Positions 1 through 64,000 of a stretch of 64,000 bases of DNA are shown here, one piece after another (positions within the stretch are counted from its first letter, which is position 1; each line of letters starts with the position of its first letter). A program made the translations under genes and the position numbers. Source of the stretch: Mesorhizobium sp. LSJC280B00 (GTDB taxonomy: Bacteria > Pseudomonadota > Alphaproteobacteria > Rhizobiales > Rhizobiaceae); the NCBI RefSeq assembly GCF_000502835.1, contig NZ_AYVL01000006.1, positions 128,146 through 192,145 of the forward strand, in the 5' to 3' direction. The notes beneath the pieces are model-generated. The model worked only from the letters and a program-made list of their open reading frames with translations, was not told where the DNA came from and did no database searches.

Positions 1-222
1 CTCGCAGTCGTGCCGTTTGAAATGCAGCCACGTGTCGGCAGAAATCGACCTATCAGCCATGTTCCCGGCTCAAGTGGAGCATAGGCTGGATCACCTGGCA
101 AGATGTTTTAAGTTTATAATGTATACTGTTTGAGTTCGCTGTCCGGAGGGCAATGGATCGCGCCATCCGTGCTGCCGCGCCGCGCGACGGCGGGGACAGC
201 TAACGATCCGCGCGGTTCGGTA

Positions 223-242
223 AAAAACGTACAGACGTTTTT
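223..242. repeat. Perfect inverted repeat, possible operator
   Basis: The arms AAAAACGT (223-230) and ACGTTTTT (235-242) are exact reverse complements separated by ACAG. The stem is too AT-rich for a strong terminator, so an operator for a dimeric regulator is the more natural reading. It lies between the TATAAT at 115-120 and the gene at 401. The function is not known. Confidence 0.4.
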
Positions 243-343
243 CCGTGACACATCGAAGTTGACGGATTTAACTAAAATTACTTGCGATCTGCGCGCGCCG
301 GCACGCCCACCCCGATCCCCTCGCCGGTACGCATTACTGGATC

Positions 344-379
344 GCCCGCCGTATCGAAAGGTGCGGCGGGCTTTTCGTT
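344..379 (+). terminator. Rho-independent terminator-like hairpin
   Basis: GCCCGCCG (344-351) pairs exactly with CGGCGGGC (364-371) across a 12-nt loop and is followed at once by TTTTCGTTT. It sits only about 20 nt before the Shine-Dalgarno of the gene at 401. It would therefore end a transcript coming from the left, or attenuate the 401 gene. Confidence 0.55.
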
Positions 380-400
380 TCGTTTGGCGGGGAGGCGCTT

Positions 401-661
401 ATGCGAGACTTGCCCAGGAATATCGACGCCGACGTCGTGATCGAAATCAGCAAGCTGCTCGACGACCGGGCGAAGTCCGTGCCGGTGCCGGTGCACAAGC
501 TGGCGGCGATGATCCGGCTGGGCGTCGAGACCCGTCTGACCGATCACTCGATCGAGGAGCTGATCGTGGAAATGGCCGCGACGCGGGGGCTTCCGATGCT
601 GTTCGACTTGCCGGTGGTCGACAACGTCGTGCCGTTTGCCTTGGCGCGCCGTTCCCGCTGA
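401..661 (+). CDS. Conserved-looking small hypothetical protein
   Basis: This is an 86-residue protein that I do not recognise. ATG 401 is preceded by GGGGAGG at good spacing, which supports the start. It is acidic to neutral with no signal peptide or membrane segment. The predicted structure by eye is mostly helical, with an aliphatic core around the VPVHKLAAMIRLGVE stretch and a basic C-terminal tail ending ARRSR. It stands alone on the plus strand, followed by convergent minus-strand genes. The terminator-like hairpin just upstream suggests its expression may be conditional. Confidence 0.6.
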   Translation: MRDLPRNIDADVVIEISKLLDDRAKSVPVPVHKLAAMIRLGVETRLTDHSIEELIVEMAATRGLPMLFDLPVVDNVVPFALARRSR

Positions 662-704
662 CACTTCGCTCGAACCTCACCGATCGTCGCGTCGCCGCCC
701 GATT

Positions 705-923
705 TCACTTGTCCTGATGCGCGGGCCGAGTGTCGCCTTTCTTTTCGGGGTCGTGGGTATGGTGGCTGTCGCGTTCGCCGCCGCCGCCGGAGACTTTGCT
801 GTGGCTGCGACGGTCGGAGTCGGCCGGCGGCTTTTCGACGCTCAGCGGCTTCTTGGCGTTTTCGTGCGCGGCGCCGGGACCGCCCTGGCGGATGCTGGCA
901 GGAGTCTTCTTCGACGTGGACAT
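705..923 (-). CDS. Small hydrophilic hypothetical protein
   Basis: This 72-residue protein is rich in Lys, Ser, Pro, Gly and His and has no hydrophobic segment, so it is probably disordered. It carries a histidine pair (SHHTHD) near the C-terminus. Proteins of this kind are common, poorly described stress-induced products in rhizobia. The ATG lies 3 bp after the stop of the upstream gene (927-1106), so the two are probably co-transcribed and share the candidate EcfG-type promoter at 1130-1155. No enzymatic function can be assigned. Confidence 0.55.
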   Translation of the reverse strand: MSTSKKTPASIRQGGPGAAHENAKKPLSVEKPPADSDRRSHSKVSGGGGERDSHHTHDPEKKGDTRPAHQDK

Positions 924-926
924 GAC

Positions 927-1106
927 CTAGCGATCCTGGACGTTGCCTTGATGGGTGGTGTTGACCTTCGTATTGCCTTGCTGGCCCTGCTTGTCGGGAT
1001 CCGGAACGGCTGATTGCGGTCCCTGTTCGGCTGCTACCGATTTTTTGTCACCGGCGCCCTTTGGGCTCAGATTCTTCGGCGGCACAGGGGGAGGTTTTGT
1101 GCTCAT
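927..1106 (-). CDS. Small Pro/Gln-rich hydrophilic protein
   Basis: This is a 59-residue disordered-looking protein with a Pro-rich N-terminus (KPPPVPPKN) and a Gly/Gln-rich C-terminus (KQGQQGN). I chose the ATG at 1104-1106 because AGGAG lies 7 nt upstream. A longer 86-residue reading is open but lacks an equally good ribosome site and would cover the promoter-like sequence. It is the first of two small genes read leftwards. A GGAAC-N17-TGTT element lies about 24 bp upstream of the ATG, so general-stress control is likely. The function is unknown. Confidence 0.6.
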   Translation of the reverse strand: MSTKPPPVPPKNLSPKGAGDKKSVAAEQGPQSAVPDPDKQGQQGNTKVNTTHQGNVQDR

Positions 1107-1129
1107 GGCGTTTCTCCTTCCGCCACCCA

Positions 1130-1155
1130 AACAAGCGGCTCGGGAGAAAGGTTCC
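1130..1155 (-). promoter_or_regulatory. Candidate EcfG-type promoter (GGAAC-N17-TGTT)
   Basis: On the minus strand GGAAC (1155-1151) is followed by 17 nt and TGTT (1133-1130). The alphaproteobacterial EcfG consensus is GGAAC-N16/17-CGTT, so this matches at all but one position. It lies about 24 bp upstream of the ATG at 1106. Confidence 0.55.
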
Positions 1156-1233
1156 CGAGGGTCCGACATTAACGGTGATTGCCGCAACGAGCCGGGTCCA
1201 CAGGCCGTGGCTTGGGGCCGGCGGGATCCAGGA

Positions 1234-1521
1234 TTATTTCTTGATAATGTTTCCGTTGTTCAGATCGAAGGCCTGGGCACCGAACGCCTGCCTGAAGAAA
1301 TCCTCCTGCAGATCGCCCCATTCGCCGAGATAGGCGCCGCAATTGCTGCAATGGATCGGCGTCGAATCCTTCGGATTGTCGGGAATCTCCATCAGGATCG
1401 TCCCGCACGCCTTGCAATCGAGCTTGTCATCCAAACGGCGGCCCATTGGCACATGATCGCGCGTTTTCAGCCGTGCGCCAATTGTCGTTTTCGTACGGGG
1501 CTGCGAACGGTACGTTTCCAC
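1234..1521 (-). CDS. Zinc-ribbon domain protein
   Basis: This protein has up to 95 residues and two CxxC knuckles, CKACG and CSNCG, about 20 residues apart, which is the pattern of a small zinc ribbon. The C-terminal part (ECF-like no; acidic and aromatic DLQEDFFRQAF) is not a known domain to me. The longest reading starts at GTG 1521; an ATG at 1446 would give a 70-residue protein with both knuckles kept, and neither start has a strong ribosome site. It probably binds zinc and perhaps nucleic acid or a partner protein. It lies just downstream of the GFA-family gene on the same strand. Confidence 0.6.
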   Translation of the reverse strand: METYRSQPRTKTTIGARLKTRDHVPMGRRLDDKLDCKACGTILMEIPDNPKDSTPIHCSNCGAYLGEWGDLQEDFFRQAFGAQAFDLNNGNIIKK

Positions 1522-1539
1522 CTGCAGGCGGGCAGTAGG

Positions 1540-1998
1540 CTATCGGTCTGCCGGATTTCCGAACGCCGGATCGCGCCGCCTCGAATACGTCCCCACCCGC
1601 GGCAGCTCGTCTGGAAAGTCGACCCAGGGAAGCCTCATGTCCCAATATGCGTGGGCCCGCGGCGGAAACCGTTCGGGATGATCGAGGAAGCCGATCGCCA
1701 GATAGAGTTCGTCGGGCAGGCCCTGGTCGACATAGCTGATCGATGTTCCACAATCCGCACAGAAGGACCGGAGCACGCCTGGGGTTTTCGAAAATATCTT
1801 CGGTGTGCCGGTGAGCAATGTGAATTCGGAAGGCCGATAACCGACCCACACCGACAGAGGGCTTCCTATCGCCTTGCGGCAGTCGTCATCGTGATCGGAG
1901 CAAATCCAGAAAGGCTCGCCGCGCATCTCCGCCGTTATGGCGCCGCAAAAACAGGAACCCGTTTCAGTTCGTGGCATTGCCTTGCTGCTGAATTTCAT
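1540..1998 (-). CDS. GFA-family (glutathione-dependent formaldehyde-activating-like) protein
   Basis: This 152-residue protein shows the GFA zinc-binding fold. It has an N-terminal GSCFCGAI motif, a central CRKAIGSP segment and a CADCGTSI motif, all placed as in the family. Family members bind zinc by Cys residues; most, like this one, have no proven link with formaldehyde. The ATG at 1998 is chosen because the reading upstream of it runs into the end of the preceding gene (2012-2230). An ATG seven codons further in is also possible. The usual HCxxCR cluster is altered to CSDHDDDCRK here. Confidence 0.75.
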   Translation of the reverse strand: MKFSSKAMPRTETGSCFCGAITAEMRGEPFWICSDHDDDCRKAIGSPLSVWVGYRPSEFTLLTGTPKIFSKTPGVLRSFCADCGTSISYVDQGLPDELYLAIGFLDHPERFPPRAHAYWDMRLPWVDFPDELPRVGTYSRRRDPAFGNPADR

Positions 1999-2011
1999 TG
2001 CTGGCCCTACG

Positions 2012-2230
2012 TCATTGCTGGCCTGGCATTTCGGTATTTTCCTTGGGGTTCTTCTTGATGCCGGCGGCAGGCGAGGTATCGGCCGGAGCATTGCCACCCT
2101 GGTTCTGTTCAGGGGCTCTTTTGAGCGGCGAAGTCTGCCAGCCCATATCGCCGTACAAAAAGCCTATGAGAAGGCCGACGATGATGATGGCCGAAATCAC
2201 CATCGCAATTAATGCATTACGTCGCTCCAT
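2012..2230 (-). CDS. Small single-pass membrane protein
   Basis: This is a 72-residue protein. Residues 6-27 form one strongly hydrophobic segment rich in Ile, Val and Leu, following a short charged start (MERRN). The remainder is a soluble, disordered Gln/Asn/Pro-rich tail. The ATG at 2230 has AAGGAG 9 nt upstream; longer readings lack such a site. A GGAAC-N16-TGTT element lies about 26 bp upstream of the ATG, so it is a likely member of the EcfG regulon. It is divergent from the molybdopterin oxidoreductase gene. The function is unknown. Confidence 0.65.
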   Translation of the reverse strand: MERRNALIAMVISAIIIVGLLIGFLYGDMGWQTSPLKRAPEQNQGGNAPADTSPAAGIKKNPKENTEMPGQQ

Positions 2231-2256
2231 TTTGCGCGGCTCCTTTCTTCGAGCCG

Positions 2257-2281
2257 AACAAACGATGGCGGAAATGGTTCC
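2257..2281 (-). promoter_or_regulatory. Candidate EcfG-type promoter (GGAAC-N16-TGTT)
   Basis: On the minus strand GGAAC (2281-2277), 16 nt and TGTT (2260-2257) lie about 26 bp upstream of ATG 2230. It is back to back with the similar plus-strand element at 2318-2342. Confidence 0.55.
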
Positions 2282-2317
2282 GGTTAGACGGACGGCGTGA
2301 CGGTACGGACCCAGCCC

Positions 2318-2342
2318 GGAACATTCAGCCTCACCGCGGGTT
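2318..2342 (+). promoter_or_regulatory. Candidate EcfG-type promoter (GGAAC-N16-GGTT)
   Basis: GGAAC (2318-2322), 16 nt and GGTT (2339-2342) lie about 33 bp upstream of the ATG at 2376. It differs from the consensus at one position of the -10 element. Confidence 0.45.
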
Positions 2343-2375
2343 CGTATGAGCGCTCTTCCACAGGGAGTGGCTTGC

Positions 2376-4676
2376 ATGAGACCCGCCGTAACCGATCGCA
2401 TCGAAACCAAGAAATACGACCACCCGACAGGCGGCTGGGGATCGCTGAGATCCTTGGTCCGCAAGGCGCGAGGCGAAGGCCTGCTATTGTCCGGGATATG
2501 GAGCACGCTGCTCAAGCAGAACAAGGCCGACGGCTATATGTGCATGTCTTGCTCATGGGCAAAGCCAGCCCAGCCGAGGCCTTTCGAATTCTGTGAAAAC
2601 GGCGCCAAGGCGACGATGTGGGACCAGACCAAGCTGCGCTGCGAACCCGCTTTCTTCGCCGAGCATTCGGTGACGGAACTGCTCGATTGGCCGGACCACG
2701 ATCTGGAGAAACAGGGCAGGCTAACAGAGCCCATGCGCTACAGTGCCGCCACCGACCGTTACGAGCCGGTCTCCTGGGACGATGCGTTCCGCGACATAGC
2801 TGCCGAACTGCGGCGGCTCGATCCCAAATCGGTAGTGTTCTACACGTCTGGCCGGGCCTCGCTCGAAGCCTCGTTCATGTACCAGCTTTTTGCACGAATC
2901 TATGGGTCTTCGAACCTGCCCGATTCGTCCAACATGTGTCATGAATCGACCTCGGTCGGCTTGCCGGAATCGATCGGCTCGCCGGTCGGGACCGTGCAGC
3001 TCGAAGACTTTGCGAAATGCGACATGATGTTCTTCTTCGGGCACAACACCGGGGTGACGGCGCCGCGCCTGCTGCATCCGCTGCAGGAGGCACGTCAACG
3101 CAACGTGCCCGTCTTCACCTTCAATCCCTTGCCCGAGCGGGGACTGAAACGCTTCAAGAACCCGCAAAACCCTGTCGACATGCTGTCGCCCGGGCCTGGC
3201 ACCAAAATGTCCAGCGACTTCTTCCAGGTTCGTTCCGGCGGCGACATTGCTGCGATAACGGGCATCGCCAAAGCGTTGCAGGCGCTCGACGATGCCGCCC
3301 GCGAAAGCGGCAGGACGCGTGTCCTCGACACGGCTTTCATCGCCGAGCACACGCATGGCTTCGCCGAGTTCGAAGCCTTCCTGCGCAAAACCCAGTGGAG
3401 CGATATCGTCGCGCGATCCGGCATTGCGCAGACCGACCTGGAACATGTCGCCGAGGTCTACAGCCATGCCAACGCGGTGATCGGCAATTACGGCATGGGC
3501 CTGACCCAGCATCGGCACGGCACCGAGAACGTCCAGATGCTGTGCAACCTTTTGATGCTGCGCGGCAATATCGGAAAAGCCGGCGCCGGCATTTCGCCGC
3601 TGCGCGGGCATTCCAATGTCCAGGGGCAGCGCACCGTCGGCATATCGGAAAAACCCGAGCTCGTCCCGCTCGACAAGTTCGCCGAATTCTATGCCTTTGA
3701 ACCGCCGCGCGAGAAAGGTCGCGATACGGTCGAAACCTGCGAAGGCGTCATCGACGGATCGGTCAAGGGCTTCGTCGGACTGGGCGGCAATTTCGTGCGG
3801 GCCGTTCCGGAAACCGGCCTGGTCGAAAAGGCCTGGCGTGGGCTCGACCTGCATGTCGAGATCGCGACCAAACTCAACCGCAGCCACCTGATCGCCGGGC
3901 GGACAACCTATTTGCTGCCTTGCCTGTCACGGCTGGAAAGAGATCATCAGGCAAGCGGCGACCAAAGGGTGTCGGTAGAGGATTCCACCGCCTGTATCCA
4001 CGGCTCGTTCGGATCGCGACCTCCGGCTTCGCCGCATCTGCTTTCCGAGCCCAGGATCGTTGCCGAGCTTGCCAAGGCGACAGTGCCGGGCAGAAGTTCG
4101 ATCCCATGGGACGAGTGGGTTGGGGATTATTCCCGCATCCGCGACGAAATCGAGCGCTGCTACCCCCAACATTTCCGCGACTTCAACGAGCGTTTCCTGA
4201 CGCCCGGCGGCTTCCATCGCGACATCAAGGCGAGCAAGCGGGTGTGGGAGACGCCGAACAAGAAGGCCAACTTCAAGCTGCCAAGTGGCCTTGAAACCGA
4301 TCCCGACATCGATGTCGCCGGCCGTGATGTGCTGACACTGATCACGGTGCGCTCCAACGACCAGTTCAACACGACCGTCTACGGCTACAACGACCGGCTG
4401 CGCGGCATAAGCGGCACACGCATGGTGCTGTTGATGAACGAGAAGGATATCCAGCGCCTCGGTTTGAGCGCCGGACAGGAAGTCGATCTCGAAGCCAATG
4501 CGCAGGACGGTGTGGAGCGCCGCGTGCACGGGCTGCGCGTTACACCTTACTCGGTGCCGGAGGGAAATTGCGCCGGTTACTACCCCGAGCTCAACCCGCT
4601 GGTTCCTTTGTGGCACAGAGCCGAGAAGGCTCATGTTCCGGCGGTCAAATCGGTACCGGTGCGGATATTGCCATAG
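2376..4676 (+). CDS. FdhF/YdeP-family molybdopterin oxidoreductase
   Basis: This 766-residue protein belongs to the formate-dehydrogenase-alpha-like YdeP/CbbBc group of molybdopterin-guanine-dinucleotide enzymes. Visible signs are the N-terminal CMSCSW cysteine cluster, the FYTSGRASLEASFMYQL and SSNMCHESTS segments of the molybdopterin core, HTHGF, and a C-terminal molydopterin-binding domain with RSNDQFNTTVYG. E. coli YdeP is linked to acid resistance; the substrate of the rhizobial members is not established. I prefer ATG 2376 (GGGAG 9 nt upstream) over an ATG ten codons earlier. It stands alone, with a candidate EcfG-type promoter at 2318-2342, which would place it in the stress response. 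Confidence 0.88.
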   Translation: MRPAVTDRIETKKYDHPTGGWGSLRSLVRKARGEGLLLSGIWSTLLKQNKADGYMCMSCSWAKPAQPRPFEFCENGAKATMWDQTKLRCEPAFFAEHSVTELLDWPDHDLEKQGRLTEPMRYSAATDRYEPVSWDDAFRDIAAELRRLDPKSVVFYTSGRASLEASFMYQLFARIYGSSNLPDSSNMCHESTSVGLPESIGSPVGTVQLEDFAKCDMMFFFGHNTGVTAPRLLHPLQEARQRNVPVFTFNPLPERGLKRFKNPQNPVDMLSPGPGTKMSSDFFQVRSGGDIAAITGIAKALQALDDAARESGRTRVLDTAFIAEHTHGFAEFEAFLRKTQWSDIVARSGIAQTDLEHVAEVYSHANAVIGNYGMGLTQHRHGTENVQMLCNLLMLRGNIGKAGAGISPLRGHSNVQGQRTVGISEKPELVPLDKFAEFYAFEPPREKGRDTVETCEGVIDGSVKGFVGLGGNFVRAVPETGLVEKAWRGLDLHVEIATKLNRSHLIAGRTTYLLPCLSRLERDHQASGDQRVSVEDSTACIHGSFGSRPPASPHLLSEPRIVAELAKATVPGRSSIPWDEWVGDYSRIRDEIERCYPQHFRDFNERFLTPGGFHRDIKASKRVWETPNKKANFKLPSGLETDPDIDVAGRDVLTLITVRSNDQFNTTVYGYNDRLRGISGTRMVLLMNEKDIQRLGLSAGQEVDLEANAQDGVERRVHGLRVTPYSVPEGNCAGYYPELNPLVPLWHRAEKAHVPAVKSVPVRILP

Positions 4677-4743
4677 GCGTTCGTCGTTCGCGGCAGGCAC
4701 GCACCACGCCGATGTGCCCTGGCGCGACTTTCAAATCGCGACC

Positions 4744-5103
4744 TCAGCCGGCTCGCGCGAGTTCATCCACGGCATTCAGGATCGCACTCTGGCTCGCCGG
4801 CTTCTGCACGATCCTGCAAGCGCGGAACCCGGCCGGAATTTCGCGTTCACCAAAGCCTGAGAGGAAGGCGAACGGAACACCACGCGTCCGCAACGCTTCC
4901 GCAATCGGATAGCTGGTTTCGTCGTTCAACTGGATATCCAGTAACGCCGCGTCGACGCCGCCTTCGCCAACGAGCCGGAGTGCCGCCGTCACCGACGAAA
5001 CAGGTCCAACCACCTGATGGCCGGCTTTGCGCAGGTAAGCCGCCGCATCGTCGGCGATCAGCCATTCATCCTCGACGATCAGCACACGCACCTTTCCGGT
5101 CAC
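4744..5103 (-). CDS. Single-domain response regulator
   Basis: This is a 119-residue stand-alone receiver domain. The phosphoacceptor Asp lies in LLDIQLND, the acidic pair in VEDEW, and the conserved Lys in QKPAS. There is no output domain, so it should act through protein contacts or as a phosphate relay or sink. Its ATG overlaps the stop of the kinase gene (5100-6881) by 4 bp, so the kinase is its probable partner. Single-domain receivers next to HWE kinases are common in alphaproteobacteria and often feed the PhyR pathway. Confidence 0.9.
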   Translation of the reverse strand: MTGKVRVLIVEDEWLIADDAAAYLRKAGHQVVGPVSSVTAALRLVGEGGVDAALLDIQLNDETSYPIAEALRTRGVPFAFLSGFGEREIPAGFRACRIVQKPASQSAILNAVDELARAG

Positions 5104-6881
5104 GACGAGCCCTCGCGGGTCAGAGGAAATGCGATTTCCGCCTCCAAACCATTTGAGCGGAAACTTGTTTCAACTTTTCCGCCCAGCCTATAGCCGATTT
5201 CTCCGCGCAGAAGGGTAAGGCCGAAGCCGCTGTCGGTTGGCTCCTTGATGCGGGGGCCGCCCTTCTCGCGCCAGACGAGCTTGAAGGTTCCGTCGGCCAC
5301 CGACCATTTGACAACTATCCGCCCGGCAGGCCTCGACAGTGCGCCATACTTGGCGGCATTCGTCGCCAGTTCGTGGATGGCCATGCCGAAGGAAAGCCCT
5401 TGTGCCGGCTTGAGATTTACCCTCTTGCCATCGAGCTCAAACCGTTCGGGGCCGAAGGGATCGAGTTCCTGACGCAGCAGTTCCTCGACGGAGGCTTCCG
5501 TCCAGCTCTCGCGCGAGAGCAGACTATAGGCTCGTGACATGGCATGCAGGCGCCCGATCAAGGCTTCGGCGAACTCCTCTTTCGATGCCGAGTTTTCACG
5601 GGTCCGGTTGGTGATGCTGGCCACGACCGCCAGCATGTTCTTGACGCGATGGTTCAGCTCGGAGATGAGCACCTGCTGACGCTCTTCCGCCTGCGCCAGC
5701 GTCGTCACGTCGATCAGGGTCACGACGACGCCCTGGATGCTGCCGCTCTTGTCCCGGTACGGGTTGATGCGAACCAGGTAGAACCGGCCCTTGTCGTCGC
5801 GCGCAAGGTGATGGTTCAGGATCTCTCCCGTCTCGAGCACTGCCTCGATGTGAGGCCTCAGCTCGGGATAGTCGAGCTGGCTTGAAAGGTCGGTCAGCGG
5901 CCGTCCGACATCGGATGGGCGCAGATTGAAGAAGGCCGATGCAGCGGGGGTAAAGGTCCGCACCACAAGGTTGCGGTCGAGGAATATGGTTGCGATCTCT
6001 GTGCTTTCGAACAGGTTTCTGAGATCGCTGTTGGCGCGGTCGAGCTCCTCAATCTTGCTGGTCAGCTCTGCGTTGATGGTGCTGAGCTCTTCGTTGAGCG
6101 ACTGCTTCTCCTCCTTCGAGGCCTCAAGCTCCTCATTAGTCGACTGCGCCTCTTCATTGGCGGAGAACGTCTTCGTCTTATAGCTGGAAAAGTCGTGACC
6201 GGAATGGCCGCGCAGAGTGGGGTCGATTTCATCGGCGGCCCGATCCACGTCAGCTTTGTGCTCGCCACCCCCCTCGGCCAGCCCGTTCAGCACATTGAAG
6301 CCGCGGCCAAACGCCTGAAGCTTTGCGCCGATCTCCTCGGCGGGCGCTGCGATATCGATCAGGCCGCTCGAAATCGCGCTTTGCGGCATGTCCGGGTTGC
6401 GCGCGCCGGAACCGTTGGAGGCTTGGGCAATCGTCAACCCGCCATGTTCCTTGATCGCCCGGGCGCCCAGCGTGCCGTCCGAATCGCCCCCCGACAGGAT
6501 GATGCCTACGGCGTACTCCCCTTGGTCCTCGGCCAGTGCACGGAAGAAGATGTCGATCGGTTTGCGCTCGCGGTTAAGCGTGTTCGGCCGGCGTAGCGAA
6601 AGCGCGCCCTTACGGATGGTGAGGACGACGTTTTGCGGCATCACATAGACTTGGTCGGGTTGGACCGCCATGCCCTCCTCGGCGACGATGACCGGCATTC
6701 CGGTGTAACGTGCGATAACGTCATGCAGCAGGCTTTCGCGTTCTGGGCTCAGATTAGTGACGACGACGAACGCCATGCCGGTGCCGCCGGTCAGTCCTTT
6801 GAACAGGCCCTCCATCGCGGGAATGCCGCCGGCCGATGCGCCGACGCCGACAATGGGAAATCTTCCGTTCTGGAATACCAT
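5100..6881 (-). CDS. CheB-PAS-HWE histidine kinase lacking the CheR domain
   Basis: This is a 593-residue sensor kinase. Residues 1-235 are CheB methylesterase-like: the serine in GASAGG (Ser16) and the Asp in GGDSDGTLG (Asp135) remain, but the position of the catalytic His, normally in a QH or TH motif, is Asn43 (VVVTNLSP). Residues 242-290 are a Glu-rich coiled coil, 291-395 a PAS domain, and 405-590 an HWE kinase with the His-box ELNHRVKN (His411), HELATNAAKYG and the WRE signature. Usual relatives carry a CheR domain of about 200 residues between CheB and the coiled coil; here HDFSSYKTKTF joins directly to the coiled coil at about residue 239. ATG 6881 has GAGG upstream. Confidence 0.9.
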   Translation of the reverse strand: MVFQNGRFPIVGVGASAGGIPAMEGLFKGLTGGTGMAFVVVTNLSPERESLLHDVIARYTGMPVIVAEEGMAVQPDQVYVMPQNVVLTIRKGALSLRRPNTLNRERKPIDIFFRALAEDQGEYAVGIILSGGDSDGTLGARAIKEHGGLTIAQASNGSGARNPDMPQSAISSGLIDIAAPAEEIGAKLQAFGRGFNVLNGLAEGGGEHKADVDRAADEIDPTLRGHSGHDFSSYKTKTFSANEEAQSTNEELEASKEEKQSLNEELSTINAELTSKIEELDRANSDLRNLFESTEIATIFLDRNLVVRTFTPAASAFFNLRPSDVGRPLTDLSSQLDYPELRPHIEAVLETGEILNHHLARDDKGRFYLVRINPYRDKSGSIQGVVVTLIDVTTLAQAEERQQVLISELNHRVKNMLAVVASITNRTRENSASKEEFAEALIGRLHAMSRAYSLLSRESWTEASVEELLRQELDPFGPERFELDGKRVNLKPAQGLSFGMAIHELATNAAKYGALSRPAGRIVVKWSVADGTFKLVWREKGGPRIKEPTDSGFGLTLLRGEIGYRLGGKVETSFRSNGLEAEIAFPLTREGSS

Positions 6882-6936
6882 GCCACGCCTCGGTAACAGC
6901 CGCGGCTGCGAAACCGCCAAATCGGACCTCAGACTA

Positions 6937-7042
6937 ATGCATGTCGCGCAAAAGTGTGCAGCGGTTTTGCGATAACGAGATGAATAAAAACAACAGCCTA
7001 AAGCGCGTCGCATGAGGCCGGCAAAACGCGACGTGCTTTAGG
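6937..7042. repeat. Rhizobial intergenic mosaic-type palindromic repeat
   Basis: Two nested palindromes lie between the kinase and the next gene. CGCAAAA (6947-6953) pairs with TTTTGCG (6965-6971). A 15-nt arm at 6997-7011 pairs with 7028-7042 with one mismatch. The wording (TGTCGCGCAAAAGTGTGCAG and the AAAGCGCGTCGC arm) is what I recall from the dispersed intergenic mosaic elements of rhizobia. No second copy was noticed in this window. Confidence 0.6.
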
Positions 7043-7080
7043 ACCGGACCGAGCCTCAGGCCAGTAAATCGTCCTCGAAC

Positions 7081-7106
7081 GGAACAAAGCACCGCCGGTG
7101 GGCATT
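7081..7106 (+). promoter_or_regulatory. Candidate EcfG-type promoter (GGAAC-N17-CATT)
   Basis: GGAAC (7081-7085), 17 nt and CATT (7103-7106) lie about 27 bp upstream of ATG 7133. The same -10 variant (CATT) occurs upstream of the EcfG-like sigma gene at 36853-36877. Confidence 0.45.
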
Positions 7107-7132
7107 AACATCCGGTTTTCGAGGCGGTTCCA

Positions 7133-7330
7133 ATGGCAAAACGACCACCTGAGATAAAGCCGGCAAAACAAATCTCGTTACGTTCGCCGGATCTGGCCAA
7201 GGTCCCGGTATCCGAAGAAATCCCGCCTCGTCTGCTCGCGCGCGCGGAACGGTTGCAAGAGGCCTTGTCCCGTCATTTTGTACAAGTCCGCGCCGACAGC
7301 CGTGACTCCCGCAGAAAGAAGGAACAATGA
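7133..7330 (+). CDS. NepR-like small protein (putative anti-sigma factor)
   Basis: This 65-residue basic protein has a central amphipathic helix preceded by a proline (EEIPPRLLARAERLQEAL). NepR anti-sigma factors have a short helix with the pattern PVPDRFLDLLxQL. Aligned without gaps to the small protein at 36034-36210, nine of 23 positions in this segment are identical by my count (E, P, R, L, A, L, Q, A, L). I infer a NepR-like role in binding an EcfG-type sigma factor. The next gene, a receiver with a sigma2-like domain, begins 2 bp after its stop, which is the kind of partner NepR has. The assignment is a hypothesis. Confidence 0.55.
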   Translation: MAKRPPEIKPAKQISLRSPDLAKVPVSEEIPPRLLARAERLQEALSRHFVQVRADSRDSRRKKEQ

Positions 7331-7331
7331 G

Positions 7332-7928
7332 GTGCGCGACCTGCAAGGCTTGCATATCCTGATCGTCGAGGACGAATGGATGCTGGCGGGCGATCTTGCA
7401 CGTTATTTCAGCAAGATGGGCGCCGTCGTGCTTGGCCCCGTGGCGACAGTCGAACAGGCGTCGAAGCATACCGATGAGGCGGAAGCCGCAATCCTGGACG
7501 TCAATCTCAACGGAAGACGGGTATTCCCGATCGCGGACGAACTGATGCGCCGCGGCGTGCCGTTCGTGTTTTTCAGCGGCGACGAAGACATCGTTATTCC
7601 TGAGCGCCTTCGGTATGCCAGCAGCCTCAGAAAATCCTCGGACGGCCAGGCTGTTTTCGATGCTCTCTTCCCCTCCGAGCCCAAAGCATCAAGCGGAAAT
7701 CTGGCGACCGAGCCGTCAGACGACGTATTTTCCCTGCTGCCTAAGCTCAGGCTCGCAGCGCGTCTGCTGCTGGGAGACGTTGACGCTTCCGACCGGCTGG
7801 TCGAGCGGACGCTCGAGCAGGCGATCGGCGAGATCGACAGGAGACGATCCGGTTCCTCCACCGAGGACTGGCTTAACGGCATCATGCGAAACATCGTCAA
7901 GGCACGCGGAGCAAACCTGCTGCACTGA
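7332..7928 (+). CDS. Response regulator with C-terminal sigma2-like domain (reversed PhyR order)
   Basis: This is a 198-residue protein when read from GTG 7332, which has AAGGA 10 nt upstream; an in-frame TTG at 7278 is less likely. Residues 6-115 form a receiver domain with VEDEW and the phosphoacceptor in AILDVNLNG (about Asp56). Residues 130-187 align without gaps to region 2 of the EcfG-like sigma factor at 36222-36806: 21 of 58 positions are identical by my count, including the closing WLxxIMRN. PhyR, the known anti-anti-sigma factor, has sigma-like then receiver; here the order is receiver then sigma2, with no sigma4. I infer a phospho-controlled NepR-binding protein. Confidence 0.75.
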   Translation: MRDLQGLHILIVEDEWMLAGDLARYFSKMGAVVLGPVATVEQASKHTDEAEAAILDVNLNGRRVFPIADELMRRGVPFVFFSGDEDIVIPERLRYASSLRKSSDGQAVFDALFPSEPKASSGNLATEPSDDVFSLLPKLRLAARLLLGDVDASDRLVERTLEQAIGEIDRRRSGSSTEDWLNGIMRNIVKARGANLLH

Positions 7929-7964
7929 CCATGCCCGCCGGCAACTAGCATCTCTGCACATGGA

Positions 7965-8050
7965 TTATGACTCTTTGGCGGTTGGCTTTGGATAGGCCTT
8001 GGCCAATTTGAGGCGCGCCTGTTCGGTCGAGAACATCCAGTTGCGGCGGT
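7965..8050 (-). pseudogene. 3' remnant of a transposase
   Basis: On the minus strand a reading of about 28 codons ends at TAA 7967-7965 and contains WMFSTEQARLKL followed by AYPKPTAKES. Endings of the form FTTxxARxKLxxxYP are typical of IS630-type transposases as I remember them. The reading stops having sense at about 8050, where the IS66 fragment on the other strand begins, so this is a junction of two broken elements. Confidence 0.4.
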
Positions 8051-8752
8051 GCTCCGCCTGGTGTGGCCTTCACCTACGCTCGGGGCATTCATGCCGAGCG
8101 GATATTGCAGGGCTTCTCCGGCATCCTGCAGGTCGATGGCTATGCCGGATACAACAGACTGATCGCACCTGACCGTGTCGGCTCGGACATCCGGCTTGCC
8201 TATTGTTGGGCACACGCTCGCCGCAAGCTGGTGGAGATAACCCGCAACGGAGCAGCACCTATCGCCGAAGAGGGCGTCAAGCGGATCAGCGAACTGGGTC
8301 GGATCGAGGCCGAACTGCGTGGCCTTGATCCGGAGGCTCGCCTCGCCGGACGACAGGAACGATCAACGCCACTGGTCACCGACATGCAGACCTGGCTCGT
8401 CCATCACCGGGCCCGTGTCGCGACCAAGTCTCCACTCGGCGAGGCCTTGGCGTACATCGCCAAATATTGGGATGGTTTGAAGCTCTTCCTGACCGACGGC
8501 CGCATCGAGATCGACAACAACAGCGTCGAGCGAACCATCCGGCCGATAGCCCTCAATCGCAAGAATGCACTCTTTGCGGGGCACGACGCTGGAGCCGAGA
8601 ACTGGGCCACCATCGCATCGCTCATCGAGACCAGCAAACTCAACGCTGTCGATCCGCAGGCCTACCTGATCAATACGCTCACCGCCATCGTCAACGGTCA
8701 CAAGCAGAGCCGGATCGATGAGCTGCTGCCTTGGGCTTACAAGGGGAAGTAA
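8048..8752 (+). pseudogene. IS66-family transposase (TnpC), 5'-truncated
   Basis: The last 229 or so residues of an IS66 TnpC are open to the stop at 8752. Recognisable pieces are LQVDGYAGYNRL, YCWAHARRKL, the DGRIEIDNNSVERTIRP block with the catalytic Glu, and a C-terminal INTLTAIVNGH. A full TnpC has more than 500 residues, so the N-terminal half with its HTH and zinc-binding parts is absent. Homology by eye begins at about 8048 (APPGVAFTYARG). No tnpA or tnpB is nearby. The GTG at 8063 could be used, but the product should be inactive. Confidence 0.85.
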
Positions 8753-8869
8753 TGTGGCCCCGAAGACTACAGTCGGCCCAAAGCGGACTTCGGAAGGTAC
8801 GCAGATAGAGGATCGGCGAATGCCCCAAAGCCCGCACGCAGGGTGTGGACTCAGGGCGTTCCAGCGTCC

Positions 8870-9703
8870 TCAGTCTATGGCGAGAGAACTCGACAGTTCT
8901 CGGTACGCTTCGATCTGCTGCTGCAAGAGAGCAATCTTCTGCTCCGCCACCTGGATAGCGTCAGAGCCAGCGAGGAAGCGCCGTGGCAGTTCGTCCTGCT
9001 CAGCGAGCGTGATTAGAGCGCGTGCCAGCTTAGCGGGGTCACCGCCCTGCTTGCCGTTCTGGGACTTCCAGAAGGCAATCTGTGCCGTGCGTCGCTCGTG
9101 ATAATCTTCGATCGCGATTTCCGCGTAACTGGTGGACTCCTCCGTCAGAAGCTCCGTGCGGAAAAAGCCTGGGTTGACGATCATCGTCTCGATGCCGAAC
9201 GGACCGACTTCAGTCTGCAGCGCTTCCATCCAGCCATCGAGGCCAAACTTCGAAGCAGAGTAGGCTGTGCAGAATTCAAAGCCCATCAGACCTGCCGTCG
9301 AGGAGATCGAGACGATCTGGCCGGAGCGCTGCTTGCGCATGACCGGAAGGAACGCCCGCGTCACGATCATCGGACCGTCAAGGCTCGTGCTTAGCTGCAA
9401 CTGCATCTGCTTGGGAGACAGTTCCTCGAAATACCCGGCGTAGAAGCTGGCCGCGTTGTTGACCAGCACGTCGATCCGTCCGAACCGCTCAAGGGTCGCC
9501 TGCGCGGCGGCGTCGGCGTCAGCGGCCCTGGTGACATCGAGTTTCACGACAAGAAGGTCGTCGGAAGCACCTAGAGCGTTCGCCACCTTGTCTGGATTAC
9601 GGCCAGTCGCGACCACCTTGTGGCCGGCTGCCAGGGCCGCCTTGGCAATGTCCAGGCCGAGGCCACGTCCTGCCCCGGTGATGAACCACACTTTGTTACT
9701 CAT
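8870..9703 (-). CDS. Short-chain dehydrogenase/reductase
   Basis: This 277-residue classical SDR has the NAD(P)-binding TGAGRGLG motif near the N-terminus, NNA at the end of strand 4, the catalytic Ser in SISSTAG and the YSASK catalytic pair. An Arg after strand 2 (ATGRN) suggests NADP(H). The C-terminus carries a helical extension (AEQKIALLQQQIEAY). The ATG has AAGGACAC upstream. It is the third gene of a leftward group (aldo/keto reductase, SDR, SDR) facing a LysR regulator. The substrate cannot be predicted. Confidence 0.88.
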   Translation of the reverse strand: MSNKVWFITGAGRGLGLDIAKAALAAGHKVVATGRNPDKVANALGASDDLLVVKLDVTRAADADAAAQATLERFGRIDVLVNNAASFYAGYFEELSPKQMQLQLSTSLDGPMIVTRAFLPVMRKQRSGQIVSISSTAGLMGFEFCTAYSASKFGLDGWMEALQTEVGPFGIETMIVNPGFFRTELLTEESTSYAEIAIEDYHERRTAQIAFWKSQNGKQGGDPAKLARALITLAEQDELPRRFLAGSDAIQVAEQKIALLQQQIEAYRELSSSLAID

Positions 9704-9766
9704 CTCATGTGTCCTTTCATGTTGTCAGCCCTTCACCGATCTTGCGGCGGGCTGTAAGACAGTTGT

Positions 9767-10489
9767 TCACATCGCCTGCACGGTCGGGCGGACCAGGATC
9801 TCGTTGAGGGACGTCCGCTTCGGCCGGCTGAGAGCAAAGGCTATGATTTCGGCGATGTCCTGAGCCGGAATTGCAACGTTGTCGCGGTAGTCCTGAGCAG
9901 ACTTTTTGCTTTCCTCGTGGGTGATGTGGTCGGATAATTCTGTCGCCACCGCACCAGGCTCGATGACTATCACGCGGATGTCTGGCTGGAGTTCGACGCG
10001 AAGCGCCTCGGACCAGCCGTTGATCCCCCATTTGGTTGCCGAATAGGCAGCGAACCCGGCTGGAGCTACGCGACCTGCCACAGAAGAGATGTTCACCAGA
10101 TCTCCCTTCTTGGCGCGGAGTTGGTCAAGGAAAACCTCAGTCACAGTCATGGCACCCAGGAGATTGGTTTCGACCATCTGCCGATGCTCGGATCGCTTGT
10201 CCGATCCAAACGGCGCTGTGAGCATCACGCCTGCGTTATTGACTAGAACATCGGCGCCGCCGAACTCCTGGACGCGCGCGGCGGCTCCAGCGATGGAGTC
10301 CCGGTCGGTCACGTCAGCCTGGATCGCGATAGCGCCTTCGCCGAGTTCGTCTGCGAGTGCCGCGACACGCTCGAGGCGCCGCCCTAGAAGGGCTACGCGA
10401 TATCCTTCTGAAAGAAGCTCACGTGCCAGCGCCTCACCGATTCCGGAGGATGCACCAGTGATTACAGCGACCCGATTGTTGTTATTCAT
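9767..10489 (-). CDS. Short-chain dehydrogenase/reductase
   Basis: This 240-residue classical SDR has TGASSGIG, NNAGV, the catalytic Ser in NISSVAG and YSATK. The LGRR sequence after strand 2 suggests NADP(H). The ATG at 10489 follows AAGGAG. It resembles the YdfG-like group of broad-specificity hydroxy-acid dehydrogenases, and C-terminal residues include a PTVQAM ending common in that group. It lies between an aldo/keto reductase and another SDR on the same strand, likely one transcription unit with gaps of 142 and 63 bp. Confidence 0.88.
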   Translation of the reverse strand: MNNNNRVAVITGASSGIGEALARELLSEGYRVALLGRRLERVAALADELGEGAIAIQADVTDRDSIAGAAARVQEFGGADVLVNNAGVMLTAPFGSDKRSEHRQMVETNLLGAMTVTEVFLDQLRAKKGDLVNISSVAGRVAPAGFAAYSATKWGINGWSEALRVELQPDIRVIVIEPGAVATELSDHITHEESKKSAQDYRDNVAIPAQDIAEIIAFALSRPKRTSLNEILVRPTVQAM

Positions 10490-10631
10490 GGTAGTCTCCT
10501 TCGTTGTGCTCTCTGGCTGGCCCTACCGATCCGGAAAGACCGGAGCGAGGACCACAGAGGTGGCAGCGCCTCGGACAAGAAGCGCCGCAGGTACCCGGCT
10601 AGACTTCAGCCCGTCGGTTCTTGTGGGTTGG

Positions 10632-11882
<1,251 letters not shown>

Positions 11883-11985
11883 TCAGCGTTTGCGGCTGTG
11901 TCTTCGTGAGTGAGCGCAGAATACGATGGCCGTTCCTTTCAAAAAATGGCATTCGAGTTGATGCGACATTAACCAGAGGTTCATA

Positions 11986-12882
11986 ATGGACAAGGATCAG
12001 CTTGATGGGCTTGTGGCGTTTGCGCTTGTCGCCGAGAAGCGGAACTTCACGGCGGCGGCAGAAGCACTCAGGGTTTCGCCACCTGCGATAAGCAAGATGA
12101 TCAGACACCTCGAAACTCGCCTGGGCGTCACCCTGCTTACAAGAACGACACGAGCTACGAGCTTGACCGAAGCCGGGGAGAAATTCCTGCAACAGGCGGG
12201 ACCGGCGCTGGATGCGATCCTTTCCGCTATGAAGGACGCGGGAAGCGCAGCGGACAAGCCTGCCGGTCGTCTGCGCTTGAATGTCCCGCAGACCGTCTAT
12301 CCGAACTTCCTTAGGCCGCTGATCGCGACCTTTATCGAAAAGTACCCGGATGTGACGGTTGAGATCTTCTTCGAGAACGCGGCCACCAACATATTCGAGC
12401 GCGGGTTTGATGCAGGAATACGGGTGTCAGACATCCTTGCCAAAGATGTCGTGGCGCTCAAACTCTTCGGTCCCGTCCGATGGGTTGTGGCTGCTGCACC
12501 GGCCTACCTTGACAAGCATGGGCACCCTGAACATCCAAAAGACCTGTTGGCCCATCCTTGCATCTGCGCGGGAGCTGGCAATCGTGTGTACGATCGGTGG
12601 GAGTTCGAGAGCGACGGCAAGGAATTTGAGGTTCAGGTAAAGGGGCCGCTGATCCTCAATGATGTTCTGCTGGCGATCGATGCGGCCGTCGACGGCTTAG
12701 GGGTCGTTTACAGCCCTGAAGAAGCGATCAGCGACAAGTTGACGAGCGGCAAGCTCGAAGTCGTTCTGGACCACTTCACCGGGACAAGCTCGGGTGTGTA
12801 CCTCTACTACCCGCAGCGGTCTCAAGTTCACCCCAAACTGCGGGCCTTCATCGAACATCTCAAAGGCCTGGAGAAGAGGTAG
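11986..12882 (+). CDS. LysR-family transcriptional regulator
   Basis: This 298-residue LysR-type regulator has an N-terminal winged HTH at about residues 5-64 (FTAAAEALRVSPPAISKMIRHLE) and a periplasmic-binding-like effector domain. It is of the CrgA/DmlR-like subgroup by its appearance. It is divergent from the aldo/keto reductase gene with a 145-bp space, the typical place for a LysR operator. It therefore probably controls the three-gene reductase group and itself. GAGG lies upstream of ATG 11986. The effector is unknown. Confidence 0.9.
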   Translation: MDKDQLDGLVAFALVAEKRNFTAAAEALRVSPPAISKMIRHLETRLGVTLLTRTTRATSLTEAGEKFLQQAGPALDAILSAMKDAGSAADKPAGRLRLNVPQTVYPNFLRPLIATFIEKYPDVTVEIFFENAATNIFERGFDAGIRVSDILAKDVVALKLFGPVRWVVAAAPAYLDKHGHPEHPKDLLAHPCICAGAGNRVYDRWEFESDGKEFEVQVKGPLILNDVLLAIDAAVDGLGVVYSPEEAISDKLTSGKLEVVLDHFTGTSSGVYLYYPQRSQVHPKLRAFIEHLKGLEKR

Positions 12883-13087
12883 CGCGAGCTTCCTATTGGA
12901 CGCAGCTTTCGCTTCCCACAGAACCGCTGTCAACGCGAAGAATATTGACGGCCTTCGTCACCTTGGTGCTGCGGATCGCAATCCAACAACGTCCGCTGTT
13001 GGCGCATTGTTGCCATCTCCGTCACAGCGGCAGTCTTCGAAACGGCACAACGGCGTCGTGGTCAAGGTGCGAGGCAAACAGCGCTTA
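12883..13087. other. Gap between lysR and IS630 remnant, no gene seen
   Basis: About 200 bp with no convincing gene. The minus-strand reading that continues from the IS630 remnant here no longer resembles a transposase, so the element ends or is broken near 13088. Confidence 0.5.
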
Positions 13088-13769
13088 CGATGCGCGTCGA
13101 GGAAGACGAACAGGTTTGCGGTGCGGTTGCGTTTGTACTCGCAGTCGTAGCGCTCCAGCCTTCCCGGCGCGGCCGGGATTGGCTGACGCACCTCGCCGAT
13201 GAGTTGGGTCGGGCTTTCGTCGAAGCACACCACCGGCCGCTTCGGGTCCGGTGCCTCGGCATGGAGGTCGAGCACATCCTCCATGCGCGCGACATACTCC
13301 GCGTCAACCTTTGGAATGCACCACATGTCCTTGCGCCACGGCTTGAGATCGTTCTCGGCTAGGCGCCGGCGCACCGTCTCGCGCGACAGCTGTTCGTGCT
13401 CGGTCGGCTTGACGAACGCATCGGCCAGCAGATCCAGTGTCCAACGGGCCCGACCCGGTGGCGGACTGGAGCAGGCGGTGGCTACCAGCAGGGCTTCTTC
13501 CTTGCCCGTCAGCTTGCGTTGCGCGCCTGCGCGTGGCTCTTCGCTGAGCGCCGCCTCCAGGCCCATCTCCACGAAGCGGCGCTTGGTGCGGTAGACAATG
13601 GAGCCGCCGACCGCCACCGTTGTGGCAACGGTCTCGTCACTGCGGCCGGCATCGGCAGCAAGCAGGATCTGCGCCCGCTTGAGCTTGCGCGCCGGATGCT
13701 CCGCCTGCCAGCATGGCTGTGAGTCCGTCGTTCGGGTTGGTCGAGATCGACGCGATAGCGTACATTCAT
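13088..13769 (-). pseudogene. IS630-family transposase, frameshifted and truncated
   Basis: The N-terminus MNVRYRVDL starts at 13769. The reading then shifts frame at least twice (around 13710-13745) before continuing as the HPARKLKRAQ, VAVGGSIVYRTKRRF and RRLAENDLKPWRKD parts. The DDE core is present up to CFDESPTQL and NLFVFLDAHR, after which homology ends at about 13088. The third acidic residue and the C-terminal fifth are missing. It is therefore an inactive remnant. It lies directly upstream of the broken HTH gene at 13815. Confidence 0.8.
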
Positions 13770-13814
13770 CCGGAAGGCCTCCTTCGGTTGCGGAGGTTCC
13801 GGAAGAATCAGAAA

Positions 13815-14096
13815 ATGAATCAATTAGTTGGCGGACGGCCGCCGGACCGACCCTGCTTCACCTAAAAGCAGGGCCAGTACCTCGCCTTCATCTGGACCTA
13901 CGGCCTGCTCAACGGTCGCGCGCCGGCCGAACGCGACATGCAGCGCTTCTTCGGCGTCACCGCACCTTCCGTCCATCAGATGGTGCTCGCCCTTGAGCGC
14001 GCTGGATTGATCCGCAGGCAACCCAGCCTCGCGCACAGCATTGAACTGCTCGTCAAACCCGATATCCTACCCAGGCTACAACCCATCGAACCCGTC
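13815..14096 (+). pseudogene. HTH (LexA/MarR-like winged helix) gene copy A, nonsense-broken
   Basis: From ATG 13815 (MNQLVGGRPP) the frame meets a TAA at 13863-13865 where relatives have a proline codon, then continues as KQGQYLAFIWTYGLLNGRAP and a winged-helix core (VTAPSVHQMVLALERAGLIRRQ). After 14096 the sequence no longer matches copy B. Copy A therefore keeps the 5' end of the gene but has lost the true 3' end. Such small HTH proteins are widespread near rhizobial IS elements and are usually listed as MarR- or LexA-like. Confidence 0.65.
13930..14096 (+). repeat. Direct repeat, left copy (167 bp)
   Basis: This segment matches 15338-15504 without gaps, about 90% identical by eye. It covers the winged-helix core of the broken HTH gene. 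With its partner it flanks nadE and a decayed phospholipase-D-like gene, 1408 bp apart. Confidence 0.85.
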
Positions 14097-14127
14097 ATTG
14101 CTGTGATATCAGGAGCACCCACTGCCA

Positions 14128-14961
14128 ATGACCGAACAGGAAATGATTATCAACGCGTTGGGTGTCGCTCCCAGTGTTGACGTCGCGCTGGAGGCACGCC
14201 GGCGTATCGACTTTCTCGGCACGTATCTGCGTGCATCGGGGCTCAGCACCTATGTGCTGGGGATCAGCGGCGGGGTGGATTCACTTGCCGCGGCCCTTCT
14301 GGCTCAACGGGCCGTTGAGGAACTGCGAACGGCTGGATACGACGCCAAATTCCTGGCCGTTCGGCTCCCGTATGGCAACCAGGCCGACGAGAGCGACGCC
14401 CAGCGGGCTTTGGACACCATAGGGGCGGACGAAGTGCATCGGGTCGACATCAAGCCGGCTGCCGACGCAATGCTAGATTCGATCAAGCGGGCTGGTGTCG
14501 AGTTCGGCGACGCAGGCCGCGAGGATTTCTTGCTTGGCAACATCAAGGCGCGTCAGCGCATGATTGCCCAGTTCGCGCTCGCCGGCGCCAGCCGAGGACT
14601 GGTCATCGGCACCGACCATGCGGCCGAGGCACTGATGGGCTTCTTCACCAAGTTCGGCGACGGCGCCGCCGATATCCTTCCTCTTTCGGGGCTAAACAAA
14701 CGCAGGGTGCGAGCCTTGGCCGCGCATCTGGGCGCTCCGCCCGAACTCGTCGACAAGATCCCGACCGCCGACCTGGAGAACCTTGTCCCGCTTCGTCCTG
14801 ACGAAGATGCCCATGGCGTCACGTATGAACAGATCGACGATTTCCTCGAAGGCAAGGAAATCGACGAGGCCGCGCGGACGCGGATTCTTCATGTGCATTC
14901 CAGCACGGCACATAAGCGCGCGCTTCCGGTGACAGCGATTGCGCTAACACTCTCGCCATGA
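14128..14961 (+). CDS. nadE: NH3-dependent NAD+ synthetase
   Basis: This 277-residue enzyme ligates ammonia to nicotinic acid adenine dinucleotide, the last step of NAD synthesis. The ATP pyrophosphatase loop SGGVDS is at residues 47-52, and GTDHAAEALMGFFTKFGDGAADILPLSGL-type segments and the terminal HKRALP motif are all present. The length equals that of single-domain NadE enzymes; there is no glutaminase domain. CAGGAGC precedes the ATG. It stands alone between two direct repeats of a broken HTH gene, so it may be a second, mobile or accessory copy, since most rhizobia carry a glutamine-dependent synthetase. Confidence 0.93.
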   Translation: MTEQEMIINALGVAPSVDVALEARRRIDFLGTYLRASGLSTYVLGISGGVDSLAAALLAQRAVEELRTAGYDAKFLAVRLPYGNQADESDAQRALDTIGADEVHRVDIKPAADAMLDSIKRAGVEFGDAGREDFLLGNIKARQRMIAQFALAGASRGLVIGTDHAAEALMGFFTKFGDGAADILPLSGLNKRRVRALAAHLGAPPELVDKIPTADLENLVPLRPDEDAHGVTYEQIDDFLEGKEIDEAARTRILHVHSSTAHKRALPVTAIALTLSP

Positions 14962-14997
14962 CGGCATTGGCAATAGTTCCATGATACCGTTTCGTGG

Positions 14998-15335
14998 TCA
15001 GCACCTCGTGGAGATTGCTTCCGCCATGTTGGCAACCGCATCGATGAGCACTTTGACGGCATGAACAGCCGGACCCTCGATAACATTCCGCACTCGGGTT
15101 TGCTACCTTCGAGCGCCTGAGCAGGTTGGCCGATCCGACGTAGGCGGCGACGCCATCTGCAAGCACGATCCTCACGTGAAGGGGTTCTTGCGTGAGTCGC
15201 CGCCGCCATAGTCGATGATGCGCGTCGTCGCCTTTTCCAGGCGAAGTCTAGCCTCGGCGCACCCCGAGAGTTGGGAGGCATCCCTTATGACGAGGACGCG
15301 CTCGATCGCTTCCGTCGTCTCGAATAGTTCTGCGG
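14998..15335 (-). pseudogene. Remnant of a phospholipase-D-like (HKD) protein
   Basis: Read leftwards, the frame containing TEAIERVLVIRD and IDYGGGDSRKNP breaks near 15178. Sense resumes in the next frame as LHVRIVLADGVAAYVGSANLL, which fits the PLD active-site pattern HxK-x4-D-x6-GSxN with Lys replaced by Arg. A further shift gives VIEGPAVHAVKVLIDAV and a stop at 14998-15000. At least two frameshifts make it a pseudogene. Similar single-HKD proteins include DrmC of the DISARM defence system, but I cannot confirm that origin from so short a piece. Confidence 0.55.
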
Positions 15336-15337
15336 CC

Positions 15338-15504
15338 AACGCGACATGCAGCGCTTCTTCAGCGTCACCGCGCCTTCCGTCCATCAGATGGTGCTCACCC
15401 TCGAGCGGGCCGGATTGATCCGCAGGCAACCGGGCCTCGGCGCAGCATTTGAACTGCTCGTCAAACCCGATATCCTACCCAGGCTACAACCCATCGAACC
15501 CGTC
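15338..15504 (+). repeat. Direct repeat, right copy (167 bp)
   Basis: This is the partner of 13930-14096, in the same orientation and without indels between the two. Its left end abuts the phospholipase-D-like remnant and its right end runs into the natural 3' end of the HTH gene. Confidence 0.85.
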
Positions 15505-15528
15505 GAATCCTCTGTGCAGGGGTACTAG
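15338..15528 (+). pseudogene. HTH gene copy B, 5'-truncated
   Basis: Only the last 60 or so codons survive: the winged-helix core (VTAPSVHQMVLTLERAGLIRRQ) and a C-terminus ending SSVQGY with TAG at 15526-15528. The 5' part that copy A retains is missing. Copies A and B together account for one complete gene, which suggests that the intervening nadE block was placed inside or between two copies of it. Confidence 0.65.
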
Positions 15529-15534
15529 ACGATG

Positions 15535-15807
15535 TTAGCCTTTCCGGCTGCGCTCGACGAACTTGTTGAAGCGGCTAGTCTTTCCGCCGCTGGTCTCATC
15601 CTGGTAGAGGAACGCCAGTTCGTTCTCATCGAAGATCCTGAAGAACTCGTCCCATTCGACGGGCTCGAACGTCTCTTCAGGCTCGCCGAAGTCGATGCGC
15701 AGTATGCCGCCCTCGCCCTTGGTGCGCACCACCGCCGGCCGCCCGTCGCGATCCTCGGCCCAACGGCGGATTTCGTCGTGATCGGTGGTCGTCTTCGATT
15801 CAGACAT
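15535..15807 (-). CDS. Small conserved acidic hypothetical protein
   Basis: This is a 90-residue protein. It has the pattern DEIRRWAEDRDGRPAVV, then ILRIDFGEP, EWDEFFRIFDENELAFLYQD and a basic ending. I recognise this as a widespread soil-bacterial family sometimes mislabelled as glucan-branching enzyme; no activity is established. Related proteins are often encoded near catalase or stress genes. The ATG at 15807 has AAGGGAG at ideal spacing. A GGAAC-N16-TGTT element lies about 120 bp upstream. It is divergent from the glycan cluster. Confidence 0.7.
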   Translation of the reverse strand: MSESKTTTDHDEIRRWAEDRDGRPAVVRTKGEGGILRIDFGEPEETFEPVEWDEFFRIFDENELAFLYQDETSGGKTSRFNKFVERSRKG

Positions 15808-15925
15808 CGCAATCTCCCTTCGATTCCACCGCAGACCGCGAGACCCCGCGCTGCCGGTCTGCCTCCACACAACCAGCAGATGCATCGCTGCCCGGCATGT
15901 GCGCGCGGTTGGTCGAACATGGCTC

Positions 15926-15950
15926 CTAACACCAAGCAGCCTTCGATGTT
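15926..15950 (-). promoter_or_regulatory. Candidate EcfG-type promoter (GGAAC-N16-TGTT)
   Basis: On the minus strand GGAAC (15950-15946), 16 nt and TGTT (15929-15926). It points at the 90-residue stress-type gene, whose ATG is about 120 bp away. It is back to back with the element at 16005-16029. Confidence 0.4.
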
Positions 15951-16004
15951 CCCACGCCTGGTTGAACCTACCCCGGCGAGCCTCCTGAACTTTGTTGAAG
16001 CAAG

Positions 16005-16029
16005 GGAACAAACCTTTCGCCCGGAAGTT
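16005..16029 (+). promoter_or_regulatory. Candidate EcfG-type promoter of the glycan cluster (GGAAC-N16-AGTT)
   Basis: GGAAC (16005-16009), 16 nt and AGTT (16026-16029) lie about 35 bp upstream of GTG 16064, the first gene of the large cluster. It matches the EcfG consensus except for one -10 base. If real, the whole cluster would be under general-stress control. Confidence 0.45.
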
Positions 16030-16063
16030 TGGGGCGGCAAAGCCATTCGTATGAGGAGTTGTC

Positions 16064-17170
16064 GTGAAACGTATACTGGTCACGGGAGGCTGCGGTTTTA
16101 TCGGCCGCCACGTCGCCCAGGAACTCGTTGAACATGGCTATGGGGTTTCAATTCTCGATGCGCTGCTGGATCAGGTGCATGGCGGCGAGGCAATCAGCCT
16201 GCCGCCAGGCGCCAAGCTGATCAAAGGCGACGTTCGCGATCGCGACGCCGTCACAGAGGCGGTCGAAGATGTCGACGCGATCATTCACCTGGCGGCTGAA
16301 GTGGGCGTCGGCCAGTCCATGTACGAGATCGCCCGCTATGTCGGCGCCAACGACCTCGGCACCGCCACGTTGCTGGAAGTGCTGATCAAACGCCCGATCG
16401 AACGTATCGTCGTTGCTTCGTCGATGAGCGTCTATGGCGAGGGTCTCTATGCCACGCCGGACGGCCAGCGCATCGACAATGCAAGACGGCAGCCGGACGA
16501 CATCCGCAGCGGCCAATGGAATCCCCTCTCGCCGGAAGGAGAAGTCCTGTTGCCGCTGCCGACCGACGAGCAGAAACCGGTCGACCTCGCCTCGATCTAC
16601 GCGTTGACGAAATACGCCCAGGAACGAGCCGTGCTGATCTTCGGCGAAGCCTATGGCGTCGATGCGGTGGCGCTGCGCCTGTTCAATGTCTTCGGTGCCG
16701 GACAGGCACTCTCCAACCCGTATACCGGCGTGTTGGCGAACTTCGCCTCGCGCATCGCCAATGGCCAGCGGCCGCTGATTTTCGAAGACGGCGAACAGCA
16801 GCGCGACTTCGTTCATGTACGCGATGTCGCCCTCGCCTTCCGGCTGGCGCTGGAACAGCCGCAGGCGCGCAGCCACGTCATCAACATCGGAAGCGGCCGG
16901 GCCTACCCGGTCAGCGAGGTCGCCCGGCTGCTCGCCGAAGCGATGGGCGTGCCTGGCCGCCAGCCGGAAATCCTCGGCAAGGCACGCTCCGGCGATATCC
17001 GCAACTGCTTTGCCGACATCTCCAAGGCGCGCGAACTGCTCGGCTTCCAGCCGCAGCACCGGCTGGAGCATTCGCTCGGCGATTTCGTCGCCTGGGTGCG
17101 TAACACGGTCGCCATCGATCGCAGCGCCGAGATGAAGCGGGAACTCGAAGCGCGAGGGCTGGTATCATGA
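16064..17170 (+). CDS. NAD-dependent nucleotide-sugar epimerase/dehydratase
   Basis: This is a 368-residue extended SDR. The Rossmann motif TGGCGFIG is at residues 7-14, the catalytic Ser in ASSMSVYGE, and the YALTK catalytic pair is present. It resembles UDP-glucose 4-epimerase/RmlB-type enzymes; an insertion around residues 130-165 is longer than in GalE. The start is GTG 16064 with GGAG 7 nt upstream. It is the first gene of the cluster and overlaps the next by 4 bp. The substrate is likely a nucleotide sugar but cannot be named. Confidence 0.85.
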   Translation: MKRILVTGGCGFIGRHVAQELVEHGYGVSILDALLDQVHGGEAISLPPGAKLIKGDVRDRDAVTEAVEDVDAIIHLAAEVGVGQSMYEIARYVGANDLGTATLLEVLIKRPIERIVVASSMSVYGEGLYATPDGQRIDNARRQPDDIRSGQWNPLSPEGEVLLPLPTDEQKPVDLASIYALTKYAQERAVLIFGEAYGVDAVALRLFNVFGAGQALSNPYTGVLANFASRIANGQRPLIFEDGEQQRDFVHVRDVALAFRLALEQPQARSHVINIGSGRAYPVSEVARLLAEAMGVPGRQPEILGKARSGDIRNCFADISKARELLGFQPQHRLEHSLGDFVAWVRNTVAIDRSAEMKRELEARGLVS

Positions 17171-18246
17171 GACCGGATTCACGCAATTTTCGCGAAGCCC
17201 CCGTCGCCATTATCGGCGGCAGCGGCTTCATCGGCTCGAACCTCGCCGACAGCCTGTTGTCGGACGGCGAGCCGGTGCTGGTCATCGACAATCTGAGCCG
17301 TCCCGGCGTCGAACAGAACCTGGAATGGCTGACGCAAAAGCACGGCAACCGCCTCGCTGTCGAAATCGCCGATGTCCGTGACGCCGAGGCGCTCACGCCG
17401 TTGGTGGCAGGCTCGAGGGCGGTTTTCCACTTTGCCGCGCAGACCGCCGTCACCACGAGCCTGGTTCGGCCGGACGAGGATTTCGACATCAACCTGCGCG
17501 GGACGTTCAACGTCCTGGAAGCCGCTCGCCGCAGCGGCAAGCGCATCCCCGTCGTTTTCGCCAGCACCAACAAGGTCTATGGCCGCCTCGCCGACCTTGC
17601 TATGCGCGAAGAAGACGGCAGATACGCGCCTCGCGACGCGGGCGTCCGAGCGCACGGCGTCGACGAGACGCGCGGCCTCGATTTCTGCACGCCCTATGGC
17701 TGCTCCAAGGGCGCGGCGGACCAGTATGTCCTCGACTACGCCAAGTCATACGACCTGCCGACGGCGGTGCTGCGCATGAGCTGCATCTATGGACCGCGCC
17801 AGTTCGGGACGGAGGATCAGGGTTGGGTCGCCCATTTCCTGCTTAACGCGTTCTCCGACCGGCCGATCACCATCTACGGTGATGGCAAGCAGGTGCGCGA
17901 CATCCTCCATGTTGCCGACGCGGTCGCGGCTTATCGCGCCGTGCTCGACCGCATCGAGGCGATCAAGGGCCAAGCATTCAATCTCGGCGGCGGACCGGAA
18001 AACGCCGTCAGCCTGCGCATGCTGCTGAAGGAGATTCGCGACATAACGAAACGGGACGTTCCGATTCGTTACGACCGCGAACGCACCGGCGACCAACCGT
18101 TCTTCGTCGCCGACACGCGCGCGATCGAGGCGGCGCTGGGGTGGAAAGCGCACGTCCCGTGGCAAAACGGCATCCGCGACCTCGCCGACTGGCTGCAGCG
18201 TCATCGCCTCGACCCGCATCCCGAACCGGCGAGGTACGTGGCATGA
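17167..18246 (+). CDS. NAD-dependent nucleotide-sugar epimerase (CDP-paratose epimerase-like)
   Basis: This 359-residue extended SDR has GGSGFIGSNL at residues 18-27, a catalytic Thr/Ser in FASTNKVYG and the YGCSK pair. The NKVYG and TPYGCSKGAAD wording is like CDP-paratose 2-epimerase and related enzymes. The ATG lies in an ATGA overlap with the preceding gene, and the stop overlaps the next gene likewise. Two different epimerases in tandem imply that an uncommon sugar is made. Confidence 0.85.
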   Translation: MRPDSRNFREAPVAIIGGSGFIGSNLADSLLSDGEPVLVIDNLSRPGVEQNLEWLTQKHGNRLAVEIADVRDAEALTPLVAGSRAVFHFAAQTAVTTSLVRPDEDFDINLRGTFNVLEAARRSGKRIPVVFASTNKVYGRLADLAMREEDGRYAPRDAGVRAHGVDETRGLDFCTPYGCSKGAADQYVLDYAKSYDLPTAVLRMSCIYGPRQFGTEDQGWVAHFLLNAFSDRPITIYGDGKQVRDILHVADAVAAYRAVLDRIEAIKGQAFNLGGGPENAVSLRMLLKEIRDITKRDVPIRYDRERTGDQPFFVADTRAIEAALGWKAHVPWQNGIRDLADWLQRHRLDPHPEPARYVA

Positions 18247-19535
18247 GGGTCGCTCTGGTCAATCCGTCCTGGACGTACCAGGACAGCATCTATTTCGGCT
18301 GCCGCCAGCCGCATCTGCCGCTCGAACTCGGCTATTCGAAAGCGCTGCTCGAAGCAGCCCGCCACGAGGTGCTGATGCTGGACGGGCAGATCCAGAAGCT
18401 CGACAACGCCGCGCTCGCCGATCGCGTCGCCGCATTCGAGCCTGACATGACCATCGTCAGCACCGCGCCGACCTACCTGTTCTGGCGCTGCGCACCGCCC
18501 GAGTTGCGCGTGCCGGCCGATTTCCTCAACCATCTTGCCGGGCGCGGCGGTCGCACCGTCGCCGTCGGGCCGCATGGCTCGGCGACGCCGACGCCGACTT
18601 TGCGCAAGCTTGGCGTCGACATCGTCGTGCGCGGCGAATGCGAGGAAGTGGTCGCGGAACTTGCCCGCCGCGACGACTGGAGTGCGGTGCCGTCCACCGC
18701 CCACTTCGAGGATGGAGAACTGGTCTCGAACGGCGGCGTGCATGCGAGCTCGTTCATCGATCACCCAGCGCTCGAATGGCCATCAGACTGGATTGCCGCC
18801 CATTCGCACCATCATCACCGCTTCGACGACGACCAGGTCGGCTTTGGAGCGGAGGTCGAGGCGTCGCGCGGCTGCCCGTATAATTGCAGTTTCTGCGCCA
18901 AGATCGATTTCCGCGATGCCTATCGCCGCCGGAACCACGAAGCAGTGATCGCCGAGATCGACCGGCTGATCGCACAGGGCGTCGGCTACATCTATTTCAT
19001 CGACGAGATCTTCCTGCCGCAAAAGGCATTGCTGGAGGCGCTGGTCGATCGTGATGTGAAGTTCGGCGTGCAGACCCGTATCGACCTCTGGAAGCCGGAA
19101 TTGCTGAAGCTGCTCGGTGCCGCCGGCTGCGTCTCGATCGAGGCGGGCCTCGAAAGCCTGACGGTGGAAGGCCGCGCCATGCTGGCAAAACGCTGCCGTT
19201 TGGGCACCGAGGAGCTGGCCGCGTTGCTGGTCGACGCAAGGCGCCACGTGCCGTTCGTGCAGGCCAATCTGATCGGCGTGGTCGAGGACGATCCCGCGCT
19301 CGTCGATTATTGGCGGAAGCACCTGATCGACAACGGCGTTTGGGCCAACGAACCGGTGCCGCTCTATCCTTATCCGAGTTCGCCGAGCTACCGCGAACTT
19401 TGGGGCGAGCCGGACGATCTCGCCTGGGAGCGCGCGCATGAACATTATCTCGCATCCTTCCGAACGTTCAGCGACATCCAGGAGAAGCGGCCGCGTCCGC
19501 TGGCCGAATTGGAGGCCACATGTTGCGGACACTGA
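18243..19535 (+). CDS. B12-binding-domain radical SAM protein
   Basis: This is a 430-residue protein. Residues 1-145 look like the cobalamin-binding fold of B12-type radical SAM enzymes (MRVALVNPSW, then ELGYSKALLEAARHEVLMLD), and residues 200-420 hold a radical SAM domain with the cluster motif CPYNCSFC (Cys 211, 215, 218). I recall a TIGRFAM family (TIGR04295) of rhizobial B12-radical SAM proteins from such glycan neighbourhoods, but have not checked it. Such enzymes methylate unactivated carbons or rearrange substrates; here a sugar or its aglycone is the obvious candidate. A longer reading upstream lies inside the preceding gene and is rejected. Confidence 0.85.
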   Translation: MRVALVNPSWTYQDSIYFGCRQPHLPLELGYSKALLEAARHEVLMLDGQIQKLDNAALADRVAAFEPDMTIVSTAPTYLFWRCAPPELRVPADFLNHLAGRGGRTVAVGPHGSATPTPTLRKLGVDIVVRGECEEVVAELARRDDWSAVPSTAHFEDGELVSNGGVHASSFIDHPALEWPSDWIAAHSHHHHRFDDDQVGFGAEVEASRGCPYNCSFCAKIDFRDAYRRRNHEAVIAEIDRLIAQGVGYIYFIDEIFLPQKALLEALVDRDVKFGVQTRIDLWKPELLKLLGAAGCVSIEAGLESLTVEGRAMLAKRCRLGTEELAALLVDARRHVPFVQANLIGVVEDDPALVDYWRKHLIDNGVWANEPVPLYPYPSSPSYRELWGEPDDLAWERAHEHYLASFRTFSDIQEKRPRPLAELEATCCGH

Positions 19536-20623
19536 GCCCGCGGCCGCGGCGTATCCTGATGACTGTCGATGCGGTTGGCGGCGTCTGGCGCTATGCGCTC
19601 GATCTGGCCAGGCAACTGGTCGCCGGCGGCGACAGCGTCGTGCTTGCCGGGCTTGGTCCGGAACCGTCCAGGCAGCAGGCCGAGGAGGCCCAGTCATTCG
19701 CAACGCTGACATGGCTCAACACGCCGCCCGACTGGATGACCCGCAACGAGCACGACCTCGACACATTGCAGCAGGAGCTGCACCCGCTCATACGTGACTA
19801 CGCCGTCGAAATCGTCCATCTCAACGCGCCGACGCAGGCCGCGGGGCTCGACGTGCCCTGCCCCGTCGTGGCGGTGTCGCATTCCTGCGTGGTGACATGG
19901 TTCCACGCCGTCAAGGGACAGGCGGCGGACGGCGAATGGGCTTGGCAGAAGGACCGCAACCGGCGCGGTCTCGACAAAGCAGGAATGGTCGTTGCGCCCA
20001 GCCGCAGCCATGCCGACATGCTCGAAACCTGCTACGGGCCGATCGCGCGCCTGAGCGTCGTCGGCAACGGGGCGCGGCCCGGCGCGAAGAGCGAAAGACG
20101 GGAATCGGTCGTTTTCGCCGCCGCGCGCTGGTGGGACGAAGGAAAGAATGCGGCGGTGCTGGACCAGGCCGCCTCCCTGACGCAATGGCCGGTCTTCGTC
20201 GCCGGCTCGCAGCAAGGGCCGGACGGCCAGCATGTTGGCTTCAGTGGCGCCGTTCCCCTCGGGCCGGTGCCACATGAGGAAGTGCGCTCGCTGATGGCTC
20301 GGGCCGGTATCTTCGTATCGCCGTCGCTCTACGAACCGTTCGGCCTGGCCACGCTGGAAGCCGCAATGTCGGCAACGCCCTTGGTGCTCGCCGATATCGC
20401 GACCTACCGGGAACTGTGGGACGGCGCGGCCCTGTTCTACGACGTGCGCGATCCGGGCGATCTCGCCAGCTGCATCAATGGCCTTTGCAATGACGCGCAG
20501 CGCCGGCGAGAACTCGGTGAGGCGGCGGCGCGCCGAAGCCGCAGATTTTCACTGGCAAGGCAGGCGACCGCCATGCGCGGCGTCTACGACAAGGCGGCCC
20601 TGGCCACCATGGCGGATAATTGA
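19520..20623 (+). CDS. GT4-family glycosyltransferase
   Basis: This 367-residue GT-B-fold transferase has an N-terminal Gly-rich loop (VDAVGGVWRYALDLARQL) and a C-terminal nucleotide-sugar site with the SPSLYEPFGLATLEAA motif, where the EPFG Glu is the EX7E signature. It has no signal peptide or membrane anchor, so it is cytoplasmic. It overlaps the radical SAM gene by 16 bp. The donor is unknown; UDP-xylose or a product of the two epimerases would fit. Confidence 0.88.
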   Translation: MLRTLSPRPRRILMTVDAVGGVWRYALDLARQLVAGGDSVVLAGLGPEPSRQQAEEAQSFATLTWLNTPPDWMTRNEHDLDTLQQELHPLIRDYAVEIVHLNAPTQAAGLDVPCPVVAVSHSCVVTWFHAVKGQAADGEWAWQKDRNRRGLDKAGMVVAPSRSHADMLETCYGPIARLSVVGNGARPGAKSERRESVVFAAARWWDEGKNAAVLDQAASLTQWPVFVAGSQQGPDGQHVGFSGAVPLGPVPHEEVRSLMARAGIFVSPSLYEPFGLATLEAAMSATPLVLADIATYRELWDGAALFYDVRDPGDLASCINGLCNDAQRRRELGEAAARRSRRFSLARQATAMRGVYDKAALATMADN

Positions 20624-20625
20624 TT

Positions 20626-21756
20626 ATGCGATTTTTATTCTACACCCATTCGATCGTTTCCGACTGGAACCACGGCAACGCACATTTCCTGCGCGGCATC
20701 ATGCGCGAGCTGGTCGCGCGCGGGCACCAGGCGATCGCGCTGGAACCCGCCGACGGCTGGAGCCGGTCGAACCTGGTAGCCGAGAAAGGGTCCTTCGCGA
20801 TCGAGCGATTCCGGAAGGATTTCCCCGAGTTGATGCCGGTGACCTACGATGCCGCTTTCGACCACGAAGCCTGGATATCCGATGCCGATGTGGTGATCGT
20901 GCATGAGTGGACCGAGCCGGACCTTGTTGCGCGGCTGGGCAAGGCGAAAGCAACTGGCGGCCGTTTCACGCTGCTGTTCCACGACACGCACCATCGCGCC
21001 ATCTCGGCCACGCAAGCGATTTCTGCCTTGCAGCTTGAACATTACGACGGCGTGCTCGCCTTCGGCGAGGCGCTGCGGGAAAGCTATCTTCGCGCCGGAT
21101 GGGGCAAGCGGGTCTTTACCTGGCACGAGGCAGCCGATGACCATCTGTTCGAGCCCCATCCTGAAATCGAGCGCTGCGCCGACCTGATCTGGATCGGCAA
21201 TTGGGGCGACGACGAGCGCAGCGCCGAAATCAGGGAATTCCTGGTCGAGCCGGTGCGTGAGCTCGGATTGAGCGGCACTGTCCACGGCGTTCGCTATCCA
21301 CGGCAAGCGCTCGCCGACCTTGCGGCCGCCGGCCTGCGCTACGAAGGTTGGATCGCCAACGCCGACGTGCCGAAGGCGTTTGCAGCAAACCGCATCACAG
21401 TGCACATCCCCAGGCGTCCATACCGCGAAAGCCTGCCCGGCATCCCGACCATCCGCATGTTCGAGGCGCTCGCCTGCGGCATCCCGCTCGTTTCGGCGCC
21501 GTGGTCCGATGTCGAACGCCTGTTCAGGCCCGGCGTAGATTTTCTGTTTGCAAACAACGGTTCCGAGATGCGGCGTCATCTTCGCGCCGTGCTGCACGAC
21601 GCGGATCTCGCCGCTTCTCTGGCGACATCGGGCCTCGAGACCATCCGCTTGCGGCACACATGCCGGCACCGGGCGGATCAATTGTTCGGCGTGCTCGCCG
21701 AATGCGGGCGCCGCCAAGCCGCGGACACGATTCTTGCAACGGAGGCCGCCGAATGA
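20626..21756 (+). CDS. CgeB-family glycosyltransferase-like protein (1 of 4)
   Basis: This 376-residue protein starts MRFLFYTHSIVSDWNHGNAHFLRG, followed by a GT-B-like C-terminal domain with PRRPYRESLPGIPTIRMFEALACGIPLVSAPW. The last block is the donor-site region of CgeB proteins, named from the Bacillus spore-coat glycosylation gene. It is the most divergent of the four CgeB-like proteins in the cluster. ATG 20626 is used; a TTG two codons earlier is also open. It overlaps the next gene by 4 bp. Confidence 0.78.
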   Translation: MRFLFYTHSIVSDWNHGNAHFLRGIMRELVARGHQAIALEPADGWSRSNLVAEKGSFAIERFRKDFPELMPVTYDAAFDHEAWISDADVVIVHEWTEPDLVARLGKAKATGGRFTLLFHDTHHRAISATQAISALQLEHYDGVLAFGEALRESYLRAGWGKRVFTWHEAADDHLFEPHPEIERCADLIWIGNWGDDERSAEIREFLVEPVRELGLSGTVHGVRYPRQALADLAAAGLRYEGWIANADVPKAFAANRITVHIPRRPYRESLPGIPTIRMFEALACGIPLVSAPWSDVERLFRPGVDFLFANNGSEMRRHLRAVLHDADLAASLATSGLETIRLRHTCRHRADQLFGVLAECGRRQAADTILATEAAE

Positions 21757-22847
21757 AGATTGCATTTTACGGGTCAAGCCTGCTGTCGTCCTACTGGAAC
21801 GGCGCGGCCACCTATTACCGCGGGCTGCTCAAGGCTCTGGCCAGGCTCGGCTATGACATCACCTTCTATGAGCCCGATGTCTACGATCGCCAGAAGAACC
21901 GCGACATCGAGGCGCCGGACTGGTGTGCCGTCGTCGTCTATGAGGCGACCCCACAGGCGCTGATGCAGGTGGCGGCGCGGGCGGCGGAGGCAGATATCGT
22001 CGTCAAGGCGAGCGGCGTCGGTTTCGCCGACGACGCGCTGTTGCGGGCGGTGCTCGATCACGCCCGTGCCGGTGCGCTCACCGTATTCTGGGATGTCGAT
22101 GCGCCGGCGACGCTTGGCCAGTTGCGCGACGAGCCCGACCATCCGCTGCATCGCGCGCTGCAGGAAATCGACCTCGTGCTGACCTATGGCGGCGGCGACC
22201 CGGTGGTCTGGGCCTATCGGGCAATGGGGGCGGCCGAATGCGTGCCGATCTACAATGCGCTCGATCCGGAAACGCATCATCCGGTCGGCAAGGACATGCG
22301 CTTTGCCTGCGATCTCGCCTTTCTCGGCAACCGGCTGCCGGACCGCGAGGCGCGCGTCGAAGCCTTCTTCCTCGACCCGGCCGGCCGCTCCGCCGATCAG
22401 CGCTTCCTGCTCGGCGGATCGGGCTGGGGCGACAAGCAGATGCCCGCCAATGTCCGATGGCTCGGCCATGTCGGCACGCGCGACCACAATGCATTGAACG
22501 TCACGGCCAAGGCGGTGCTGAACATCAGCCGCGACAGCATGGCGGCCAATGGCTTTTCACCTGCGACGCGCGTTTTTGAGGCGGCGGGCGCCGGCGCATG
22601 CCTCATCACCGACGCCTGGCTCGGCGTGGACCTGTTCCTGAAACCCGGCGAGGAAATCCTGGTCGCGCGCGATGGCGAGGACGTCGCCGAGATCATGCAA
22701 AGCCTTAGTGCCGAACGGGCTAAGGCGATCGGGACATCGGCGCTTCGGCGCGTGCTTGGCGAACATACCTACACGACACGTGCCGTTTTAGCCGACGCCA
22801 TCTTCAGGCGCCATTTCGAGCGTCCGACCGTGGAGGCGGCCGAATGA
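21753..22847 (+). CDS. CgeB-family glycosyltransferase-like protein (2 of 4)
   Basis: This is a 364-residue protein. The N-terminus MKIAFYGSSLLSSYWNGAAT and the C-terminal NGFSPATRVFEAAGAGACLITDAWLGVDLF, ending in a typical glycan-transferase helix, mark it as CgeB-like. The start is in an ATGA overlap with gene 20626-21756; a much longer in-frame reading upstream is only that gene's shadow. It shares the VFWDVDAPATL motif with the other CgeB paralogues (DxDxP). Confidence 0.8.
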   Translation: MKIAFYGSSLLSSYWNGAATYYRGLLKALARLGYDITFYEPDVYDRQKNRDIEAPDWCAVVVYEATPQALMQVAARAAEADIVVKASGVGFADDALLRAVLDHARAGALTVFWDVDAPATLGQLRDEPDHPLHRALQEIDLVLTYGGGDPVVWAYRAMGAAECVPIYNALDPETHHPVGKDMRFACDLAFLGNRLPDREARVEAFFLDPAGRSADQRFLLGGSGWGDKQMPANVRWLGHVGTRDHNALNVTAKAVLNISRDSMAANGFSPATRVFEAAGAGACLITDAWLGVDLFLKPGEEILVARDGEDVAEIMQSLSAERAKAIGTSALRRVLGEHTYTTRAVLADAIFRRHFERPTVEAAE

Positions 22848-23953
22848 CAAAGCCGCTCGACATCGTCTTTCTTGGCCTGTCGCTCTCCTCATCCTGGGGA
22901 AACGGCCACGCCACCACCTTTCGGGGGCTGCTTAAAGGTCTCCACGAACTCGGCCACCGCGTCACTTTTCTCGAACGCGACGTGCCGTGGTACGCAAGTC
23001 ACCGGGATCTGCGCGATCCCGATTTCTGCGCCTTGCGCTACTATGAAACGATCGATGATCTTCGCCGCAATTTTGCGCGCTGTCTGCGCGATGCCGATAT
23101 CGTGGTCGTCGGCTCCTTCGTTCCCGAAGGCCCTGAAATCATCGACGTCGTGGCATCGCTGTGCACGGGTCAGTTCTGCTTCTACGACATCGACACGCCG
23201 ATCACGCTGGCAAAGCTTTCGACCGATGATTGCGAGTACATTGCCAGGCGGCAGGTCCCGTATTTCGACGTCTACTTCTCCTTCACCGGCGGGCCGACGC
23301 TTGCCCGTCTGACGGCGGAATTCGGCGCGAGGCGGGCCGAGCCGCTCTACTGCTCCGTCGACCCGGAACGGCATCACGGAACCGGTGATCCAATCCGCTG
23401 GGATCTCGGCTATCTCGGCACCTACAGCCCCGACCGCCAGGCGACGCTAGAGGCCCTGCTGTTCGAACCGGCGCGTCGCATGCCGGAGCGCCGCTTCGTC
23501 GTGGCAGGCTCGCAATATCCGCGCGAAATCGCCTGGCCGGACAATGTGGATCGCATCGAACACCTGCCGCCGGCAGATCACGCCGCCTTTTACAGCCGCC
23601 AACGCTACACGTTGAACGTCACGCGCAGTTCCATGATCGCGGCCGGATGGTCGCCCAGCGTGCGCCTCTTCGAGGCAGCCGCCTGCGGCACGGCGATCAT
23701 CAGCGATAGCTGGGCCGGACTGGACAGCCTGTTTCCAGAGCGGACGATCCACACGGCGCGCAGGACCGAGGACGTAATCGGTATCCTGTCTGGGGAATCC
23801 GACGGCGCCCGGCTTGCCATGGCCAGGCAGGCGCGCGTGCTCATCCTCGCAGCTCACACAAGCATCGCAAGAGCCCGCGAATTCGTTTCGCTGCTGGCGC
23901 AGGCCAAATCGCCACGTTCTGTTCTCGATCTGGACGTCGAGAGCGCAGCATGA
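22844..23953 (+). CDS. CgeB-family glycosyltransferase-like protein (3 of 4)
   Basis: This 369-residue protein has SSSWGNGHATTFRGLLKGL near the N-terminus, FYDIDTPITLAKL in the middle and WSPSVRLFEAAACGTAIISDSW at the donor site. It is clearly paralogous to the gene at 28974-30077 along its whole length (SSWGNGHATLWRGL, FYDLDTPVTLARI). Having two close paralogues suggests successive additions of similar sugars. It is coupled by 4-bp overlaps on both sides. Confidence 0.82.
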   Translation: MTKPLDIVFLGLSLSSSWGNGHATTFRGLLKGLHELGHRVTFLERDVPWYASHRDLRDPDFCALRYYETIDDLRRNFARCLRDADIVVVGSFVPEGPEIIDVVASLCTGQFCFYDIDTPITLAKLSTDDCEYIARRQVPYFDVYFSFTGGPTLARLTAEFGARRAEPLYCSVDPERHHGTGDPIRWDLGYLGTYSPDRQATLEALLFEPARRMPERRFVVAGSQYPREIAWPDNVDRIEHLPPADHAAFYSRQRYTLNVTRSSMIAAGWSPSVRLFEAAACGTAIISDSWAGLDSLFPERTIHTARRTEDVIGILSGESDGARLAMARQARVLILAAHTSIARAREFVSLLAQAKSPRSVLDLDVESAA

Positions 23954-25023
23954 CCCGCAGACGGGAGAAGATAGAGATGCAGCTATCAAGAAAGGCGCAA
24001 CGGACCAAGACCGTGCTTGTCGCCGGCGGCGCAGGTTTCCTCGGTTCGCATCTTTGCGAGACAATGCTCCAGGCCGGCTGGCGCGTGATCTGCGTCGACA
24101 ATTTCCTTACCGGCCGCATGGAGAACATAGCATCGATCGCCGATCGTCCGGATTTTCGGCTGATCAAGCAAGACATTTGCCGACCGTTGGAGCTTGGCGA
24201 ACCGGTTGACCGCATCTTCAACATGGCGTGCGCGGCCTCGCCGCCGCGTTACCAGGCCGACCCGGTCCATACGACGCGGACTTGCGTCATCGGAACGCTC
24301 AATCTGCTGGAGCTCGCCGCCCGCAATGGCGCCCGGTTCCTGCAGGCGTCCACCAGCGAAATTTATGGCGATCCCGAACAGCATCCGCAGAAGGAAGACT
24401 ATGTCGGCCACGTGAACTGCATCGGCCCCCGCGCCTGCTATGACGAAGGCAAGCGCACCGCCGAAACCTTGTGCTTCGATTATTTGAGAATGGGAAAAAC
24501 CGATATCCGTGTAGCGCGCATCTTCAACACCTATGGTCCCAGGATGGATCCTGCGGATGGACGGATCGTTTCCAATCTGATCATGCAGGCACTCGAGAGA
24601 CGGCCGCTGACGATATTCGGCGACGGGCTGCAGACCAGGTCGTTCTGCTACGTTTCCGATCTGGTCGACGGCTTGATCCGGTTGATGGAGGTCGATCCCA
24701 ATCCGAGCCAGCCCGTCAATCTGGGCAATCCGGGGGAGTTCACCATCCTGCAACTGGCGAGCCTGGTGAGAGGCATGACCGCAACCAAATCGGGCTTGAA
24801 ATTCCTGCCGCTGCCGCAAGACGATCCTCGTCGTCGGCAACCCGACATTTCCCGCGCAAGGAAGCTTCTCGGCTGGTCGCCAAAAGTGCCGCTCAGGCAG
24901 GGTTTGGTGCGCACAATCGGCTATTTTGCCGAGCTTGAGACGGCGCAGATGATCGACGGAAGACGTCGAATTGCCGCCACCGTGCGTTCTGCATCAGGCC
25001 GGCTGCAAAATCTGCCGGCCTGA
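23950..25023 (+). CDS. UDP-glucuronate decarboxylase-like protein (UDP-xylose synthase)
   Basis: This 357-residue extended SDR has AGGAGFLGSHL (about residues 25-35), the ASPPRYQADPV loop, a catalytic Ser/Thr in QASTSEIYGDP and RACYDEGKRTAE with the YxxxK pair. These are hallmark segments of UDP-glucuronate decarboxylase, which makes UDP-xylose from UDP-glucuronate. A UDP-xylose source fits the xylosidase-like gene later in the cluster. The C-terminal 25 residues are basic and extra. It is the last gene of the first coupled run. Confidence 0.88.
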   Translation: MTRRREKIEMQLSRKAQRTKTVLVAGGAGFLGSHLCETMLQAGWRVICVDNFLTGRMENIASIADRPDFRLIKQDICRPLELGEPVDRIFNMACAASPPRYQADPVHTTRTCVIGTLNLLELAARNGARFLQASTSEIYGDPEQHPQKEDYVGHVNCIGPRACYDEGKRTAETLCFDYLRMGKTDIRVARIFNTYGPRMDPADGRIVSNLIMQALERRPLTIFGDGLQTRSFCYVSDLVDGLIRLMEVDPNPSQPVNLGNPGEFTILQLASLVRGMTATKSGLKFLPLPQDDPRRRQPDISRARKLLGWSPKVPLRQGLVRTIGYFAELETAQMIDGRRRIAATVRSASGRLQNLPA

Positions 25024-25143
25024 AGGCGGGGAGCGTCTGGCCGCTGCTTGGTCACGACGGAAAGCGCCGTCGTCTCGGATTTGGTCACTTTTTCTCGTCG
25101 CGGGAACAACCCGTCCAGCTTCTGGTTCTGCCAAGGTACCGGC

Positions 25144-25341
25144 ATGGAGACGATTGTGCATCCGAAGCGATCCGCCAAAGACATCGAACAAATGGCCGCA
25201 AAGGAGACGGCTGCCTTCCTGCGGCGCGCCTCCATCACCTATCTGGAATGTTGTGTGAGCCTGATGATGACGCATCTTCAGCGCGAGGAGGTAGCGGCCA
25301 TCCTCGAAAAGGAAGCGGATATGCTTCGCCGGCTGGACTGA
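25144..25341 (+). CDS. Small hypothetical protein
   Basis: This is a 65-residue, mostly helical protein read from ATG 25144 (METIVHPKRSAKDIEQ), with a modest AAGG upstream. A 97-residue reading from 25048 is open but weaker. It has a CC pair in the middle (YLECCVSL) and a charged C-terminus. Its 3' end overlaps the 3' end of the convergent minus-strand fusion gene by 64 bp. I do not recognise it. Confidence 0.45.
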   Translation: METIVHPKRSAKDIEQMAAKETAAFLRRASITYLECCVSLMMTHLQREEVAAILEKEADMLRRLD

Positions 25342-27110
25342 TCCCGCTCGAGCGGCGGCAGGTCGCCTTGGCTTTCCAGGAAACGAAGCAGCGCGGCAGC
25401 GTAACGTCTTGCCGCGGCCGCCAGCCGGATCTGTTCCCGATCATCGCCCGATCGCTCAGCCATGCTCCACAAGCCAAGCTGGAAGGCGAGATAGCAGGGC
25501 TCGTAGTAGTGGACCAGATTGGCATCGACGGGACGAGACGTAGTCGCCTCGACAGCTTTGCACAGTGCCGCAGTCGCTGCGTCGGAGAGGCTGTACTCGA
25601 CACGGGCGCCGGCAATGTCCCAGGCGATGTCCTGGCAGCCGATCAGATCGTGCGATCGGCAATGGTCGAGGGCGTCCGTCTTGACCAGCCTTCCACCGCG
25701 CGAAAGGATGAACTCCCACGGATGAAGCCGCCCGTCGATCTCGACCCGCTGCATGGTCTTGGGCGGAGCCTGTTTCGAGAACCAGGTCTGCAGCTCCGCC
25801 GCGCGGCTTTCGCCCAGCGCCTCACTTGTATTCCGCACGGCCATGTCGGCAAGCGCCTCCAGCGAGGCGCCCTGTTCGGAGGCGGGCAGATTGGCTGCGC
25901 GCCAGGACAGATAGCGCGCGAGATGAGCGACCATTTTTTCTTTCGAATGCCTTGCCCGGTCCAGCGTTGTACCGTCGATCCAGCGTTCAACGAGGAAGCC
26001 ATGGCACAGCCCGGCGATGTCCGGGCCAAAGCCTGCGTCATTCAGCCTCCTGGCAGTCTCGGCCTTGTGCATTCCGATTTCACCGAGGCCGACGAATTTG
26101 ACCGACCATTTTTCCCGGCCCGCAGAAGCAAGAAACTTTCGCCGCTCGAAGCCGCGGTGGACGGGGGGCCAATGATCCAGCGAGCCATAGTGCAAGCGAC
26201 GCCACTCTCCGCCAGATATTTCGGTCAAGCTGACCGCTGTGCGGCCGATCGTCCTGGCCACCCAATCCCGCAACGTCGGGACAGCGGATCCAGCGGGGAA
26301 AGTCCGTTCGAAATCCGCGGTGTGTTTTTGGCAAACCGTCCATGCCTCCCGACTGTTCGTCGATGCCTCGGGGCCCGGGCCAGCCGAATGGCTTGGGAAC
26401 AGATGGATGCGCCTGGGATCGATGCCCAGCCTTTGCAGCCATGCGACGACTGCGTGAAACGAGCTGCCGGACAGGCCGGGGCCCTCATCGACGACAGCGA
26501 AATGGGCCGATGGCCTTGTCCTCCAGCCGCCGATCAGTTCCGGATCGGCGGCAAGCCGCCTGCGAAACGGATGACCGGTCGGACGGACGCTGACGGGCGC
26601 CGGCGCGCCGATGGCTGCCGCCACCATCGCTGCCAATCCCAGGCCGATGCTGCGGATGCCGATTACGCATGTGTTCGCATCGAGACCCGACTGCCGTGCG
26701 GCGACGAAATAGCTCTCCGGATAGAGCGCGTAATGGGCGTAGCCCTCGGCCGTGCCGATGAGGATTTCGCCATCGCAATCGAGTTCGGCCAGCATTCGCG
26801 GCACTTCGGCATCGACCGGGCCGTCGATGGCGAATCCGGCCGCCCACGATCTGCCCACGTCCCGGGCCAAGCCGACCAGGAGATTTGCGCCCGCGATCCG
26901 CTGTCGGGAATTCCTGTCCATGCCGTTGGCCTCGAATTCAGCATCGGCAAGGCCCTGGACCAATTCCGAGATCTTGATGAACAGGCCGACCAGGGCTGCG
27001 TGCCGTCCGATCCCGCTTGGCATATCCGCAATGTGCCCGGCCGCTTCGCAGGCCGAGCCGCGAACATGTCGCGCGCTCTCAATTCGCTTGTGGTCGCCAT
27101 AGACGATCAT
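25278..27110 (-). CDS. Phosphoribosyltransferase-like/kinase-like fusion protein
   Basis: This is a 610-residue protein read from ATG 27110. At residues 206-218 the VVDEGPGLSGSSF stretch matches the PRPP-binding loop of type I phosphoribosyltransferases, set in a Rossmann-like region (about 60-250). Residues 330-560 look like an aminoglycoside-phosphotransferase-type kinase: GRLHPWEF at about 461 in place of the HGDLHxxN loop, KTDALDH at 477 and QDIAWDIAG at 493. The usual catalytic HGD is changed to DGR. It runs antisense within the glycan cluster between two plus-strand runs. The substrate is unknown; both domains would act on phosphate esters, so a sugar or inositol derivative is plausible. 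Confidence 0.6.
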   Translation of the reverse strand: MIVYGDHKRIESARHVRGSACEAAGHIADMPSGIGRHAALVGLFIKISELVQGLADAEFEANGMDRNSRQRIAGANLLVGLARDVGRSWAAGFAIDGPVDAEVPRMLAELDCDGEILIGTAEGYAHYALYPESYFVAARQSGLDANTCVIGIRSIGLGLAAMVAAAIGAPAPVSVRPTGHPFRRRLAADPELIGGWRTRPSAHFAVVDEGPGLSGSSFHAVVAWLQRLGIDPRRIHLFPSHSAGPGPEASTNSREAWTVCQKHTADFERTFPAGSAVPTLRDWVARTIGRTAVSLTEISGGEWRRLHYGSLDHWPPVHRGFERRKFLASAGREKWSVKFVGLGEIGMHKAETARRLNDAGFGPDIAGLCHGFLVERWIDGTTLDRARHSKEKMVAHLARYLSWRAANLPASEQGASLEALADMAVRNTSEALGESRAAELQTWFSKQAPPKTMQRVEIDGRLHPWEFILSRGGRLVKTDALDHCRSHDLIGCQDIAWDIAGARVEYSLSDAATAALCKAVEATTSRPVDANLVHYYEPCYLAFQLGLWSMAERSGDDREQIRLAAAARRYAAALLRFLESQGDLPPLERDQSSRRSISASFSRMAATSSR

Positions 27111-27214
27111 TGTCCCGTCCCGGTTGGCCTCACTGCACAACTCGGCGAGCGCTACTTTGATCCACCATCGGTTGCACGATTTTTGCAGCCGGCAAGGAAC
27201 AATCAGCGAGGCAG

Positions 27215-28366
27215 GTGGTTTGGCACGAAGAACTTACCTTCAACAGCATAGGCAGCGGTTTCGTGGGATCGAAGAAAGTTCGGATCGGAATAGTCGGCGT
27301 CGGCAACTGCGCCTCCTCCCTTGTTCAGGGCATCACCTATTACCGTGACGCAAGAAGCAATGAGCCCATCCCCGGGCTGATGCATGCCGATCTTGGCGGC
27401 TACCATGTCAAGGACATCGAGGTGGTCTGCGCTTTCGATGTCGCCAAGGGCAAAGTCGGACGCGATGTGGCAGACGCGATCTACAGCGCGCCGAACAATA
27501 CTTTCCGCTTTGCCGATGTGGCGGCTACCGGCGTTCGCGTCGAACGCGGGCCGACACTGGACGGCATCGGCAAATATCTGCGCGACGAGATCCAGGAGGC
27601 CGACGAACCCGTCGCCAACATCAGCAAGATCCTCGCCGAAAGCGGCGCCGAAATCCTGGTGTCCTATCTGCCTGTCGGTTCGGAGGAGGCAACGCGCTTT
27701 TATGCCGAGTGCGCGCTCGAGGCCGGCTGTGCCTTCGTCAACTGCATACCGGTCTTCATCGCCTCGCGGCCGGAGTGGCGCCGGCGCTTCGAGCAGCACG
27801 GCCTGCCGCTGATCGGCGACGACATCAAGAGCCAGGTCGGTGCGACGATCGTCCACCGGCTGCTCGCCAACCTGTTCCGCGAGCGCGGCGTGCGCATCGA
27901 TCGCACCTACCAGCTCAATTTCGGCGGCAACACCGACTTCCTCAATATGCTGGAACGCGAGCGGCTGGAATCGAAGAAGATCTCAAAGACGCAATCCGTC
28001 ACCAGCCAGATCGACGTTCCCCTGGAGCCCGGCAACATTCACGTCGGGCCGAGCGACCATGTCCCGTGGCTGACCGATCGCAAGTGGGCCTATATCCGGG
28101 TCGAAGGCACGACCTTCGGCGGTGTGCCGCTGAATGCCGAGCTCAAGCTGGAAGTGTGGGATTCGCCCAATTCGGCCGGCGTCGTCATCGATGCGGTGCG
28201 TTGCGCCAAGCTGGCGCTCGACCGCGGTATCGCGGGCGCGCTGACCGGTCCCTGCAGCTATTTCATGAAATCGCCGCCCGAGCAGTTCACCGACGCGGAA
28301 GCCCGCCAGCGCACGCTCTCTTTCATCGCCGGCAAGGACGAGCCGATGCTCGATGCCGCGGAATGA
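27215..28366 (+). CDS. Myo-inositol-1-phosphate synthase
   Basis: This 383-residue enzyme converts glucose 6-phosphate to inositol 1-phosphate using NAD. The N-terminal [13 protein letters not shown] loop, the [11 protein letters not shown] active-site segment and KKISKTQSV are characteristic; the short form is the prokaryotic type. GTG 27215 is taken as start; a GTG 16 codons later (VGSKKVRIG) is about as good. It begins the second coupled run of the cluster. De novo inositol synthesis in a sugar cluster suggests inositol is the acceptor or core of the product. Confidence 0.9.
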
Positions 28367-28959
28367 CGACGACGTTCTTTCTGGTGCGCCACGCCGCGCA
28401 CGACAATGTCGGCTGTTATCTTGCCGGACGGATGGCCGGCGTTTGCCTCGGCGAAGCCGGCAAGGCACAGGCCTCGCATCTGGCAGACCGCATGGCACGC
28501 GAGGCGATAGCGGCAATCTTCTGCAGCCCGCGCGAACGCACGCAGGAGACCGCCAATCCGATCGCGCTCGCCTGCAATGCCGGTGAAATCGTGATCCGCG
28601 AGGAACTCGATGAGATCGACTTCGGCACCTGGTCGGGAAAGACCTTCGAAGAGCTGAACCAGGATGCCGACTGGCGGGTGTGGAACGACCAGCGTCAGCA
28701 GGCGAGAACACCGAGCGGCGAGACCATGCTGGACGTGCAGCAACGCGTCGTCTCATTGATCGAGCAGGTCCGCGGCACCTACCAGAACCAGGGCGTCGCA
28801 CTGGTCAGCCATGCCGACGTCATCAAGGCCGCCGTGTGCAAGGTGCTCGGCCTGTCGCTGGGAAACTGCTTTCGCTTCGATATCGACCCAGCGTCGATCA
28901 CCACGGTTGTTTGGGGGGACTGGGGGTCGAACCTGATCAGACTCAACGAAGCTGCCTGA
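28363..28959 (+). CDS. Histidine phosphatase family protein (phosphoglycerate-mutase-like)
   Basis: This is a 198-residue protein of the branch-2 histidine phosphatase fold. The catalytic motif is LVRHAAHD (RHA in place of the usual RHG), and a second catalytic His is in LVSHADVI. It overlaps the inositol-phosphate synthase by 4 bp. An obvious role is dephosphorylation of inositol phosphate or of a sugar phosphate. The start is the ATG at 28363; the longer in-frame reading upstream lies inside the preceding gene. Confidence 0.85.
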
Positions 28960-28973
28960 CGAGGAATTGCCGG

Positions 28974-30077
28974 ATGCGCATGGTCATTTTCGGTCTTACC
29001 GTGACATCGTCGTGGGGCAATGGGCACGCCACGCTGTGGCGCGGATTGATCCGGGCGATGGCCGGGCTGGGCTGGTCTATCACCTTCTTCGAACGCAACA
29101 CTCCCTATTATGCCGGGACGCGCGACCTCGACCAGTTGGATGGCGGCAACCTCGTCCTTTATCAGGATTGGGAGGACATCCAGCGCGTTGCCGAGCAGGC
29201 GATGAATGAGGCCGATGTGGTCATCGTCACCTCCTATTGCCCCGATGCCGTGAGCGCGTCGCGCCTTGCCCACCAGGCCTGTCGCGGGCTGAAGGTGTTC
29301 TACGATCTGGATACGCCGGTGACGCTGGCGCGGATCGAACAAGGTGATCCTCCGGCCTATTTCGGGCCGGAAGGGCTTCGCGATTTCGATCTCGTGCTGA
29401 GCTACACGGGAGGAACCGCGATCGACGCATTGAGGTCGATGCTGGGTGCGCGTCGCGTCATGCCGCTCTACGGCCATGTCGATCCAGAGCGACACCGGCC
29501 CGCCCCGCCCAGGCCGGAGTTTGCCGGCGACCTTTCCTATCTTGGAACCTATGCGGCAGACCGCCAGGCCGGGGTCGAGAGGCTGCTGGTCAGTCCGGCT
29601 GCGCGCCTGCCGGAGCGCCGCTTCATCATTGGCGGCGCACAATATCCGCAGGAATTCCCGTGGAGCGACAATATTTTCTTCGTCCGGCATCTGCCGCCGG
29701 CCGACCACCCCGCCTTCTTTTCATCATCACGGCTGACCCTGAACGTGACCCGCGAGGCGATGGCCGAAAGGGGCTGGTGTCCTTCCGGCCGGCTGTTCGA
29801 AGCCGCCGCTTGCGGTGCCGCGATGGTGAGCGACACATGGCCGGGACTGGAGGCCTTTTTCCGGCCCGGCGAAGAGATCGTCGTGGCGAACAGCACCGAC
29901 GACGTGGTCGCCGCGCTCGACCTGTCCGACGCCGAGCTTGACGCTATCCGCAGCCGAGCGCGCGAGCGGGTGCTGGACGAACACACCTCGGCGCGGCGCG
30001 CGAAGGAATTCGACCGCATCCTGTCTGATGCACTGCACGGCTCCACGCATGGCGAGCCGTTGAAGGAGGCAGTTTGA
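28974..30077 (+). CDS. CgeB-family glycosyltransferase-like protein (4 of 4)
   Basis: This 367-residue protein is the closest paralogue of 22844-23953. It has SSWGNGHATLWRGLIRAM, FYDLDTPVTLARI, SYTGGTAIDALRSMLGARRV and WCPSGRLFEAAACGAAMVSDTW. GAGGAATTGCCGG precedes ATG 28974. It lies 14 bp after the phosphatase gene and its stop overlaps the next start. It is a cytoplasmic GT-B-like enzyme with unknown donor and acceptor. Confidence 0.82.
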   Translation: MRMVIFGLTVTSSWGNGHATLWRGLIRAMAGLGWSITFFERNTPYYAGTRDLDQLDGGNLVLYQDWEDIQRVAEQAMNEADVVIVTSYCPDAVSASRLAHQACRGLKVFYDLDTPVTLARIEQGDPPAYFGPEGLRDFDLVLSYTGGTAIDALRSMLGARRVMPLYGHVDPERHRPAPPRPEFAGDLSYLGTYAADRQAGVERLLVSPAARLPERRFIIGGAQYPQEFPWSDNIFFVRHLPPADHPAFFSSSRLTLNVTREAMAERGWCPSGRLFEAAACGAAMVSDTWPGLEAFFRPGEEIVVANSTDDVVAALDLSDAELDAIRSRARERVLDEHTSARRAKEFDRILSDALHGSTHGEPLKEAV

Positions 30078-30877
30078 TGTTGGGCATCGTGCCCGCAGCC
30101 GGACGGGGAAGCCGCATCCAGCCGCTCGGCTTTTCGAAGGAGCTTCTGCCGGTCGGCAGCCGCATCGACGGCAACACCGAGCGGCCTTGCGCGGTCAGCG
30201 AATACCTGGTGCGCCGCATGGTGCGCGGGGGGGCCGACAAGATCTGCTTCGTCATCGGCTCGGGTAAGTCGGATATCCTCGAATATTATTCTGCCGGCTA
30301 TGCCGACGCGACTGCGCTGTTTGTGGTGCAGCCCTCTCCGGTCGGCCTTTGCGACGCCATCTTCCGTGCCGCACCGCTCGTCACAGCCGATGAGACCGTT
30401 CTGGTCGGGTTGCCCGATACGATCTGGTTTCCCGAAGACGGCTTCCTGGCCCTCCCGGACGACGGCCTGTCCTTCCTGCTGTTTCCGGTGGACCAGCCGG
30501 AGTTCTTCGACGCCGTCGTTGTCGACCAGGACGACCGGGTGAAGCAAATCCAGGTCAAGCAGCAGAATGCCCAATCGAACTGGATCTGGGGTGCGTTCAA
30601 GATGCCCGGCCGCACCCTTCACCAGCTCGCCGCGCTGTGGCGGGAACGGGACCGGTGCGACGAATATATCGGCACGCTGGTCAATGCCTATCTCGCCGCC
30701 GGAGGCGATGCCTATGGCATCAAGGCTGGCACCGCCTATGTCGACGTCGGCACCTTCAACGGCTACCGCACCGCACTTCGCCTGCTTGAAAGCGCCGCCG
30801 GTACCAAGGACGACCAAGTCGCCATTACGCTGCCCGGCCACCAGCACGTCCCTGTCCTCGCAGGCGAAGGAGGCTAG
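30077..30877 (+). CDS. Sugar-phosphate nucleotidyltransferase-like protein
   Basis: This 266-residue protein has the N-terminal GIVPAAGRGSRIQPLGFSKELLPV signature of GlmU/RmlA-type nucleotidyltransferases, with the catalytic GxGxR and the Lys of SKELLPV. The family transfers NMP from NTP to a sugar 1-phosphate. The end carries YVDVGTFNGY in place of the usual IDTGT block. The second-site VDQPEFFDAVVVD is also typical. AGGAGG precedes ATG 30077. It would provide an activated sugar, or activated inositol-like acceptor, for the GTs in the cluster. Confidence 0.83.
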   Translation: MLGIVPAAGRGSRIQPLGFSKELLPVGSRIDGNTERPCAVSEYLVRRMVRGGADKICFVIGSGKSDILEYYSAGYADATALFVVQPSPVGLCDAIFRAAPLVTADETVLVGLPDTIWFPEDGFLALPDDGLSFLLFPVDQPEFFDAVVVDQDDRVKQIQVKQQNAQSNWIWGAFKMPGRTLHQLAALWRERDRCDEYIGTLVNAYLAAGGDAYGIKAGTAYVDVGTFNGYRTALRLLESAAGTKDDQVAITLPGHQHVPVLAGEGG

Positions 30878-30879
30878 CC

Positions 30880-31641
30880 ATGCTGCATTCCGATGCCGAA
30901 ATCCGCCGCCGTATCGATGCGCTCGGCCCATGGTTCCACAATATGGAACTGGCCGGCATCGAAACCGCTCCCGACCATTTCCTTGGCAACTATCCGCTGA
31001 TCAAATGGCGCAAATTCGCCGACGCGATTCCCGCCGATCTTTCCGGCAAGGCGGTGCTCGACATAGGCTGCAATGCGGGTTTCTATTCGATCGAGATGAA
31101 ACGCCGCGGCGCCGGCCGCGTGCTTGGCATCGATTTCGATGAGGCTTACCTGGCGCAGGCGCGCTTTGCCGCTGAGGTAGCAGACTGCGACATCGAATTC
31201 CGGCAGCTCTCGGTCTACGACGTTGGCGCCCTGCATGAGCGGTTCGACATCGTGCTGTTCATGGGCGTGCTCTACCATTTGCGCCATCCCTTGCTCGCAC
31301 TCGATCTGATCCGGGAGCACGTCGCCCGGGACCTGATGATCTTCCAGTCGATGCAGCGCGGCAGCACCAACGTGCCGGCGCTCGAGCAGAATTATCATTT
31401 CTGGACCCACGACCTGTTCGACCGGCCGGATTTCCCAAAGCTGCATTTCATCGAGCATCGTTACGCCGACGACCCGACCAACTGGTGGATTCCCAATCGC
31501 GCCTGCACCGAAGCCATGCTGCGCAGCGCCGGCTTCGAGATCGTCCTGCAACCGGAGCAGGAGGTCTATTTCTGCCGCACCGCCGACGTGCCGGCCGGTG
31601 GCGGCGTCGTCTACCCGTCGAAAGGACAAATAAATGATTGA
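30880..31641 (+). CDS. SAM-dependent methyltransferase (Rta_06860/TIGR04290-like)
   Basis: This 253-residue class I methyltransferase has VLDIGCNAGFYSIEMKRRGA as motif I and FDIVLFMGVLYHLRHPLLALD as motif IV. I recall a TIGRFAM (TIGR04290) for rhizobial methyltransferases from a conserved cluster of this kind, not verified. The wording is also like tRNA U34 methyltransferase CmoB, including NWWIPNRACTEAMLRSAGF. It begins 2 bp after the preceding stop. It probably methylates a sugar or the aglycone. Confidence 0.82.
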   Translation: MLHSDAEIRRRIDALGPWFHNMELAGIETAPDHFLGNYPLIKWRKFADAIPADLSGKAVLDIGCNAGFYSIEMKRRGAGRVLGIDFDEAYLAQARFAAEVADCDIEFRQLSVYDVGALHERFDIVLFMGVLYHLRHPLLALDLIREHVARDLMIFQSMQRGSTNVPALEQNYHFWTHDLFDRPDFPKLHFIEHRYADDPTNWWIPNRACTEAMLRSAGFEIVLQPEQEVYFCRTADVPAGGGVVYPSKGQIND

Positions 31642-32566
31642 AGCCGCGATGATCTGGAACGAGCCCAACAACAAATCCCACTGGGATCCCGAGCTCGACC
31701 CCGACTGGAGCCGCTTCGCCAACATGGCAACCCTGGTCGCCGACGCGATCGCGTCGGAGAATCCGGCCTTGACCAAGGTCCTTGGCGGCATCTCGCCGAT
31801 CGATGCCGGTTTCATGACACGGATGAAGGAGTTCGACGTGCTCGATCATGTCGATGCTGTCGCCGTGCACGGTTTCCCGCTCGACTGGAACCTCTGGCAG
31901 ATCCACGAATGGCCGCAGAAGATCGGCGAGATTTCGGCTGTCACCGATCTTCCGGTATGGGTCAGTGAGGTCGGCGTGTCGACCTTCGGCGCCGAGGAGG
32001 TGCAGGTCTGGGGCCTGCGCCGGACCGCGGAACTGCTGATCGGCAACGCACCGCGCATCCAATGGTATAGCCTCTACGACCTGCCGCGCGAGTGGGAAGC
32101 GACGACGCGCCATCGCGAGGCGGAAGGCTCGTCTTACTACCGCCATTTCTACATGGGCCTGCTCCGCCAGGACGGCACGCCAAAGCCCGCGCTCGAGGAG
32201 TTCCTGCACCACACGCCGGCAATGGGACTGGTGCAGTGGTTCCATTTCGAAGATCACCGGCTGGACGACGCCGTTGCCTGGATGAAACGGCTCGGCGTCA
32301 CCAATCTGCGCACCGGGCTTTCCTGGGCCGACAGCTTCAGGCCGAACGCACTTGACTGGTTCGACCGGCAGATGGAGGCTTTGGCCGACTTCGACGTGAC
32401 GGTTACTTTCTGCTTCACGCCGGAACACCGCGGAATGATGCCGCACCACAGCAGTCCGCCGCTGGTGCCGGAGGAATTCGCCGACTTCTGCGCGGCAATG
32501 ACGCGCCGATATGCCGGCAGCATCGCTGCCCCTTCGGTCGGCAGGCTGCGCGCCTCCGCAGCGTGA
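31634..32566 (+). CDS. GH39-like glycosidase (beta-xylosidase-like)
   Basis: This 310-residue protein has an AMIWNEPNNKSHW segment whose Glu fits the acid/base residue (NEP) of clan GH-A hydrolases, and PVWVSEVGVST whose Glu fits the nucleophile. It lacks a signal peptide, so it is cytoplasmic. It overlaps the methyltransferase gene by 8 bp and uses the ATG at 31634. Beta-xylosidase annotations are usual for such proteins. A hydrolase within a biosynthetic operon may trim or transfer sugars rather than degrade polysaccharide. Confidence 0.75.
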   Translation: MIEAAMIWNEPNNKSHWDPELDPDWSRFANMATLVADAIASENPALTKVLGGISPIDAGFMTRMKEFDVLDHVDAVAVHGFPLDWNLWQIHEWPQKIGEISAVTDLPVWVSEVGVSTFGAEEVQVWGLRRTAELLIGNAPRIQWYSLYDLPREWEATTRHREAEGSSYYRHFYMGLLRQDGTPKPALEEFLHHTPAMGLVQWFHFEDHRLDDAVAWMKRLGVTNLRTGLSWADSFRPNALDWFDRQMEALADFDVTVTFCFTPEHRGMMPHHSSPPLVPEEFADFCAAMTRRYAGSIAAPSVGRLRASAA

Positions 32567-32586
32567 GGAGCTTCGGCTCTCCAGTC

Positions 32587-33651
32587 ATGACGCTCACCGT
32601 CCTCAACGTCGCCTATCCCCTCGCCCCGGTCGGGCCGGATGCGGTCGGTGGTGCCGAGCAGGTGCTGTCGGTGCTCGACCAGGCGCTCGTACAGGCCGGA
32701 CACCGCTCGATCGTGATCGGCTGCCAGGGCTCGAGCGCTGCGGGTGTCCTCATCGAGACGCCGGCCGAACCGGGCGTGCTCGATGAAGCGGCGAAGCGCC
32801 GGGCGCAGCGTGTTCATTGCGCCGCAATTGCTACCGCACGCGCTCGCTGGCCAATCGACGTGGTCCATTTGCACGGTATCGATTTCGATGCCTATCTGCC
32901 GGGCGACGGGCCGACATTGGTGACCCTGCATTTGCCGCTCGACTGGTATCCGGCCGACGCTCTCAATCCGGCGCGGGAGGATCTGTGGCTGCATGCGGTA
33001 TCGGCGGCTCAGCAAAGAACCGCGCCGCCGGGAGCCAGGCTGATCGGGCCGATTCCCAACGGAGTGGACGTCGACGCGCTGAGCGAACCGCAGGCCAAAC
33101 ACGACTTTGCGCTCGTGCTCGGCCGCGTCTGCCCGGAAAAGGGCATCCATCTGGCGCTGGACGCAGCCAAGAAGGCCAGCGTGCCGCTGGTCATCGGTGG
33201 CAAGGTCTACCCCTATGAAACGCACACAGCGTATTTTCGCGACGAGGTCGAACCCCGGCTGGACGACCGGCGCCGCTTCCTTGGTCCGCTCGGCTTTGTC
33301 GCCAAGCGGCGCCTGCTGAATACAGCCCGCTGCCTAGTCATCCCGAGCCTTGCCGCGGAAACCAGTTCGCTCGTCGCCATGGAGGCGCTCGCCTGCGGCA
33401 CCCCCGTGGTGGCCTTCCCGAATGGCGCACTGCCGGATGTGGTCGAGCACGGCAAGACCGGGTATCTGGTCGGGGATGTCGACGAGATGGCCGAAGCCAT
33501 CGCTGCCGCACCCAGCCTGGACCCCGAGACCTGCCGGGCCGAGGCGCGGCGGCGCTTTTCACTCGACCGCATGGTTTCCTCCTACATGGACGCCTATCGG
33601 GCGCTGGCACGGCTCGGCACAGACAGCGGGCAGCTCGCGACGGCAAAGTGA
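32587..33651 (+). CDS. GT4-family glycosyltransferase
   Basis: This 354-residue GT-B transferase has the N-terminal PLAPVGPDAVGGAEQVLSVL loop, LGRVCPEKGIHLAL at the start of the donor domain and PSLAAETSSLVAMEALACGTPVVAF as the EX7E region. ATG 32587 is taken; a GTG at 32563 overlapping the preceding stop would add eight residues and is also possible. No membrane segment is present. It is the second GT4 of the cluster, not close to the one at 19520. Confidence 0.88.
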   Translation: MTLTVLNVAYPLAPVGPDAVGGAEQVLSVLDQALVQAGHRSIVIGCQGSSAAGVLIETPAEPGVLDEAAKRRAQRVHCAAIATARARWPIDVVHLHGIDFDAYLPGDGPTLVTLHLPLDWYPADALNPAREDLWLHAVSAAQQRTAPPGARLIGPIPNGVDVDALSEPQAKHDFALVLGRVCPEKGIHLALDAAKKASVPLVIGGKVYPYETHTAYFRDEVEPRLDDRRRFLGPLGFVAKRRLLNTARCLVIPSLAAETSSLVAMEALACGTPVVAFPNGALPDVVEHGKTGYLVGDVDEMAEAIAAAPSLDPETCRAEARRRFSLDRMVSSYMDAYRALARLGTDSGQLATAK

Positions 33652-33658
33652 GCGCGAC

Positions 33659-34648
33659 ATGCTCCGCAGTGAGATCATAGACGATCCGGCGGACCTCGAA
33701 GCCCTCGAGCCGCACTGGTGGGAACTTTGGTCGCGCAGTCCCTCGGCGACGCCGTTCCAGTCTCCCGCATGGTTGCTGCCATGGTGGCGGACATTTGCTC
33801 CCGGCGAGCTAGCGACGGTCGCCATCTGGCGTGGCGACGATCTGGTCGGCCTGGCGCCACTCTATCTGGAACGCCACGACGCCGGCGCGCGATTGCTTCC
33901 GCTCGGCATTTCGTTGAGCGACTATCTGGATGTCCTTTGTCTTCCCGAGATCGCCGAACCGGTCGGCGCAGTCATCGGTGGCGCCGTTCTTTCCGTCGGC
34001 TGGTCACAGTGGATCTTGCAGGACCTGCCTCCCGGCGGCGCCGGCCTTGCCATCAGGCATGCCGCGCTCGAATCGTGCCAAGCCGTCGGTCACGCCGCTT
34101 GCCCGGTGCTCGCCCTCGCCGGCGACCAGACGCTTCAAGGCTGCGTTCCGGCGCGGCGGAGGCGCCAATTGCGCCGCGCCCACAGGGCCGCGTCGAGACG
34201 CGGCAGTGTCTCCATCGAACCCGCTTTGTCCGATCCGCAGACATTCCTCGACCACCTGATCCGCCTTCACCGCGCGCGCTGGGCCGGACACGGCGACGGC
34301 GTTCTGTCCGATTCCCGCGTGGAAGCATTCCACCGTCAGGCGCTGCCGCAGCTGGTCGCACAGGTGCTTGCCCGATGCTGGCTTATCACGATCGGTAACG
34401 CGATCGTGGGCGCCTATTACGGGTTCCATCATCGGGGCCGCGCTTGCGCTTACCTCGGTGGCTTCGATCCGGCCTATGCCGAGGAAAGTCCCGGCGCGCT
34501 GCTCATCGGCCAAGCGATAAGGCAGGCGATCTGCGAAGGCGCGGAAGAGTTCGATTTTCTGCGCGGACAAGAGGCCTACAAGTACAGCTGGGGCGCCGTA
34601 GACCGGTGGACGATGCGCAAGATCTGGACGCGGAGCAAAGGGCGATGA
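33659..34648 (+). CDS. GNAT-type acyltransferase (CelD/BioF2-like, Acetyltransf_6)
   Basis: This 329-residue protein has the double-GNAT layout of the CelD/FemAB-like group. Features are FQSPAWLLPWWRTFAPGE near the N-terminus, AIWRGDDLVGLAPLYL, and the C-terminal AYYGFHHRGRACAYLGGFDPAYAEESPGALLIGQAIRQA acyl-CoA site with FDFLRGQEAYK. Such enzymes acylate polysaccharides or sugars. ATG 33659 lies 8 bp after the preceding stop. A longer upstream reading is within the preceding gene. Confidence 0.83.
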   Translation: MLRSEIIDDPADLEALEPHWWELWSRSPSATPFQSPAWLLPWWRTFAPGELATVAIWRGDDLVGLAPLYLERHDAGARLLPLGISLSDYLDVLCLPEIAEPVGAVIGGAVLSVGWSQWILQDLPPGGAGLAIRHAALESCQAVGHAACPVLALAGDQTLQGCVPARRRRQLRRAHRAASRRGSVSIEPALSDPQTFLDHLIRLHRARWAGHGDGVLSDSRVEAFHRQALPQLVAQVLARCWLITIGNAIVGAYYGFHHRGRACAYLGGFDPAYAEESPGALLIGQAIRQAICEGAEEFDFLRGQEAYKYSWGAVDRWTMRKIWTRSKGR

Positions 34649-35853
34649 GCGCGACCCAGCCGGAATCTCGGCGGTCGACATCAGCAAGGCGGGTGCTGGA
34701 GGATTGCATGGCAGACGGTGCCGGCGTCGAAGCCGTCATCGCAAGGCTGGCTCTCCGTTTCGAGACAGGAATCGATGCTGCAGAATTGGCGAAGATTGCG
34801 CAAAACACGCACTCGGCTGACCCGCGAAACACGGCAAAACTGCAACGGATTGCCGACCTGCTGCGGCGCAGGCCCGAGATATTCGCCACGCTGCGCAAAA
34901 CAGGTGGTGCCGTTCGGCACGAGCGTGGCGAGGACGAGACCGACGATGCGGTCGTCAAGCGGCTGGCGGCCGGGTTTGACGCGGCGGCGGCGATCTCCCC
35001 GGCGGCGAGCGTCCAGCTGTCATCGCTGGGCAATGAGGAAAAGCTCTCTGCCGCTACGGCTGAGATCGTTGCATGGCTGGAGAGGCGAGGCTTTACCGGC
35101 ACTGACCGCGACATACTGGATATCGGCTGTGGTATCGGTCGGTTCGAACAGGCGCTCTCCGCTCTGTCGCGCCGGATCGTCGGCAGCGATATATCCCCAG
35201 CGATGATCTCGATCGCCCGCCGGCGATGCGCCGGGCTCGGCAATGTAGAATTCCGCCCTACGCGCGGTTTCGATCTTGCCGATTTTTGCGATGCCAGCTT
35301 CGACCGCGTGCTGGCCGTCGACAGCTTTCCCTATCTGGTGCTGGCCGGCCTTGCGGAGCGACATTTCGTGGAAATCGCGCGCGTGCTGAAGAGGCCGGGC
35401 ATGGCCGCGCTTTTGAATTATTCATATCGCGGATCGCCGGCGCTGGATCGCGCCGATGTCCATAACTTCGCCAACGCAAATGGCATGCAAGTCCTCGTCG
35501 ACGGCGAAAAGCCTTTCCGGCACTGGGACGGCGATGCCTTCCTGCTTACGATTTCCATCGGAACATTGCGGCCCAACGCTGGTTCGGATGCCGAACGGGA
35601 AAAGCCGCTATTCGACAGTATGAAGGAGAACAAGATGGCGTCCGGCAGCAAGAAGCACATCGGTCGCGGCAGTCACGGCAAAGGCGCTGGCGCTGGCGCG
35701 ATGACCGATCTTCCCAAGGACAAGATCGGAGAGAACGCCGTTCTGTCCAACAGAGACAAGAAGCAGCACACCAAGGAGCGTGGGCTCGACGGCAATCGGG
35801 TCAAGTCCGAGCAGTACCAGGATCATTCAGCGGATCGGCGGCCTGAAGACTGA
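34645..35853 (+). CDS. SAM-dependent methyltransferase with fused C-terminal small basic protein
   Basis: This is a 402-residue reading. Residues 150-320 are a class I methyltransferase with DIGCGIGRFEQ (159-169) and SDISPAMISIARRR. The first 130 residues are helical and not recognised. From residue 331 on (MASGSKKHIGRGS) the sequence is that of a separate 72-residue hydrophilic protein I know as a stand-alone rhizobial product; AAGGAG lies 8 nt before its ATG at 35635. No stop codon separates the two. It overlaps the acyltransferase by 4 bp and is the last gene of the cluster. Confidence 0.75.
   Translation: MSATQPESRRSTSARRVLEDCMADGAGVEAVIARLALRFETGIDAAELAKIAQNTHSADPRNTAKLQRIADLLRRRPEIFATLRKTGGAVRHERGEDETDDAVVKRLAAGFDAAAAISPAASVQLSSLGNEEKLSAATAEIVAWLERRGFTGTDRDILDIGCGIGRFEQALSALSRRIVGSDISPAMISIARRRCAGLGNVEFRPTRGFDLADFCDASFDRVLAVDSFPYLVLAGLAERHFVEIARVLKRPGMAALLNYSYRGSPALDRADVHNFANANGMQVLVDGEKPFRHWDGDAFLLTISIGTLRPNAGSDAEREKPLFDSMKENKMASGSKKHIGRGSHGKGAGAGAMTDLPKDKIGENAVLSNRDKKQHTKERGLDGNRVKSEQYQDHSADRRPED
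35635..35853 (+). CDS. Possible internal start: small hydrophilic stress-type protein
   Basis: The last 72 codons of the methyltransferase frame have their own ATG and an AAGGAG at ideal spacing. The product (MASGSKKHIGRGSHGKG to HSADRRPED) is Gly/Lys/Asp-rich and disordered, like the other small proteins of this window. It may be made both as a fusion tail and as a free protein. I have listed it separately because the ribosome site is better than that of the methyltransferase itself. Confidence 0.5.
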   Translation: MASGSKKHIGRGSHGKGAGAGAMTDLPKDKIGENAVLSNRDKKQHTKERGLDGNRVKSEQYQDHSADRRPED

Positions 35854-36033
35854 TCGTTGCGGCAGCATGCGAGCTTGCAGCCGGTGAGCAATTGAAAGGC
35901 GGCGAGAGCCCAACCGCTGACGAAGCTGTGCAAGGACCGATGCCGGTCGCATGGACGCCCTGCAAATTCTTGCAAACTCGCACTGTTGCCACCAGAGTGA
36001 AGTGAAGGGACCAACATTTGCCAAGAGAACGCG
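35854..36033. other. Intergenic gap, no gene seen
   Basis: About 180 bp without a convincing gene. I saw no GGAAC element on the plus strand that could drive the NepR-like gene. Confidence 0.4.
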
Positions 36034-36210
36034 ATGTCTCGCTCAAGGGAAGATTCCGTCAGCACGCGTGCCGATCTGACGATAGACCGGGAAATCGCTT
36101 CCTTGCTTGCGGCCATCGAACAGGAAAGGGTTCCTGACAGGCTGACCAAACTTGCGATCGAGTTGCAGCATGCGCTTATCGAAAGGCGCTTGCGCGAAAC
36201 CAGTAACTAA
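36034..36210 (+). CDS. NepR-like small protein (putative anti-sigma factor)
   Basis: This 58-residue protein runs from ATG 36034 to TAA 36208-36210. After a polar N-terminus (MSRSREDSVSTRADL) the core IASLLAAIEQERVPDRLTKLAIELQ resembles the NepR motif (two helices around VPDRFLDLL). NepR binds the EcfG sigma factor and is released by PhyR-P. It is convergent with the EcfG-like gene, 11 bp apart, rather than in the usual same-strand nepR-ecfG order. It is similar to the protein at 7133-7330 in the core. The assignment rests on motif and context. Confidence 0.65.
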   Translation: MSRSREDSVSTRADLTIDREIASLLAAIEQERVPDRLTKLAIELQHALIERRLRETSN

Positions 36211-36221
36211 CGTGACGTGTA

Positions 36222-36806
36222 TTAGCGGCGCCTCTCGGCTTCGAAGTCCAGTTGTCCTTCGGACAGATAGCTGCGCCTTTCCATCAGGGTTTGCGAGGAA
36301 CTTTCGCCAAGGTATTCCAGCACGCCGGCGCGTGCCCTGTTGAGCCGGCTCTTCACGGTTCCCACCGCGCAACCGCATATTTCGGCCGTTTCCTCATAGC
36401 TGATGCCCAGAACGCCTATCAACATCAGAACCTCGCGCTGGTGCTCAGGAAGGCTTTGGATGGCCTGGTGGACTTCCTTGCCCTGTACGGACCATTCCTG
36501 CGTCGCTTCCGAGATCGGCCGCAGCGAAGCGCAGTCGAGCAGGCCGGGCGCTTCCCTCACCGCGGCCCTGACACGCGTGTAGTAGGTGTTGCGCATGATC
36601 GTGAAGAGCCATGACTTCATGCGCGTTCCAGCTTCGAACTTGTCAATGTTGGCCAAGCCCTTGGTCAGCGTCTCCTGGACCAGGTCGTCGGCATCATCGG
36701 GAGTGCGGCAGAAGGTGCGGGCGAAAGCCCTCAAAGCGGGTATGAGGTCGACGATGGAAACTTCTTCGGTTTCGCGAGTCGCCAAGGCGTAGGCTGTAGG
36801 TGGCAA
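36222..36806 (-). CDS. EcfG-like ECF sigma factor (general stress response)
   Basis: This is a 194-residue sigma factor read from TTG 36806, which has GGGAG 8 nt upstream; no ATG gives a comparable length. Region 2 is LRAFARTFCRTPDDADDLVQETL with WLFTIMRNTYYTRVR, and region 4 is LPEHQREVLMLIGVLGISYEETAEICGCAVGTVKSRLNRAR. The short linker and wording are those of the alphaproteobacterial EcfG/RpoE2 class. A GGAAC-N16-CATT element about 47 bp upstream of the start would allow autoregulation. A NepR-like gene is convergent. It is likely the regulator of many genes in this window. Confidence 0.85.
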   Translation of the reverse strand: MPPTAYALATRETEEVSIVDLIPALRAFARTFCRTPDDADDLVQETLTKGLANIDKFEAGTRMKSWLFTIMRNTYYTRVRAAVREAPGLLDCASLRPISEATQEWSVQGKEVHQAIQSLPEHQREVLMLIGVLGISYEETAEICGCAVGTVKSRLNRARAGVLEYLGESSSQTLMERRSYLSEGQLDFEAERRR

Positions 36807-36852
36807 TGGTCCAGCTCCCGTCCAGAATGAGTTCGTGAGCGCAGACCAGTTA

Positions 36853-36877
36853 AATGCATTGGGCGAAAGATCGTTCC
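36853..36877 (-). promoter_or_regulatory. Candidate EcfG-type promoter of the sigma gene (GGAAC-N16-CATT)
   Basis: On the minus strand GGAAC (36877-36873), 16 nt and CATT (36856-36853) lie about 47 bp upstream of the likely TTG start. It is divergent from the element at 36953-36978. Confidence 0.45.
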
Positions 36878-36952
36878 GGCTGGCGAAAATCACCCGGATC
36901 GGGAACCGGAGCGGCTTGGCTGGGCAACCCAGCCGGCGGTGATATTTTTGAC

Positions 36953-36978
36953 GGAACAACCACCGGTATCGCGGAGTT
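36953..36978 (+). promoter_or_regulatory. Candidate EcfG-type promoter (GGAAC-N17-AGTT)
   Basis: GGAAC (36953-36957), 17 nt and AGTT (36975-36978) face the small gene at 37098, with a leader of about 115 nt. Confidence 0.4.
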
Positions 36979-37097
36979 GGAATCCAGGCCGTCCGAAAAT
37001 CCGGGGCGCCGCCATTGGCGTGTCGAAACGCGATTTTCGCAGCGAGCCTGGGCCGCCACCTCAAGGACAGTCCGCCACCTCAAAACAGGAGGAACCC

Positions 37098-37301
37098 ATG
37101 ACAGGAAACAAGCACGCCAAAGGCAAAACGCCGGCCGATAGCGACCTTGCCAACGATCCCGGCATCGGCAGTTCCAAGGGCACGATCAAGGAGGGCGACC
37201 GGCTCGATCAGGGCGACAACACGTTCGAAGGCGATGTCGAGAACGACACCACGCCTCAAGGCGGTATCAATCCCCGGCAAAAGATGCGGACCAACAAATG
37301 A
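37098..37301 (+). CDS. Small hydrophilic stress-type protein
   Basis: This is a 67-residue protein with AGGAGG at ideal distance from ATG 37098; a longer upstream reading is not needed. It is rich in Lys, Asp, Gly and Asn with no hydrophobic stretch (KHAKGKTPADSDL, DRLDQGDNTFEGD). It is probably disordered. Two features suggest stress induction: its neighbour is the EcfG-like gene and a candidate EcfG element lies upstream. No function can be assigned. Confidence 0.65.
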   Translation: MTGNKHAKGKTPADSDLANDPGIGSSKGTIKEGDRLDQGDNTFEGDVENDTTPQGGINPRQKMRTNK

Positions 37302-37425
37302 CGCCAGCATCGGCCGGCGCACGATCGAACAACCCGCTGCAACCCGTGCAGCAATCCCGCGTTAAAGAGCATGGGCCTCGCGTCCGCCCAGCGTTGATGC
37401 GACAGGCTCTTTCGCGGAGACACAG

Positions 37426-37719
37426 ATGACAAAAAAATCGTTTGGCCGCCCCGTTCCAATTCTCGTCGGCCTTGGTTTCCCTCGCCATGTCGAAAATATC
37501 TGGCAGGCCTATGACGTCTTGAACGAATGGCCGAGTCGCGGCCCGGCGCACAAGGCGGCGTTCGACGCCTGTCGCGCCGGGCTGGCTGACGAGGTCGATG
37601 CCGAGACCGTGCGCGCGGCGTTCGAAGCATTCGCCCGCAAGGCGGGCATTCTGGCGCACGATGTCGCCGCCGAAATACCAGCAGGCACCAATCCCACTGC
37701 GGTTCGCGACGTCGGCTAA
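37426..37719 (+). CDS. DUF982 family protein
   Basis: This 97-residue protein has the DUF982 layout. It runs from FGRPVPILVGLGFPRHVENIWQAYDVLNEWP to HKAAFDACRAGLADEVDAETVRAAFEAFARKAGIL. DUF982 proteins are small, almost confined to Rhizobiales and have no known activity. It is followed by a second DUF982 gene 70 bp on. The ATG follows GGAGACACAG. Confidence 0.85.
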   Translation: MTKKSFGRPVPILVGLGFPRHVENIWQAYDVLNEWPSRGPAHKAAFDACRAGLADEVDAETVRAAFEAFARKAGILAHDVAAEIPAGTNPTAVRDVG

Positions 37720-37725
37720 AATGCC

Positions 37726-37747
37726 CAGCAGGCCATGTGACCTGCTG
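37726..37747. terminator. Hairpin between the DUF982 genes
   Basis: CAGCAGG (37726-37732) pairs with CCTGCTG (37741-37747) across an 8-nt loop. There is no T tract, so it is at best a weak terminator or an RNA-stability hairpin. Confidence 0.3.
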
Positions 37748-37789
37748 AGGCTAATTTATATCAAGGGTGGTTAAATCGGGAGGACCGCC

Positions 37790-38089
37790 ATGCTGGAGAT
37801 AAAGTTCGATGCTCCGGTTTGCATCTACTTCGGCAAGCCGGGACGATCGCGAATGGTCAGCTCCGTTTTCGAGGCTTCTTACTGCCTCAAAAGCGAGAAA
37901 TGGCCTGCCCGCAATGCCCCGTTGTCGCTGATGGCGGGAGATGCATTGGATGGCGCCCAGATCGGCCAGATTACGGCAGCGGAAGCCCGCGAAGCATTTA
38001 TCGACGCGGCTTTGGAAGCGAAGATTCTTGTCGAAGGCGAGCCGCATGACACACATGCCCGGACGGCCTTCATGCCGGACGGCGGGTGA
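37790..38089 (+). CDS. DUF982 family protein
   Basis: This 99-residue protein is a second DUF982 member. It runs from FDAPVCIYFGKPGRSRMVSSVFEASYCLKSEKWP to EAREAFIDAALEAKIL. It is more divergent than the previous copy; the two share the aromatic-W-P motif and the C-terminal helix pattern. GGGAGGACC precedes the ATG. A tandem arrangement is usual for this family in rhizobia. Confidence 0.8.
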   Translation: MLEIKFDAPVCIYFGKPGRSRMVSSVFEASYCLKSEKWPARNAPLSLMAGDALDGAQIGQITAAEAREAFIDAALEAKILVEGEPHDTHARTAFMPDGG

Positions 38090-38121
38090 ACCGGCAGGCT
38101 GCTTCCCCGCAGAGCCGTTTA

Positions 38122-38616
38122 TCACGAATGGCTGGCTTCCTCGGCCTTTTTCTCCCGCTGCTGCCTGAGGACCTCGTCGGTTCCGACCAGCTTCTTCGAT
38201 CCGCCGGGGATCGCGGTGGAAACAACAGCCGGCGGGTCGCTTGCGGGGAAAGAATCCTCCAGACCCGCCTGCAGCTGGTCTTCCAGCGTCTGCGGCTCTT
38301 CCGAGCGGCCAGGGGTCCTTCGGGTGTCTACATTCTCCAGCGGCTGTGTCATGTCCGGTGAAGACCTGACTTCTCGAATCCAGCCATAGAGCTGTTCGAT
38401 GGCAAATTCCTTCATTGTGTCGAAATCGGCCTTTTCGTCACGCGATGCCTCGATTTGGTCAACCATGGTCTTCTCGAACCGTTCGAGGCTCTCGCTTCCA
38501 CACGCTCGGCAGAGACGCACCAGCGCCTCGCGCAGTATGAGCGGCGCAAAGTGCGCTGTCGCCTCGAGCCTGAGCTGCTGCAAACGCTCCGGGGTAGCGG
38601 CTTGGAACTTCGACAT
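38122..38616 (-). CDS. Hypothetical protein, strong EcfG-regulon candidate
   Basis: This is a 164-residue protein. The first 95 residues are helical with a C-x2-C in RLCRACGSE, and the C-terminus contains LEDSFPASDPPAVVSTAIPGG, a short motif I know from several rhizobial stress proteins. It is acidic and soluble. The sequence upstream has a perfect EcfG promoter consensus (38647-38671), the best in the window, 31 bp from the ATG. The molecular function is not known. Confidence 0.7.
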   Translation of the reverse strand: MSKFQAATPERLQQLRLEATAHFAPLILREALVRLCRACGSESLERFEKTMVDQIEASRDEKADFDTMKEFAIEQLYGWIREVRSSPDMTQPLENVDTRRTPGRSEEPQTLEDQLQAGLEDSFPASDPPAVVSTAIPGGSKKLVGTDEVLRQQREKKAEEASHS

Positions 38617-38646
38617 GCTCGACCTCTTCGCCTAGTGGAGCATGTC

Positions 38647-38671
38647 AACGAAAATTGTCGGCGGATGTTCC
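38647..38671 (-). promoter_or_regulatory. EcfG promoter, perfect consensus (GGAAC-N16-CGTT)
   Basis: On the minus strand GGAAC (38671-38667), 16 nt and CGTT (38650-38647) match the alphaproteobacterial EcfG consensus at every position. It lies 31 bp upstream of ATG 38616. Confidence 0.75.
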
Positions 38672-38698
38672 ATCGGCGGCCGCTGCATCGCTCGATCC

Positions 38699-38989
38699 TC
38701 AGCGGTGCGCTCCACCACCGACTGCCATGCGGATACCGAGACAGACGACGAAGCAGCTGTGCCGGATGACCGTCCGGCCGCCCGCTATGTAGAACCCATG
38801 CGGCCACTTCGGCCCGGGTTCGCCAGATGCCTTGGTGCCATCGTTGGACCTGCCGGCATTTCGCATCATCTTGAGTGCTTCGTCCCTGGTCAGGCCGCAC
38901 CTGCGGGCAAAACAATCGATCTCATAGGCCAACTCGGCCGACAGGTCGTGTTTGGCATGCATTTTTCGCTGGTGTTTGCGTGCGCCCAT
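38699..38989 (-). CDS. DUF3606-like small protein
   Basis: This 96-residue protein starts with a Lys/His-rich segment (MGARKHQRKMHAKHD) followed by LAYEIDCFARRCGLTRDEALKMMRNAG, which resembles the core of DUF3606 proteins. The latter part (IRHSCFVVCLGIRMAVGGG) is less typical and may read past the functional domain. The start is ATG 38989. It lies 83 bp upstream of the EcfG-controlled gene on the same strand. Confidence 0.55.
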   Translation of the reverse strand: MGARKHQRKMHAKHDLSAELAYEIDCFARRCGLTRDEALKMMRNAGRSNDGTKASGEPGPKWPHGFYIAGGRTVIRHSCFVVCLGIRMAVGGGAHR

Positions 38990-39051
38990 TCAGGCTCGGT
39001 CCCGGATCAGCCGGTTCCCAGCGCCTGGCCAATCCGTTTCCGCAAGTTTTC

Positions 39052-39882
39052 TCACGCGCCGTCTGGCCGGCCCACCCTGTCCTTGAGTTCGTTCAGGAAT
39101 GCGAGCAGCGCGTCCTCAGGATCGTCGGCCGCTTCGGTCAGCATATCGATGCCCCAGCGGCCGAGGACAGCCTCCTGGACGATGCTCGGCTGGGACATGA
39201 AGATGAAGGATTTCGGGCGATTCTTCTCATAGCCGGAGCGGCGCCAGGTCTGCCAAAGCCGGTGCAGCAGCAGACGGATGTTCATGTCGGACATGCTGTA
39301 GCCGATGAACAGGATGGTGCGCCCGAGCGCGTCAGCGCGAAACTTCACGTCGAGCGGCGAATCGAACGAAAGCCGCTCAAAATAATCGGTCTCCGCCAGA
39401 ACCAGCGATTTGTCGTCGTCGAAATCGCCGTGGAATTTTATGATCTGCGTCACCTCGCCGGTGGCCTTTGGCAAGTCCTTTGCATTGGCGACTTTGACAA
39501 AGGGCCGGCTATGGATCTCGAAGGCAACCTCGAGATTGCGATCATAATTGGTGGTGTAGATGATCGGAAAATCGAGCGATACGATGAGCTTGTGGATTGC
39601 CGACCGCTGCACTTCTTCGCGCGATACGCTCCATTCGCGATCCATCCAGCTGCGCAAAGGGCCGAGGCTCCCCTGCTTCAGCCGGTAGTATTCGGCAAGG
39701 GCCTGATAGCTGGCCTCCGGTGCGCCGATCATGTCCTCGTGAAGGCCGAGTTCGCTTTGCATGTGCTCGATGAGCTTTTGCCAGGACGGCAAGCCGACGC
39801 TCATCGACACCCCGGCTCCAACGAACAAGATAGCTCGTCGCTCTTTCACCGATTGAGCCAGTTGCTCGACTGCAGACAGCAT
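39052..39882 (-). CDS. SIR2-domain protein
   Basis: This 276-residue protein has the SIR2 NAD-binding motifs: FVGAGVSMSVGLPSW at residues 20-34, TTNYDRNLE, KFHGDFDD (catalytic His region) and FIGYSMSD. It is all SIR2-like with no effector partner domain. Stand-alone SIR2 proteins of this class act as NADases in anti-phage systems such as Thoeris-, DSR- or Argonaute-linked ones, but no partner is adjacent here. ATG 39882 is preferred over a TTG three codons upstream. It is divergent from the PQQ dehydrogenase operon. Confidence 0.85.
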   Translation of the reverse strand: MLSAVEQLAQSVKERRAILFVGAGVSMSVGLPSWQKLIEHMQSELGLHEDMIGAPEASYQALAEYYRLKQGSLGPLRSWMDREWSVSREEVQRSAIHKLIVSLDFPIIYTTNYDRNLEVAFEIHSRPFVKVANAKDLPKATGEVTQIIKFHGDFDDDKSLVLAETDYFERLSFDSPLDVKFRADALGRTILFIGYSMSDMNIRLLLHRLWQTWRRSGYEKNRPKSFIFMSQPSIVQEAVLGRWGIDMLTEAADDPEDALLAFLNELKDRVGRPDGA

Positions 39883-40141
39883 TCGACACAACTGCGATAG
39901 GCGCCGCTCCGTTCCAGCCGAGCCCGGACCGCCGCCGGAATAGATTTACTTCCGACGTGAGTGCGAACACTCGGATCGGCTGTTCCGAGCGCCCGGCCGC
40001 CGACTTTGGCCAACCGAACCCGACATTTATTTCGTTGCATTTGGCACTTCTGCGCCGCTCACGCGTTGGAGAGTGTTCAACAAACACGGCGCAGCTGCAG
40101 CTAATGGAGCTCTGCGCCAACGTCGGCAAACTCGACAGCCA
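39883..40141. other. Divergent intergenic region
   Basis: About 260 bp between the SIR2 gene and the PQQ dehydrogenase operon. I see no gene. It must hold the promoter of the 8.6-kb oxidase operon. One GGAAC on the minus strand lacks a fitting TT. Confidence 0.4.
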
Positions 40142-42007
40142 ATGAGGCAAGCGCGACTGGTGGCGGCGAAAAATAGGGTGCCTGGCAAAAGGGGAAAGAG
40201 GCCATTGGCTGCGATGCTGGGATGGACGCTGCTGGCAAGCTTCGCGCTGACTACCGCGGCGGTTGCTCAGTCAACGTCAAGCTTTGCGATAAATCCGCCT
40301 GCCGCAGCTGCTCCGCCCGACGACGGCCAATGGGCGATGCCGGCAAAGAACTACGCCTCGACTCGCTACAGCGAACTTGCGGAGATCACCGAAGACAACG
40401 TCAAAAACCTGCAGGTGGCCTTCACCTTCTCGACCGGCGTCAACAAGGGTCAGGAGGCTGCGCCCCTGGTGGTCGGCAACACGATGTACATCGTGACACC
40501 GTTTCCCAACATTCTCTACGCGCTTGACCTTACCAAGCCCGGCGCGCCGATGAAGTGGAAGTTCGAGCCCAATCCCGAGCCTGCGGCGCAGGGCGTTGCC
40601 TGTTGCGACGTGGTCAACCGCGGTGCAGCCTTCTTCGAAGGGCGCATCTATTTCAACACGCTCGATGGCCACACGATCGCCGTCGATGCGGCCACCGGCA
40701 AACCGGTCTGGAACACCCACATCGGCAACATCAACATCGGCGAGACCATCACCATGGCGCCGCTGGTGGTGAAGGGCAAAGTGCTGGTCGGCAATTCCGG
40801 CGGCGAAATGGGCGTACGCGGCTGGATCAAGGCGCTCGACGCCGGCGACGGGCACGTCGTCTGGACGGCCTACAATACCGGACCGGACGCCGAGGTGCTG
40901 ATCGGCCCCGATTTCAAGCCGCATTACGACATGGACAAGGGCAAGGATCTCGGCGTGACGTCGTGGCCGCCCGACGCCTGGAAGATCGGCGGCGGCAATG
41001 TGTGGGGCTGGATCTCCTATGACCCGGACCTAAACCTGATCTTCCATGGCACCGGAAATCCCGGTCCGTGGAATCCGGATCTGCGGCCCGGCGACAACAA
41101 ATGGACCGCCGGAATCTTTGCCCGCGATCCCGACACCGGCGCAGCCAAATGGTTCTATCAATGGACCCCGCACGATCTGCACGACTACGACGGCATCAAC
41201 GAACAGGTGCTGCTCGACATGACCTGGCAGGGCAAGCCCCGCAAGGTGCTGGTCCGACCGGAACGCAACGGCTACGTCTATCTGTTGGATCGCACCACAG
41301 GCGAGGTCCTGTCGGCAGTCCCCTTCGGGCCAGTCAATTCCAGCACGGGCGTCGACCTCAAGACCGGCCGGCTGATTGTAAATCCGGACAAGAAGACCGG
41401 CACCGGCAAGGTCGTGCGCGACATCTGCCCGACCGCATCGGGCCTCAAGGACTGGCAGCCTTCGGCATTCTCGCCCAAGACCGGTCTGCTCTACATCCCG
41501 CACAACAATCTCTGCATGGACGAAGAGGGCGTCGACGTGAATTACATCGCCGGCACGCCCTATGTCGGCATGAACGTGCGCATGATCCCCGGGCCGGGCG
41601 GCAATCGCGGTGCTTTCACCGCCTGGGATGTCGCCGCCGCCAAGCCGGCGTGGAGCCTGAAGGAGAACTTTCCGGTGTGGAGCGGCGCCGTCGCCACCGC
41701 CGGCAACGTCGTGTTCTATGGCACTATGGAAGGCTGGTTCAAGGCGGTCAGCGCCAGGACCGGCGAACTGCTTTGGCAGTTCAAGACGTCGTCCGGCATC
41801 ATCGGCCAGCCGATCACCTATCGCGGCCCGGACGGGCACCAATATGTCGCGATTCTTTCGGGCGTCGGCGGCTGGGCCGGCGCGATCGTATCCGGCGATC
41901 TCGATCCGCGCGACGCCACCGCCGCGCTCGGCTTCGTCAACGTCATGAAGGATCTGAAGGATGTAACCACGCCGGGAGGTACGCTGTATGTGTTCCGGCT
42001 CCCTTGA
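40142..42007 (+). CDS. xoxF: PQQ-dependent alcohol dehydrogenase, XoxF-type (lanthanide-type)
   Basis: This 621-residue quinoprotein has an N-terminal Sec signal (KRGKRPLAAMLGWTLLASFALTTAAVAQ) and the eight-bladed propeller of methanol dehydrogenases. Seen are the vicinal disulphide CCDVV, GGEMGVRG with the active Glu, NPGPWN with the active Asn, and HDYDGIN in which Asp348 is the catalytic base and Asp350 is the extra Asp that coordinates a lanthanide in XoxF enzymes (Ala in calcium-type MxaF). It oxidises methanol or another alcohol in the periplasm. ATG 40142 keeps the whole signal peptide. XoxJ-like and cytochrome c genes follow, as in xoxFJG operons. Confidence 0.85.
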   Translation: MRQARLVAAKNRVPGKRGKRPLAAMLGWTLLASFALTTAAVAQSTSSFAINPPAAAAPPDDGQWAMPAKNYASTRYSELAEITEDNVKNLQVAFTFSTGVNKGQEAAPLVVGNTMYIVTPFPNILYALDLTKPGAPMKWKFEPNPEPAAQGVACCDVVNRGAAFFEGRIYFNTLDGHTIAVDAATGKPVWNTHIGNINIGETITMAPLVVKGKVLVGNSGGEMGVRGWIKALDAGDGHVVWTAYNTGPDAEVLIGPDFKPHYDMDKGKDLGVTSWPPDAWKIGGGNVWGWISYDPDLNLIFHGTGNPGPWNPDLRPGDNKWTAGIFARDPDTGAAKWFYQWTPHDLHDYDGINEQVLLDMTWQGKPRKVLVRPERNGYVYLLDRTTGEVLSAVPFGPVNSSTGVDLKTGRLIVNPDKKTGTGKVVRDICPTASGLKDWQPSAFSPKTGLLYIPHNNLCMDEEGVDVNYIAGTPYVGMNVRMIPGPGGNRGAFTAWDVAAAKPAWSLKENFPVWSGAVATAGNVVFYGTMEGWFKAVSARTGELLWQFKTSSGIIGQPITYRGPDGHQYVAILSGVGGWAGAIVSGDLDPRDATAALGFVNVMKDLKDVTTPGGTLYVFRLP

Positions 42008-42857
42008 GACGACCGGTCGAGTTGCGCGCGCACGGAGAAAATCTTCCCGGCGGTTTGGCGCCGCGGTCGGCGCACTGGCACTCTCGCTCGTCGCCGCCGT
42101 TGCCGATGCGCGCGAATTGAGGATCTGCGCCGATCCCAACAACATGCCGTTCTCCAATGCCGCCAGGCGGGGCTTTGAAAACAAGATCGCCGAACTCATC
42201 GCCCGGGAGCTTGGTGCGACTGTTTCCTACACGTGGTGGGCACAGCGGCGCGGCTTCGTCCGCAACACGTTGAAAGCCGGCTTGTGCGATCTTGTGCCCG
42301 GCACGCCCGCCAATCTCGAGATGCTGCGCACGACCGCGCCCTACTACCGGTCTTCTTATGTGTTCGTGACACGCCAAGATGTGCCCGAAATCACGTCCTT
42401 CAACGATCCTCGCCTGCGCGATCTGCACATCGGCGTCCAGCTGATAGGCGATGATGGCGCCAACTCGCCCCCCGTCCAGGCGCTTGGCCGTCGTGGCATC
42501 GTCGGCCATCTCATCGGTTTCCCCGTCTATGGCGACTATTCGGCGCCGAACCCGCCAGCACGCATCATTGAGGCGGTCGCGAATGGCGACATCGATATGG
42601 CCGTCGTCTGGGGACCGTTGGCCGGCTACTTCGGTGCCAGGCAAAAAATGCCGTTGCGGATTACGCCGGTTGCGCCGCGCATCGACGGTCCGCTGCTGCC
42701 GATGATCTACGACATCTCGATGGGTGTGCGCCACGACGACGATGCGCTGCGCAGCGAGGTAGACGCAGCGCTCGCCAAGCACCGCGCCGAGATCGATGCA
42801 ATCCTGGCGGAATATGGCGTGCCTCGCCTCGACGTCGCCGGGGCGGCAGTGCGATGA
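41988..42857 (+). CDS. Periplasmic binding protein of quinoprotein dehydrogenase operon (XoxJ/MoxJ-like)
   Basis: This 289-residue protein has a signal peptide (GALALSLVAAVADA) and an extracellular solute-binding family 3 fold: ELRICADPNNMPFSNA, FENKIAELIARELG, and DIDMAVVWGPLAGYF. In xoxF and mxa operons such proteins assist maturation or activation of the dehydrogenase rather than transport. It overlaps the xoxF gene by 20 bp and the following cytochrome gene by 4 bp, which makes it part of the same unit. Confidence 0.85.
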   Translation: MCSGSLETTGRVARARRKSSRRFGAAVGALALSLVAAVADARELRICADPNNMPFSNAARRGFENKIAELIARELGATVSYTWWAQRRGFVRNTLKAGLCDLVPGTPANLEMLRTTAPYYRSSYVFVTRQDVPEITSFNDPRLRDLHIGVQLIGDDGANSPPVQALGRRGIVGHLIGFPVYGDYSAPNPPARIIEAVANGDIDMAVVWGPLAGYFGARQKMPLRITPVAPRIDGPLLPMIYDISMGVRHDDDALRSEVDAALAKHRAEIDAILAEYGVPRLDVAGAAVR

Positions 42858-43387
42858 ACCGCTGCCTTCCATGCTTGCTGTCGGCGATGCTCGTCCTTGC
42901 CGCTTGCCAGCGTGAGGAACGCGAAACGCGTCCACAGTCGGCGCTCGGCTCGGGCGATCAACCGGCAGCCGTGACGGCCCTCGAGCCGGGCGGCCAACGG
43001 CCGACCTCGTCCGACAACAAGGCCGGCGTGTTCGAGGCCAACGCCTTCCACCTCAGCGAGGGCAAGCGTCTGTTCAACTGGTTCAACTGTTCCGGCTGCC
43101 ATGCCAATGGCGGCGGCGGCATGGGCCCGGCCCTCATGGACCAGAAGTGGCTCTATGGCAGCTCGATCGAAAGCATCCACGCCACGATCAGGGACGGCCG
43201 GCCAAACGGCATGCCGAGCTTCCGCGACACGATCCCGGATGACCAGATATGGGAGCTTGCTGCCTTCGTCCGGGCACTGAGCGGCAACGCACCGTCCTCC
43301 GCCGCGCCGGGCCGCGACGACGACATGATGCCCCATCCATCCGAGAATCGCCTGCCGGACGCCGCGACGCTGGGGAAGTCGCCGTGA
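42854..43387 (+). CDS. Lipoprotein cytochrome c
   Basis: This 177-residue protein starts with a lipoprotein signal (LVLAAC lipobox at residues 14-19) and has one haem site, CSGCH, followed by a Gly-rich segment. A sixth ligand Met may be in NGMPSFRD. It fits the electron acceptor of the XoxF enzyme (XoxG-like), held on the periplasmic side of the inner membrane by lipid. It lies between the XoxJ-like gene and oxidase subunit II with 4-bp overlaps on both sides. Confidence 0.87.
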   Translation: MNRCLPCLLSAMLVLAACQREERETRPQSALGSGDQPAAVTALEPGGQRPTSSDNKAGVFEANAFHLSEGKRLFNWFNCSGCHANGGGGMGPALMDQKWLYGSSIESIHATIRDGRPNGMPSFRDTIPDDQIWELAAFVRALSGNAPSSAAPGRDDDMMPHPSENRLPDAATLGKSP

Positions 43388-44400
43388 GCCGCGGTGTCTG
43401 GACGATGTGCTGGTGCACGGCCTGCATCCTGCTCCTCGCAGGATGCAGCGGCTGGCAATCCGCGCTCGACCCAAAGGGCCCGGCCGCGAACGAGCTCGCA
43501 TGGCTGATCTGGTTCTTCACAGCACTCTGCACGGTGGTCTGGCTTCTGGTGATGGCCGTGCTGATCGTGCCATTGGCCCGGCGCCCGGCGCCGGTCGGCG
43601 ATCCGCTTGTCCTCGACGCTGCCGCCGAGCGCAGCAAGATGCGAATTGTCGTCGCCGCACTCGCCGCTACCGCCCTGATCCTGGTCGGCCTTACGCTGCT
43701 GAGCTACTTCGCTAACCGGACGCTCGCTGCTATCGGCTCGGATGCGGCGCTGACGATCCGGGTGACCGGGCATCAATGGTGGTGGGAGGTGCGCTACGAA
43801 AACGACCAGCCGAACCGCATCCTGACGACCGCCAATGAAATCCACATCCCGGCGGGCGAGCCGGTGCGGCTTGTGGTGACCTCGACCGACGTTATCCATT
43901 CCTTCTGGGTGCCGAACCTCTCGGGCAAGCTGGACGTCATTCCAGGCCACGAGAACGTTCTCGATCTGAAGGCGGACAAGCCCGGCGTCTATCGCGGGCA
44001 ATGCGCCGAGTTCTGTGGCGCACAGCATGCCAATATGAGCACCTTCATCATCGCCGAACCTCGGCCCGTCTTCGATGCCTGGCTGAACGATCAGCTGCGG
44101 CCGGCGGCCGCCCCCGTGTCGGCCGAGGCCAAAACCGGCCACGACCTGTTCCTCAAACGGCCATGCGTGATGTGCCACAAGATCGGCGGCACCATCGCCG
44201 GCGGCACGGTCGCCCCAAACCTCACCCATATCGCAAGCCGGCAAACGCTCGCTGCCGGCACGCTGACAATGAGCCGCGGCAATCTCGCAGCCTGGATAGC
44301 CAATCCGCAGGGGATCAAGCCAGGCGCCCACATGCCCGTGGTGCGACTGGACGGGGACGAACTGAATGCGATCGTCGCCTATCTCGAGGGCCTGAAATGA
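43384..44400 (+). CDS. Cytochrome c oxidase subunit II, caa3-type (with C-terminal cytochrome c)
   Basis: This 338-residue subunit has a lipoprotein-like signal (LLLAGC), two transmembrane helices (about residues 40-62 and 85-108) and a cupredoxin domain with the CuA ligands CAEFCGAQHANM. A C-terminal haem-c domain follows with CVMCH. The added cytochrome domain is typical of caa3 oxidases. The start is GTG 43384, overlapping the preceding stop; a longer reading upstream is antisense shadow. CuA receives electrons and passes them to subunit I. Confidence 0.92.
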   Translation: MSRGVWTMCWCTACILLLAGCSGWQSALDPKGPAANELAWLIWFFTALCTVVWLLVMAVLIVPLARRPAPVGDPLVLDAAAERSKMRIVVAALAATALILVGLTLLSYFANRTLAAIGSDAALTIRVTGHQWWWEVRYENDQPNRILTTANEIHIPAGEPVRLVVTSTDVIHSFWVPNLSGKLDVIPGHENVLDLKADKPGVYRGQCAEFCGAQHANMSTFIIAEPRPVFDAWLNDQLRPAAAPVSAEAKTGHDLFLKRPCVMCHKIGGTIAGGTVAPNLTHIASRQTLAAGTLTMSRGNLAAWIANPQGIKPGAHMPVVRLDGDELNAIVAYLEGLK

Positions 44401-46364
44401 GCAGCGCCCGTGAGCGTCGGCTCGCCGGCGAGGGAGCAGCGGCCGGCAAAGGAGACCTGGCCCCCGAGCGCGACGGTCCTCGCGATACCAGCCTCGACGA
44501 CTCCAGCCTTGACCGCTGGCTGGCGCGGACATGGCAGACGGCGCCGGGCATCATCGGTGCGCTCTCGAGCGTCGACCACAAGATTGTCGCGCGGCGCTAC
44601 CTGATCACCGCTTTCGCCTTCCTATGCCTCGGTGGCCTCAGCGCCGTTGCCATGCGCATCCAACTGTCGGGGCCGGAGCGCGGGCTGATCGGGCCCGACC
44701 GCTACAACCAGCTGTTCACCATGCATGGCGTGACGATGATGTTCCTGTTTGCGGTGCCGATCGTTCAGGCGACCGGCATCTACCTCGTGCCGCTGATGGT
44801 CGGCACCCGCAACATCGCCTTTCCGCGCCTCAATGCATTCAGCTTCTGGATTTATCTCTCCGGTGGCCTCTTCGCCTGGGTGTCGTTTGCTCTCGACATG
44901 GCGCCCGACGTCGGCTGGTTCTCCTACGTGCCGCTGTCCGGTCCTGAATTCGGGCCAGGCAAGCGTTCCGACGTGTGGGCGCAGATGATCACCTATACCG
45001 AAGTGTCATCGTTGGCGGTCGCGGTTGCCACCATCGTCACCGTGCTGAAGCAGCGTGCGCCGGGCATGTCGCTGGACAAGATTCCGCTCTATGTCTGGGC
45101 GATGCTGGTCACCTCCTTCGTCATCGTGTTCGCCATGCCGGCGGTCATGATCACGTCGACGTTCCTGATCCTCGACCGCCTGGTCGGCACCCATATCTTC
45201 AATCCCGCCGAGGGCGGCGACGTATTGCTGTTCCAGCACCTGTTCTGGTTCTTCGGCCACCCCGAAGTCTACATCATATTCCTGCCGGCTACCGGCATGG
45301 TGTCCTCGATCATCACCGCTTTCGCCCGGCGTCCGGTATTCGGCTATCTGGGCATGGTACTGGCCTTGATCGCGGTCGGCTTTCTGTCGTTCGGCCTGTG
45401 GGTTCACCACATGTTCGCAACCGGTCTGCCCAAGCTCGGCGCGAGCTTCTTCACCGCCTCGAGCATGCTGATCGCCATCCCGAACGGGCTGCAGATCTTC
45501 TGCTGGCTGGCGACATTGTGGGACGGACGCCCGATAATCAGAACGCCGCTGCTGTTCGTGTTCGGCTTCTTCTTCACGTTCGTCGCGGGCGGCCTGACTG
45601 GGGTGATGCTGGCGTCGGTGCCATTGGACCTGCAAGTGCACGACACCTATTTCGTGGTCGCGCATTTCCATTACGTGCTGATCGGCGGGTCGGTGTTCCC
45701 GCTGCTCGGCGCGACCTATTTCTGGTTCCCCAAGATCACCGGCCGGATGATGAGCGAACGTCTCGGACGCTGGCACTTCTGGCTTGCCTTCCTAGGCTTC
45801 AATGCGGCGTTCTTTCCGATGCACATTGTCGGCCTGTGGGGCATGCCGCGGCGGGTCTACACCTATCCGGTGGAACTCGGCTGGGGCAACATCAACCTGT
45901 TCATCACAGCCGGCGCGGTCATCCTGTTCCTAAGCTTCGTTCTGTTCACTATAAACCTGGTGTACAGCGCCTCGAGGGGCGCCCCGGCCGGGGACAATCC
46001 CTGGAATGCCGGCACGCTGGAATGGGCGACGAGCTCTCCACCGCCGAGCTATAATTTCGCTCGGATCCCGGTGGTTACCCACGCCGAGCCGCTCTGGGCC
46101 GAACGTGACACGCTGCCTGTCGCGACCGGGCTTCGCGTCGACGCGCGCGAACTTGTCATTTCGACCGTGGCAGAGGCGCATCCAGATGTGCGCGAGAAGT
46201 CGGCGACGCCGTCGATCTGGCCATTGTTCGCCGCGCTCGCCGTCGGCGCCACCTTTCTCTATTCGATCTTCAGCCCGTGGGCGGTGGTCTGGGGAGCCGG
46301 GCCGATCGCCATCACTTTGATCGGTTGGTTCTGGCCGAAAGGCGATCCGGAGGATGAGGAATGA
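44397..46364 (+). CDS. Cytochrome c oxidase subunit I
   Basis: This 655-residue haem-copper oxidase subunit has twelve or more helices. Haem a ligands are in FTMHGVTMMF and AHFHYVL, the CuB ligand and Tyr-His crosslink in FFGHPEVYIIF, and the CuB pair in WVHHMF. The first 60 residues are hydrophilic and extra. The C-terminus adds two more hydrophobic segments (residues 605-650) before DPEDEE, as in oxidases with a fused extension. The HPEVY Glu marks a subunit of the A type. Its ATG overlaps the coxB stop. Confidence 0.93.
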   Translation: MSSARERRLAGEGAAAGKGDLAPERDGPRDTSLDDSSLDRWLARTWQTAPGIIGALSSVDHKIVARRYLITAFAFLCLGGLSAVAMRIQLSGPERGLIGPDRYNQLFTMHGVTMMFLFAVPIVQATGIYLVPLMVGTRNIAFPRLNAFSFWIYLSGGLFAWVSFALDMAPDVGWFSYVPLSGPEFGPGKRSDVWAQMITYTEVSSLAVAVATIVTVLKQRAPGMSLDKIPLYVWAMLVTSFVIVFAMPAVMITSTFLILDRLVGTHIFNPAEGGDVLLFQHLFWFFGHPEVYIIFLPATGMVSSIITAFARRPVFGYLGMVLALIAVGFLSFGLWVHHMFATGLPKLGASFFTASSMLIAIPNGLQIFCWLATLWDGRPIIRTPLLFVFGFFFTFVAGGLTGVMLASVPLDLQVHDTYFVVAHFHYVLIGGSVFPLLGATYFWFPKITGRMMSERLGRWHFWLAFLGFNAAFFPMHIVGLWGMPRRVYTYPVELGWGNINLFITAGAVILFLSFVLFTINLVYSASRGAPAGDNPWNAGTLEWATSSPPPSYNFARIPVVTHAEPLWAERDTLPVATGLRVDARELVISTVAEAHPDVREKSATPSIWPLFAALAVGATFLYSIFSPWAVVWGAGPIAITLIGWFWPKGDPEDEE

Positions 46365-46966
46365 AACAGCGTCCTGTCGCCGATCTTTCCAAACTCCCGA
46401 CCTTCGGGATCGGACCGCGCAGCCCGACCTGGTGGGGCACTCTCGCCTTCATGGCGCTGGAAGGCACCGGCTTCGCGCTCGCCGCAGGCACCTATCTTTA
46501 CCTCGCCTATCTGTCGCCCAAATGGCCATTGGGCGTGCCGCCGCCCAACCATTGGCCGGGCACCATCGTCACGCTGTTGCTGCTCGCCAGCGTGGTGCCC
46601 AATCACATACTGAACCGCTACGCCGAAGCCTGTGCCATGGTGCCCGTGCGCATCGGCCTGATCGTCATGTCGCTGCTCGGCATCGCACCGCTTGTCGTGC
46701 GGTGGTTCGAATTTCCGGCCCTCAACATTTATTGGGATACCAATGCGTACGGCTCGATGCTGTGGGTCCTGCTCGGCCTTCACACAACGCACCTGATTAC
46801 CGACGTCGGCGACACGATGGTGCTGACGGTCCTGATGTTCACGCGCCATGGCTATAGCGGCCGGCGTTTCGGGGACGTTGGCGACAACGTCTTCTACTGG
46901 GATTTCGTGGTCGCGACCTGGATCCCGATCTACCTGTTGATCTACTGGATGCCGAGGCTTGACTGA
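46361..46966 (+). CDS. Cytochrome c oxidase subunit III
   Basis: This 201-residue membrane protein has about five helices. It has WWGTLAFMALEGTGFALAAGTYLYL, LLGLHTTHLITDVGDT with the conserved HxxH, and FYWDFVVATWIPIYLLIYW. It is shorter than mitochondrial-type subunit III, as is usual for oxidases of this group. The ATG overlaps the end of subunit I by 4 bp. Confidence 0.87.
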   Translation: MKQRPVADLSKLPTFGIGPRSPTWWGTLAFMALEGTGFALAAGTYLYLAYLSPKWPLGVPPPNHWPGTIVTLLLLASVVPNHILNRYAEACAMVPVRIGLIVMSLLGIAPLVVRWFEFPALNIYWDTNAYGSMLWVLLGLHTTHLITDVGDTMVLTVLMFTRHGYSGRRFGDVGDNVFYWDFVVATWIPIYLLIYWMPRLD

Positions 46967-46967
46967 G

Positions 46968-47309
46968 ATGCGTGCGCTTCGCTTGGGCACATCATGGGGC
47001 GGGCTGTTGTCCGGGCCTTTGGCCTGGGCGATGTCGACGCAGCTGAATTATGCGTTCGTGGAGTGGCAGTGCGCCCACGATATTCCCGTCATACCGGTCA
47101 TTGCGCTGGTGCTGACAGTGCTGGCCTTGCTCGGCGGCGTGCTTTCGTGGCGGGCGCGACAGCAAGGTGGCGCCGCCTTTAAACCGGATCGTACGCGCGG
47201 CACCGAGCATTTCGTCGCCAATATCGGCATTCTCAGCGCGGTGCTGTTTGCGCTGGTAATCGTCATGCAAGGCGCGGCTTCGCTCATTGTTGACGGCTGC
47301 CTACGATGA
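46968..47309 (+). CDS. Small membrane protein of the oxidase operon
   Basis: This 113-residue protein has three hydrophobic segments (about 10-28, 42-62 and 88-108). It begins at ATG 46968, one base after the preceding stop, and ends in a 4-bp overlap with the CtaG-like gene. It may be a small oxidase subunit or assembly factor. I do not recognise the family; a Cys in QCAHDIP and another in the C-terminal DGCLR are notable. Confidence 0.7.
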   Translation: MRALRLGTSWGGLLSGPLAWAMSTQLNYAFVEWQCAHDIPVIPVIALVLTVLALLGGVLSWRARQQGGAAFKPDRTRGTEHFVANIGILSAVLFALVIVMQGAASLIVDGCLR

Positions 47310-48190
47310 GCTTCGACGCGCTCTTCTCGACCTCGATCTGCTACGGTGCCGGCGCCCCGCAGGCCGGCTGGACGCTGGCGTTGCCGATCACGCTGCCGCT
47401 AACCATGGTCGCACTGCTTTACGCGGCAGGCGCCTTTCGGCTGTGGCGGCGGAGTGCCCGCAGCCGCCCGTTGCGGTTGCGGCAAGCCCTGCTGTTTGCG
47501 ACCGGCTGGGCCATTTTGGCGGCAGCACTGGTCAGTCCGCTCCATGCATTGGGTGAGCGCGTTTTCACCGCCCACATGATCGAGCACGAGCTGTTGATGG
47601 CGGTGGCGGCACCCCTGCTGGTCGCCTCCCGTCCGGCGGCGGCGATGATGTGGGCATTGCCGACCAAGCTGCGGCTGGCATTTGGCGCAGCCGGGCAGGC
47701 GAAGGTGCTTCGAACCGTTTGGGCCGCCGTCAGCCGCCCTCTAGCCGCGACCTTCCTGCACGGCGTCGCGATTTGGGCGTGGCACGTTCCGGCGCTGTTC
47801 GAGGCGGCGCTTGCACAGGGTGTCCTGCATTATGCGCAACATGCCAGCTTCTTTGGTACGGGGCTGCTGTTCTGGTGGGTGCTGCTGCCGCGTTCAGGCC
47901 GCGAACAAGCCTACGGCAGCGCAGTCATGCACCTCTTTTTCACCTCGCTGCACACCGGCCTGCTCGGGGTGCTGCTGCTGGTCTCGCCAAGGCTGTGGTA
48001 CCCGGTAAACGCAGCCGGCGCGGAATTGTGGAGCCTTAGCCCGCTCGAGGACCAGCAGCTCGCCGGCTTGGTGATGTGGGTTCCGGCCGGCCTGATTTAT
48101 GGCGGAGCCGCGTTGCTGCTGGCCGGTCTGTGGATTCGCTCAAGTGGACAGAGAAGATGGGAGGCGTCGCATGCGCTCCAGGCTGTCTAA
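47306..48190 (+). CDS. ctaG: Cytochrome c oxidase assembly factor, CtaG (Caa3_CtaG) type
   Basis: This 294-residue polytopic membrane protein has His-rich segments typical of caa3_CtaG proteins: FTAHMIEHELLMAVAAPLL, WAWHVPALFEAAL, HYAQHASFFGTGLLFWW and HLFFTSLHTGLLG. They probably carry copper for CuB of subunit I. It follows the structural genes directly and overlaps the final cytochrome gene by 20 bp. It is not related to the mitochondrial Cox11-type CtaG. Confidence 0.87.
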   Translation: MSFDALFSTSICYGAGAPQAGWTLALPITLPLTMVALLYAAGAFRLWRRSARSRPLRLRQALLFATGWAILAAALVSPLHALGERVFTAHMIEHELLMAVAAPLLVASRPAAAMMWALPTKLRLAFGAAGQAKVLRTVWAAVSRPLAATFLHGVAIWAWHVPALFEAALAQGVLHYAQHASFFGTGLLFWWVLLPRSGREQAYGSAVMHLFFTSLHTGLLGVLLLVSPRLWYPVNAAGAELWSLSPLEDQQLAGLVMWVPAGLIYGGAALLLAGLWIRSSGQRRWEASHALQAV

Positions 48191-48740
48191 GCTGGTCATT
48201 GGTGCCGGGACGGCAATTGCCGTGCTGGCCGCAGCTTGGGCGGCGCTGACGTTGTGGCCGGAGCGGCTCGTCAGGGTCGCGCATAAGACGGACAATGCCC
48301 CTGGCAGCATCGGCGTGCGCGCAACATCGCGCTTCACTCCGTCCGGACCCATCCTCGGCGCCGCGGCAATTGTCGTGCTTGTTGCAGCCCTGGCCGGGAT
48401 CGCGTTGTACTTCGAGCAAAGCCGTCGAGTGGAGCAGAAGGCCGACAATGCAACCGGCGGTGTTGGCGCCCGCGCCATACCAATCATCATGGCCAATGGC
48501 TGTGCCGGATGCCACACGATCACCGGCGTGCCCGGCGCGCAGGGACTGGTCGGTCCACGCCTCGACGCCAGCTTGGCCACCCGGGTCTATATCGGCGGCG
48601 TATTGTCCAACAACCCGCGAAACATGGTCCGTTGGATACGCGCCGCAAGAGAGATCAATCCGCACACGGCAATGCCTTCGACCAGAATTTCCGAGCAGGA
48701 GGCGCGGGATATCGCGGCCTATCTCTATTCGCTGAAATGA
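48171..48740 (+). CDS. Membrane-anchored cytochrome c
   Basis: This 189-residue protein has an N-terminal transmembrane helix, a further hydrophobic stretch at about 80-100 and one haem-c site (NGCAGCH). The sixth ligand is likely Met in AMPSTR. GGGAGG precedes ATG 48171. It closes the operon and is well placed as an electron carrier between XoxF or quinol pathways and the oxidase. Confidence 0.85.
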   Translation: MRSRLSKLVIGAGTAIAVLAAAWAALTLWPERLVRVAHKTDNAPGSIGVRATSRFTPSGPILGAAAIVVLVAALAGIALYFEQSRRVEQKADNATGGVGARAIPIIMANGCAGCHTITGVPGAQGLVGPRLDASLATRVYIGGVLSNNPRNMVRWIRAAREINPHTAMPSTRISEQEARDIAAYLYSLK

Positions 48741-48779
48741 AAGTCATCGCTCATCCCGGCAGCTGCACGCGGCCTGTCT

Positions 48780-49253
48780 TCACCAGTCGATCGCAGGCCG
48801 AGTGATCATCAGCCAGAAAATCCCGAGTACCGCGGCGAAGGCGGGGAAGCCGAAGGCGAACCACAGCCAGAAGAGCCGATGATAGCGCGGCGGCAACGGC
48901 GCGCCTGCAGCGGCGGCTTGCGATGCCAGCTTGCGCATCTGCATTTGCATCCAGACGACCGGGAGCCAGAACATTCCGGTGAAGATATAGAGCGCGATCG
49001 AAAGTACGATCCAGCCCTCCGACAGCGAGTAGCCTGCCTGCCAGGCGAGCGCGGCTCCGGTCAAAGGCTGCGCGACCACGGCCGTCGCGGTGAAAAGGAA
49101 GTCGGCGACGACGACGATACGCGCCACGGCCGCAACCGTCGCGGCATTGCCGGTCCTGTGGGCGAGCAGCATGAAGAAAGCGATACCGGCGCCGGTACCA
49201 AGCAGCACGGATGCGCCGATGACATGCAGAAATTTCAGCAGGAAATAGAGCAT
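48780..49253 (-). CDS. DUF2269-like membrane protein
   Basis: This 157-residue protein has four hydrophobic segments and begins MLYFLLKFLHVIGASVLLGTGAGIAFF, the DUF2269 signature. Its function is unknown. The ATG at 49253 overlaps the stop of the epimerase-DoxX gene, so the two are coupled. It is convergent with the oxidase operon. Confidence 0.8.
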   Translation of the reverse strand: MLYFLLKFLHVIGASVLLGTGAGIAFFMLLAHRTGNAATVAAVARIVVVADFLFTATAVVAQPLTGAALAWQAGYSLSEGWIVLSIALYIFTGMFWLPVVWMQMQMRKLASQAAAAGAPLPPRYHRLFWLWFAFGFPAFAAVLGIFWLMITRPAIDW

Positions 49254-50539
49254 CAACGCTCCTCCAGCACTGCCAAGGCCACAAAGTGCAGCACCAGGAT
49301 CGGCAACACCTTGAGGAACGGCCCAAGCGGGTCGTTCCACAGATCGGGGCTCAGGAGGCTTCCGACGACCAGGTAGAAGAGCGAGAGCGCGATGCCGCCA
49401 TAGAGGCCTTTTCGCGTCGCTGGCCGCCAGGCTAGGAGCGCGCCGACGGCGATGTCGGCAAGAGCACCGGCTATCACGGTCGGCGCCGACAAGATGCCAG
49501 CCCCCGTGCTTTGCATCAGCTCGATGCCACCGTTATAGCCGGTGGTCAGCGACACAATACCCGTCACGATCCAGAAGAAGGGCAGGACGACGAAGATCGC
49601 AGGCTTGATGAAATACAGCCGGGCAAACCATTTTTCCTGCACCGTTGCCGGATTGAGCGCGAGGAGGCCCGCCAGGGTTTGCGGGCGTATGCCGGTCGCG
49701 GCGGTCCAGTCCGAGGGATCTCCAACCGCTCCTCGGGCGATCTCTCTGGCCGCGTTGGTGCGCATCGGTGGACGCCAGCCGAACATCGCGGCAAGGTCGC
49801 CGAGGCGGTAGAGAAGCCTTGCAACAGCCGCCGGCAAGACAAACCTGGCTGCAGGAGCCCAGCCGAGCCATCGGCGATAGCTGCCGACGACCTCGTCCAT
49901 GCTCAGCTGTTCGGGACCGACAAGTTCCAACACGACGCGAGACGGACTGTCGGGATCGAGAAGGAAGACGACTGTTGAGACCACATCGTCGAGTAGTACC
50001 ACCTGGAGCCGGCCGGTGCCGGGCATGGACGGTAGCACCGGCAGCGAGGCGAGACCCCTAAACAATGCGCTGGCCCCAAACACCGGCCGGCCGAGCACCA
50101 CGGACGGGCGCAGGATCACCCAATCCAGATCAAGCGCCATAAGCGCTTGGTCGCCGGCCAGTTTCGTCGCCGAGAATGCCGAAGGCTGCGCCCGATCGAC
50201 GCCTATCGCCGAGAAGTGGATTACCCGGGCAACCCCTGCCCGCGCACAGGCGAGGAAGAGTGCTGCCGCCGCATCGCGATGGACTTCGCGCGTCTTTTCG
50301 CGAGGGCTGTCCTGCAGGACGCCGGCACAATTCACGACGGCGTCGACACCCCTGAGATGCGGTAGCCAGTCTTCGGGCTGCAGCGCCGCCGCCATGTCCA
50401 GCACCAGCAATTGATAATTGCCGGCCCGGTTTGCGCCGGGGCTGCGGACCAATCCGATCACCTCATGCCTTTCGGAAAGAAGGCGTGCCACGACGGAGGC
50501 ACCGATCAGGCCGGTGGCGCCGGTAACCAGGACTTTCAC
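49253..50539 (-). CDS. NAD-dependent epimerase/NmrA-type SDR fused to DoxX-like membrane domain
   Basis: This 428-residue protein has an atypical SDR part (LVTGATGLIGASVVARLL, residues 1-290) joined to four hydrophobic helices of the DoxX_3 kind (residues 310-425). The fusion is known in proteobacteria and is likely membrane-bound redox or quinone related. The SDR catalytic YxxxK is replaced by FSATKLAGD, with Lys kept. The start has no strong ribosome site. It is the fifth gene of the reverse operon. Confidence 0.83.
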   Translation of the reverse strand: MKVLVTGATGLIGASVVARLLSERHEVIGLVRSPGANRAGNYQLLVLDMAAALQPEDWLPHLRGVDAVVNCAGVLQDSPREKTREVHRDAAAALFLACARAGVARVIHFSAIGVDRAQPSAFSATKLAGDQALMALDLDWVILRPSVVLGRPVFGASALFRGLASLPVLPSMPGTGRLQVVLLDDVVSTVVFLLDPDSPSRVVLELVGPEQLSMDEVVGSYRRWLGWAPAARFVLPAAVARLLYRLGDLAAMFGWRPPMRTNAAREIARGAVGDPSDWTAATGIRPQTLAGLLALNPATVQEKWFARLYFIKPAIFVVLPFFWIVTGIVSLTTGYNGGIELMQSTGAGILSAPTVIAGALADIAVGALLAWRPATRKGLYGGIALSLFYLVVGSLLSPDLWNDPLGPFLKVLPILVLHFVALAVLEER

Positions 50540-50573
50540 TGGACCCCATTCTCCGACGGCGGGAAAGTATCGT

Positions 50574-50912
50574 TCATTCCGGTTTATCGCCCTCGATACT
50601 CCCCTTCATACCGGAAAGTTCTTCCGTCGTGCATAACAACCGCGGCCGCGCCGGGTCGGAGATGTCGAGCTTGTCCCAGGGAATGCGGTACACGCTGTCG
50701 CGACTGCGCAATCGAAAGACGTCGAGGACCGCAATGCCGATAGCCGAAGCGGACAGACGCTCGAAGGCCGCGTAGATGCCGACATGGTACTCGGTGACCA
50801 CCAGGTCGTCGCCATCCGGTTCGGCGCGTATCTCCTCGATACGGCCGATGCTTTTGCCGTGCGAAAGCACATTCCTGCCAGCCAATTGCTCAAGATTGAC
50901 GGTGGCCATCAT
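50574..50912 (-). CDS. PRC-barrel domain protein
   Basis: This 112-residue protein has a PRC-barrel-like fold: GRNVLSHGKSIGRIEEIRAEP, TEYHVGIYAAFERL and the SVYRIPWDKLDIS end. It overlaps the preceding PRC-like gene by 4 bp. PRC-barrel proteins bind other proteins or RNA-processing and photosynthetic partners. Two such proteins behind a transporter-like gene suggest an assembly or regulatory role. Confidence 0.7.
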   Translation of the reverse strand: MMATVNLEQLAGRNVLSHGKSIGRIEEIRAEPDGDDLVVTEYHVGIYAAFERLSASAIGIAVLDVFRLRSRDSVYRIPWDKLDISDPARPRLLCTTEELSGMKGSIEGDKPE

Positions 50913-51274
50913 CCAGCTCCCGGAATACGCCCAATGACATGATCGCGCAGCCAGTCCTGCCAGTCGAAAATCGCCGTTTCGCGGACGTCGATATCGAACT
51001 CGATGTCGACGCCGATGTCGCGCACCTTGTTCCAGGCGATGCGGTGCGGCTCGGCATGGCGCTTGCCGCCGAGCCTTGCCGCAACCCGCGCCATCCAGCG
51101 CCCGGGTCGCTCGCCAAGCCGACGCCCCAGCGTGATCGAGCCGAGCTCGACCGCAACGATTTTAGGCGGCTCGCCTGGCCTGAGCTCGGCCACCAGCCCG
51201 TCGACCTTGCCGATCTTGACCTGCTCGCGGTCGACTACTTGCTTGTCCAGGATGTCGCGCAGCAACTTCATCAC
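50909..51274 (-). CDS. PRC-barrel-like protein
   Basis: This 121-residue protein has ILDKQVVDREQVKIGKVDGLVAEL and HRIAWNKVRDIGVDIEFDIDV, the two halves of a PRC barrel. An insertion of basic residues lies between (ARVAARLGGKRHAEPH). The ATG overlaps the Nramp-like stop by 4 bp. It is distinct from, and probably partner of, the next protein in the operon. Confidence 0.72.
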   Translation of the reverse strand: MMKLLRDILDKQVVDREQVKIGKVDGLVAELRPGEPPKIVAVELGSITLGRRLGERPGRWMARVAARLGGKRHAEPHRIAWNKVRDIGVDIEFDIDVRETAIFDWQDWLRDHVIGRIPGAG

Positions 51275-52491
51275 GTGCCTCCGAATATCTGCAAAGGAAT
51301 GGTCACGATCGCGAGCACGAAACCGAGCGCGATGATGAAGATGACCGCGGCATTCGCTATCATGCCATTGCGGTGCTCGCCGACATAACGCTCGTCATTC
51401 AGCAGGAAGAGGAACGGCACCACGGTCAGCGGCAGGCTGGCGGCCGTCAGCGCCATGGAAAAGATGGTGAGCTTCAGCGGATCGAGGCCCAGTGCGATCG
51501 GAATGGCGGCGAGAACCAACAAGATCGTATAGACGGTGCTGAAACCCGGGTCGTCGCGCGGTTTCAGGTTCTCGCCCCAAGTCCAGCCGAAACCCTGCGC
51601 CACAAGGTAGGCTTGCTGCAGGCCGATTTCGAGCGCGGCACCGAAGCAGGCAATGCCTAGTGAAGCAACGAACAGGACAAATCCCCAGAAACCGAAGATC
51701 GGAATCAGCATCAGTGGCAGTTGGTGGTAGTCATCGACCTGCTCTATGCCGTGCGCGGCCAGCACGAGCGCCGCCACAATCAGCACACCGATAGCGATTG
51801 TGCCGCCAAAACTCATGCCCAGGCCGGCAATGGCCCGATTGGCTCCGAGATAGCTCTTGTCCCACTCGTCCTCGATCGCTCCCGACGAATAGAACATGAA
51901 CAGATAGGGCGAGATCGACGCACCAAGAATGCTGACCGCCATGAACCAGTAGTTGGCCGCGTCGTGATCCGGCAGTGTGGGCACGGCCCCGGCCGCGACC
52001 TGCTCCCAATCGGGCTTCAGCATGACTGCGCCAACCACGAAGCACAGCGTGACCAGCCCGAGGATCGCGACGCCTTTTTCGATGAATCCGAACGTGCCTT
52101 TCCAAAGGAACAGCCATGCCAGAAAAGCGACCGGCAGCGCCCACCACTGAAAGCCGATGCCGGTGGCGAGCTCGAGCGCAATGGCAACACCGCCGATTTC
52201 GGCTGCCATGACCAGGAAGTTGACCAGCAAGGTCGCAAGCAACGGCCACAGAAAGGCGTTGAAGCCAAACCGTTCCCGGATCCCGTCGGCGATGGTGTGA
52301 TGGCTAACTGCGGCGAAGCGTCCGGCCATTTCGACCAGGAAGATGATGCAGAACGTGCCCAGGACGACGGCCCATATCAGCTGAAACCTGAACGCCGCGC
52401 CGGCCTGAGCGGCGGTCGCCACTGATCCGACCTCAAGAAAGCCGCCAACGCTGGTGACGACGCCGAGCGATATTTCGAGCAGCTTCTTCAT
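51271..52491 (-). CDS. Nramp-fold transporter-like protein without the canonical metal motifs
   Basis: This 406-residue membrane protein has the Nramp pattern of eleven helices, with GGFLEVGSVATAAQAG in helix 1 where true Nramp transporters have the metal-binding DPGN (here EVGS at residues 20-23). In helix 6 the MPH of Nramp is SPY (194-196). It thus keeps the fold but not the divalent-metal site. It may carry another substrate or act as a sensor. It overlaps the lipoprotein gene upstream by 4 bp and the PRC-barrel gene downstream by 4 bp. Confidence 0.8.
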   Translation of the reverse strand: MKKLLEISLGVVTSVGGFLEVGSVATAAQAGAAFRFQLIWAVVLGTFCIIFLVEMAGRFAAVSHHTIADGIRERFGFNAFLWPLLATLLVNFLVMAAEIGGVAIALELATGIGFQWWALPVAFLAWLFLWKGTFGFIEKGVAILGLVTLCFVVGAVMLKPDWEQVAAGAVPTLPDHDAANYWFMAVSILGASISPYLFMFYSSGAIEDEWDKSYLGANRAIAGLGMSFGGTIAIGVLIVAALVLAAHGIEQVDDYHQLPLMLIPIFGFWGFVLFVASLGIACFGAALEIGLQQAYLVAQGFGWTWGENLKPRDDPGFSTVYTILLVLAAIPIALGLDPLKLTIFSMALTAASLPLTVVPFLFLLNDERYVGEHRNGMIANAAVIFIIALGFVLAIVTIPLQIFGGT

Positions 52492-52958
52492 GATTTCGGC
52501 GCGAAATATTTCGCGTAGGACGTGCTCAGATCGGCGGCGGCGGCCCGCAGATCCTGCTGCGCGTGTTCCACTTCCGAGCGGTTGCCGTTCTGCACGGCCG
52601 TCGCCGCGCGAATTACCGCTGCCGAAAGCCGTCCAACCGCCATCGTCAGACCGGCTTGCCCGCTGGGCTCAGGCGACTTGGCGGACTGGATTTGCGCACC
52701 GGCATCGGCGAGCGCCTTGCCGGCCGATTGCAAAGTGCGCGACGTGTATTCCGACGGGGCTCCCCCAGCGATCCAGCTCTCCAGGACCAGCGATGCAGTC
52801 TGTGTGGCGGAAGCCGCGGTTTTCGACTGCTGCTCGACCTGGTCGGAAGGCGAGCATGCCGTCAATACAAATATTATCAGCAGCAAGCACGGGCGGTCTG
52901 GTCGAAGACCGACGGCTGTAACGGCATTTACAATACGTGCTTGTAGCGTTGCTGCCAC
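52488..52958 (-). CDS. Putative lipoprotein
   Basis: This 156-residue protein has a lipoprotein-like signal with lipobox LTAC at about residues 32-35, then a helical, Ala/Gln-rich soluble part (SDQVEQQSKTAASATQTASLVL). The start is GTG 52958 with GGGAGA upstream. It is the first gene of the reverse operon and overlaps the Nramp-like gene by 4 bp. The function is unknown; it may be a periplasmic partner of that transporter. Confidence 0.7.
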   Translation of the reverse strand: MAATLQARIVNAVTAVGLRPDRPCLLLIIFVLTACSPSDQVEQQSKTAASATQTASLVLESWIAGGAPSEYTSRTLQSAGKALADAGAQIQSAKSPEPSGQAGLTMAVGRLSAAVIRAATAVQNGNRSEVEHAQQDLRAAAADLSTSYAKYFAPKS

Positions 52959-53105
52959 ACGATTGTTCTCCCCGCACCAAGCGACTTCGGCGCGAAGTTT
53001 GATCTAGAGCGCTGGGTGATCAGGTCAACTGAACCGCGATGAACGGCGCTGGCACCGCGGAACAAACCAGCGATCGCCGGATTAGGGGCTGAGGAGGCAA
53101 AGGCC

Positions 53106-53321
53106 ATGGATAGGGAAGAGCGTATCAGGCAGCGAGCCCATGAGATCTGGGAGCGCGAAGGCCGTCCGCAAGGACGCGAGCGCGAGCACTGGGATCAGGC
53201 CGTGCAGGAGATCGAAGCTGAGGGTTCCGAGGCCGAACGCGGCCCGGTCGTGCCCGATCCAACGGTCGAGGCCGGCTCCGATCCGGAGGCACGCGGCAGC
53301 AAGCGGCGGCGAGGGACATGA
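53106..53321 (+). CDS. DUF2934 protein
   Basis: This 71-residue charged protein starts MDREERIRQRAHEIWEREGRPQGREREHWDQA, the DUF2934 motif. Its C-terminus is Pro/Gly/Arg-rich and disordered. DUF2934 proteins are small stress-type proteins in rhizobia with no known activity. AGGAGGCAAAGGCC precedes the ATG. The next small gene overlaps its stop by 4 bp. Confidence 0.82.
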   Translation: MDREERIRQRAHEIWEREGRPQGREREHWDQAVQEIEAEGSEAERGPVVPDPTVEAGSDPEARGSKRRRGT

Positions 53322-53455
53322 GGCCGATGCCTCGTTTCGTCGCCTGGATCGTGGTCGTACTGGTCGTGCTGTTCGCCGCCTGGCTGATGATCGGGCGCGA
53401 CAGAACCGGCGGCGGAGGTCAGCCCACGCCGCACGCAATTGATCAAAATGGATAG
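53318..53455 (+). CDS. Tiny single-pass membrane protein
   Basis: This 45-residue product runs from ATG 53318 to TAG 53453-53455. It has one hydrophobic helix (FVAWIVVVLVVLFAAWLMI) after a short basic N-terminus, and a Gly/Pro-rich tail. The 4-bp overlap with the DUF2934 gene supports translation. The function is unknown. Confidence 0.5.
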   Translation: MRPMPRFVAWIVVVLVVLFAAWLMIGRDRTGGGGQPTPHAIDQNG

Positions 53456-53463
53456 GAGCCGAC

Positions 53464-53652
53464 ATGACGGGAACCGATACTCATCCTGAACAAGACCCGG
53501 CGGAAGGATCGCGATCGGTAGTGGAAAATCAGCTCCGCAAGGAGCAAGGCGGCGAGGGTCAAGATCGCAAAGCCGAGCCAGCTTCCGACAAATCCGGCAG
53601 CAAGACCAAGACGCCTTCGGAAGCGCGCAAGAAAGGCTCAGGCTTGGATTGA
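53464..53652 (+). CDS. Small hydrophilic hypothetical protein
   Basis: This 62-residue protein is rich in Glu, Lys, Gln and Ser without any hydrophobic stretch (AEGSRSVVENQLRKEQGGEG). TAGGAGCCGAC lies before the ATG. Together with the two preceding genes it forms a three-gene small-protein unit. Its 3' end overlaps the convergent GntR gene by 15 bp. Confidence 0.6.
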   Translation: MTGTDTHPEQDPAEGSRSVVENQLRKEQGGEGQDRKAEPASDKSGSKTKTPSEARKKGSGLD

Positions 53653-54399
53653 GCCGGCCGAAAGCGGGCTCACACTGCCGTTTGCCTCGAAATAATGGGG
53701 ATAGCGCTCCCGGACGATTTCGAGCACCTCGAAGATGCGGCGAAGATGCGTTCGCATCGCCTCTTCCGCGGCAAGGGCGTCGGCCTGCTCGAGCGCATCG
53801 ACAATCCGCCGATGCTGGCCGAGGACCACCGACATGCTGTCGAGGCGCGGAAAAGACAGGAAGCGGAAGCGGTCCATGTGCAGCTTCGCCGCGCTGATGT
53901 CGGCCCAGATTCCGGGAAACCCGGCATGACTGGCGATATGCTGGTGGAACAGCTCGTCCGACTTGAAGAAGCGCCTGTCGTCCGCGATGGAGGCGAACGT
54001 CTCCTGGACGGCCAGTTCGCCTTTTAGCACGGCAAGCAGGTCAGCACGGCGCGGGCTCTCGACCGCGCGCTTGATCAGGCCGACTTCGAGCGCTTCGCGC
54101 AGAAACTGCGATTTCTCGAGATCGGCAATCCGCAGCGGTGCCACCATGCTGCCGCGCTGCGGATAAATGTCGATCAAGCCAAGACCGGCCAGCCGGGCGA
54201 GCGCCTCCCTGACCGGCGTGCGGCTCACGCCGAGGGCTTCCGACATCGCCTTTTCAGAAATCAGCTCGTGCGGCTTCAGGCGGAAGGTCAGGATCTGGTC
54301 GAGCAAAACCTCGAACGTCCTAGCCGCAACCGAAGCGCCAGGGGCGGTTTCGCCGAGCCGCCCCTCGGTGATGGTCCGCATTCCCAAAAGCCCTGCCAT
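53638..54399 (-). CDS. GntR-family (FadR/FCD-type) transcriptional regulator
   Basis: This 253-residue protein has an N-terminal winged HTH (SEKAMSEALGVSRTPVREALARL) and a C-terminal FCD domain with the metal-binding His residues (ELFHQHIASH, QHRRIVDAL). FCD regulators respond to organic or sugar acids. It is the last gene of a leftward run with SDR, kinase, mannonate dehydratase, ThuA and dehydrogenase, and is the likely regulator of that run. The start is ATG 54399. Confidence 0.9.
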   Translation of the reverse strand: MAGLLGMRTITEGRLGETAPGASVAARTFEVLLDQILTFRLKPHELISEKAMSEALGVSRTPVREALARLAGLGLIDIYPQRGSMVAPLRIADLEKSQFLREALEVGLIKRAVESPRRADLLAVLKGELAVQETFASIADDRRFFKSDELFHQHIASHAGFPGIWADISAAKLHMDRFRFLSFPRLDSMSVVLGQHRRIVDALEQADALAAEEAMRTHLRRIFEVLEIVRERYPHYFEANGSVSPLSAGSIQA

Positions 54400-54469
54400 C
54401 GGCGACCCCTTATAGGCTCTGCAGCTTCAAGCCGTTCATGAAATGCCTGCGCAAGCAGCAGCGCCGACG

Positions 54470-55252
54470 TTATTCCTTGCGCGGAGAACCGCCGATGCGC
54501 GCCAGCAGGCCGCCATCGACGCGTACGACCTCGCCGGTGACGAAGGAGGCATCGTCGGACAGCAGGAAGGCGACGACTGCGGCAATCTCTTGCGGCCGGG
54601 CGGTACGGCCGAGCGGATGCATATTGTCGAGGATGCGCAGGATCTCGTCGGGCTTATCGTTGAGTTTCACCGCATCCCGCAGCATCGGCGTGTCGACCGC
54701 ACCCGGAGCGACGGCATTGACGCGCACGCCGAGCGGCGCATAGTCGACGGCCATCGATTTGACCAGGCCGATCAGGCCGTGCTTGGCCGTGCTGTAGGCC
54801 AGAACCCCTTCCTGGCTGGCCAGACCCTGCACCGAGCTCATATGGACGATGGCGCCGCGGCTTTGCCGCAGCAGCGGCATCGCCGCGCGGGAGAGCAGGT
54901 AGGCAGCCTTGAGGTTGACGTTCATCACCTCGTCCCAAAGCGCCTCGTCCGTGGTCTCCACCGTTCCGTAACGCTGGATGCCGGCATTGTGGGAGAGCAT
55001 GTCGAGCCCGCCGAACGCGGACCGGGCAAGCTCGACGGCGCGGCCACAGGCCTCAGTGTCGGCGGTCGAGCCAAGCACGGTGTGCACGGTCACGCCGCGC
55101 GCCGAAAGCTGCGCCGCTACCTCATCCAACTGATCGCCCGCCCGGTCGAACAGGATCAGGTCGACGCCTTGCTCGGCCAGTCTTTCGGCGACAGCACGGC
55201 CAATGCCCATGGCCGCCCCGGTGACCAGTGCGCGTTTTTTGAACTCAGCCAT
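54470..55252 (-). CDS. Short-chain dehydrogenase/reductase
   Basis: This 260-residue classical SDR has [12 protein letters not shown], the Ser in HMSSVQG and YSTAK, and ends in a VDGGLLA segment typical of FabG-like sugar or hydroxy-acid dehydrogenases. The FDRAGD segment after strand 2 suggests NAD. In this place an oxidation of a sugar acid such as fructuronate or a uronate is likely. It lies 98 bp downstream of the kinase gene. Confidence 0.87.
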
Positions 55253-55350
55253 TTATCCTCCCTCGAACAGTTGCGCAGCGACTGCCATGGTAGTCGACGG
55301 GCGCCACTTGACGTGCTCTTTCCACCGAGCCGGCCCAAGCGTGTTCGGCA

Positions 55351-56265
55351 TCATGTCGATCCTTGCATGAAAGCCAGCGTTTCCGCGCGCGTCGGTGCGC
55401 CAAGACGTCCGCCAAAGCGCAGGCATTTCAGGGCGGCGGCGGCGCTGGCCACTGCTATCGCCCGCTCTTCGTCCCAACCTTCGGCCAGGCCGAGAGCGAA
55501 GGTGCCGTGGAACACGTCGCCTGCCGCCAGAGTGTCGACGGCTTCGACCCGCGGCGACGGCAGATGACGGACGTCATTGCTGCCCGAGTAGCGGAACACG
55601 GTGCCGTTCGCCCCATCGGTGACCGCCACGAAGGCGCCGGTCCGTTCGCCGAGAATGGCGACGGCAGAACCGGCGGATATCTCCGGACCGCAAAGGATGC
55701 GTGCCGCCGGCAGCGAAGCAACGACATGCGAGGCGAGCGGCAGCAGCCGGTCGAGCACCGGTCGCGACGCGACATCGGCGTCAAGGATCGCCGGGATGCC
55801 GCACTCGCGAGCCTTCGCCAGCGCCAGGGCCGCGGCTCCGGGCCAGCGGACATCAACCAGCACGGCGTCGAAGCGGGAAAAATCCGCGGGCGGAAGACGG
55901 TCAGGATCGGCTTGCGTGACTGCATCGTAGAAGGGCACAATCATACGCTCGCCGGCGGCATCGACCAGGATCGTGGCAATGGCCGAGCGGCCACCTTCAA
56001 CCCTGCGCACCAGCGAACAGTCGACCCGCTCCGCCTCCATCTGGCCGATGACATCGCGGCCGACAGCATCGTCGCCGACGCTTGCCCATAGCCAGACCTG
56101 CCCGCCCTGGCGGCTGGCCGACGCGGCCGCGCTTGCTGCCATGCCGGCCGCGATCTGCACGGCCTCGCTTGGCAGGAACTTGCCGGCGCCGGAGGGCAGG
56201 ACATCGAGGCGCAAGATCGTGTCGTAGGTGAGCGCGCCGACGCAGAGCAGGCGGGGCGCCGTCAT
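55351..56265 (-). CDS. PfkB-family sugar kinase
   Basis: This 304-residue carbohydrate kinase has the PfkB N-terminal motif (FLPSEAVQIAAGMAASAAAS) and the catalytic VDTLAAGDVFHGTFA near the C-terminus. It is of ribokinase type. With mannonate dehydratase next to it, 2-keto-3-deoxygluconate is a natural substrate. It overlaps the mannonate dehydratase gene by 4 bp. The catalytic Asp is in AGDVFHG. Confidence 0.88.
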   Translation of the reverse strand: MTAPRLLCVGALTYDTILRLDVLPSGAGKFLPSEAVQIAAGMAASAAASASRQGGQVWLWASVGDDAVGRDVIGQMEAERVDCSLVRRVEGGRSAIATILVDAAGERMIVPFYDAVTQADPDRLPPADFSRFDAVLVDVRWPGAAALALAKARECGIPAILDADVASRPVLDRLLPLASHVVASLPAARILCGPEISAGSAVAILGERTGAFVAVTDGANGTVFRYSGSNDVRHLPSPRVEAVDTLAAGDVFHGTFALGLAEGWDEERAIAVASAAAALKCLRFGGRLGAPTRAETLAFMQGST

Positions 56266-57461
56266 TGCAGCCGGTAGCCGCGCTGATGGGCAATCGCCGT
56301 CATCACGCCTCTCAATTCGGCAAGGCCGCGAAGACGGCCGATCACGGGGTAGCCGGGATGGGTGTGCCGCGCGGCGTCATCGATCAGCTCGTGGCCATGA
56401 TCCGGGCGAAACGGCAGCAGCGCCGCCGGTTCCCCGGCGTCGCGGCGGCGTTGCTGCTCGTCGAGCAAGATCGAAACCACCGAGACCATGTCGACATCGC
56501 CGCTCAGATGCTCGGATTCCATGAACGAGCCGTCCGGGTCCTTGCTGACGTTGCGCAGATGCACGAAGTTGATCTTGTGCGCAAAGCGCCTGGCGATGGC
56601 GGGCACGTCATTGGCCGGGTTGGCGCCCAGCGACCCCGTGCACAAGGTGAGGCCGCTATGGGCCGATGGCACGGCGTCCAGGATAAGGGCGATGTCGTCG
56701 GCGTTCTTGACGATCCGGCACAGGCCGACGAGATCGCGCGGCGGATCGTCCGGGTGGATCGCCAACGTGACGCCCGCCTCTTCGGCCGCCGGCAGCACGT
56801 TTTCGAGAAACCGGACGACGTTCTCGCGCAGCCGGTCGTGCGACAGGCCCGACTGCTCGGCCACCACTTCGCGCAATTCCGCTATGTCATAGCGCTTGAA
56901 GGCGCCCGGCAGGCCGGCCATGATGTTGGCAAGCAGACGCTCTTTTGACGCATCCGGCGTCGCCTCGAACCATTCGCTCGCCCGCTGGAGAACATCGGAC
57001 GCATAGTCGCGCTCAGATCCCTTGCGCTGCAGCATGTAGCAATCGAACGCGGCAAGCTCGTGCATGTTCATCCGGAGCGCCCGTCCGCCGCCCGGCAGCG
57101 GCGCAGCCAGGTCGGTCCGGGTCCAGTCGAGGATCAGCATGAAGTTGTAGCAGACCGTGCGCACACCGCAGGCGCCGAGATTGCGTAAGGTCTGCCTGAA
57201 ATTGTCGTAGAGCCGGTCGAGATCGCCGCGGCCGAGCTTGATGTCCTCGTGCACGGGCACACTCTCGACGACGCTCCATTTGAGGCCCATCGCCGGATCC
57301 GCCTCGATAAGCCCCTGGCGCTGCCTGATGGCGTCGATCGGCCAGACTTCGCCGTAAGGGATGTCGTGCAATGCCGTCACGATGCCGGTTGCGCCGGCCT
57401 GCCTTGCGTGGGCAAGCGTTGCCGCGTCACTCGGACCAAACCATCGCCACGTCTGCTTCAT
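56262..57461 (-). CDS. uxuA: Mannonate dehydratase
   Basis: This 399-residue enzyme dehydrates D-mannonate to 2-keto-3-deoxygluconate. Family segments are KQTWRWFGPSD at the start, YNFMLILDWTRTDLAAP, LAIHPDDPPRDLVGL with the metal ligands, and FRPDHGHELIDD near the end. Length matches UxuA. ATG 57461 with GGAGG is chosen over a longer reading. It opens the hexuronate part of the run. Confidence 0.93.
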   Translation of the reverse strand: MKQTWRWFGPSDAATLAHARQAGATGIVTALHDIPYGEVWPIDAIRQRQGLIEADPAMGLKWSVVESVPVHEDIKLGRGDLDRLYDNFRQTLRNLGACGVRTVCYNFMLILDWTRTDLAAPLPGGGRALRMNMHELAAFDCYMLQRKGSERDYASDVLQRASEWFEATPDASKERLLANIMAGLPGAFKRYDIAELREVVAEQSGLSHDRLRENVVRFLENVLPAAEEAGVTLAIHPDDPPRDLVGLCRIVKNADDIALILDAVPSAHSGLTLCTGSLGANPANDVPAIARRFAHKINFVHLRNVSKDPDGSFMESEHLSGDVDMVSVVSILLDEQQRRRDAGEPAALLPFRPDHGHELIDDAARHTHPGYPVIGRLRGLAELRGVMTAIAHQRGYRLQ

Positions 57462-57608
57462 TCGACCTCCAGCTACGGAATTTTCGATGAGACTACAAGT
57501 ATTGGATGCTACCATGGCAGTCAATTGCCGCAGTCCAGTGCCTGTGTCCGCGTTCGGGTGGCCGCCCTATGAGAGATTACAACGATACGTGGCGTTCAGA
57601 TTGAACGG

Positions 57609-58268
57609 CTATCCAAGGTCCGAGTTTCGGCTGGCCCAAATCGCGCCGCGTTCGAACATCGTGCGCATTTGCGGCACGGCGAACTCGTCGGCGGTGTGCC
57701 CGAGCGCGCTGTAGAAGACGCGGCCCCTGCCGTAGCGGCGCTTCCAGACAACCGGCATGACGACGCCGGCGATGAAATCGAGATGCTCGCCGGTGAAAGT
57801 AGTCGTCGCCAGCACCTCGTTGGTCGGATCGACATGCATGTAATACTGCTCTGAACGGTAGGCGAAGCCGTCGATGCCCTGCATGACCGGATCGCCTGGC
57901 CTGGTGATGTCGACGTGATAGTCGATGATGTTGCCGGGATGGGCGACCCACTGGCCGCCGGTCATGAACTGGTATTCCGGCTCGTTGCGGAAGCTGTCGC
58001 ACATAGTGCCGTGAAAGCCCGCAAGGCCGGTGCCGGCCCCGACGGCGCTGGTCAGGTTTTGCAGCTCCGGCTTTTCGATTGTCGACATGGTGATCACCGG
58101 GACAATGAGATCGAGCTTGTCCAGCTGCGGATCGGCAAGTGCCGAAGTCCCCTGCTCCAGCTGCACGTCGAAGCCGTTGCCGGCCAGCATCTCCTTGACG
58201 ATTTCGGCGCTTCGGGCCGGGGTGTGACCTTCCCAGCCGCCCCAGAAAATCAGTGCCGTCTTGCTCAT
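57609..58268 (-). CDS. ThuA-domain protein (trehalose-utilisation-like)
   Basis: This 219-residue ThuA-type protein has LIFWGGWEGHTPARSAEIV, AGFHGTMCDSF, GNIIDYHVDI and the terminal FYSALGHTADEF. ThuA proteins occur with ThuB-type dehydrogenases in disaccharide 3-keto pathways in rhizobia. It lies 11 bp downstream of a Gfo/Idh/MocA gene, which fits that pairing. There is no signal peptide. Confidence 0.88.
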   Translation of the reverse strand: MSKTALIFWGGWEGHTPARSAEIVKEMLAGNGFDVQLEQGTSALADPQLDKLDLIVPVITMSTIEKPELQNLTSAVGAGTGLAGFHGTMCDSFRNEPEYQFMTGGQWVAHPGNIIDYHVDITRPGDPVMQGIDGFAYRSEQYYMHVDPTNEVLATTTFTGEHLDFIAGVVMPVVWKRRYGRGRVFYSALGHTADEFAVPQMRTMFERGAIWASRNSDLG

Positions 58269-58279
58269 CGCATTATTCC

Positions 58280-59377
58280 CTATTCCAGAATTCCGAAAGG
58301 CAGGTCGGCGCGCATCGGCGCCGGCCGGGCGCAGCGATATCTGAGATCGATACCCTGCCCTATCTCTGCTGAAGAGATGATCGATTCCATGATTTCCAGG
58401 ACATGGAGGGAAAGATCGAGACTGGCGCGGTGTTGCCTGCCCGAGACGACCGCCTGCGCCATGTCGGCAAGGCCGAGGCCCCGGTAATTGCCGTCGCCAT
58501 ACGAATGGATCTGATCGGCCACCGTCCAGTCGCCCTTGCGCTGGCTGGTCCTGATGTCGCCCTGAAACTGGTTGGGATCGGAGACGATCATCGAGCCCTT
58601 GGTTCCGTAAAGTTCGATGTGATTGTGTTCATGCTTCCAGACGTCGAAGCTGGTGGTGATCGAGACCGCGGCGCCATTCTCGAATGCGAGCAGGCCGGAA
58701 ATATGGGTCGGCACCTCGACCCGGATGGTTTCGCCCTGGCGCGGTCCAGAACCGATGGTGCGGGTGGCGTAGGAAGACTTCGCCTGCCCGGTCACGGATT
58801 TTACCGGACCCAGGAGATTGACCAGGCAGGTCAGATAGTACGGTCCCATGTCGAGCATTGGCCCACCGCCGGGCTGATAGTAGAAATCCGGATTGGGATG
58901 CCAGAGCTCGTGGCCGGGCACCTGCATGAAGGCAGAGCCGGCGACAATGGTCCCAGCCGTATCCTCATCGACCAGCCGCCGCGCCGTCTGGTGGGAGCCG
59001 CCAAGAAAGGTGTCGGGTGCGCAGCCGACGCGCACGCCCTGTTCGCGCGCCGCCGCGACCAGCCGCTCGGCGTCGCTGAGCGTCGTTGCCAGCGGCTTCT
59101 CGGAATAGACGTGCTTGCCTTGCCCGACAGCCTGCAGGCCGACCGGCACATGATGCTGCGGCGTCGTCAGATTGAGCACGATCTCGACGCGCGGATCGGC
59201 CAACAGCGCGTCGACCGGCATGGCAGCCAGGCCGTAGGCCGCTGCCTTGGCCTCGGCTGCCGCCCGGTTGATGTCGGCGACGCCGACAATGTCGAGCACC
59301 GGGAATTGTGGCGATGCCTTCAGATAGGCATCCGAAATGTTGCCGCAGCCGATAATGCCGACACCGATCCTCCGCAT
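58280..59377 (-). CDS. Gfo/Idh/MocA-family oxidoreductase (ThuB-like)
   Basis: This 365-residue dehydrogenase has the N-terminal GIIGCGNISDAYL Rossmann motif, the EKPLATTLSDAERLV signature with the catalytic Lys, and GGGPMLDMGPYYLTCL. Members oxidise or reduce sugars and inositols with NAD(P). GAGGAG before ATG 59377 fixes the start. It begins the leftward catabolic run of six genes that ends with GntR. Confidence 0.88.
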   Translation of the reverse strand: MRRIGVGIIGCGNISDAYLKASPQFPVLDIVGVADINRAAAEAKAAAYGLAAMPVDALLADPRVEIVLNLTTPQHHVPVGLQAVGQGKHVYSEKPLATTLSDAERLVAAAREQGVRVGCAPDTFLGGSHQTARRLVDEDTAGTIVAGSAFMQVPGHELWHPNPDFYYQPGGGPMLDMGPYYLTCLVNLLGPVKSVTGQAKSSYATRTIGSGPRQGETIRVEVPTHISGLLAFENGAAVSITTSFDVWKHEHNHIELYGTKGSMIVSDPNQFQGDIRTSQRKGDWTVADQIHSYGDGNYRGLGLADMAQAVVSGRQHRASLDLSLHVLEIMESIISSAEIGQGIDLRYRCARPAPMRADLPFGILE

Positions 59378-59617
59378 GGGCTTCTCCTCAAAAGGCGGCA
59401 TTGATGAAACAGCAGAACTCGTTTGTCACCCCCCTTTCGGCCAGACGACGTTATCCCGTGACAAGGATATACCTCGAGAGCCTCAGAACCGCCGCCCGAT
59501 CACAATCGCGCGCCTATGCGCGAGCCGCTTGCTTTCGAGGTCGAACGGCCGGTACTCAGCAACATTGCTTCATGTAGCTTGCTCGACATTTTTGATGCCG
59601 GCTTTAGAAGGACGCAA
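59378..59617. other. Divergent intergenic region, catabolic block
   Basis: About 240 bp between the divergent Gfo/Idh/MocA gene and the aldolase gene. No gene seen. A GntR operator would be expected here, but I did not identify a clear one. Confidence 0.35.
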
Positions 59618-60526
59618 ATGATCCGCCCACAAGGAACCATCGCACCGATCCTGACGCCGTTCGAAAACGACGGCCGGATCGCCCGCGATCTCTGGATATC
59701 CCACGCCAAATGGGTGCTGGATCAGGGAGCGCATTTCCTGTCGCCGTTCGGCACCACGGGCGAGGCCTTGTCCGTCTCGTTGCGCGAGCGAATGCAAGCG
59801 CTGGAGTGGCTGGTCGAGGCCGGCATTTCGCCAAGCCATCTGATGCCCGGCACCGGTGTCACAGCACTTGCCGAGACCGTCGAGCTGACGGCGCATGCCG
59901 TCGGGCTCGGCTGTGCCGGGGTGATGGTGCTGCCGTCGTTCTTCTATACGGCCGCCGGCGACAACGGACAGGCCCGCTACTATGGCGAGCTGATCGAACG
60001 GGTGGCGAACCCGGCGATGAGGATGATCCTCTACCACATCCCGCAGAATTCCGGCGTACCGGTGAGCCCGGCGCTGACCGCCCGCTTGAGCCAAGCGTTT
60101 CCGGATGTCGTGGTGGCTTACAAGGACAGCGCCGGCGATTGGAACAACACCGCGGCAGTCATTGCGGCAGCCCCAAGGGTCGCGGTGTTCCCGAGCTCGG
60201 AAGCACAGCTGACGAAAGGCCTCGCCAACGGTGCTGCGGGATGCATCTCGGCGACGGTCAATCTGAATGCCGCAGCGATCCGGGCCCTCTACGACGCAGC
60301 ACTGGCGGGAGAGGACATTACTGACGCGGATGCCGCCATCAAGGCGTTCCGCAAAATCATCCAGGACGCCGGCCTCATCTCCGCGATGAAGGCAGTGCTG
60401 GCGGTACGGTCCGGCGACAGACGCTGGCTGAACCTGCGCGCGCCGCATGAGAACGCGACGCAAGCCACCGGCGAAGCTTTGCTCGCCGCTCTCGGCCCGC
60501 TAGCCGACCATATCGGCCGGAGCTGA
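59618..60526 (+). CDS. DHDPS/NAL-family aldolase-like protein
   Basis: This 302-residue class I aldolase-fold protein has the Schiff-base Lys in VVAYKDSAGDW and the catalytic Tyr in LYHIPQNSG, plus SPFGTTGEALSVSLRERM near the N-terminus. In this context a 2-keto-3-deoxygluconate aldolase is likely. AGAAGGACG fixes ATG 59618; longer reading not needed. It is divergent from the Gfo gene and convergent, end to end, with a DUF1801 gene. Confidence 0.88.
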   Translation: MIRPQGTIAPILTPFENDGRIARDLWISHAKWVLDQGAHFLSPFGTTGEALSVSLRERMQALEWLVEAGISPSHLMPGTGVTALAETVELTAHAVGLGCAGVMVLPSFFYTAAGDNGQARYYGELIERVANPAMRMILYHIPQNSGVPVSPALTARLSQAFPDVVVAYKDSAGDWNNTAAVIAAAPRVAVFPSSEAQLTKGLANGAAGCISATVNLNAAAIRALYDAALAGEDITDADAAIKAFRKIIQDAGLISAMKAVLAVRSGDRRWLNLRAPHENATQATGEALLAALGPLADHIGRS

Positions 60527-60928
60527 CTATCGGGCCGCGTTCAGGGCGGCAGCAGCGCGTATCAGCGCCTTGAACGCATTCTCATCTATATCTTCGCCCT
60601 CACGGATATCGATGGCGCGCCTGGTGTTGCCTTCGAGACTGGAGTTGAACAGGCCTGAAGGATCCGGCAGGGAGGCGCCCTTTGCGAAGGTCACCTTCAC
60701 GACGTTCTTGTAGGTCTCGCCGGTGCAGATTATTCCGGCGTGCGACCACACCGGAACGCCTCGCCACTTCCACTCCTCGACCACTTCCGGGTCAGCCTGC
60801 TTGACGAGAGCGCGGATATGGGAAAGCGTCTTGCCTCGCCAATCGCCCAGCTCACTGATCCTCGCATCTATCAGCTGAGAGGGAGAGCTTTCTGCATTTC
60901 CTTCCATAGAGCCACTCTTCATCATCAT
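60527..60928 (-). CDS. DUF1801 protein
   Basis: This 133-residue protein has the DUF1801 pattern: LSHIRALVKQADPEVVEEWKWRGVPVWSHAGIICTGETYKNVVKVTFAKGA, then IDIREGEDIDENAF. Such YdhG-like proteins are small and widely present in soil bacteria with no known activity. The ATG is in an ATGATGATG run, so the exact start is uncertain by one or two codons. Confidence 0.83.
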   Translation of the reverse strand: MMMKSGSMEGNAESSPSQLIDARISELGDWRGKTLSHIRALVKQADPEVVEEWKWRGVPVWSHAGIICTGETYKNVVKVTFAKGASLPDPSGLFNSSLEGNTRRAIDIREGEDIDENAFKALIRAAAALNAAR

Positions 60929-61016
60929 TGTCGCTTTCCCTAGGGTTGTTGCCGCTCGCCCGTCACATGAATACCGCTAGTCGGCACCGGGTTTGCGGGA
61001 ATGACTCGCATTCCAC

Positions 61017-61487
61017 TCACATTCGCTCGCCAGGCAACTGGCTGGCTTGCTTTACCCAGTCGGTGAGTTGAGCTTCGTCGAGCTGGTCGTCCTCGCGGAT
61101 GTCGAGGTAGCGCACGTCCTTGTGCTTGGACTCGCCTGGAGGGACAGGATGCAGCGACGTGCCGCGGAAGAAAGCCAGCTTGATGTACTTTGTGAAGCAA
61201 TGGAAGTTGAGGAACCAGCCTTGACCCTCTACGCCATAGAAGGGCGAGTTCCATTTGACGGCCTTGCGCAGGTTGGGAACGTTGCGCTCGATGAGTGCGT
61301 CGAGGCGGCGGCCGACGTCGCGTTTCCAGCCCGGCATGGCCGCGATGTAGGCCTGCACAGGAGCGTCACCATCACCCTTCGGGATCTGCGGGTTGCCGCC
61401 TGCGAGGAGGACCGGCTTGGCGGCTGCAGGCTTGGCGGCGGGCTTCTTCGCGACCGCCGCTGACTTGATGGACGTCTTGTTGGCCAT
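61017..61487 (-). CDS. DUF1801 protein with Lys/Ala-rich N-terminus
   Basis: This 156-residue protein has a basic Ala/Lys/Pro-rich N-terminus (KSAAVAKKPAAKPAAAKP) and a C-terminal DUF1801 domain (ALIERNVPNLRKAVKWNSPFYGVEGQGWFLNF, then YLDIREDDQLDE). It is a relative of 60527-60928. TGGAGTG precedes ATG 61487; longer readings are rejected. It follows a small membrane gene with 4 bp between. Confidence 0.83.
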   Translation of the reverse strand: MANKTSIKSAAVAKKPAAKPAAAKPVLLAGGNPQIPKGDGDAPVQAYIAAMPGWKRDVGRRLDALIERNVPNLRKAVKWNSPFYGVEGQGWFLNFHCFTKYIKLAFFRGTSLHPVPPGESKHKDVRYLDIREDDQLDEAQLTDWVKQASQLPGERM

Positions 61488-61491
61488 GCGT

Positions 61492-61722
61492 TCACTCCAA
61501 TGCGCCGGTGCCCCCTGCGTTGCGCCACTTGGGCGCGTAAGGCAGCACGAACATGTACAGACCGGTAAGCAGGAGCAAGCCGAGTGGAAACAGCGGCAAG
61601 AGGTATACCCAGTAGGCGGGTTCCTTGCCTGCTCCCAGCCTGATGAAGATGGCGGCGACGACCGCCGCAAAGATAATCGACAGCCAGCGGTGGATCTGCC
61701 GAACCCATTTGTTCCAATCCAT
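61492..61722 (-). CDS. Small two-helix membrane protein
   Basis: This 76-residue protein has two hydrophobic segments (IIFAAVVAAIFIRL and YLLPLFPLGLLLLTGLYMFVL). AGGAGGTCTCA fixes ATG 61722. It resembles small PepSY-like or DUF-type membrane proteins of transporter-adjacent loci. The function is unknown. Confidence 0.65.
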   Translation of the reverse strand: MDWNKWVRQIHRWLSIIFAAVVAAIFIRLGAGKEPAYWVYLLPLFPLGLLLLTGLYMFVLPYAPKWRNAGGTGALE

Positions 61723-61809
61723 TGAGACCTCCTCTGAAGACGAACCGAAGCGGATCGGGCGGCCCGTTTGGCGACTCCCGCCGGGCAGCCACGCCACTGA
61801 ACGCATGCT

Positions 61810-62202
61810 TTACCAGCGCGCCAGTTGGGTGATTTGAACGAGATTGCCGCAGTTGTCGTTCAGCTGGGCGATGGTCGAGCCGGTTACTTCGGTCGGCGGC
61901 ATCGTGAACTCGGCGCCGCGCGCTTTTATGCGCTCGTAGTCGCCCTTGACGTTATCGGTGAAGAACATGACCGCGGGCTGGCCCTGCTGGAAAATGGCTT
62001 GCTGGTAGGTCTTTGCAGCCGGGTTGTCATTGAGCGCGAGTTGCAGCTCGGCACCGTCCGGCTCGTCGGGTGATCCAACGGTCAGCCAGCGAAACGGCCC
62101 ATTGCTGAAATCGGCCTTCTTGGTAAAGCCGAGCGTTTCGGTGTAAAAGCCCAGTGCCTTTTCCTGGTCGTCCACGTATACTTTGGCCAACTTGATCTTC
62201 AT
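61810..62202 (-). CDS. VOC (glyoxalase-like) family protein
   Basis: This 130-residue protein has the VOC fold: KVYVDDQEKALGFYTETLGFTKK, then AVMFFTDNVKGDYERIKARGAEFT and LNDNCGNLVQI. Typical members act in dioxygenase, glyoxalase or antibiotic-binding roles. The metal ligands are not all clear from sequence. Its start has a good upstream AGGCAAGCC. Confidence 0.87.
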   Translation of the reverse strand: MKIKLAKVYVDDQEKALGFYTETLGFTKKADFSNGPFRWLTVGSPDEPDGAELQLALNDNPAAKTYQQAIFQQGQPAVMFFTDNVKGDYERIKARGAEFTMPPTEVTGSTIAQLNDNCGNLVQITQLARW

Positions 62203-62273
62203 TGGCTTGCCTCCATTATCGCCTCGTGATGTCGCTCTGTAACAGAGCCCTTGCTTGGATAGCCCAGCGGATC

Positions 62274-62684
62274 TCAGTCCGTCCGCGCCAGAACCTGCTC
62301 CAGATCGTCAAAGAACCTCGGCCAGCCGACTTTGGCACCCCGGAAGTAAGGCTGCTGATCCGGCCGGAAGCCCGACTGTTCCATGCGCAAGCGGGCTCCG
62401 GTGCTCGTGGGGGTGAGGGTCCAGGAGACGACACTCTTGAGATCCTTGGTATCCCACGTGTAAGTCAGTGTTCTGTTCGGCTCGACCGTCTGCACCTGAC
62501 ACTCGACAGAGCCCCAGTCTGCGTGAAGATTGAAGCGGTGGTTCGCGACAGGTTTGAAGTCATTTTTCATGAGCCACTCCTCGATCAAGTGTGGTTGCGT
62601 GAGCGCGCGCCAGATCTTCTCGGGCGGATAAGCGATTTCCCGTTCAACAATGACGGAGAGTGTTTCGGTCGACGTTCGGTTCAC
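62274..62684 (-). CDS. SRPBCC/AHSA1-domain protein
   Basis: This 136-residue START-like protein has the AHSA1 pattern: VEREIAYPPEKIWRALTQPHLIEEWLM, FRFNLHADWG-like centre and the helix WPRFFDDLEQVL. It overlaps the ArsR-type gene by 4 bp. The pair ArsR-AHSA1 is common and the SRPBCC protein is thought to bind a hydrophobic ligand. Confidence 0.87.
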   Translation of the reverse strand: MNRTSTETLSVIVEREIAYPPEKIWRALTQPHLIEEWLMKNDFKPVANHRFNLHADWGSVECQVQTVEPNRTLTYTWDTKDLKSVVSWTLTPTSTGARLRMEQSGFRPDQQPYFRGAKVGWPRFFDDLEQVLARTD

Positions 62685-63004
62685 TGGTCCATCCTTTTGA
62701 GCAGGTCTTCGAGGTCGTCGAACCGGCTCTGCCAGAACCCGGTCATCTGGCTTGTCCAGTCAATCAGGGGGGCAAGCGCAGCAAGCTGCGCGCTATAATG
62801 GGTCTGTCGCCCTGCATGGCGGTCGCGCACGAGCCCGGCCTGCCTCAAAACGCCGAGATGTTTTGACACGGCCGGTTGCGAGATCCCGGCCTGAGCCGTC
62901 AGAGCCCCGACCGTCTGCTCTCCTTCGCGACACAGCCGCTCAAAAATAGCGCGCCGAGTCGGATCGGCAAGCGTTCTGAAGAGTACATCGTGAGCCTTTG
63001 GCAT
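62681..63004 (-). CDS. ArsR-family transcriptional regulator
   Basis: This 107-residue winged-helix regulator has DVLFRTLADPTRRAIFERL and the HTH AGISQPAVSKHLGVLRQAGLV. No metal-binding Cys cluster of the ArsR/SmtB type is present, so it is of the group that regulates AHSA1 genes. ATG 63004 with AAGGG is chosen. It is coupled to the SRPBCC gene. Confidence 0.88.
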   Translation of the reverse strand: MPKAHDVLFRTLADPTRRAIFERLCREGEQTVGALTAQAGISQPAVSKHLGVLRQAGLVRDRHAGRQTHYSAQLAALAPLIDWTSQMTGFWQSRFDDLEDLLKRMDQ

Positions 63005-63924
<920 letters not shown>

Positions 63925-64000
63925 TCGAGGCCCTCTCCTCCAAAATGAATAAACCGATTGGCTGCAATTCTTGACCTTGACGACTTGTGGATATACATTT

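Follow-up and report, generated by a model that had tools for sequence, protein, structure and literature searches.

Organization of the locus

The window analysed here, a stretch of 64,000 nucleotides from Mesorhizobium sp. LSJC280B00, carries at 7332–7928 (plus strand) a gene with a GTG start for a response regulator of 198 amino acids, delimited by translation, Pfam and alignment, which we call REC-sigma2. Its N-terminal part (residues 1–115; 7332–7676) is an SdrG/FATGUY-like receiver with E13, D14, D56, S82 and K101, whose best PDB match by sequence is SdrG (5ieb), and its C-terminal part (residues 131–192; 7722–7907) is an EcfG-like sigma2 domain, recognized by Pfam, by Foldseek and by a structural model with three helices. 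The gene is preceded on the same strand by an ORF for a NepR-like protein of 65 amino acids (7133–7330), which ends one base ahead of the REC-sigma2 start. A CheB-PAS-HWE histidine kinase (5100–6878) and an adjoining single-domain response regulator (4744–5103), both assigned with Pfam, are encoded divergently on the minus strand. A second NepR-like protein, of 58 amino acids, is encoded at 36034–36210 (plus strand), convergent with and 11 bp apart from the gene of an ECF sigma factor with sigma2 and sigma4 (36222–36806, minus strand; Pfam and search), of which it is likely the anti-sigma factor. We call this sigma factor EcfG2-type, a type label that implies no orthology to RpoE5 or EcfG2. 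The predicted roles of these neighbours suggest a second general-stress module, made up of an HWE kinase, a receiver protein, NepR-like proteins and an EcfG2-type sigma factor.

The near relatives of the kinase are CheB-CheR-PAS-HWE proteins. Within 5100–7013 (minus strand), the kinase of the window is without the CheR domain that Pfam finds in such a relative (locus L006), and compared with loci L006–L008 it misses about 1,323 bases (441 codons, in frame) at around 6165, where the two sides of the junction overlap by 2 bases. A fragment of an IS66-family transposase is found just downstream of REC-sigma2 (8063–8752, plus strand), and mobile DNA may be behind the variable 2–33 kb that usually separate REC-sigma2 from the EcfG2-type sigma gene. 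A search of Rfam over positions 4000–9000 gave no match at gathering scores.

The association of the two genes was analysed in 146 genomes, taken as Mesorhizobium because the 23 loci that bear names all belong to this genus. Full-length REC-sigma2 is found in 55 genomes, a count read from the listed search rows that includes G081, G035, G094 and G145 on partial matches. An EcfG2-type sigma factor is present in 53 of these 55 genomes versus 14 of the 91 without REC-sigma2 (Fisher p = 4e-24, with genomes counted as independent; the 67 positive genomes are search rows at E ≤ 1e-50). With a single REC-sigma2 and its closest sigma gene considered for each of the 53 genomes having both, the two genes share a contig in 49 and are no more than 35 kb apart in 47. 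Canonical NepR is present in 145 of the 146 genomes, and in the genome of the window canonical PhyR, NepR and EcfG are found together on contig C18; since canonical NepR is near universal, the REC-sigma2 set is to be seen as an accessory second module beside the canonical locus.

Of 32 more distant loci, 18 have an HWE kinase near REC-sigma2, 11 have an EcfG-type sigma gene there, and 7 are without any NepR-like, EcfG or kinase gene. Three of the 18 kinase loci (L110, L182 and L183) matched the window kinase best in its CheB part, and their HWE domains were confirmed by Pfam. In L177 and L178, from another family, the HWE kinase, the single-domain regulator, a NepR-like ORF and REC-sigma2 follow each other on one strand, with overlapping ends between kinase and regulator and between NepR-like ORF and REC-sigma2. 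In L180, the kinase matches are split over three ORFs upstream of REC-sigma2, so that the kinase is seemingly broken; REC-sigma2, with a shortened start, and the EcfG2-type sigma gene are kept there despite this.

A receiver joined to a single sigma2 domain

An earlier note on this DNA had aligned residues 130–187 of REC-sigma2 without gaps to the EcfG2-type sigma factor (its residues 16–73) and counted 21 identities in 58 positions. The count is exact, and none of 20,000 shuffles of the REC-sigma2 segment reached it (the best had 16), which rules out a chance similarity; BLASTP between the two proteins gave 26/71 identities (E 5e-11). The same note had both segments ending in WLxxIMRN; the RN is indeed kept in the window protein, but a WLxxIMRN-like ending occurs in only 7 of 68 aligned REC-sigma2 proteins.

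Pfam places PhyR_sigma2 (PF22029) on residues 135–184 with 28.0 bits (cut-off 27), so that the sigma2 domain holds in a profile search, and it gives a weak receiver match on residues 9–87, with Asp56 sitting within AAILDVNLN. In NCBIfam, the models for PhyR, PRK13435-type response regulators and RNA polymerase sigma factors all score far under their cut-offs, that for PhyR reaching 41 bits against a cut-off of 240. Pfam finds no sigma4 in REC-sigma2, which stops 11 residues past the aligned block, and neither in the window protein nor in 26 aligned distant relatives is there a long enough stretch for sigma4 after sigma2. The order described in the earlier note, receiver then sigma2 with no sigma4, is thus borne out. 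Judged by its sequence, REC-sigma2 combines a receiver with just one of the domains of a stress sigma factor.

A structural search with the whole protein returned mainly receivers and multi-domain response regulators, and the sigma2 part was therefore modelled and searched alone. This model (pLDDT 82.5) agrees with the proposed assignment, its best Foldseek matches being 5uxx_A and 5uxx_C, the sigma factor of the RpoE-NepR complex (rmsd 1.4, TM 0.77–0.78 by query length), and ranks 1–39 are all sigma factors, chains of initiation complexes or PhyR.

Conservation and distribution of the REC-sigma2 family

With a threshold of E ≤ 1e-3, the protein search yielded 453 relatives, 120 of them itemized. 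In an alignment of 68 REC-sigma2 proteins, D56, K101, P77 and F80 are found in all 68, as is S/T at position 82, and E13 and D14 in 67, the remaining row having a gap. The region of the FATGUY motif reads PFVFFSG in the window protein and is conserved as P77 (68), F78 (63), F80 (68), F/Y81 (68), S/T82 (68) and G83 (60). The sigma2 part of the family is dominated by the patterns LPKLRLxARLLL and AADRLVExTLE. When C-terminal segments were scanned alone, all 37, the window included, matched PF22029 at E ≤ 0.01; among eight distant full-length relatives scanned whole, PhyR_sigma2 was found at E ≤ 0.01 in five, one of the eight being above the cut-off.

Besides Mesorhizobium, REC-sigma2 is found in other genera of the same family (in a sample of 297 genomes), in two further families of the order (in a sample of 347 genomes), and on plasmids of Ensifer, Shinella, Martelella, Roseivivax, Paracoccus, Ketogulonicigenium and Tistrella. 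REC-sigma2 matched 336 plasmid records, in 31 of which one place covers at least 80% of the query; eight loci out of those 31 were examined and all eight match both domain profiles. REC-sigma2 is therefore a conserved family of rhizobia and some other Alphaproteobacteria. The dN/dS values, calculated from the window together with 20 loci that do not include L008 and L022, are 0.083 for the receiver, 0.118 for sigma2 and 0.52 for the linker, by which estimate both domains are under purifying selection; these values disfavour a non-functional remnant.

Two divergent NepR-like proteins

The Pfam NepR model (PF18557) does not reach its cut-off on either small protein, and we consider both as NepR-like because of profile-profile comparison, which was needed since BLASTP between the two gave no match. 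The comparison used all 28 loci adjacent to the sigma gene and 21 upstream rows picked by position, and in the alignments we assumed the helix borders of NepR. With hhalign, the 36034–36210 family aligns with the NepR profile over 37 columns covering both helices (90.7% probability, E 1.3e-6), and the 7133–7330 family over 25 columns of the second helix only (80.7%, E 1.3e-5), corresponding to the stretch IPPRLLARAERLQEA; for each, none of 100 column shuffles reached the score. Smaller, motif-filtered profiles (13 of the 28 loci and 18 upstream rows) gave the same picture, with 93.6% and 75.2%, respectively. Thus, the protein next to the sigma factor shows the two helices of a NepR, and the one next to REC-sigma2 the second helix alone. 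In NepR, it is helix 2 that rests on sigma2. Constraint on the 7133–7330 family is concentrated in the helix, where dN/dS is 0.32; it is slight on the N-terminal side (0.97) and on the C-terminal side (0.55).

The NepR-like gene reported immediately upstream of REC-sigma2 is hence real as far as this second-helix stretch goes, and the genome search proposed in the earlier note finds the arrangement repeatedly. A NepR-like ORF is found directly upstream of REC-sigma2 in 20 of 22 Mesorhizobium loci, L022 being without it and L008 disturbed: in the latter (4781–4999) the ORF gets an altered C-terminal end past RLQEA. Among 30 wider loci untied to the training sets, 13 have such an ORF no farther than 2.5 kb from REC-sigma2 at E < 0.01 (an HMM search with the motif-filtered 18-row set; the NepR-like matches of L179 and L181, which lie in or beside the training sets, are not counted), and it is found beside REC-sigma2 in 5 of 8 named plasmid loci, including those of Paracoccus, Ketogulonicigenium and Tistrella. 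The two-helix protein is found beside the EcfG2-type sigma gene in 28 of 30 loci. The canonical NepR of locus L111 is missed by these HMMs, which therefore mark a divergent NepR-like subgroup.

Candidate EcfG-type promoters

The EcfG promoter consensus was taken as GGAAC-N16-CGTT. Of 22 Mesorhizobium loci (L006–L021, L023–L027 and the window, with L022 and the fragment L028 excluded), 18 have a perfect copy of it some 250 bp ahead of REC-sigma2, in front of the NepR-like gene; in the window and its three closest relatives the same place is taken by GGAAC-N17-CATT, in the window at 7081–7106 (plus strand). Upstream of the EcfG2-type sigma gene, GGAAC-N16-CATT (36853–36877, minus strand) is found at a nearly constant place in all 29 loci oriented, of 30. 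The two candidate promoters are supported by their conserved position, since patterns in the window alone are few and near chance: the CATT pattern is found three times there with 0.74 expected, and 3 of 100 shuffles reach three. In the portion of PMC4814048 available to us, the EcfG-type promoter is given in the form GAAC-N16,17-C/...

In the wider loci, a perfect EcfG-type site lies within 250 bp upstream of REC-sigma2 in 11 of 28, with about 0.4 expected from the pattern density; the kin L174/L175, L177/L178 and L093/L096/L184 were counted singly, and the independent cases are therefore fewer than this count. In L177 and L178, a perfect pattern stands 237 bp ahead of REC-sigma2. None of the eight plasmid loci has a perfect site within 250 bp upstream on the strand of the gene. 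In L105 and L107, a perfect pattern is found just ahead of the neighbouring EcfG-type sigma gene and not of REC-sigma2, 1478 and 1118 bases past the REC-sigma2 start, respectively.

The CATT variant of the −10 element thus replaces CGTT in both module promoters of the window (7081–7106, plus strand, and 36853–36877, minus strand), and the CATT form may mark the promoters of the EcfG2-type sigma factor. The sole perfect GGAAC-N16-CGTT of the window, where about one is expected by chance, is found in 38122–38671 (minus strand) near the EcfG2-type sigma gene, just upstream of a protein of 164 amino acids that has no Pfam match.

Origin of the two domains

The earlier note described REC-sigma2 as a PhyR in reverse order, which as a statement of descent is not sustained. 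In a receiver tree, 25 PhyR receivers are found on one side of a branch (97*) and 37 REC-sigma2 receivers on the other, the latter grouping with SdrG/MrrA-type and other single-domain regulators; this is a quick tree with a long branch, to be read with caution. In a profile comparison with 40 of 43 EcfG-type and 24 of 25 PhyR proteins, the sigma2 domain of REC-sigma2 is nearer to EcfG than to PhyR. The receiver grouping outside PhyR and the affinity of sigma2 to EcfG disfavour an origin from PhyR by circular permutation. REC-sigma2 is thus probably not a rearranged PhyR, and by these comparisons it looks like an independent fusion that converged on the same idea.

A proposed phosphorylation-controlled decoy and its alternatives

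An ECF sigma factor has sigma2, sigma4 and an intact region 2.4, and REC-sigma2 is without sigma4, its window member keeping the RN. This region-2.4 RN is found in 7 of the 68 aligned proteins, the window among them, versus 40 of 43 EcfG-type proteins, and the mean charge at the end of region 2.4 is +0.4 in REC-sigma2 (33 of 36 extracted) versus +3.4 in EcfG-type proteins (43 of 43), a comparison of REC-sigma2 ends of 17–19 residues with EcfG stretches of 22. Since sigma4 is absent and sigma2 has largely lost its DNA-reading end, a decoy is likelier for REC-sigma2 than a sigma factor.

On balance, we favour the view that REC-sigma2 acts as a phosphorylation-controlled decoy, or anti-anti-sigma factor, which would bind a NepR-type inhibitor and so free the EcfG2-type stress sigma factor. 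The HWE kinase would phosphorylate Asp56, either directly or through the single-domain regulator, and this would uncover sigma2. The exposed sigma2 would then engage helix 2 of a NepR-type protein, for which the two-helix one encoded at 36034–36210 is the likeliest candidate. The EcfG2-type sigma factor would then be released from the latter, and its release would reinforce itself through the EcfG-type promoter of the NepR-like/REC-sigma2 operon. The helix-2-only protein that is made together with REC-sigma2 would likely act as a brake, competing for the sigma2 surface. The earlier note's simplest idea, a second type of phospho-controlled NepR-binding protein, is thus also the likeliest function that we can predict, given the phosphorylation residues, the promoter and the NepR-like, EcfG and HWE-kinase neighbours. 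More tentatively, and with clearly less confidence, we suggest that the two genes of the operon might form a matched half-pair: a switch rebuilt from a sigma2-only mimic and a helix-2-only NepR, encoded in direct succession from a promoter of the sigma factor's own kind, as a second, independently assembled, phospho-controlled partner switch serving EcfG2-type sigma factors.

The choice of partner could be a different one. REC-sigma2 might act on the canonical NepR and EcfG of contig C18 as a third-party PhyR, the EcfG2-type sigma factor being merely a co-inherited neighbour. The presence of canonical NepR in 145 of 146 genomes, and of PhyR, NepR and EcfG together in the genome of the window, speaks for this, as do the two REC-sigma2 genomes of 55 without an EcfG2-type sigma factor and the CGTT promoter of 18 of 22 loci, as opposed to CATT before the EcfG2-type sigma gene. 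However, REC-sigma2 co-occurs and is closely linked with the EcfG2-type gene, and it is accessory (55 of 146 genomes) whereas canonical NepR is near universal, which makes this alternative rather unlikely. We find it improbable that REC-sigma2 serves chiefly as a hub or sink for phosphate, in the manner of SdrG/MrrA, with a sigma2 that only docks it to the half-NepR or another regulator, since purifying selection acts on sigma2 (0.118) and the genes linked to REC-sigma2 belong to a sigma/anti-sigma system. This proposal draws on the grouping in the receiver tree and on the FATGUY type of the receiver, whose known members pass phosphate between HWE/HisKA2 kinases, according to the accessible part of PMC5964349.

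The C-terminal domain also allows other assignments, to which we attach still lower probability. Split sigma factors, SigO and RsoA, exist (PMC8103513, as far as its available text goes), and a sigma2 without sigma4 could by this precedent be half of such a factor, binding RNA polymerase; the loss of the region-2.4 motif and of its positive charge in most relatives renders this very improbable for REC-sigma2. The least credible reading takes the C-terminal helices for an ANTAR-like RNA-binding domain, as in the REC-ANTAR protein Rv1626, with an incidental likeness to sigma factors. In that comparison the rmsd is large and the receiver dominates the match list, whereas the domain alone retrieves sigma2 domains first in Foldseek and is assigned to sigma2 by Pfam, so that both the structural search of the domain and Pfam disfavour ANTAR.

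Comparison with known systems

Sigma-factor mimicry by a response regulator is already known as the trick of PhyR (RsiB in Sinorhizobium), the anti-anti-sigma factor of the alphaproteobacterial general stress response. REC-sigma2 shares with it a receiver and a sigma mimic, and many REC-sigma2 loci also adjoin NepR-like, EcfG-type or HWE-kinase genes. The two differ in their architecture, PhyR having the order sigma2-sigma4-receiver whereas REC-sigma2 has the receiver at residues 1–115 and sigma2 at 131–192 and then ends, without sigma4; they differ also in the REC-sigma2 receiver falling outside the PhyR group and in a sigma2 nearer to EcfG. In the open-licence literature, as far as its texts were accessible and with most subscription papers outside this scope, we found no prior description of a receiver-sigma2 protein. 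If our reading is true, REC-sigma2 is a second mimic, put together separately and equipped with a kinase, NepR-like proteins and a sigma factor of its own, and the trick has evolved more than once; the case would further indicate how small a part of the sigma fold suffices for a decoy, the minimal NepR-binding surface being directly testable.

The receiver is of the same type as that of the FATGUY regulators SdrG and MrrA, SdrG (5ieb) being the best solved relative by sequence. In place of the FATGUY motif, PFXFATG(G/Y) in the part of PMC5964349 at our disposal, REC-sigma2 has PFxF-[FY]-[ST]-G, and these known regulators consist of the receiver alone, to which REC-sigma2 adds a linker and sigma2.

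The protein at 7133–7330 is, like NepR2 of Sphingomonas melonis and the Methylobacterium NepR paralogues, among them MexAM1_META2p0735, a small NepR-like protein. The accessible passages of PMC6599016 and PMC4814048, respectively, describe these paralogues as antagonists of PhyR under EcfG control, with a proposed negative feedback, and name no receiver-sigma2 partner for NepR2 or MexAM1_META2p0735. The 7133–7330 protein differs from them in aligning only with the second helix of NepR and in having its gene directly next to that of its likely target.

The sigma factor of the module has its closest known parallels in EcfG2 of Rhizobium etli and RpoE5 of Sinorhizobium meliloti, each a second sigma factor of the EcfG (ECF15) group, encoded away from the phyR locus (PMC6180224, PMC3188799, in their available portions). 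The same portions of these papers name no dedicated anti-anti-sigma factor for EcfG2 or RpoE5. REC-sigma2 would be a candidate anti-anti-sigma factor for second EcfG sigma factors and, if so, would suggest a control route for those of rhizobia, whose dedicated control has been missing. In S. meliloti, an unannotated RsiA-like ORF is found downstream of rpoE5 on the opposite strand (PMC6180224, PMC3188799, same portions), the arrangement that is also seen here at 36034–36806.
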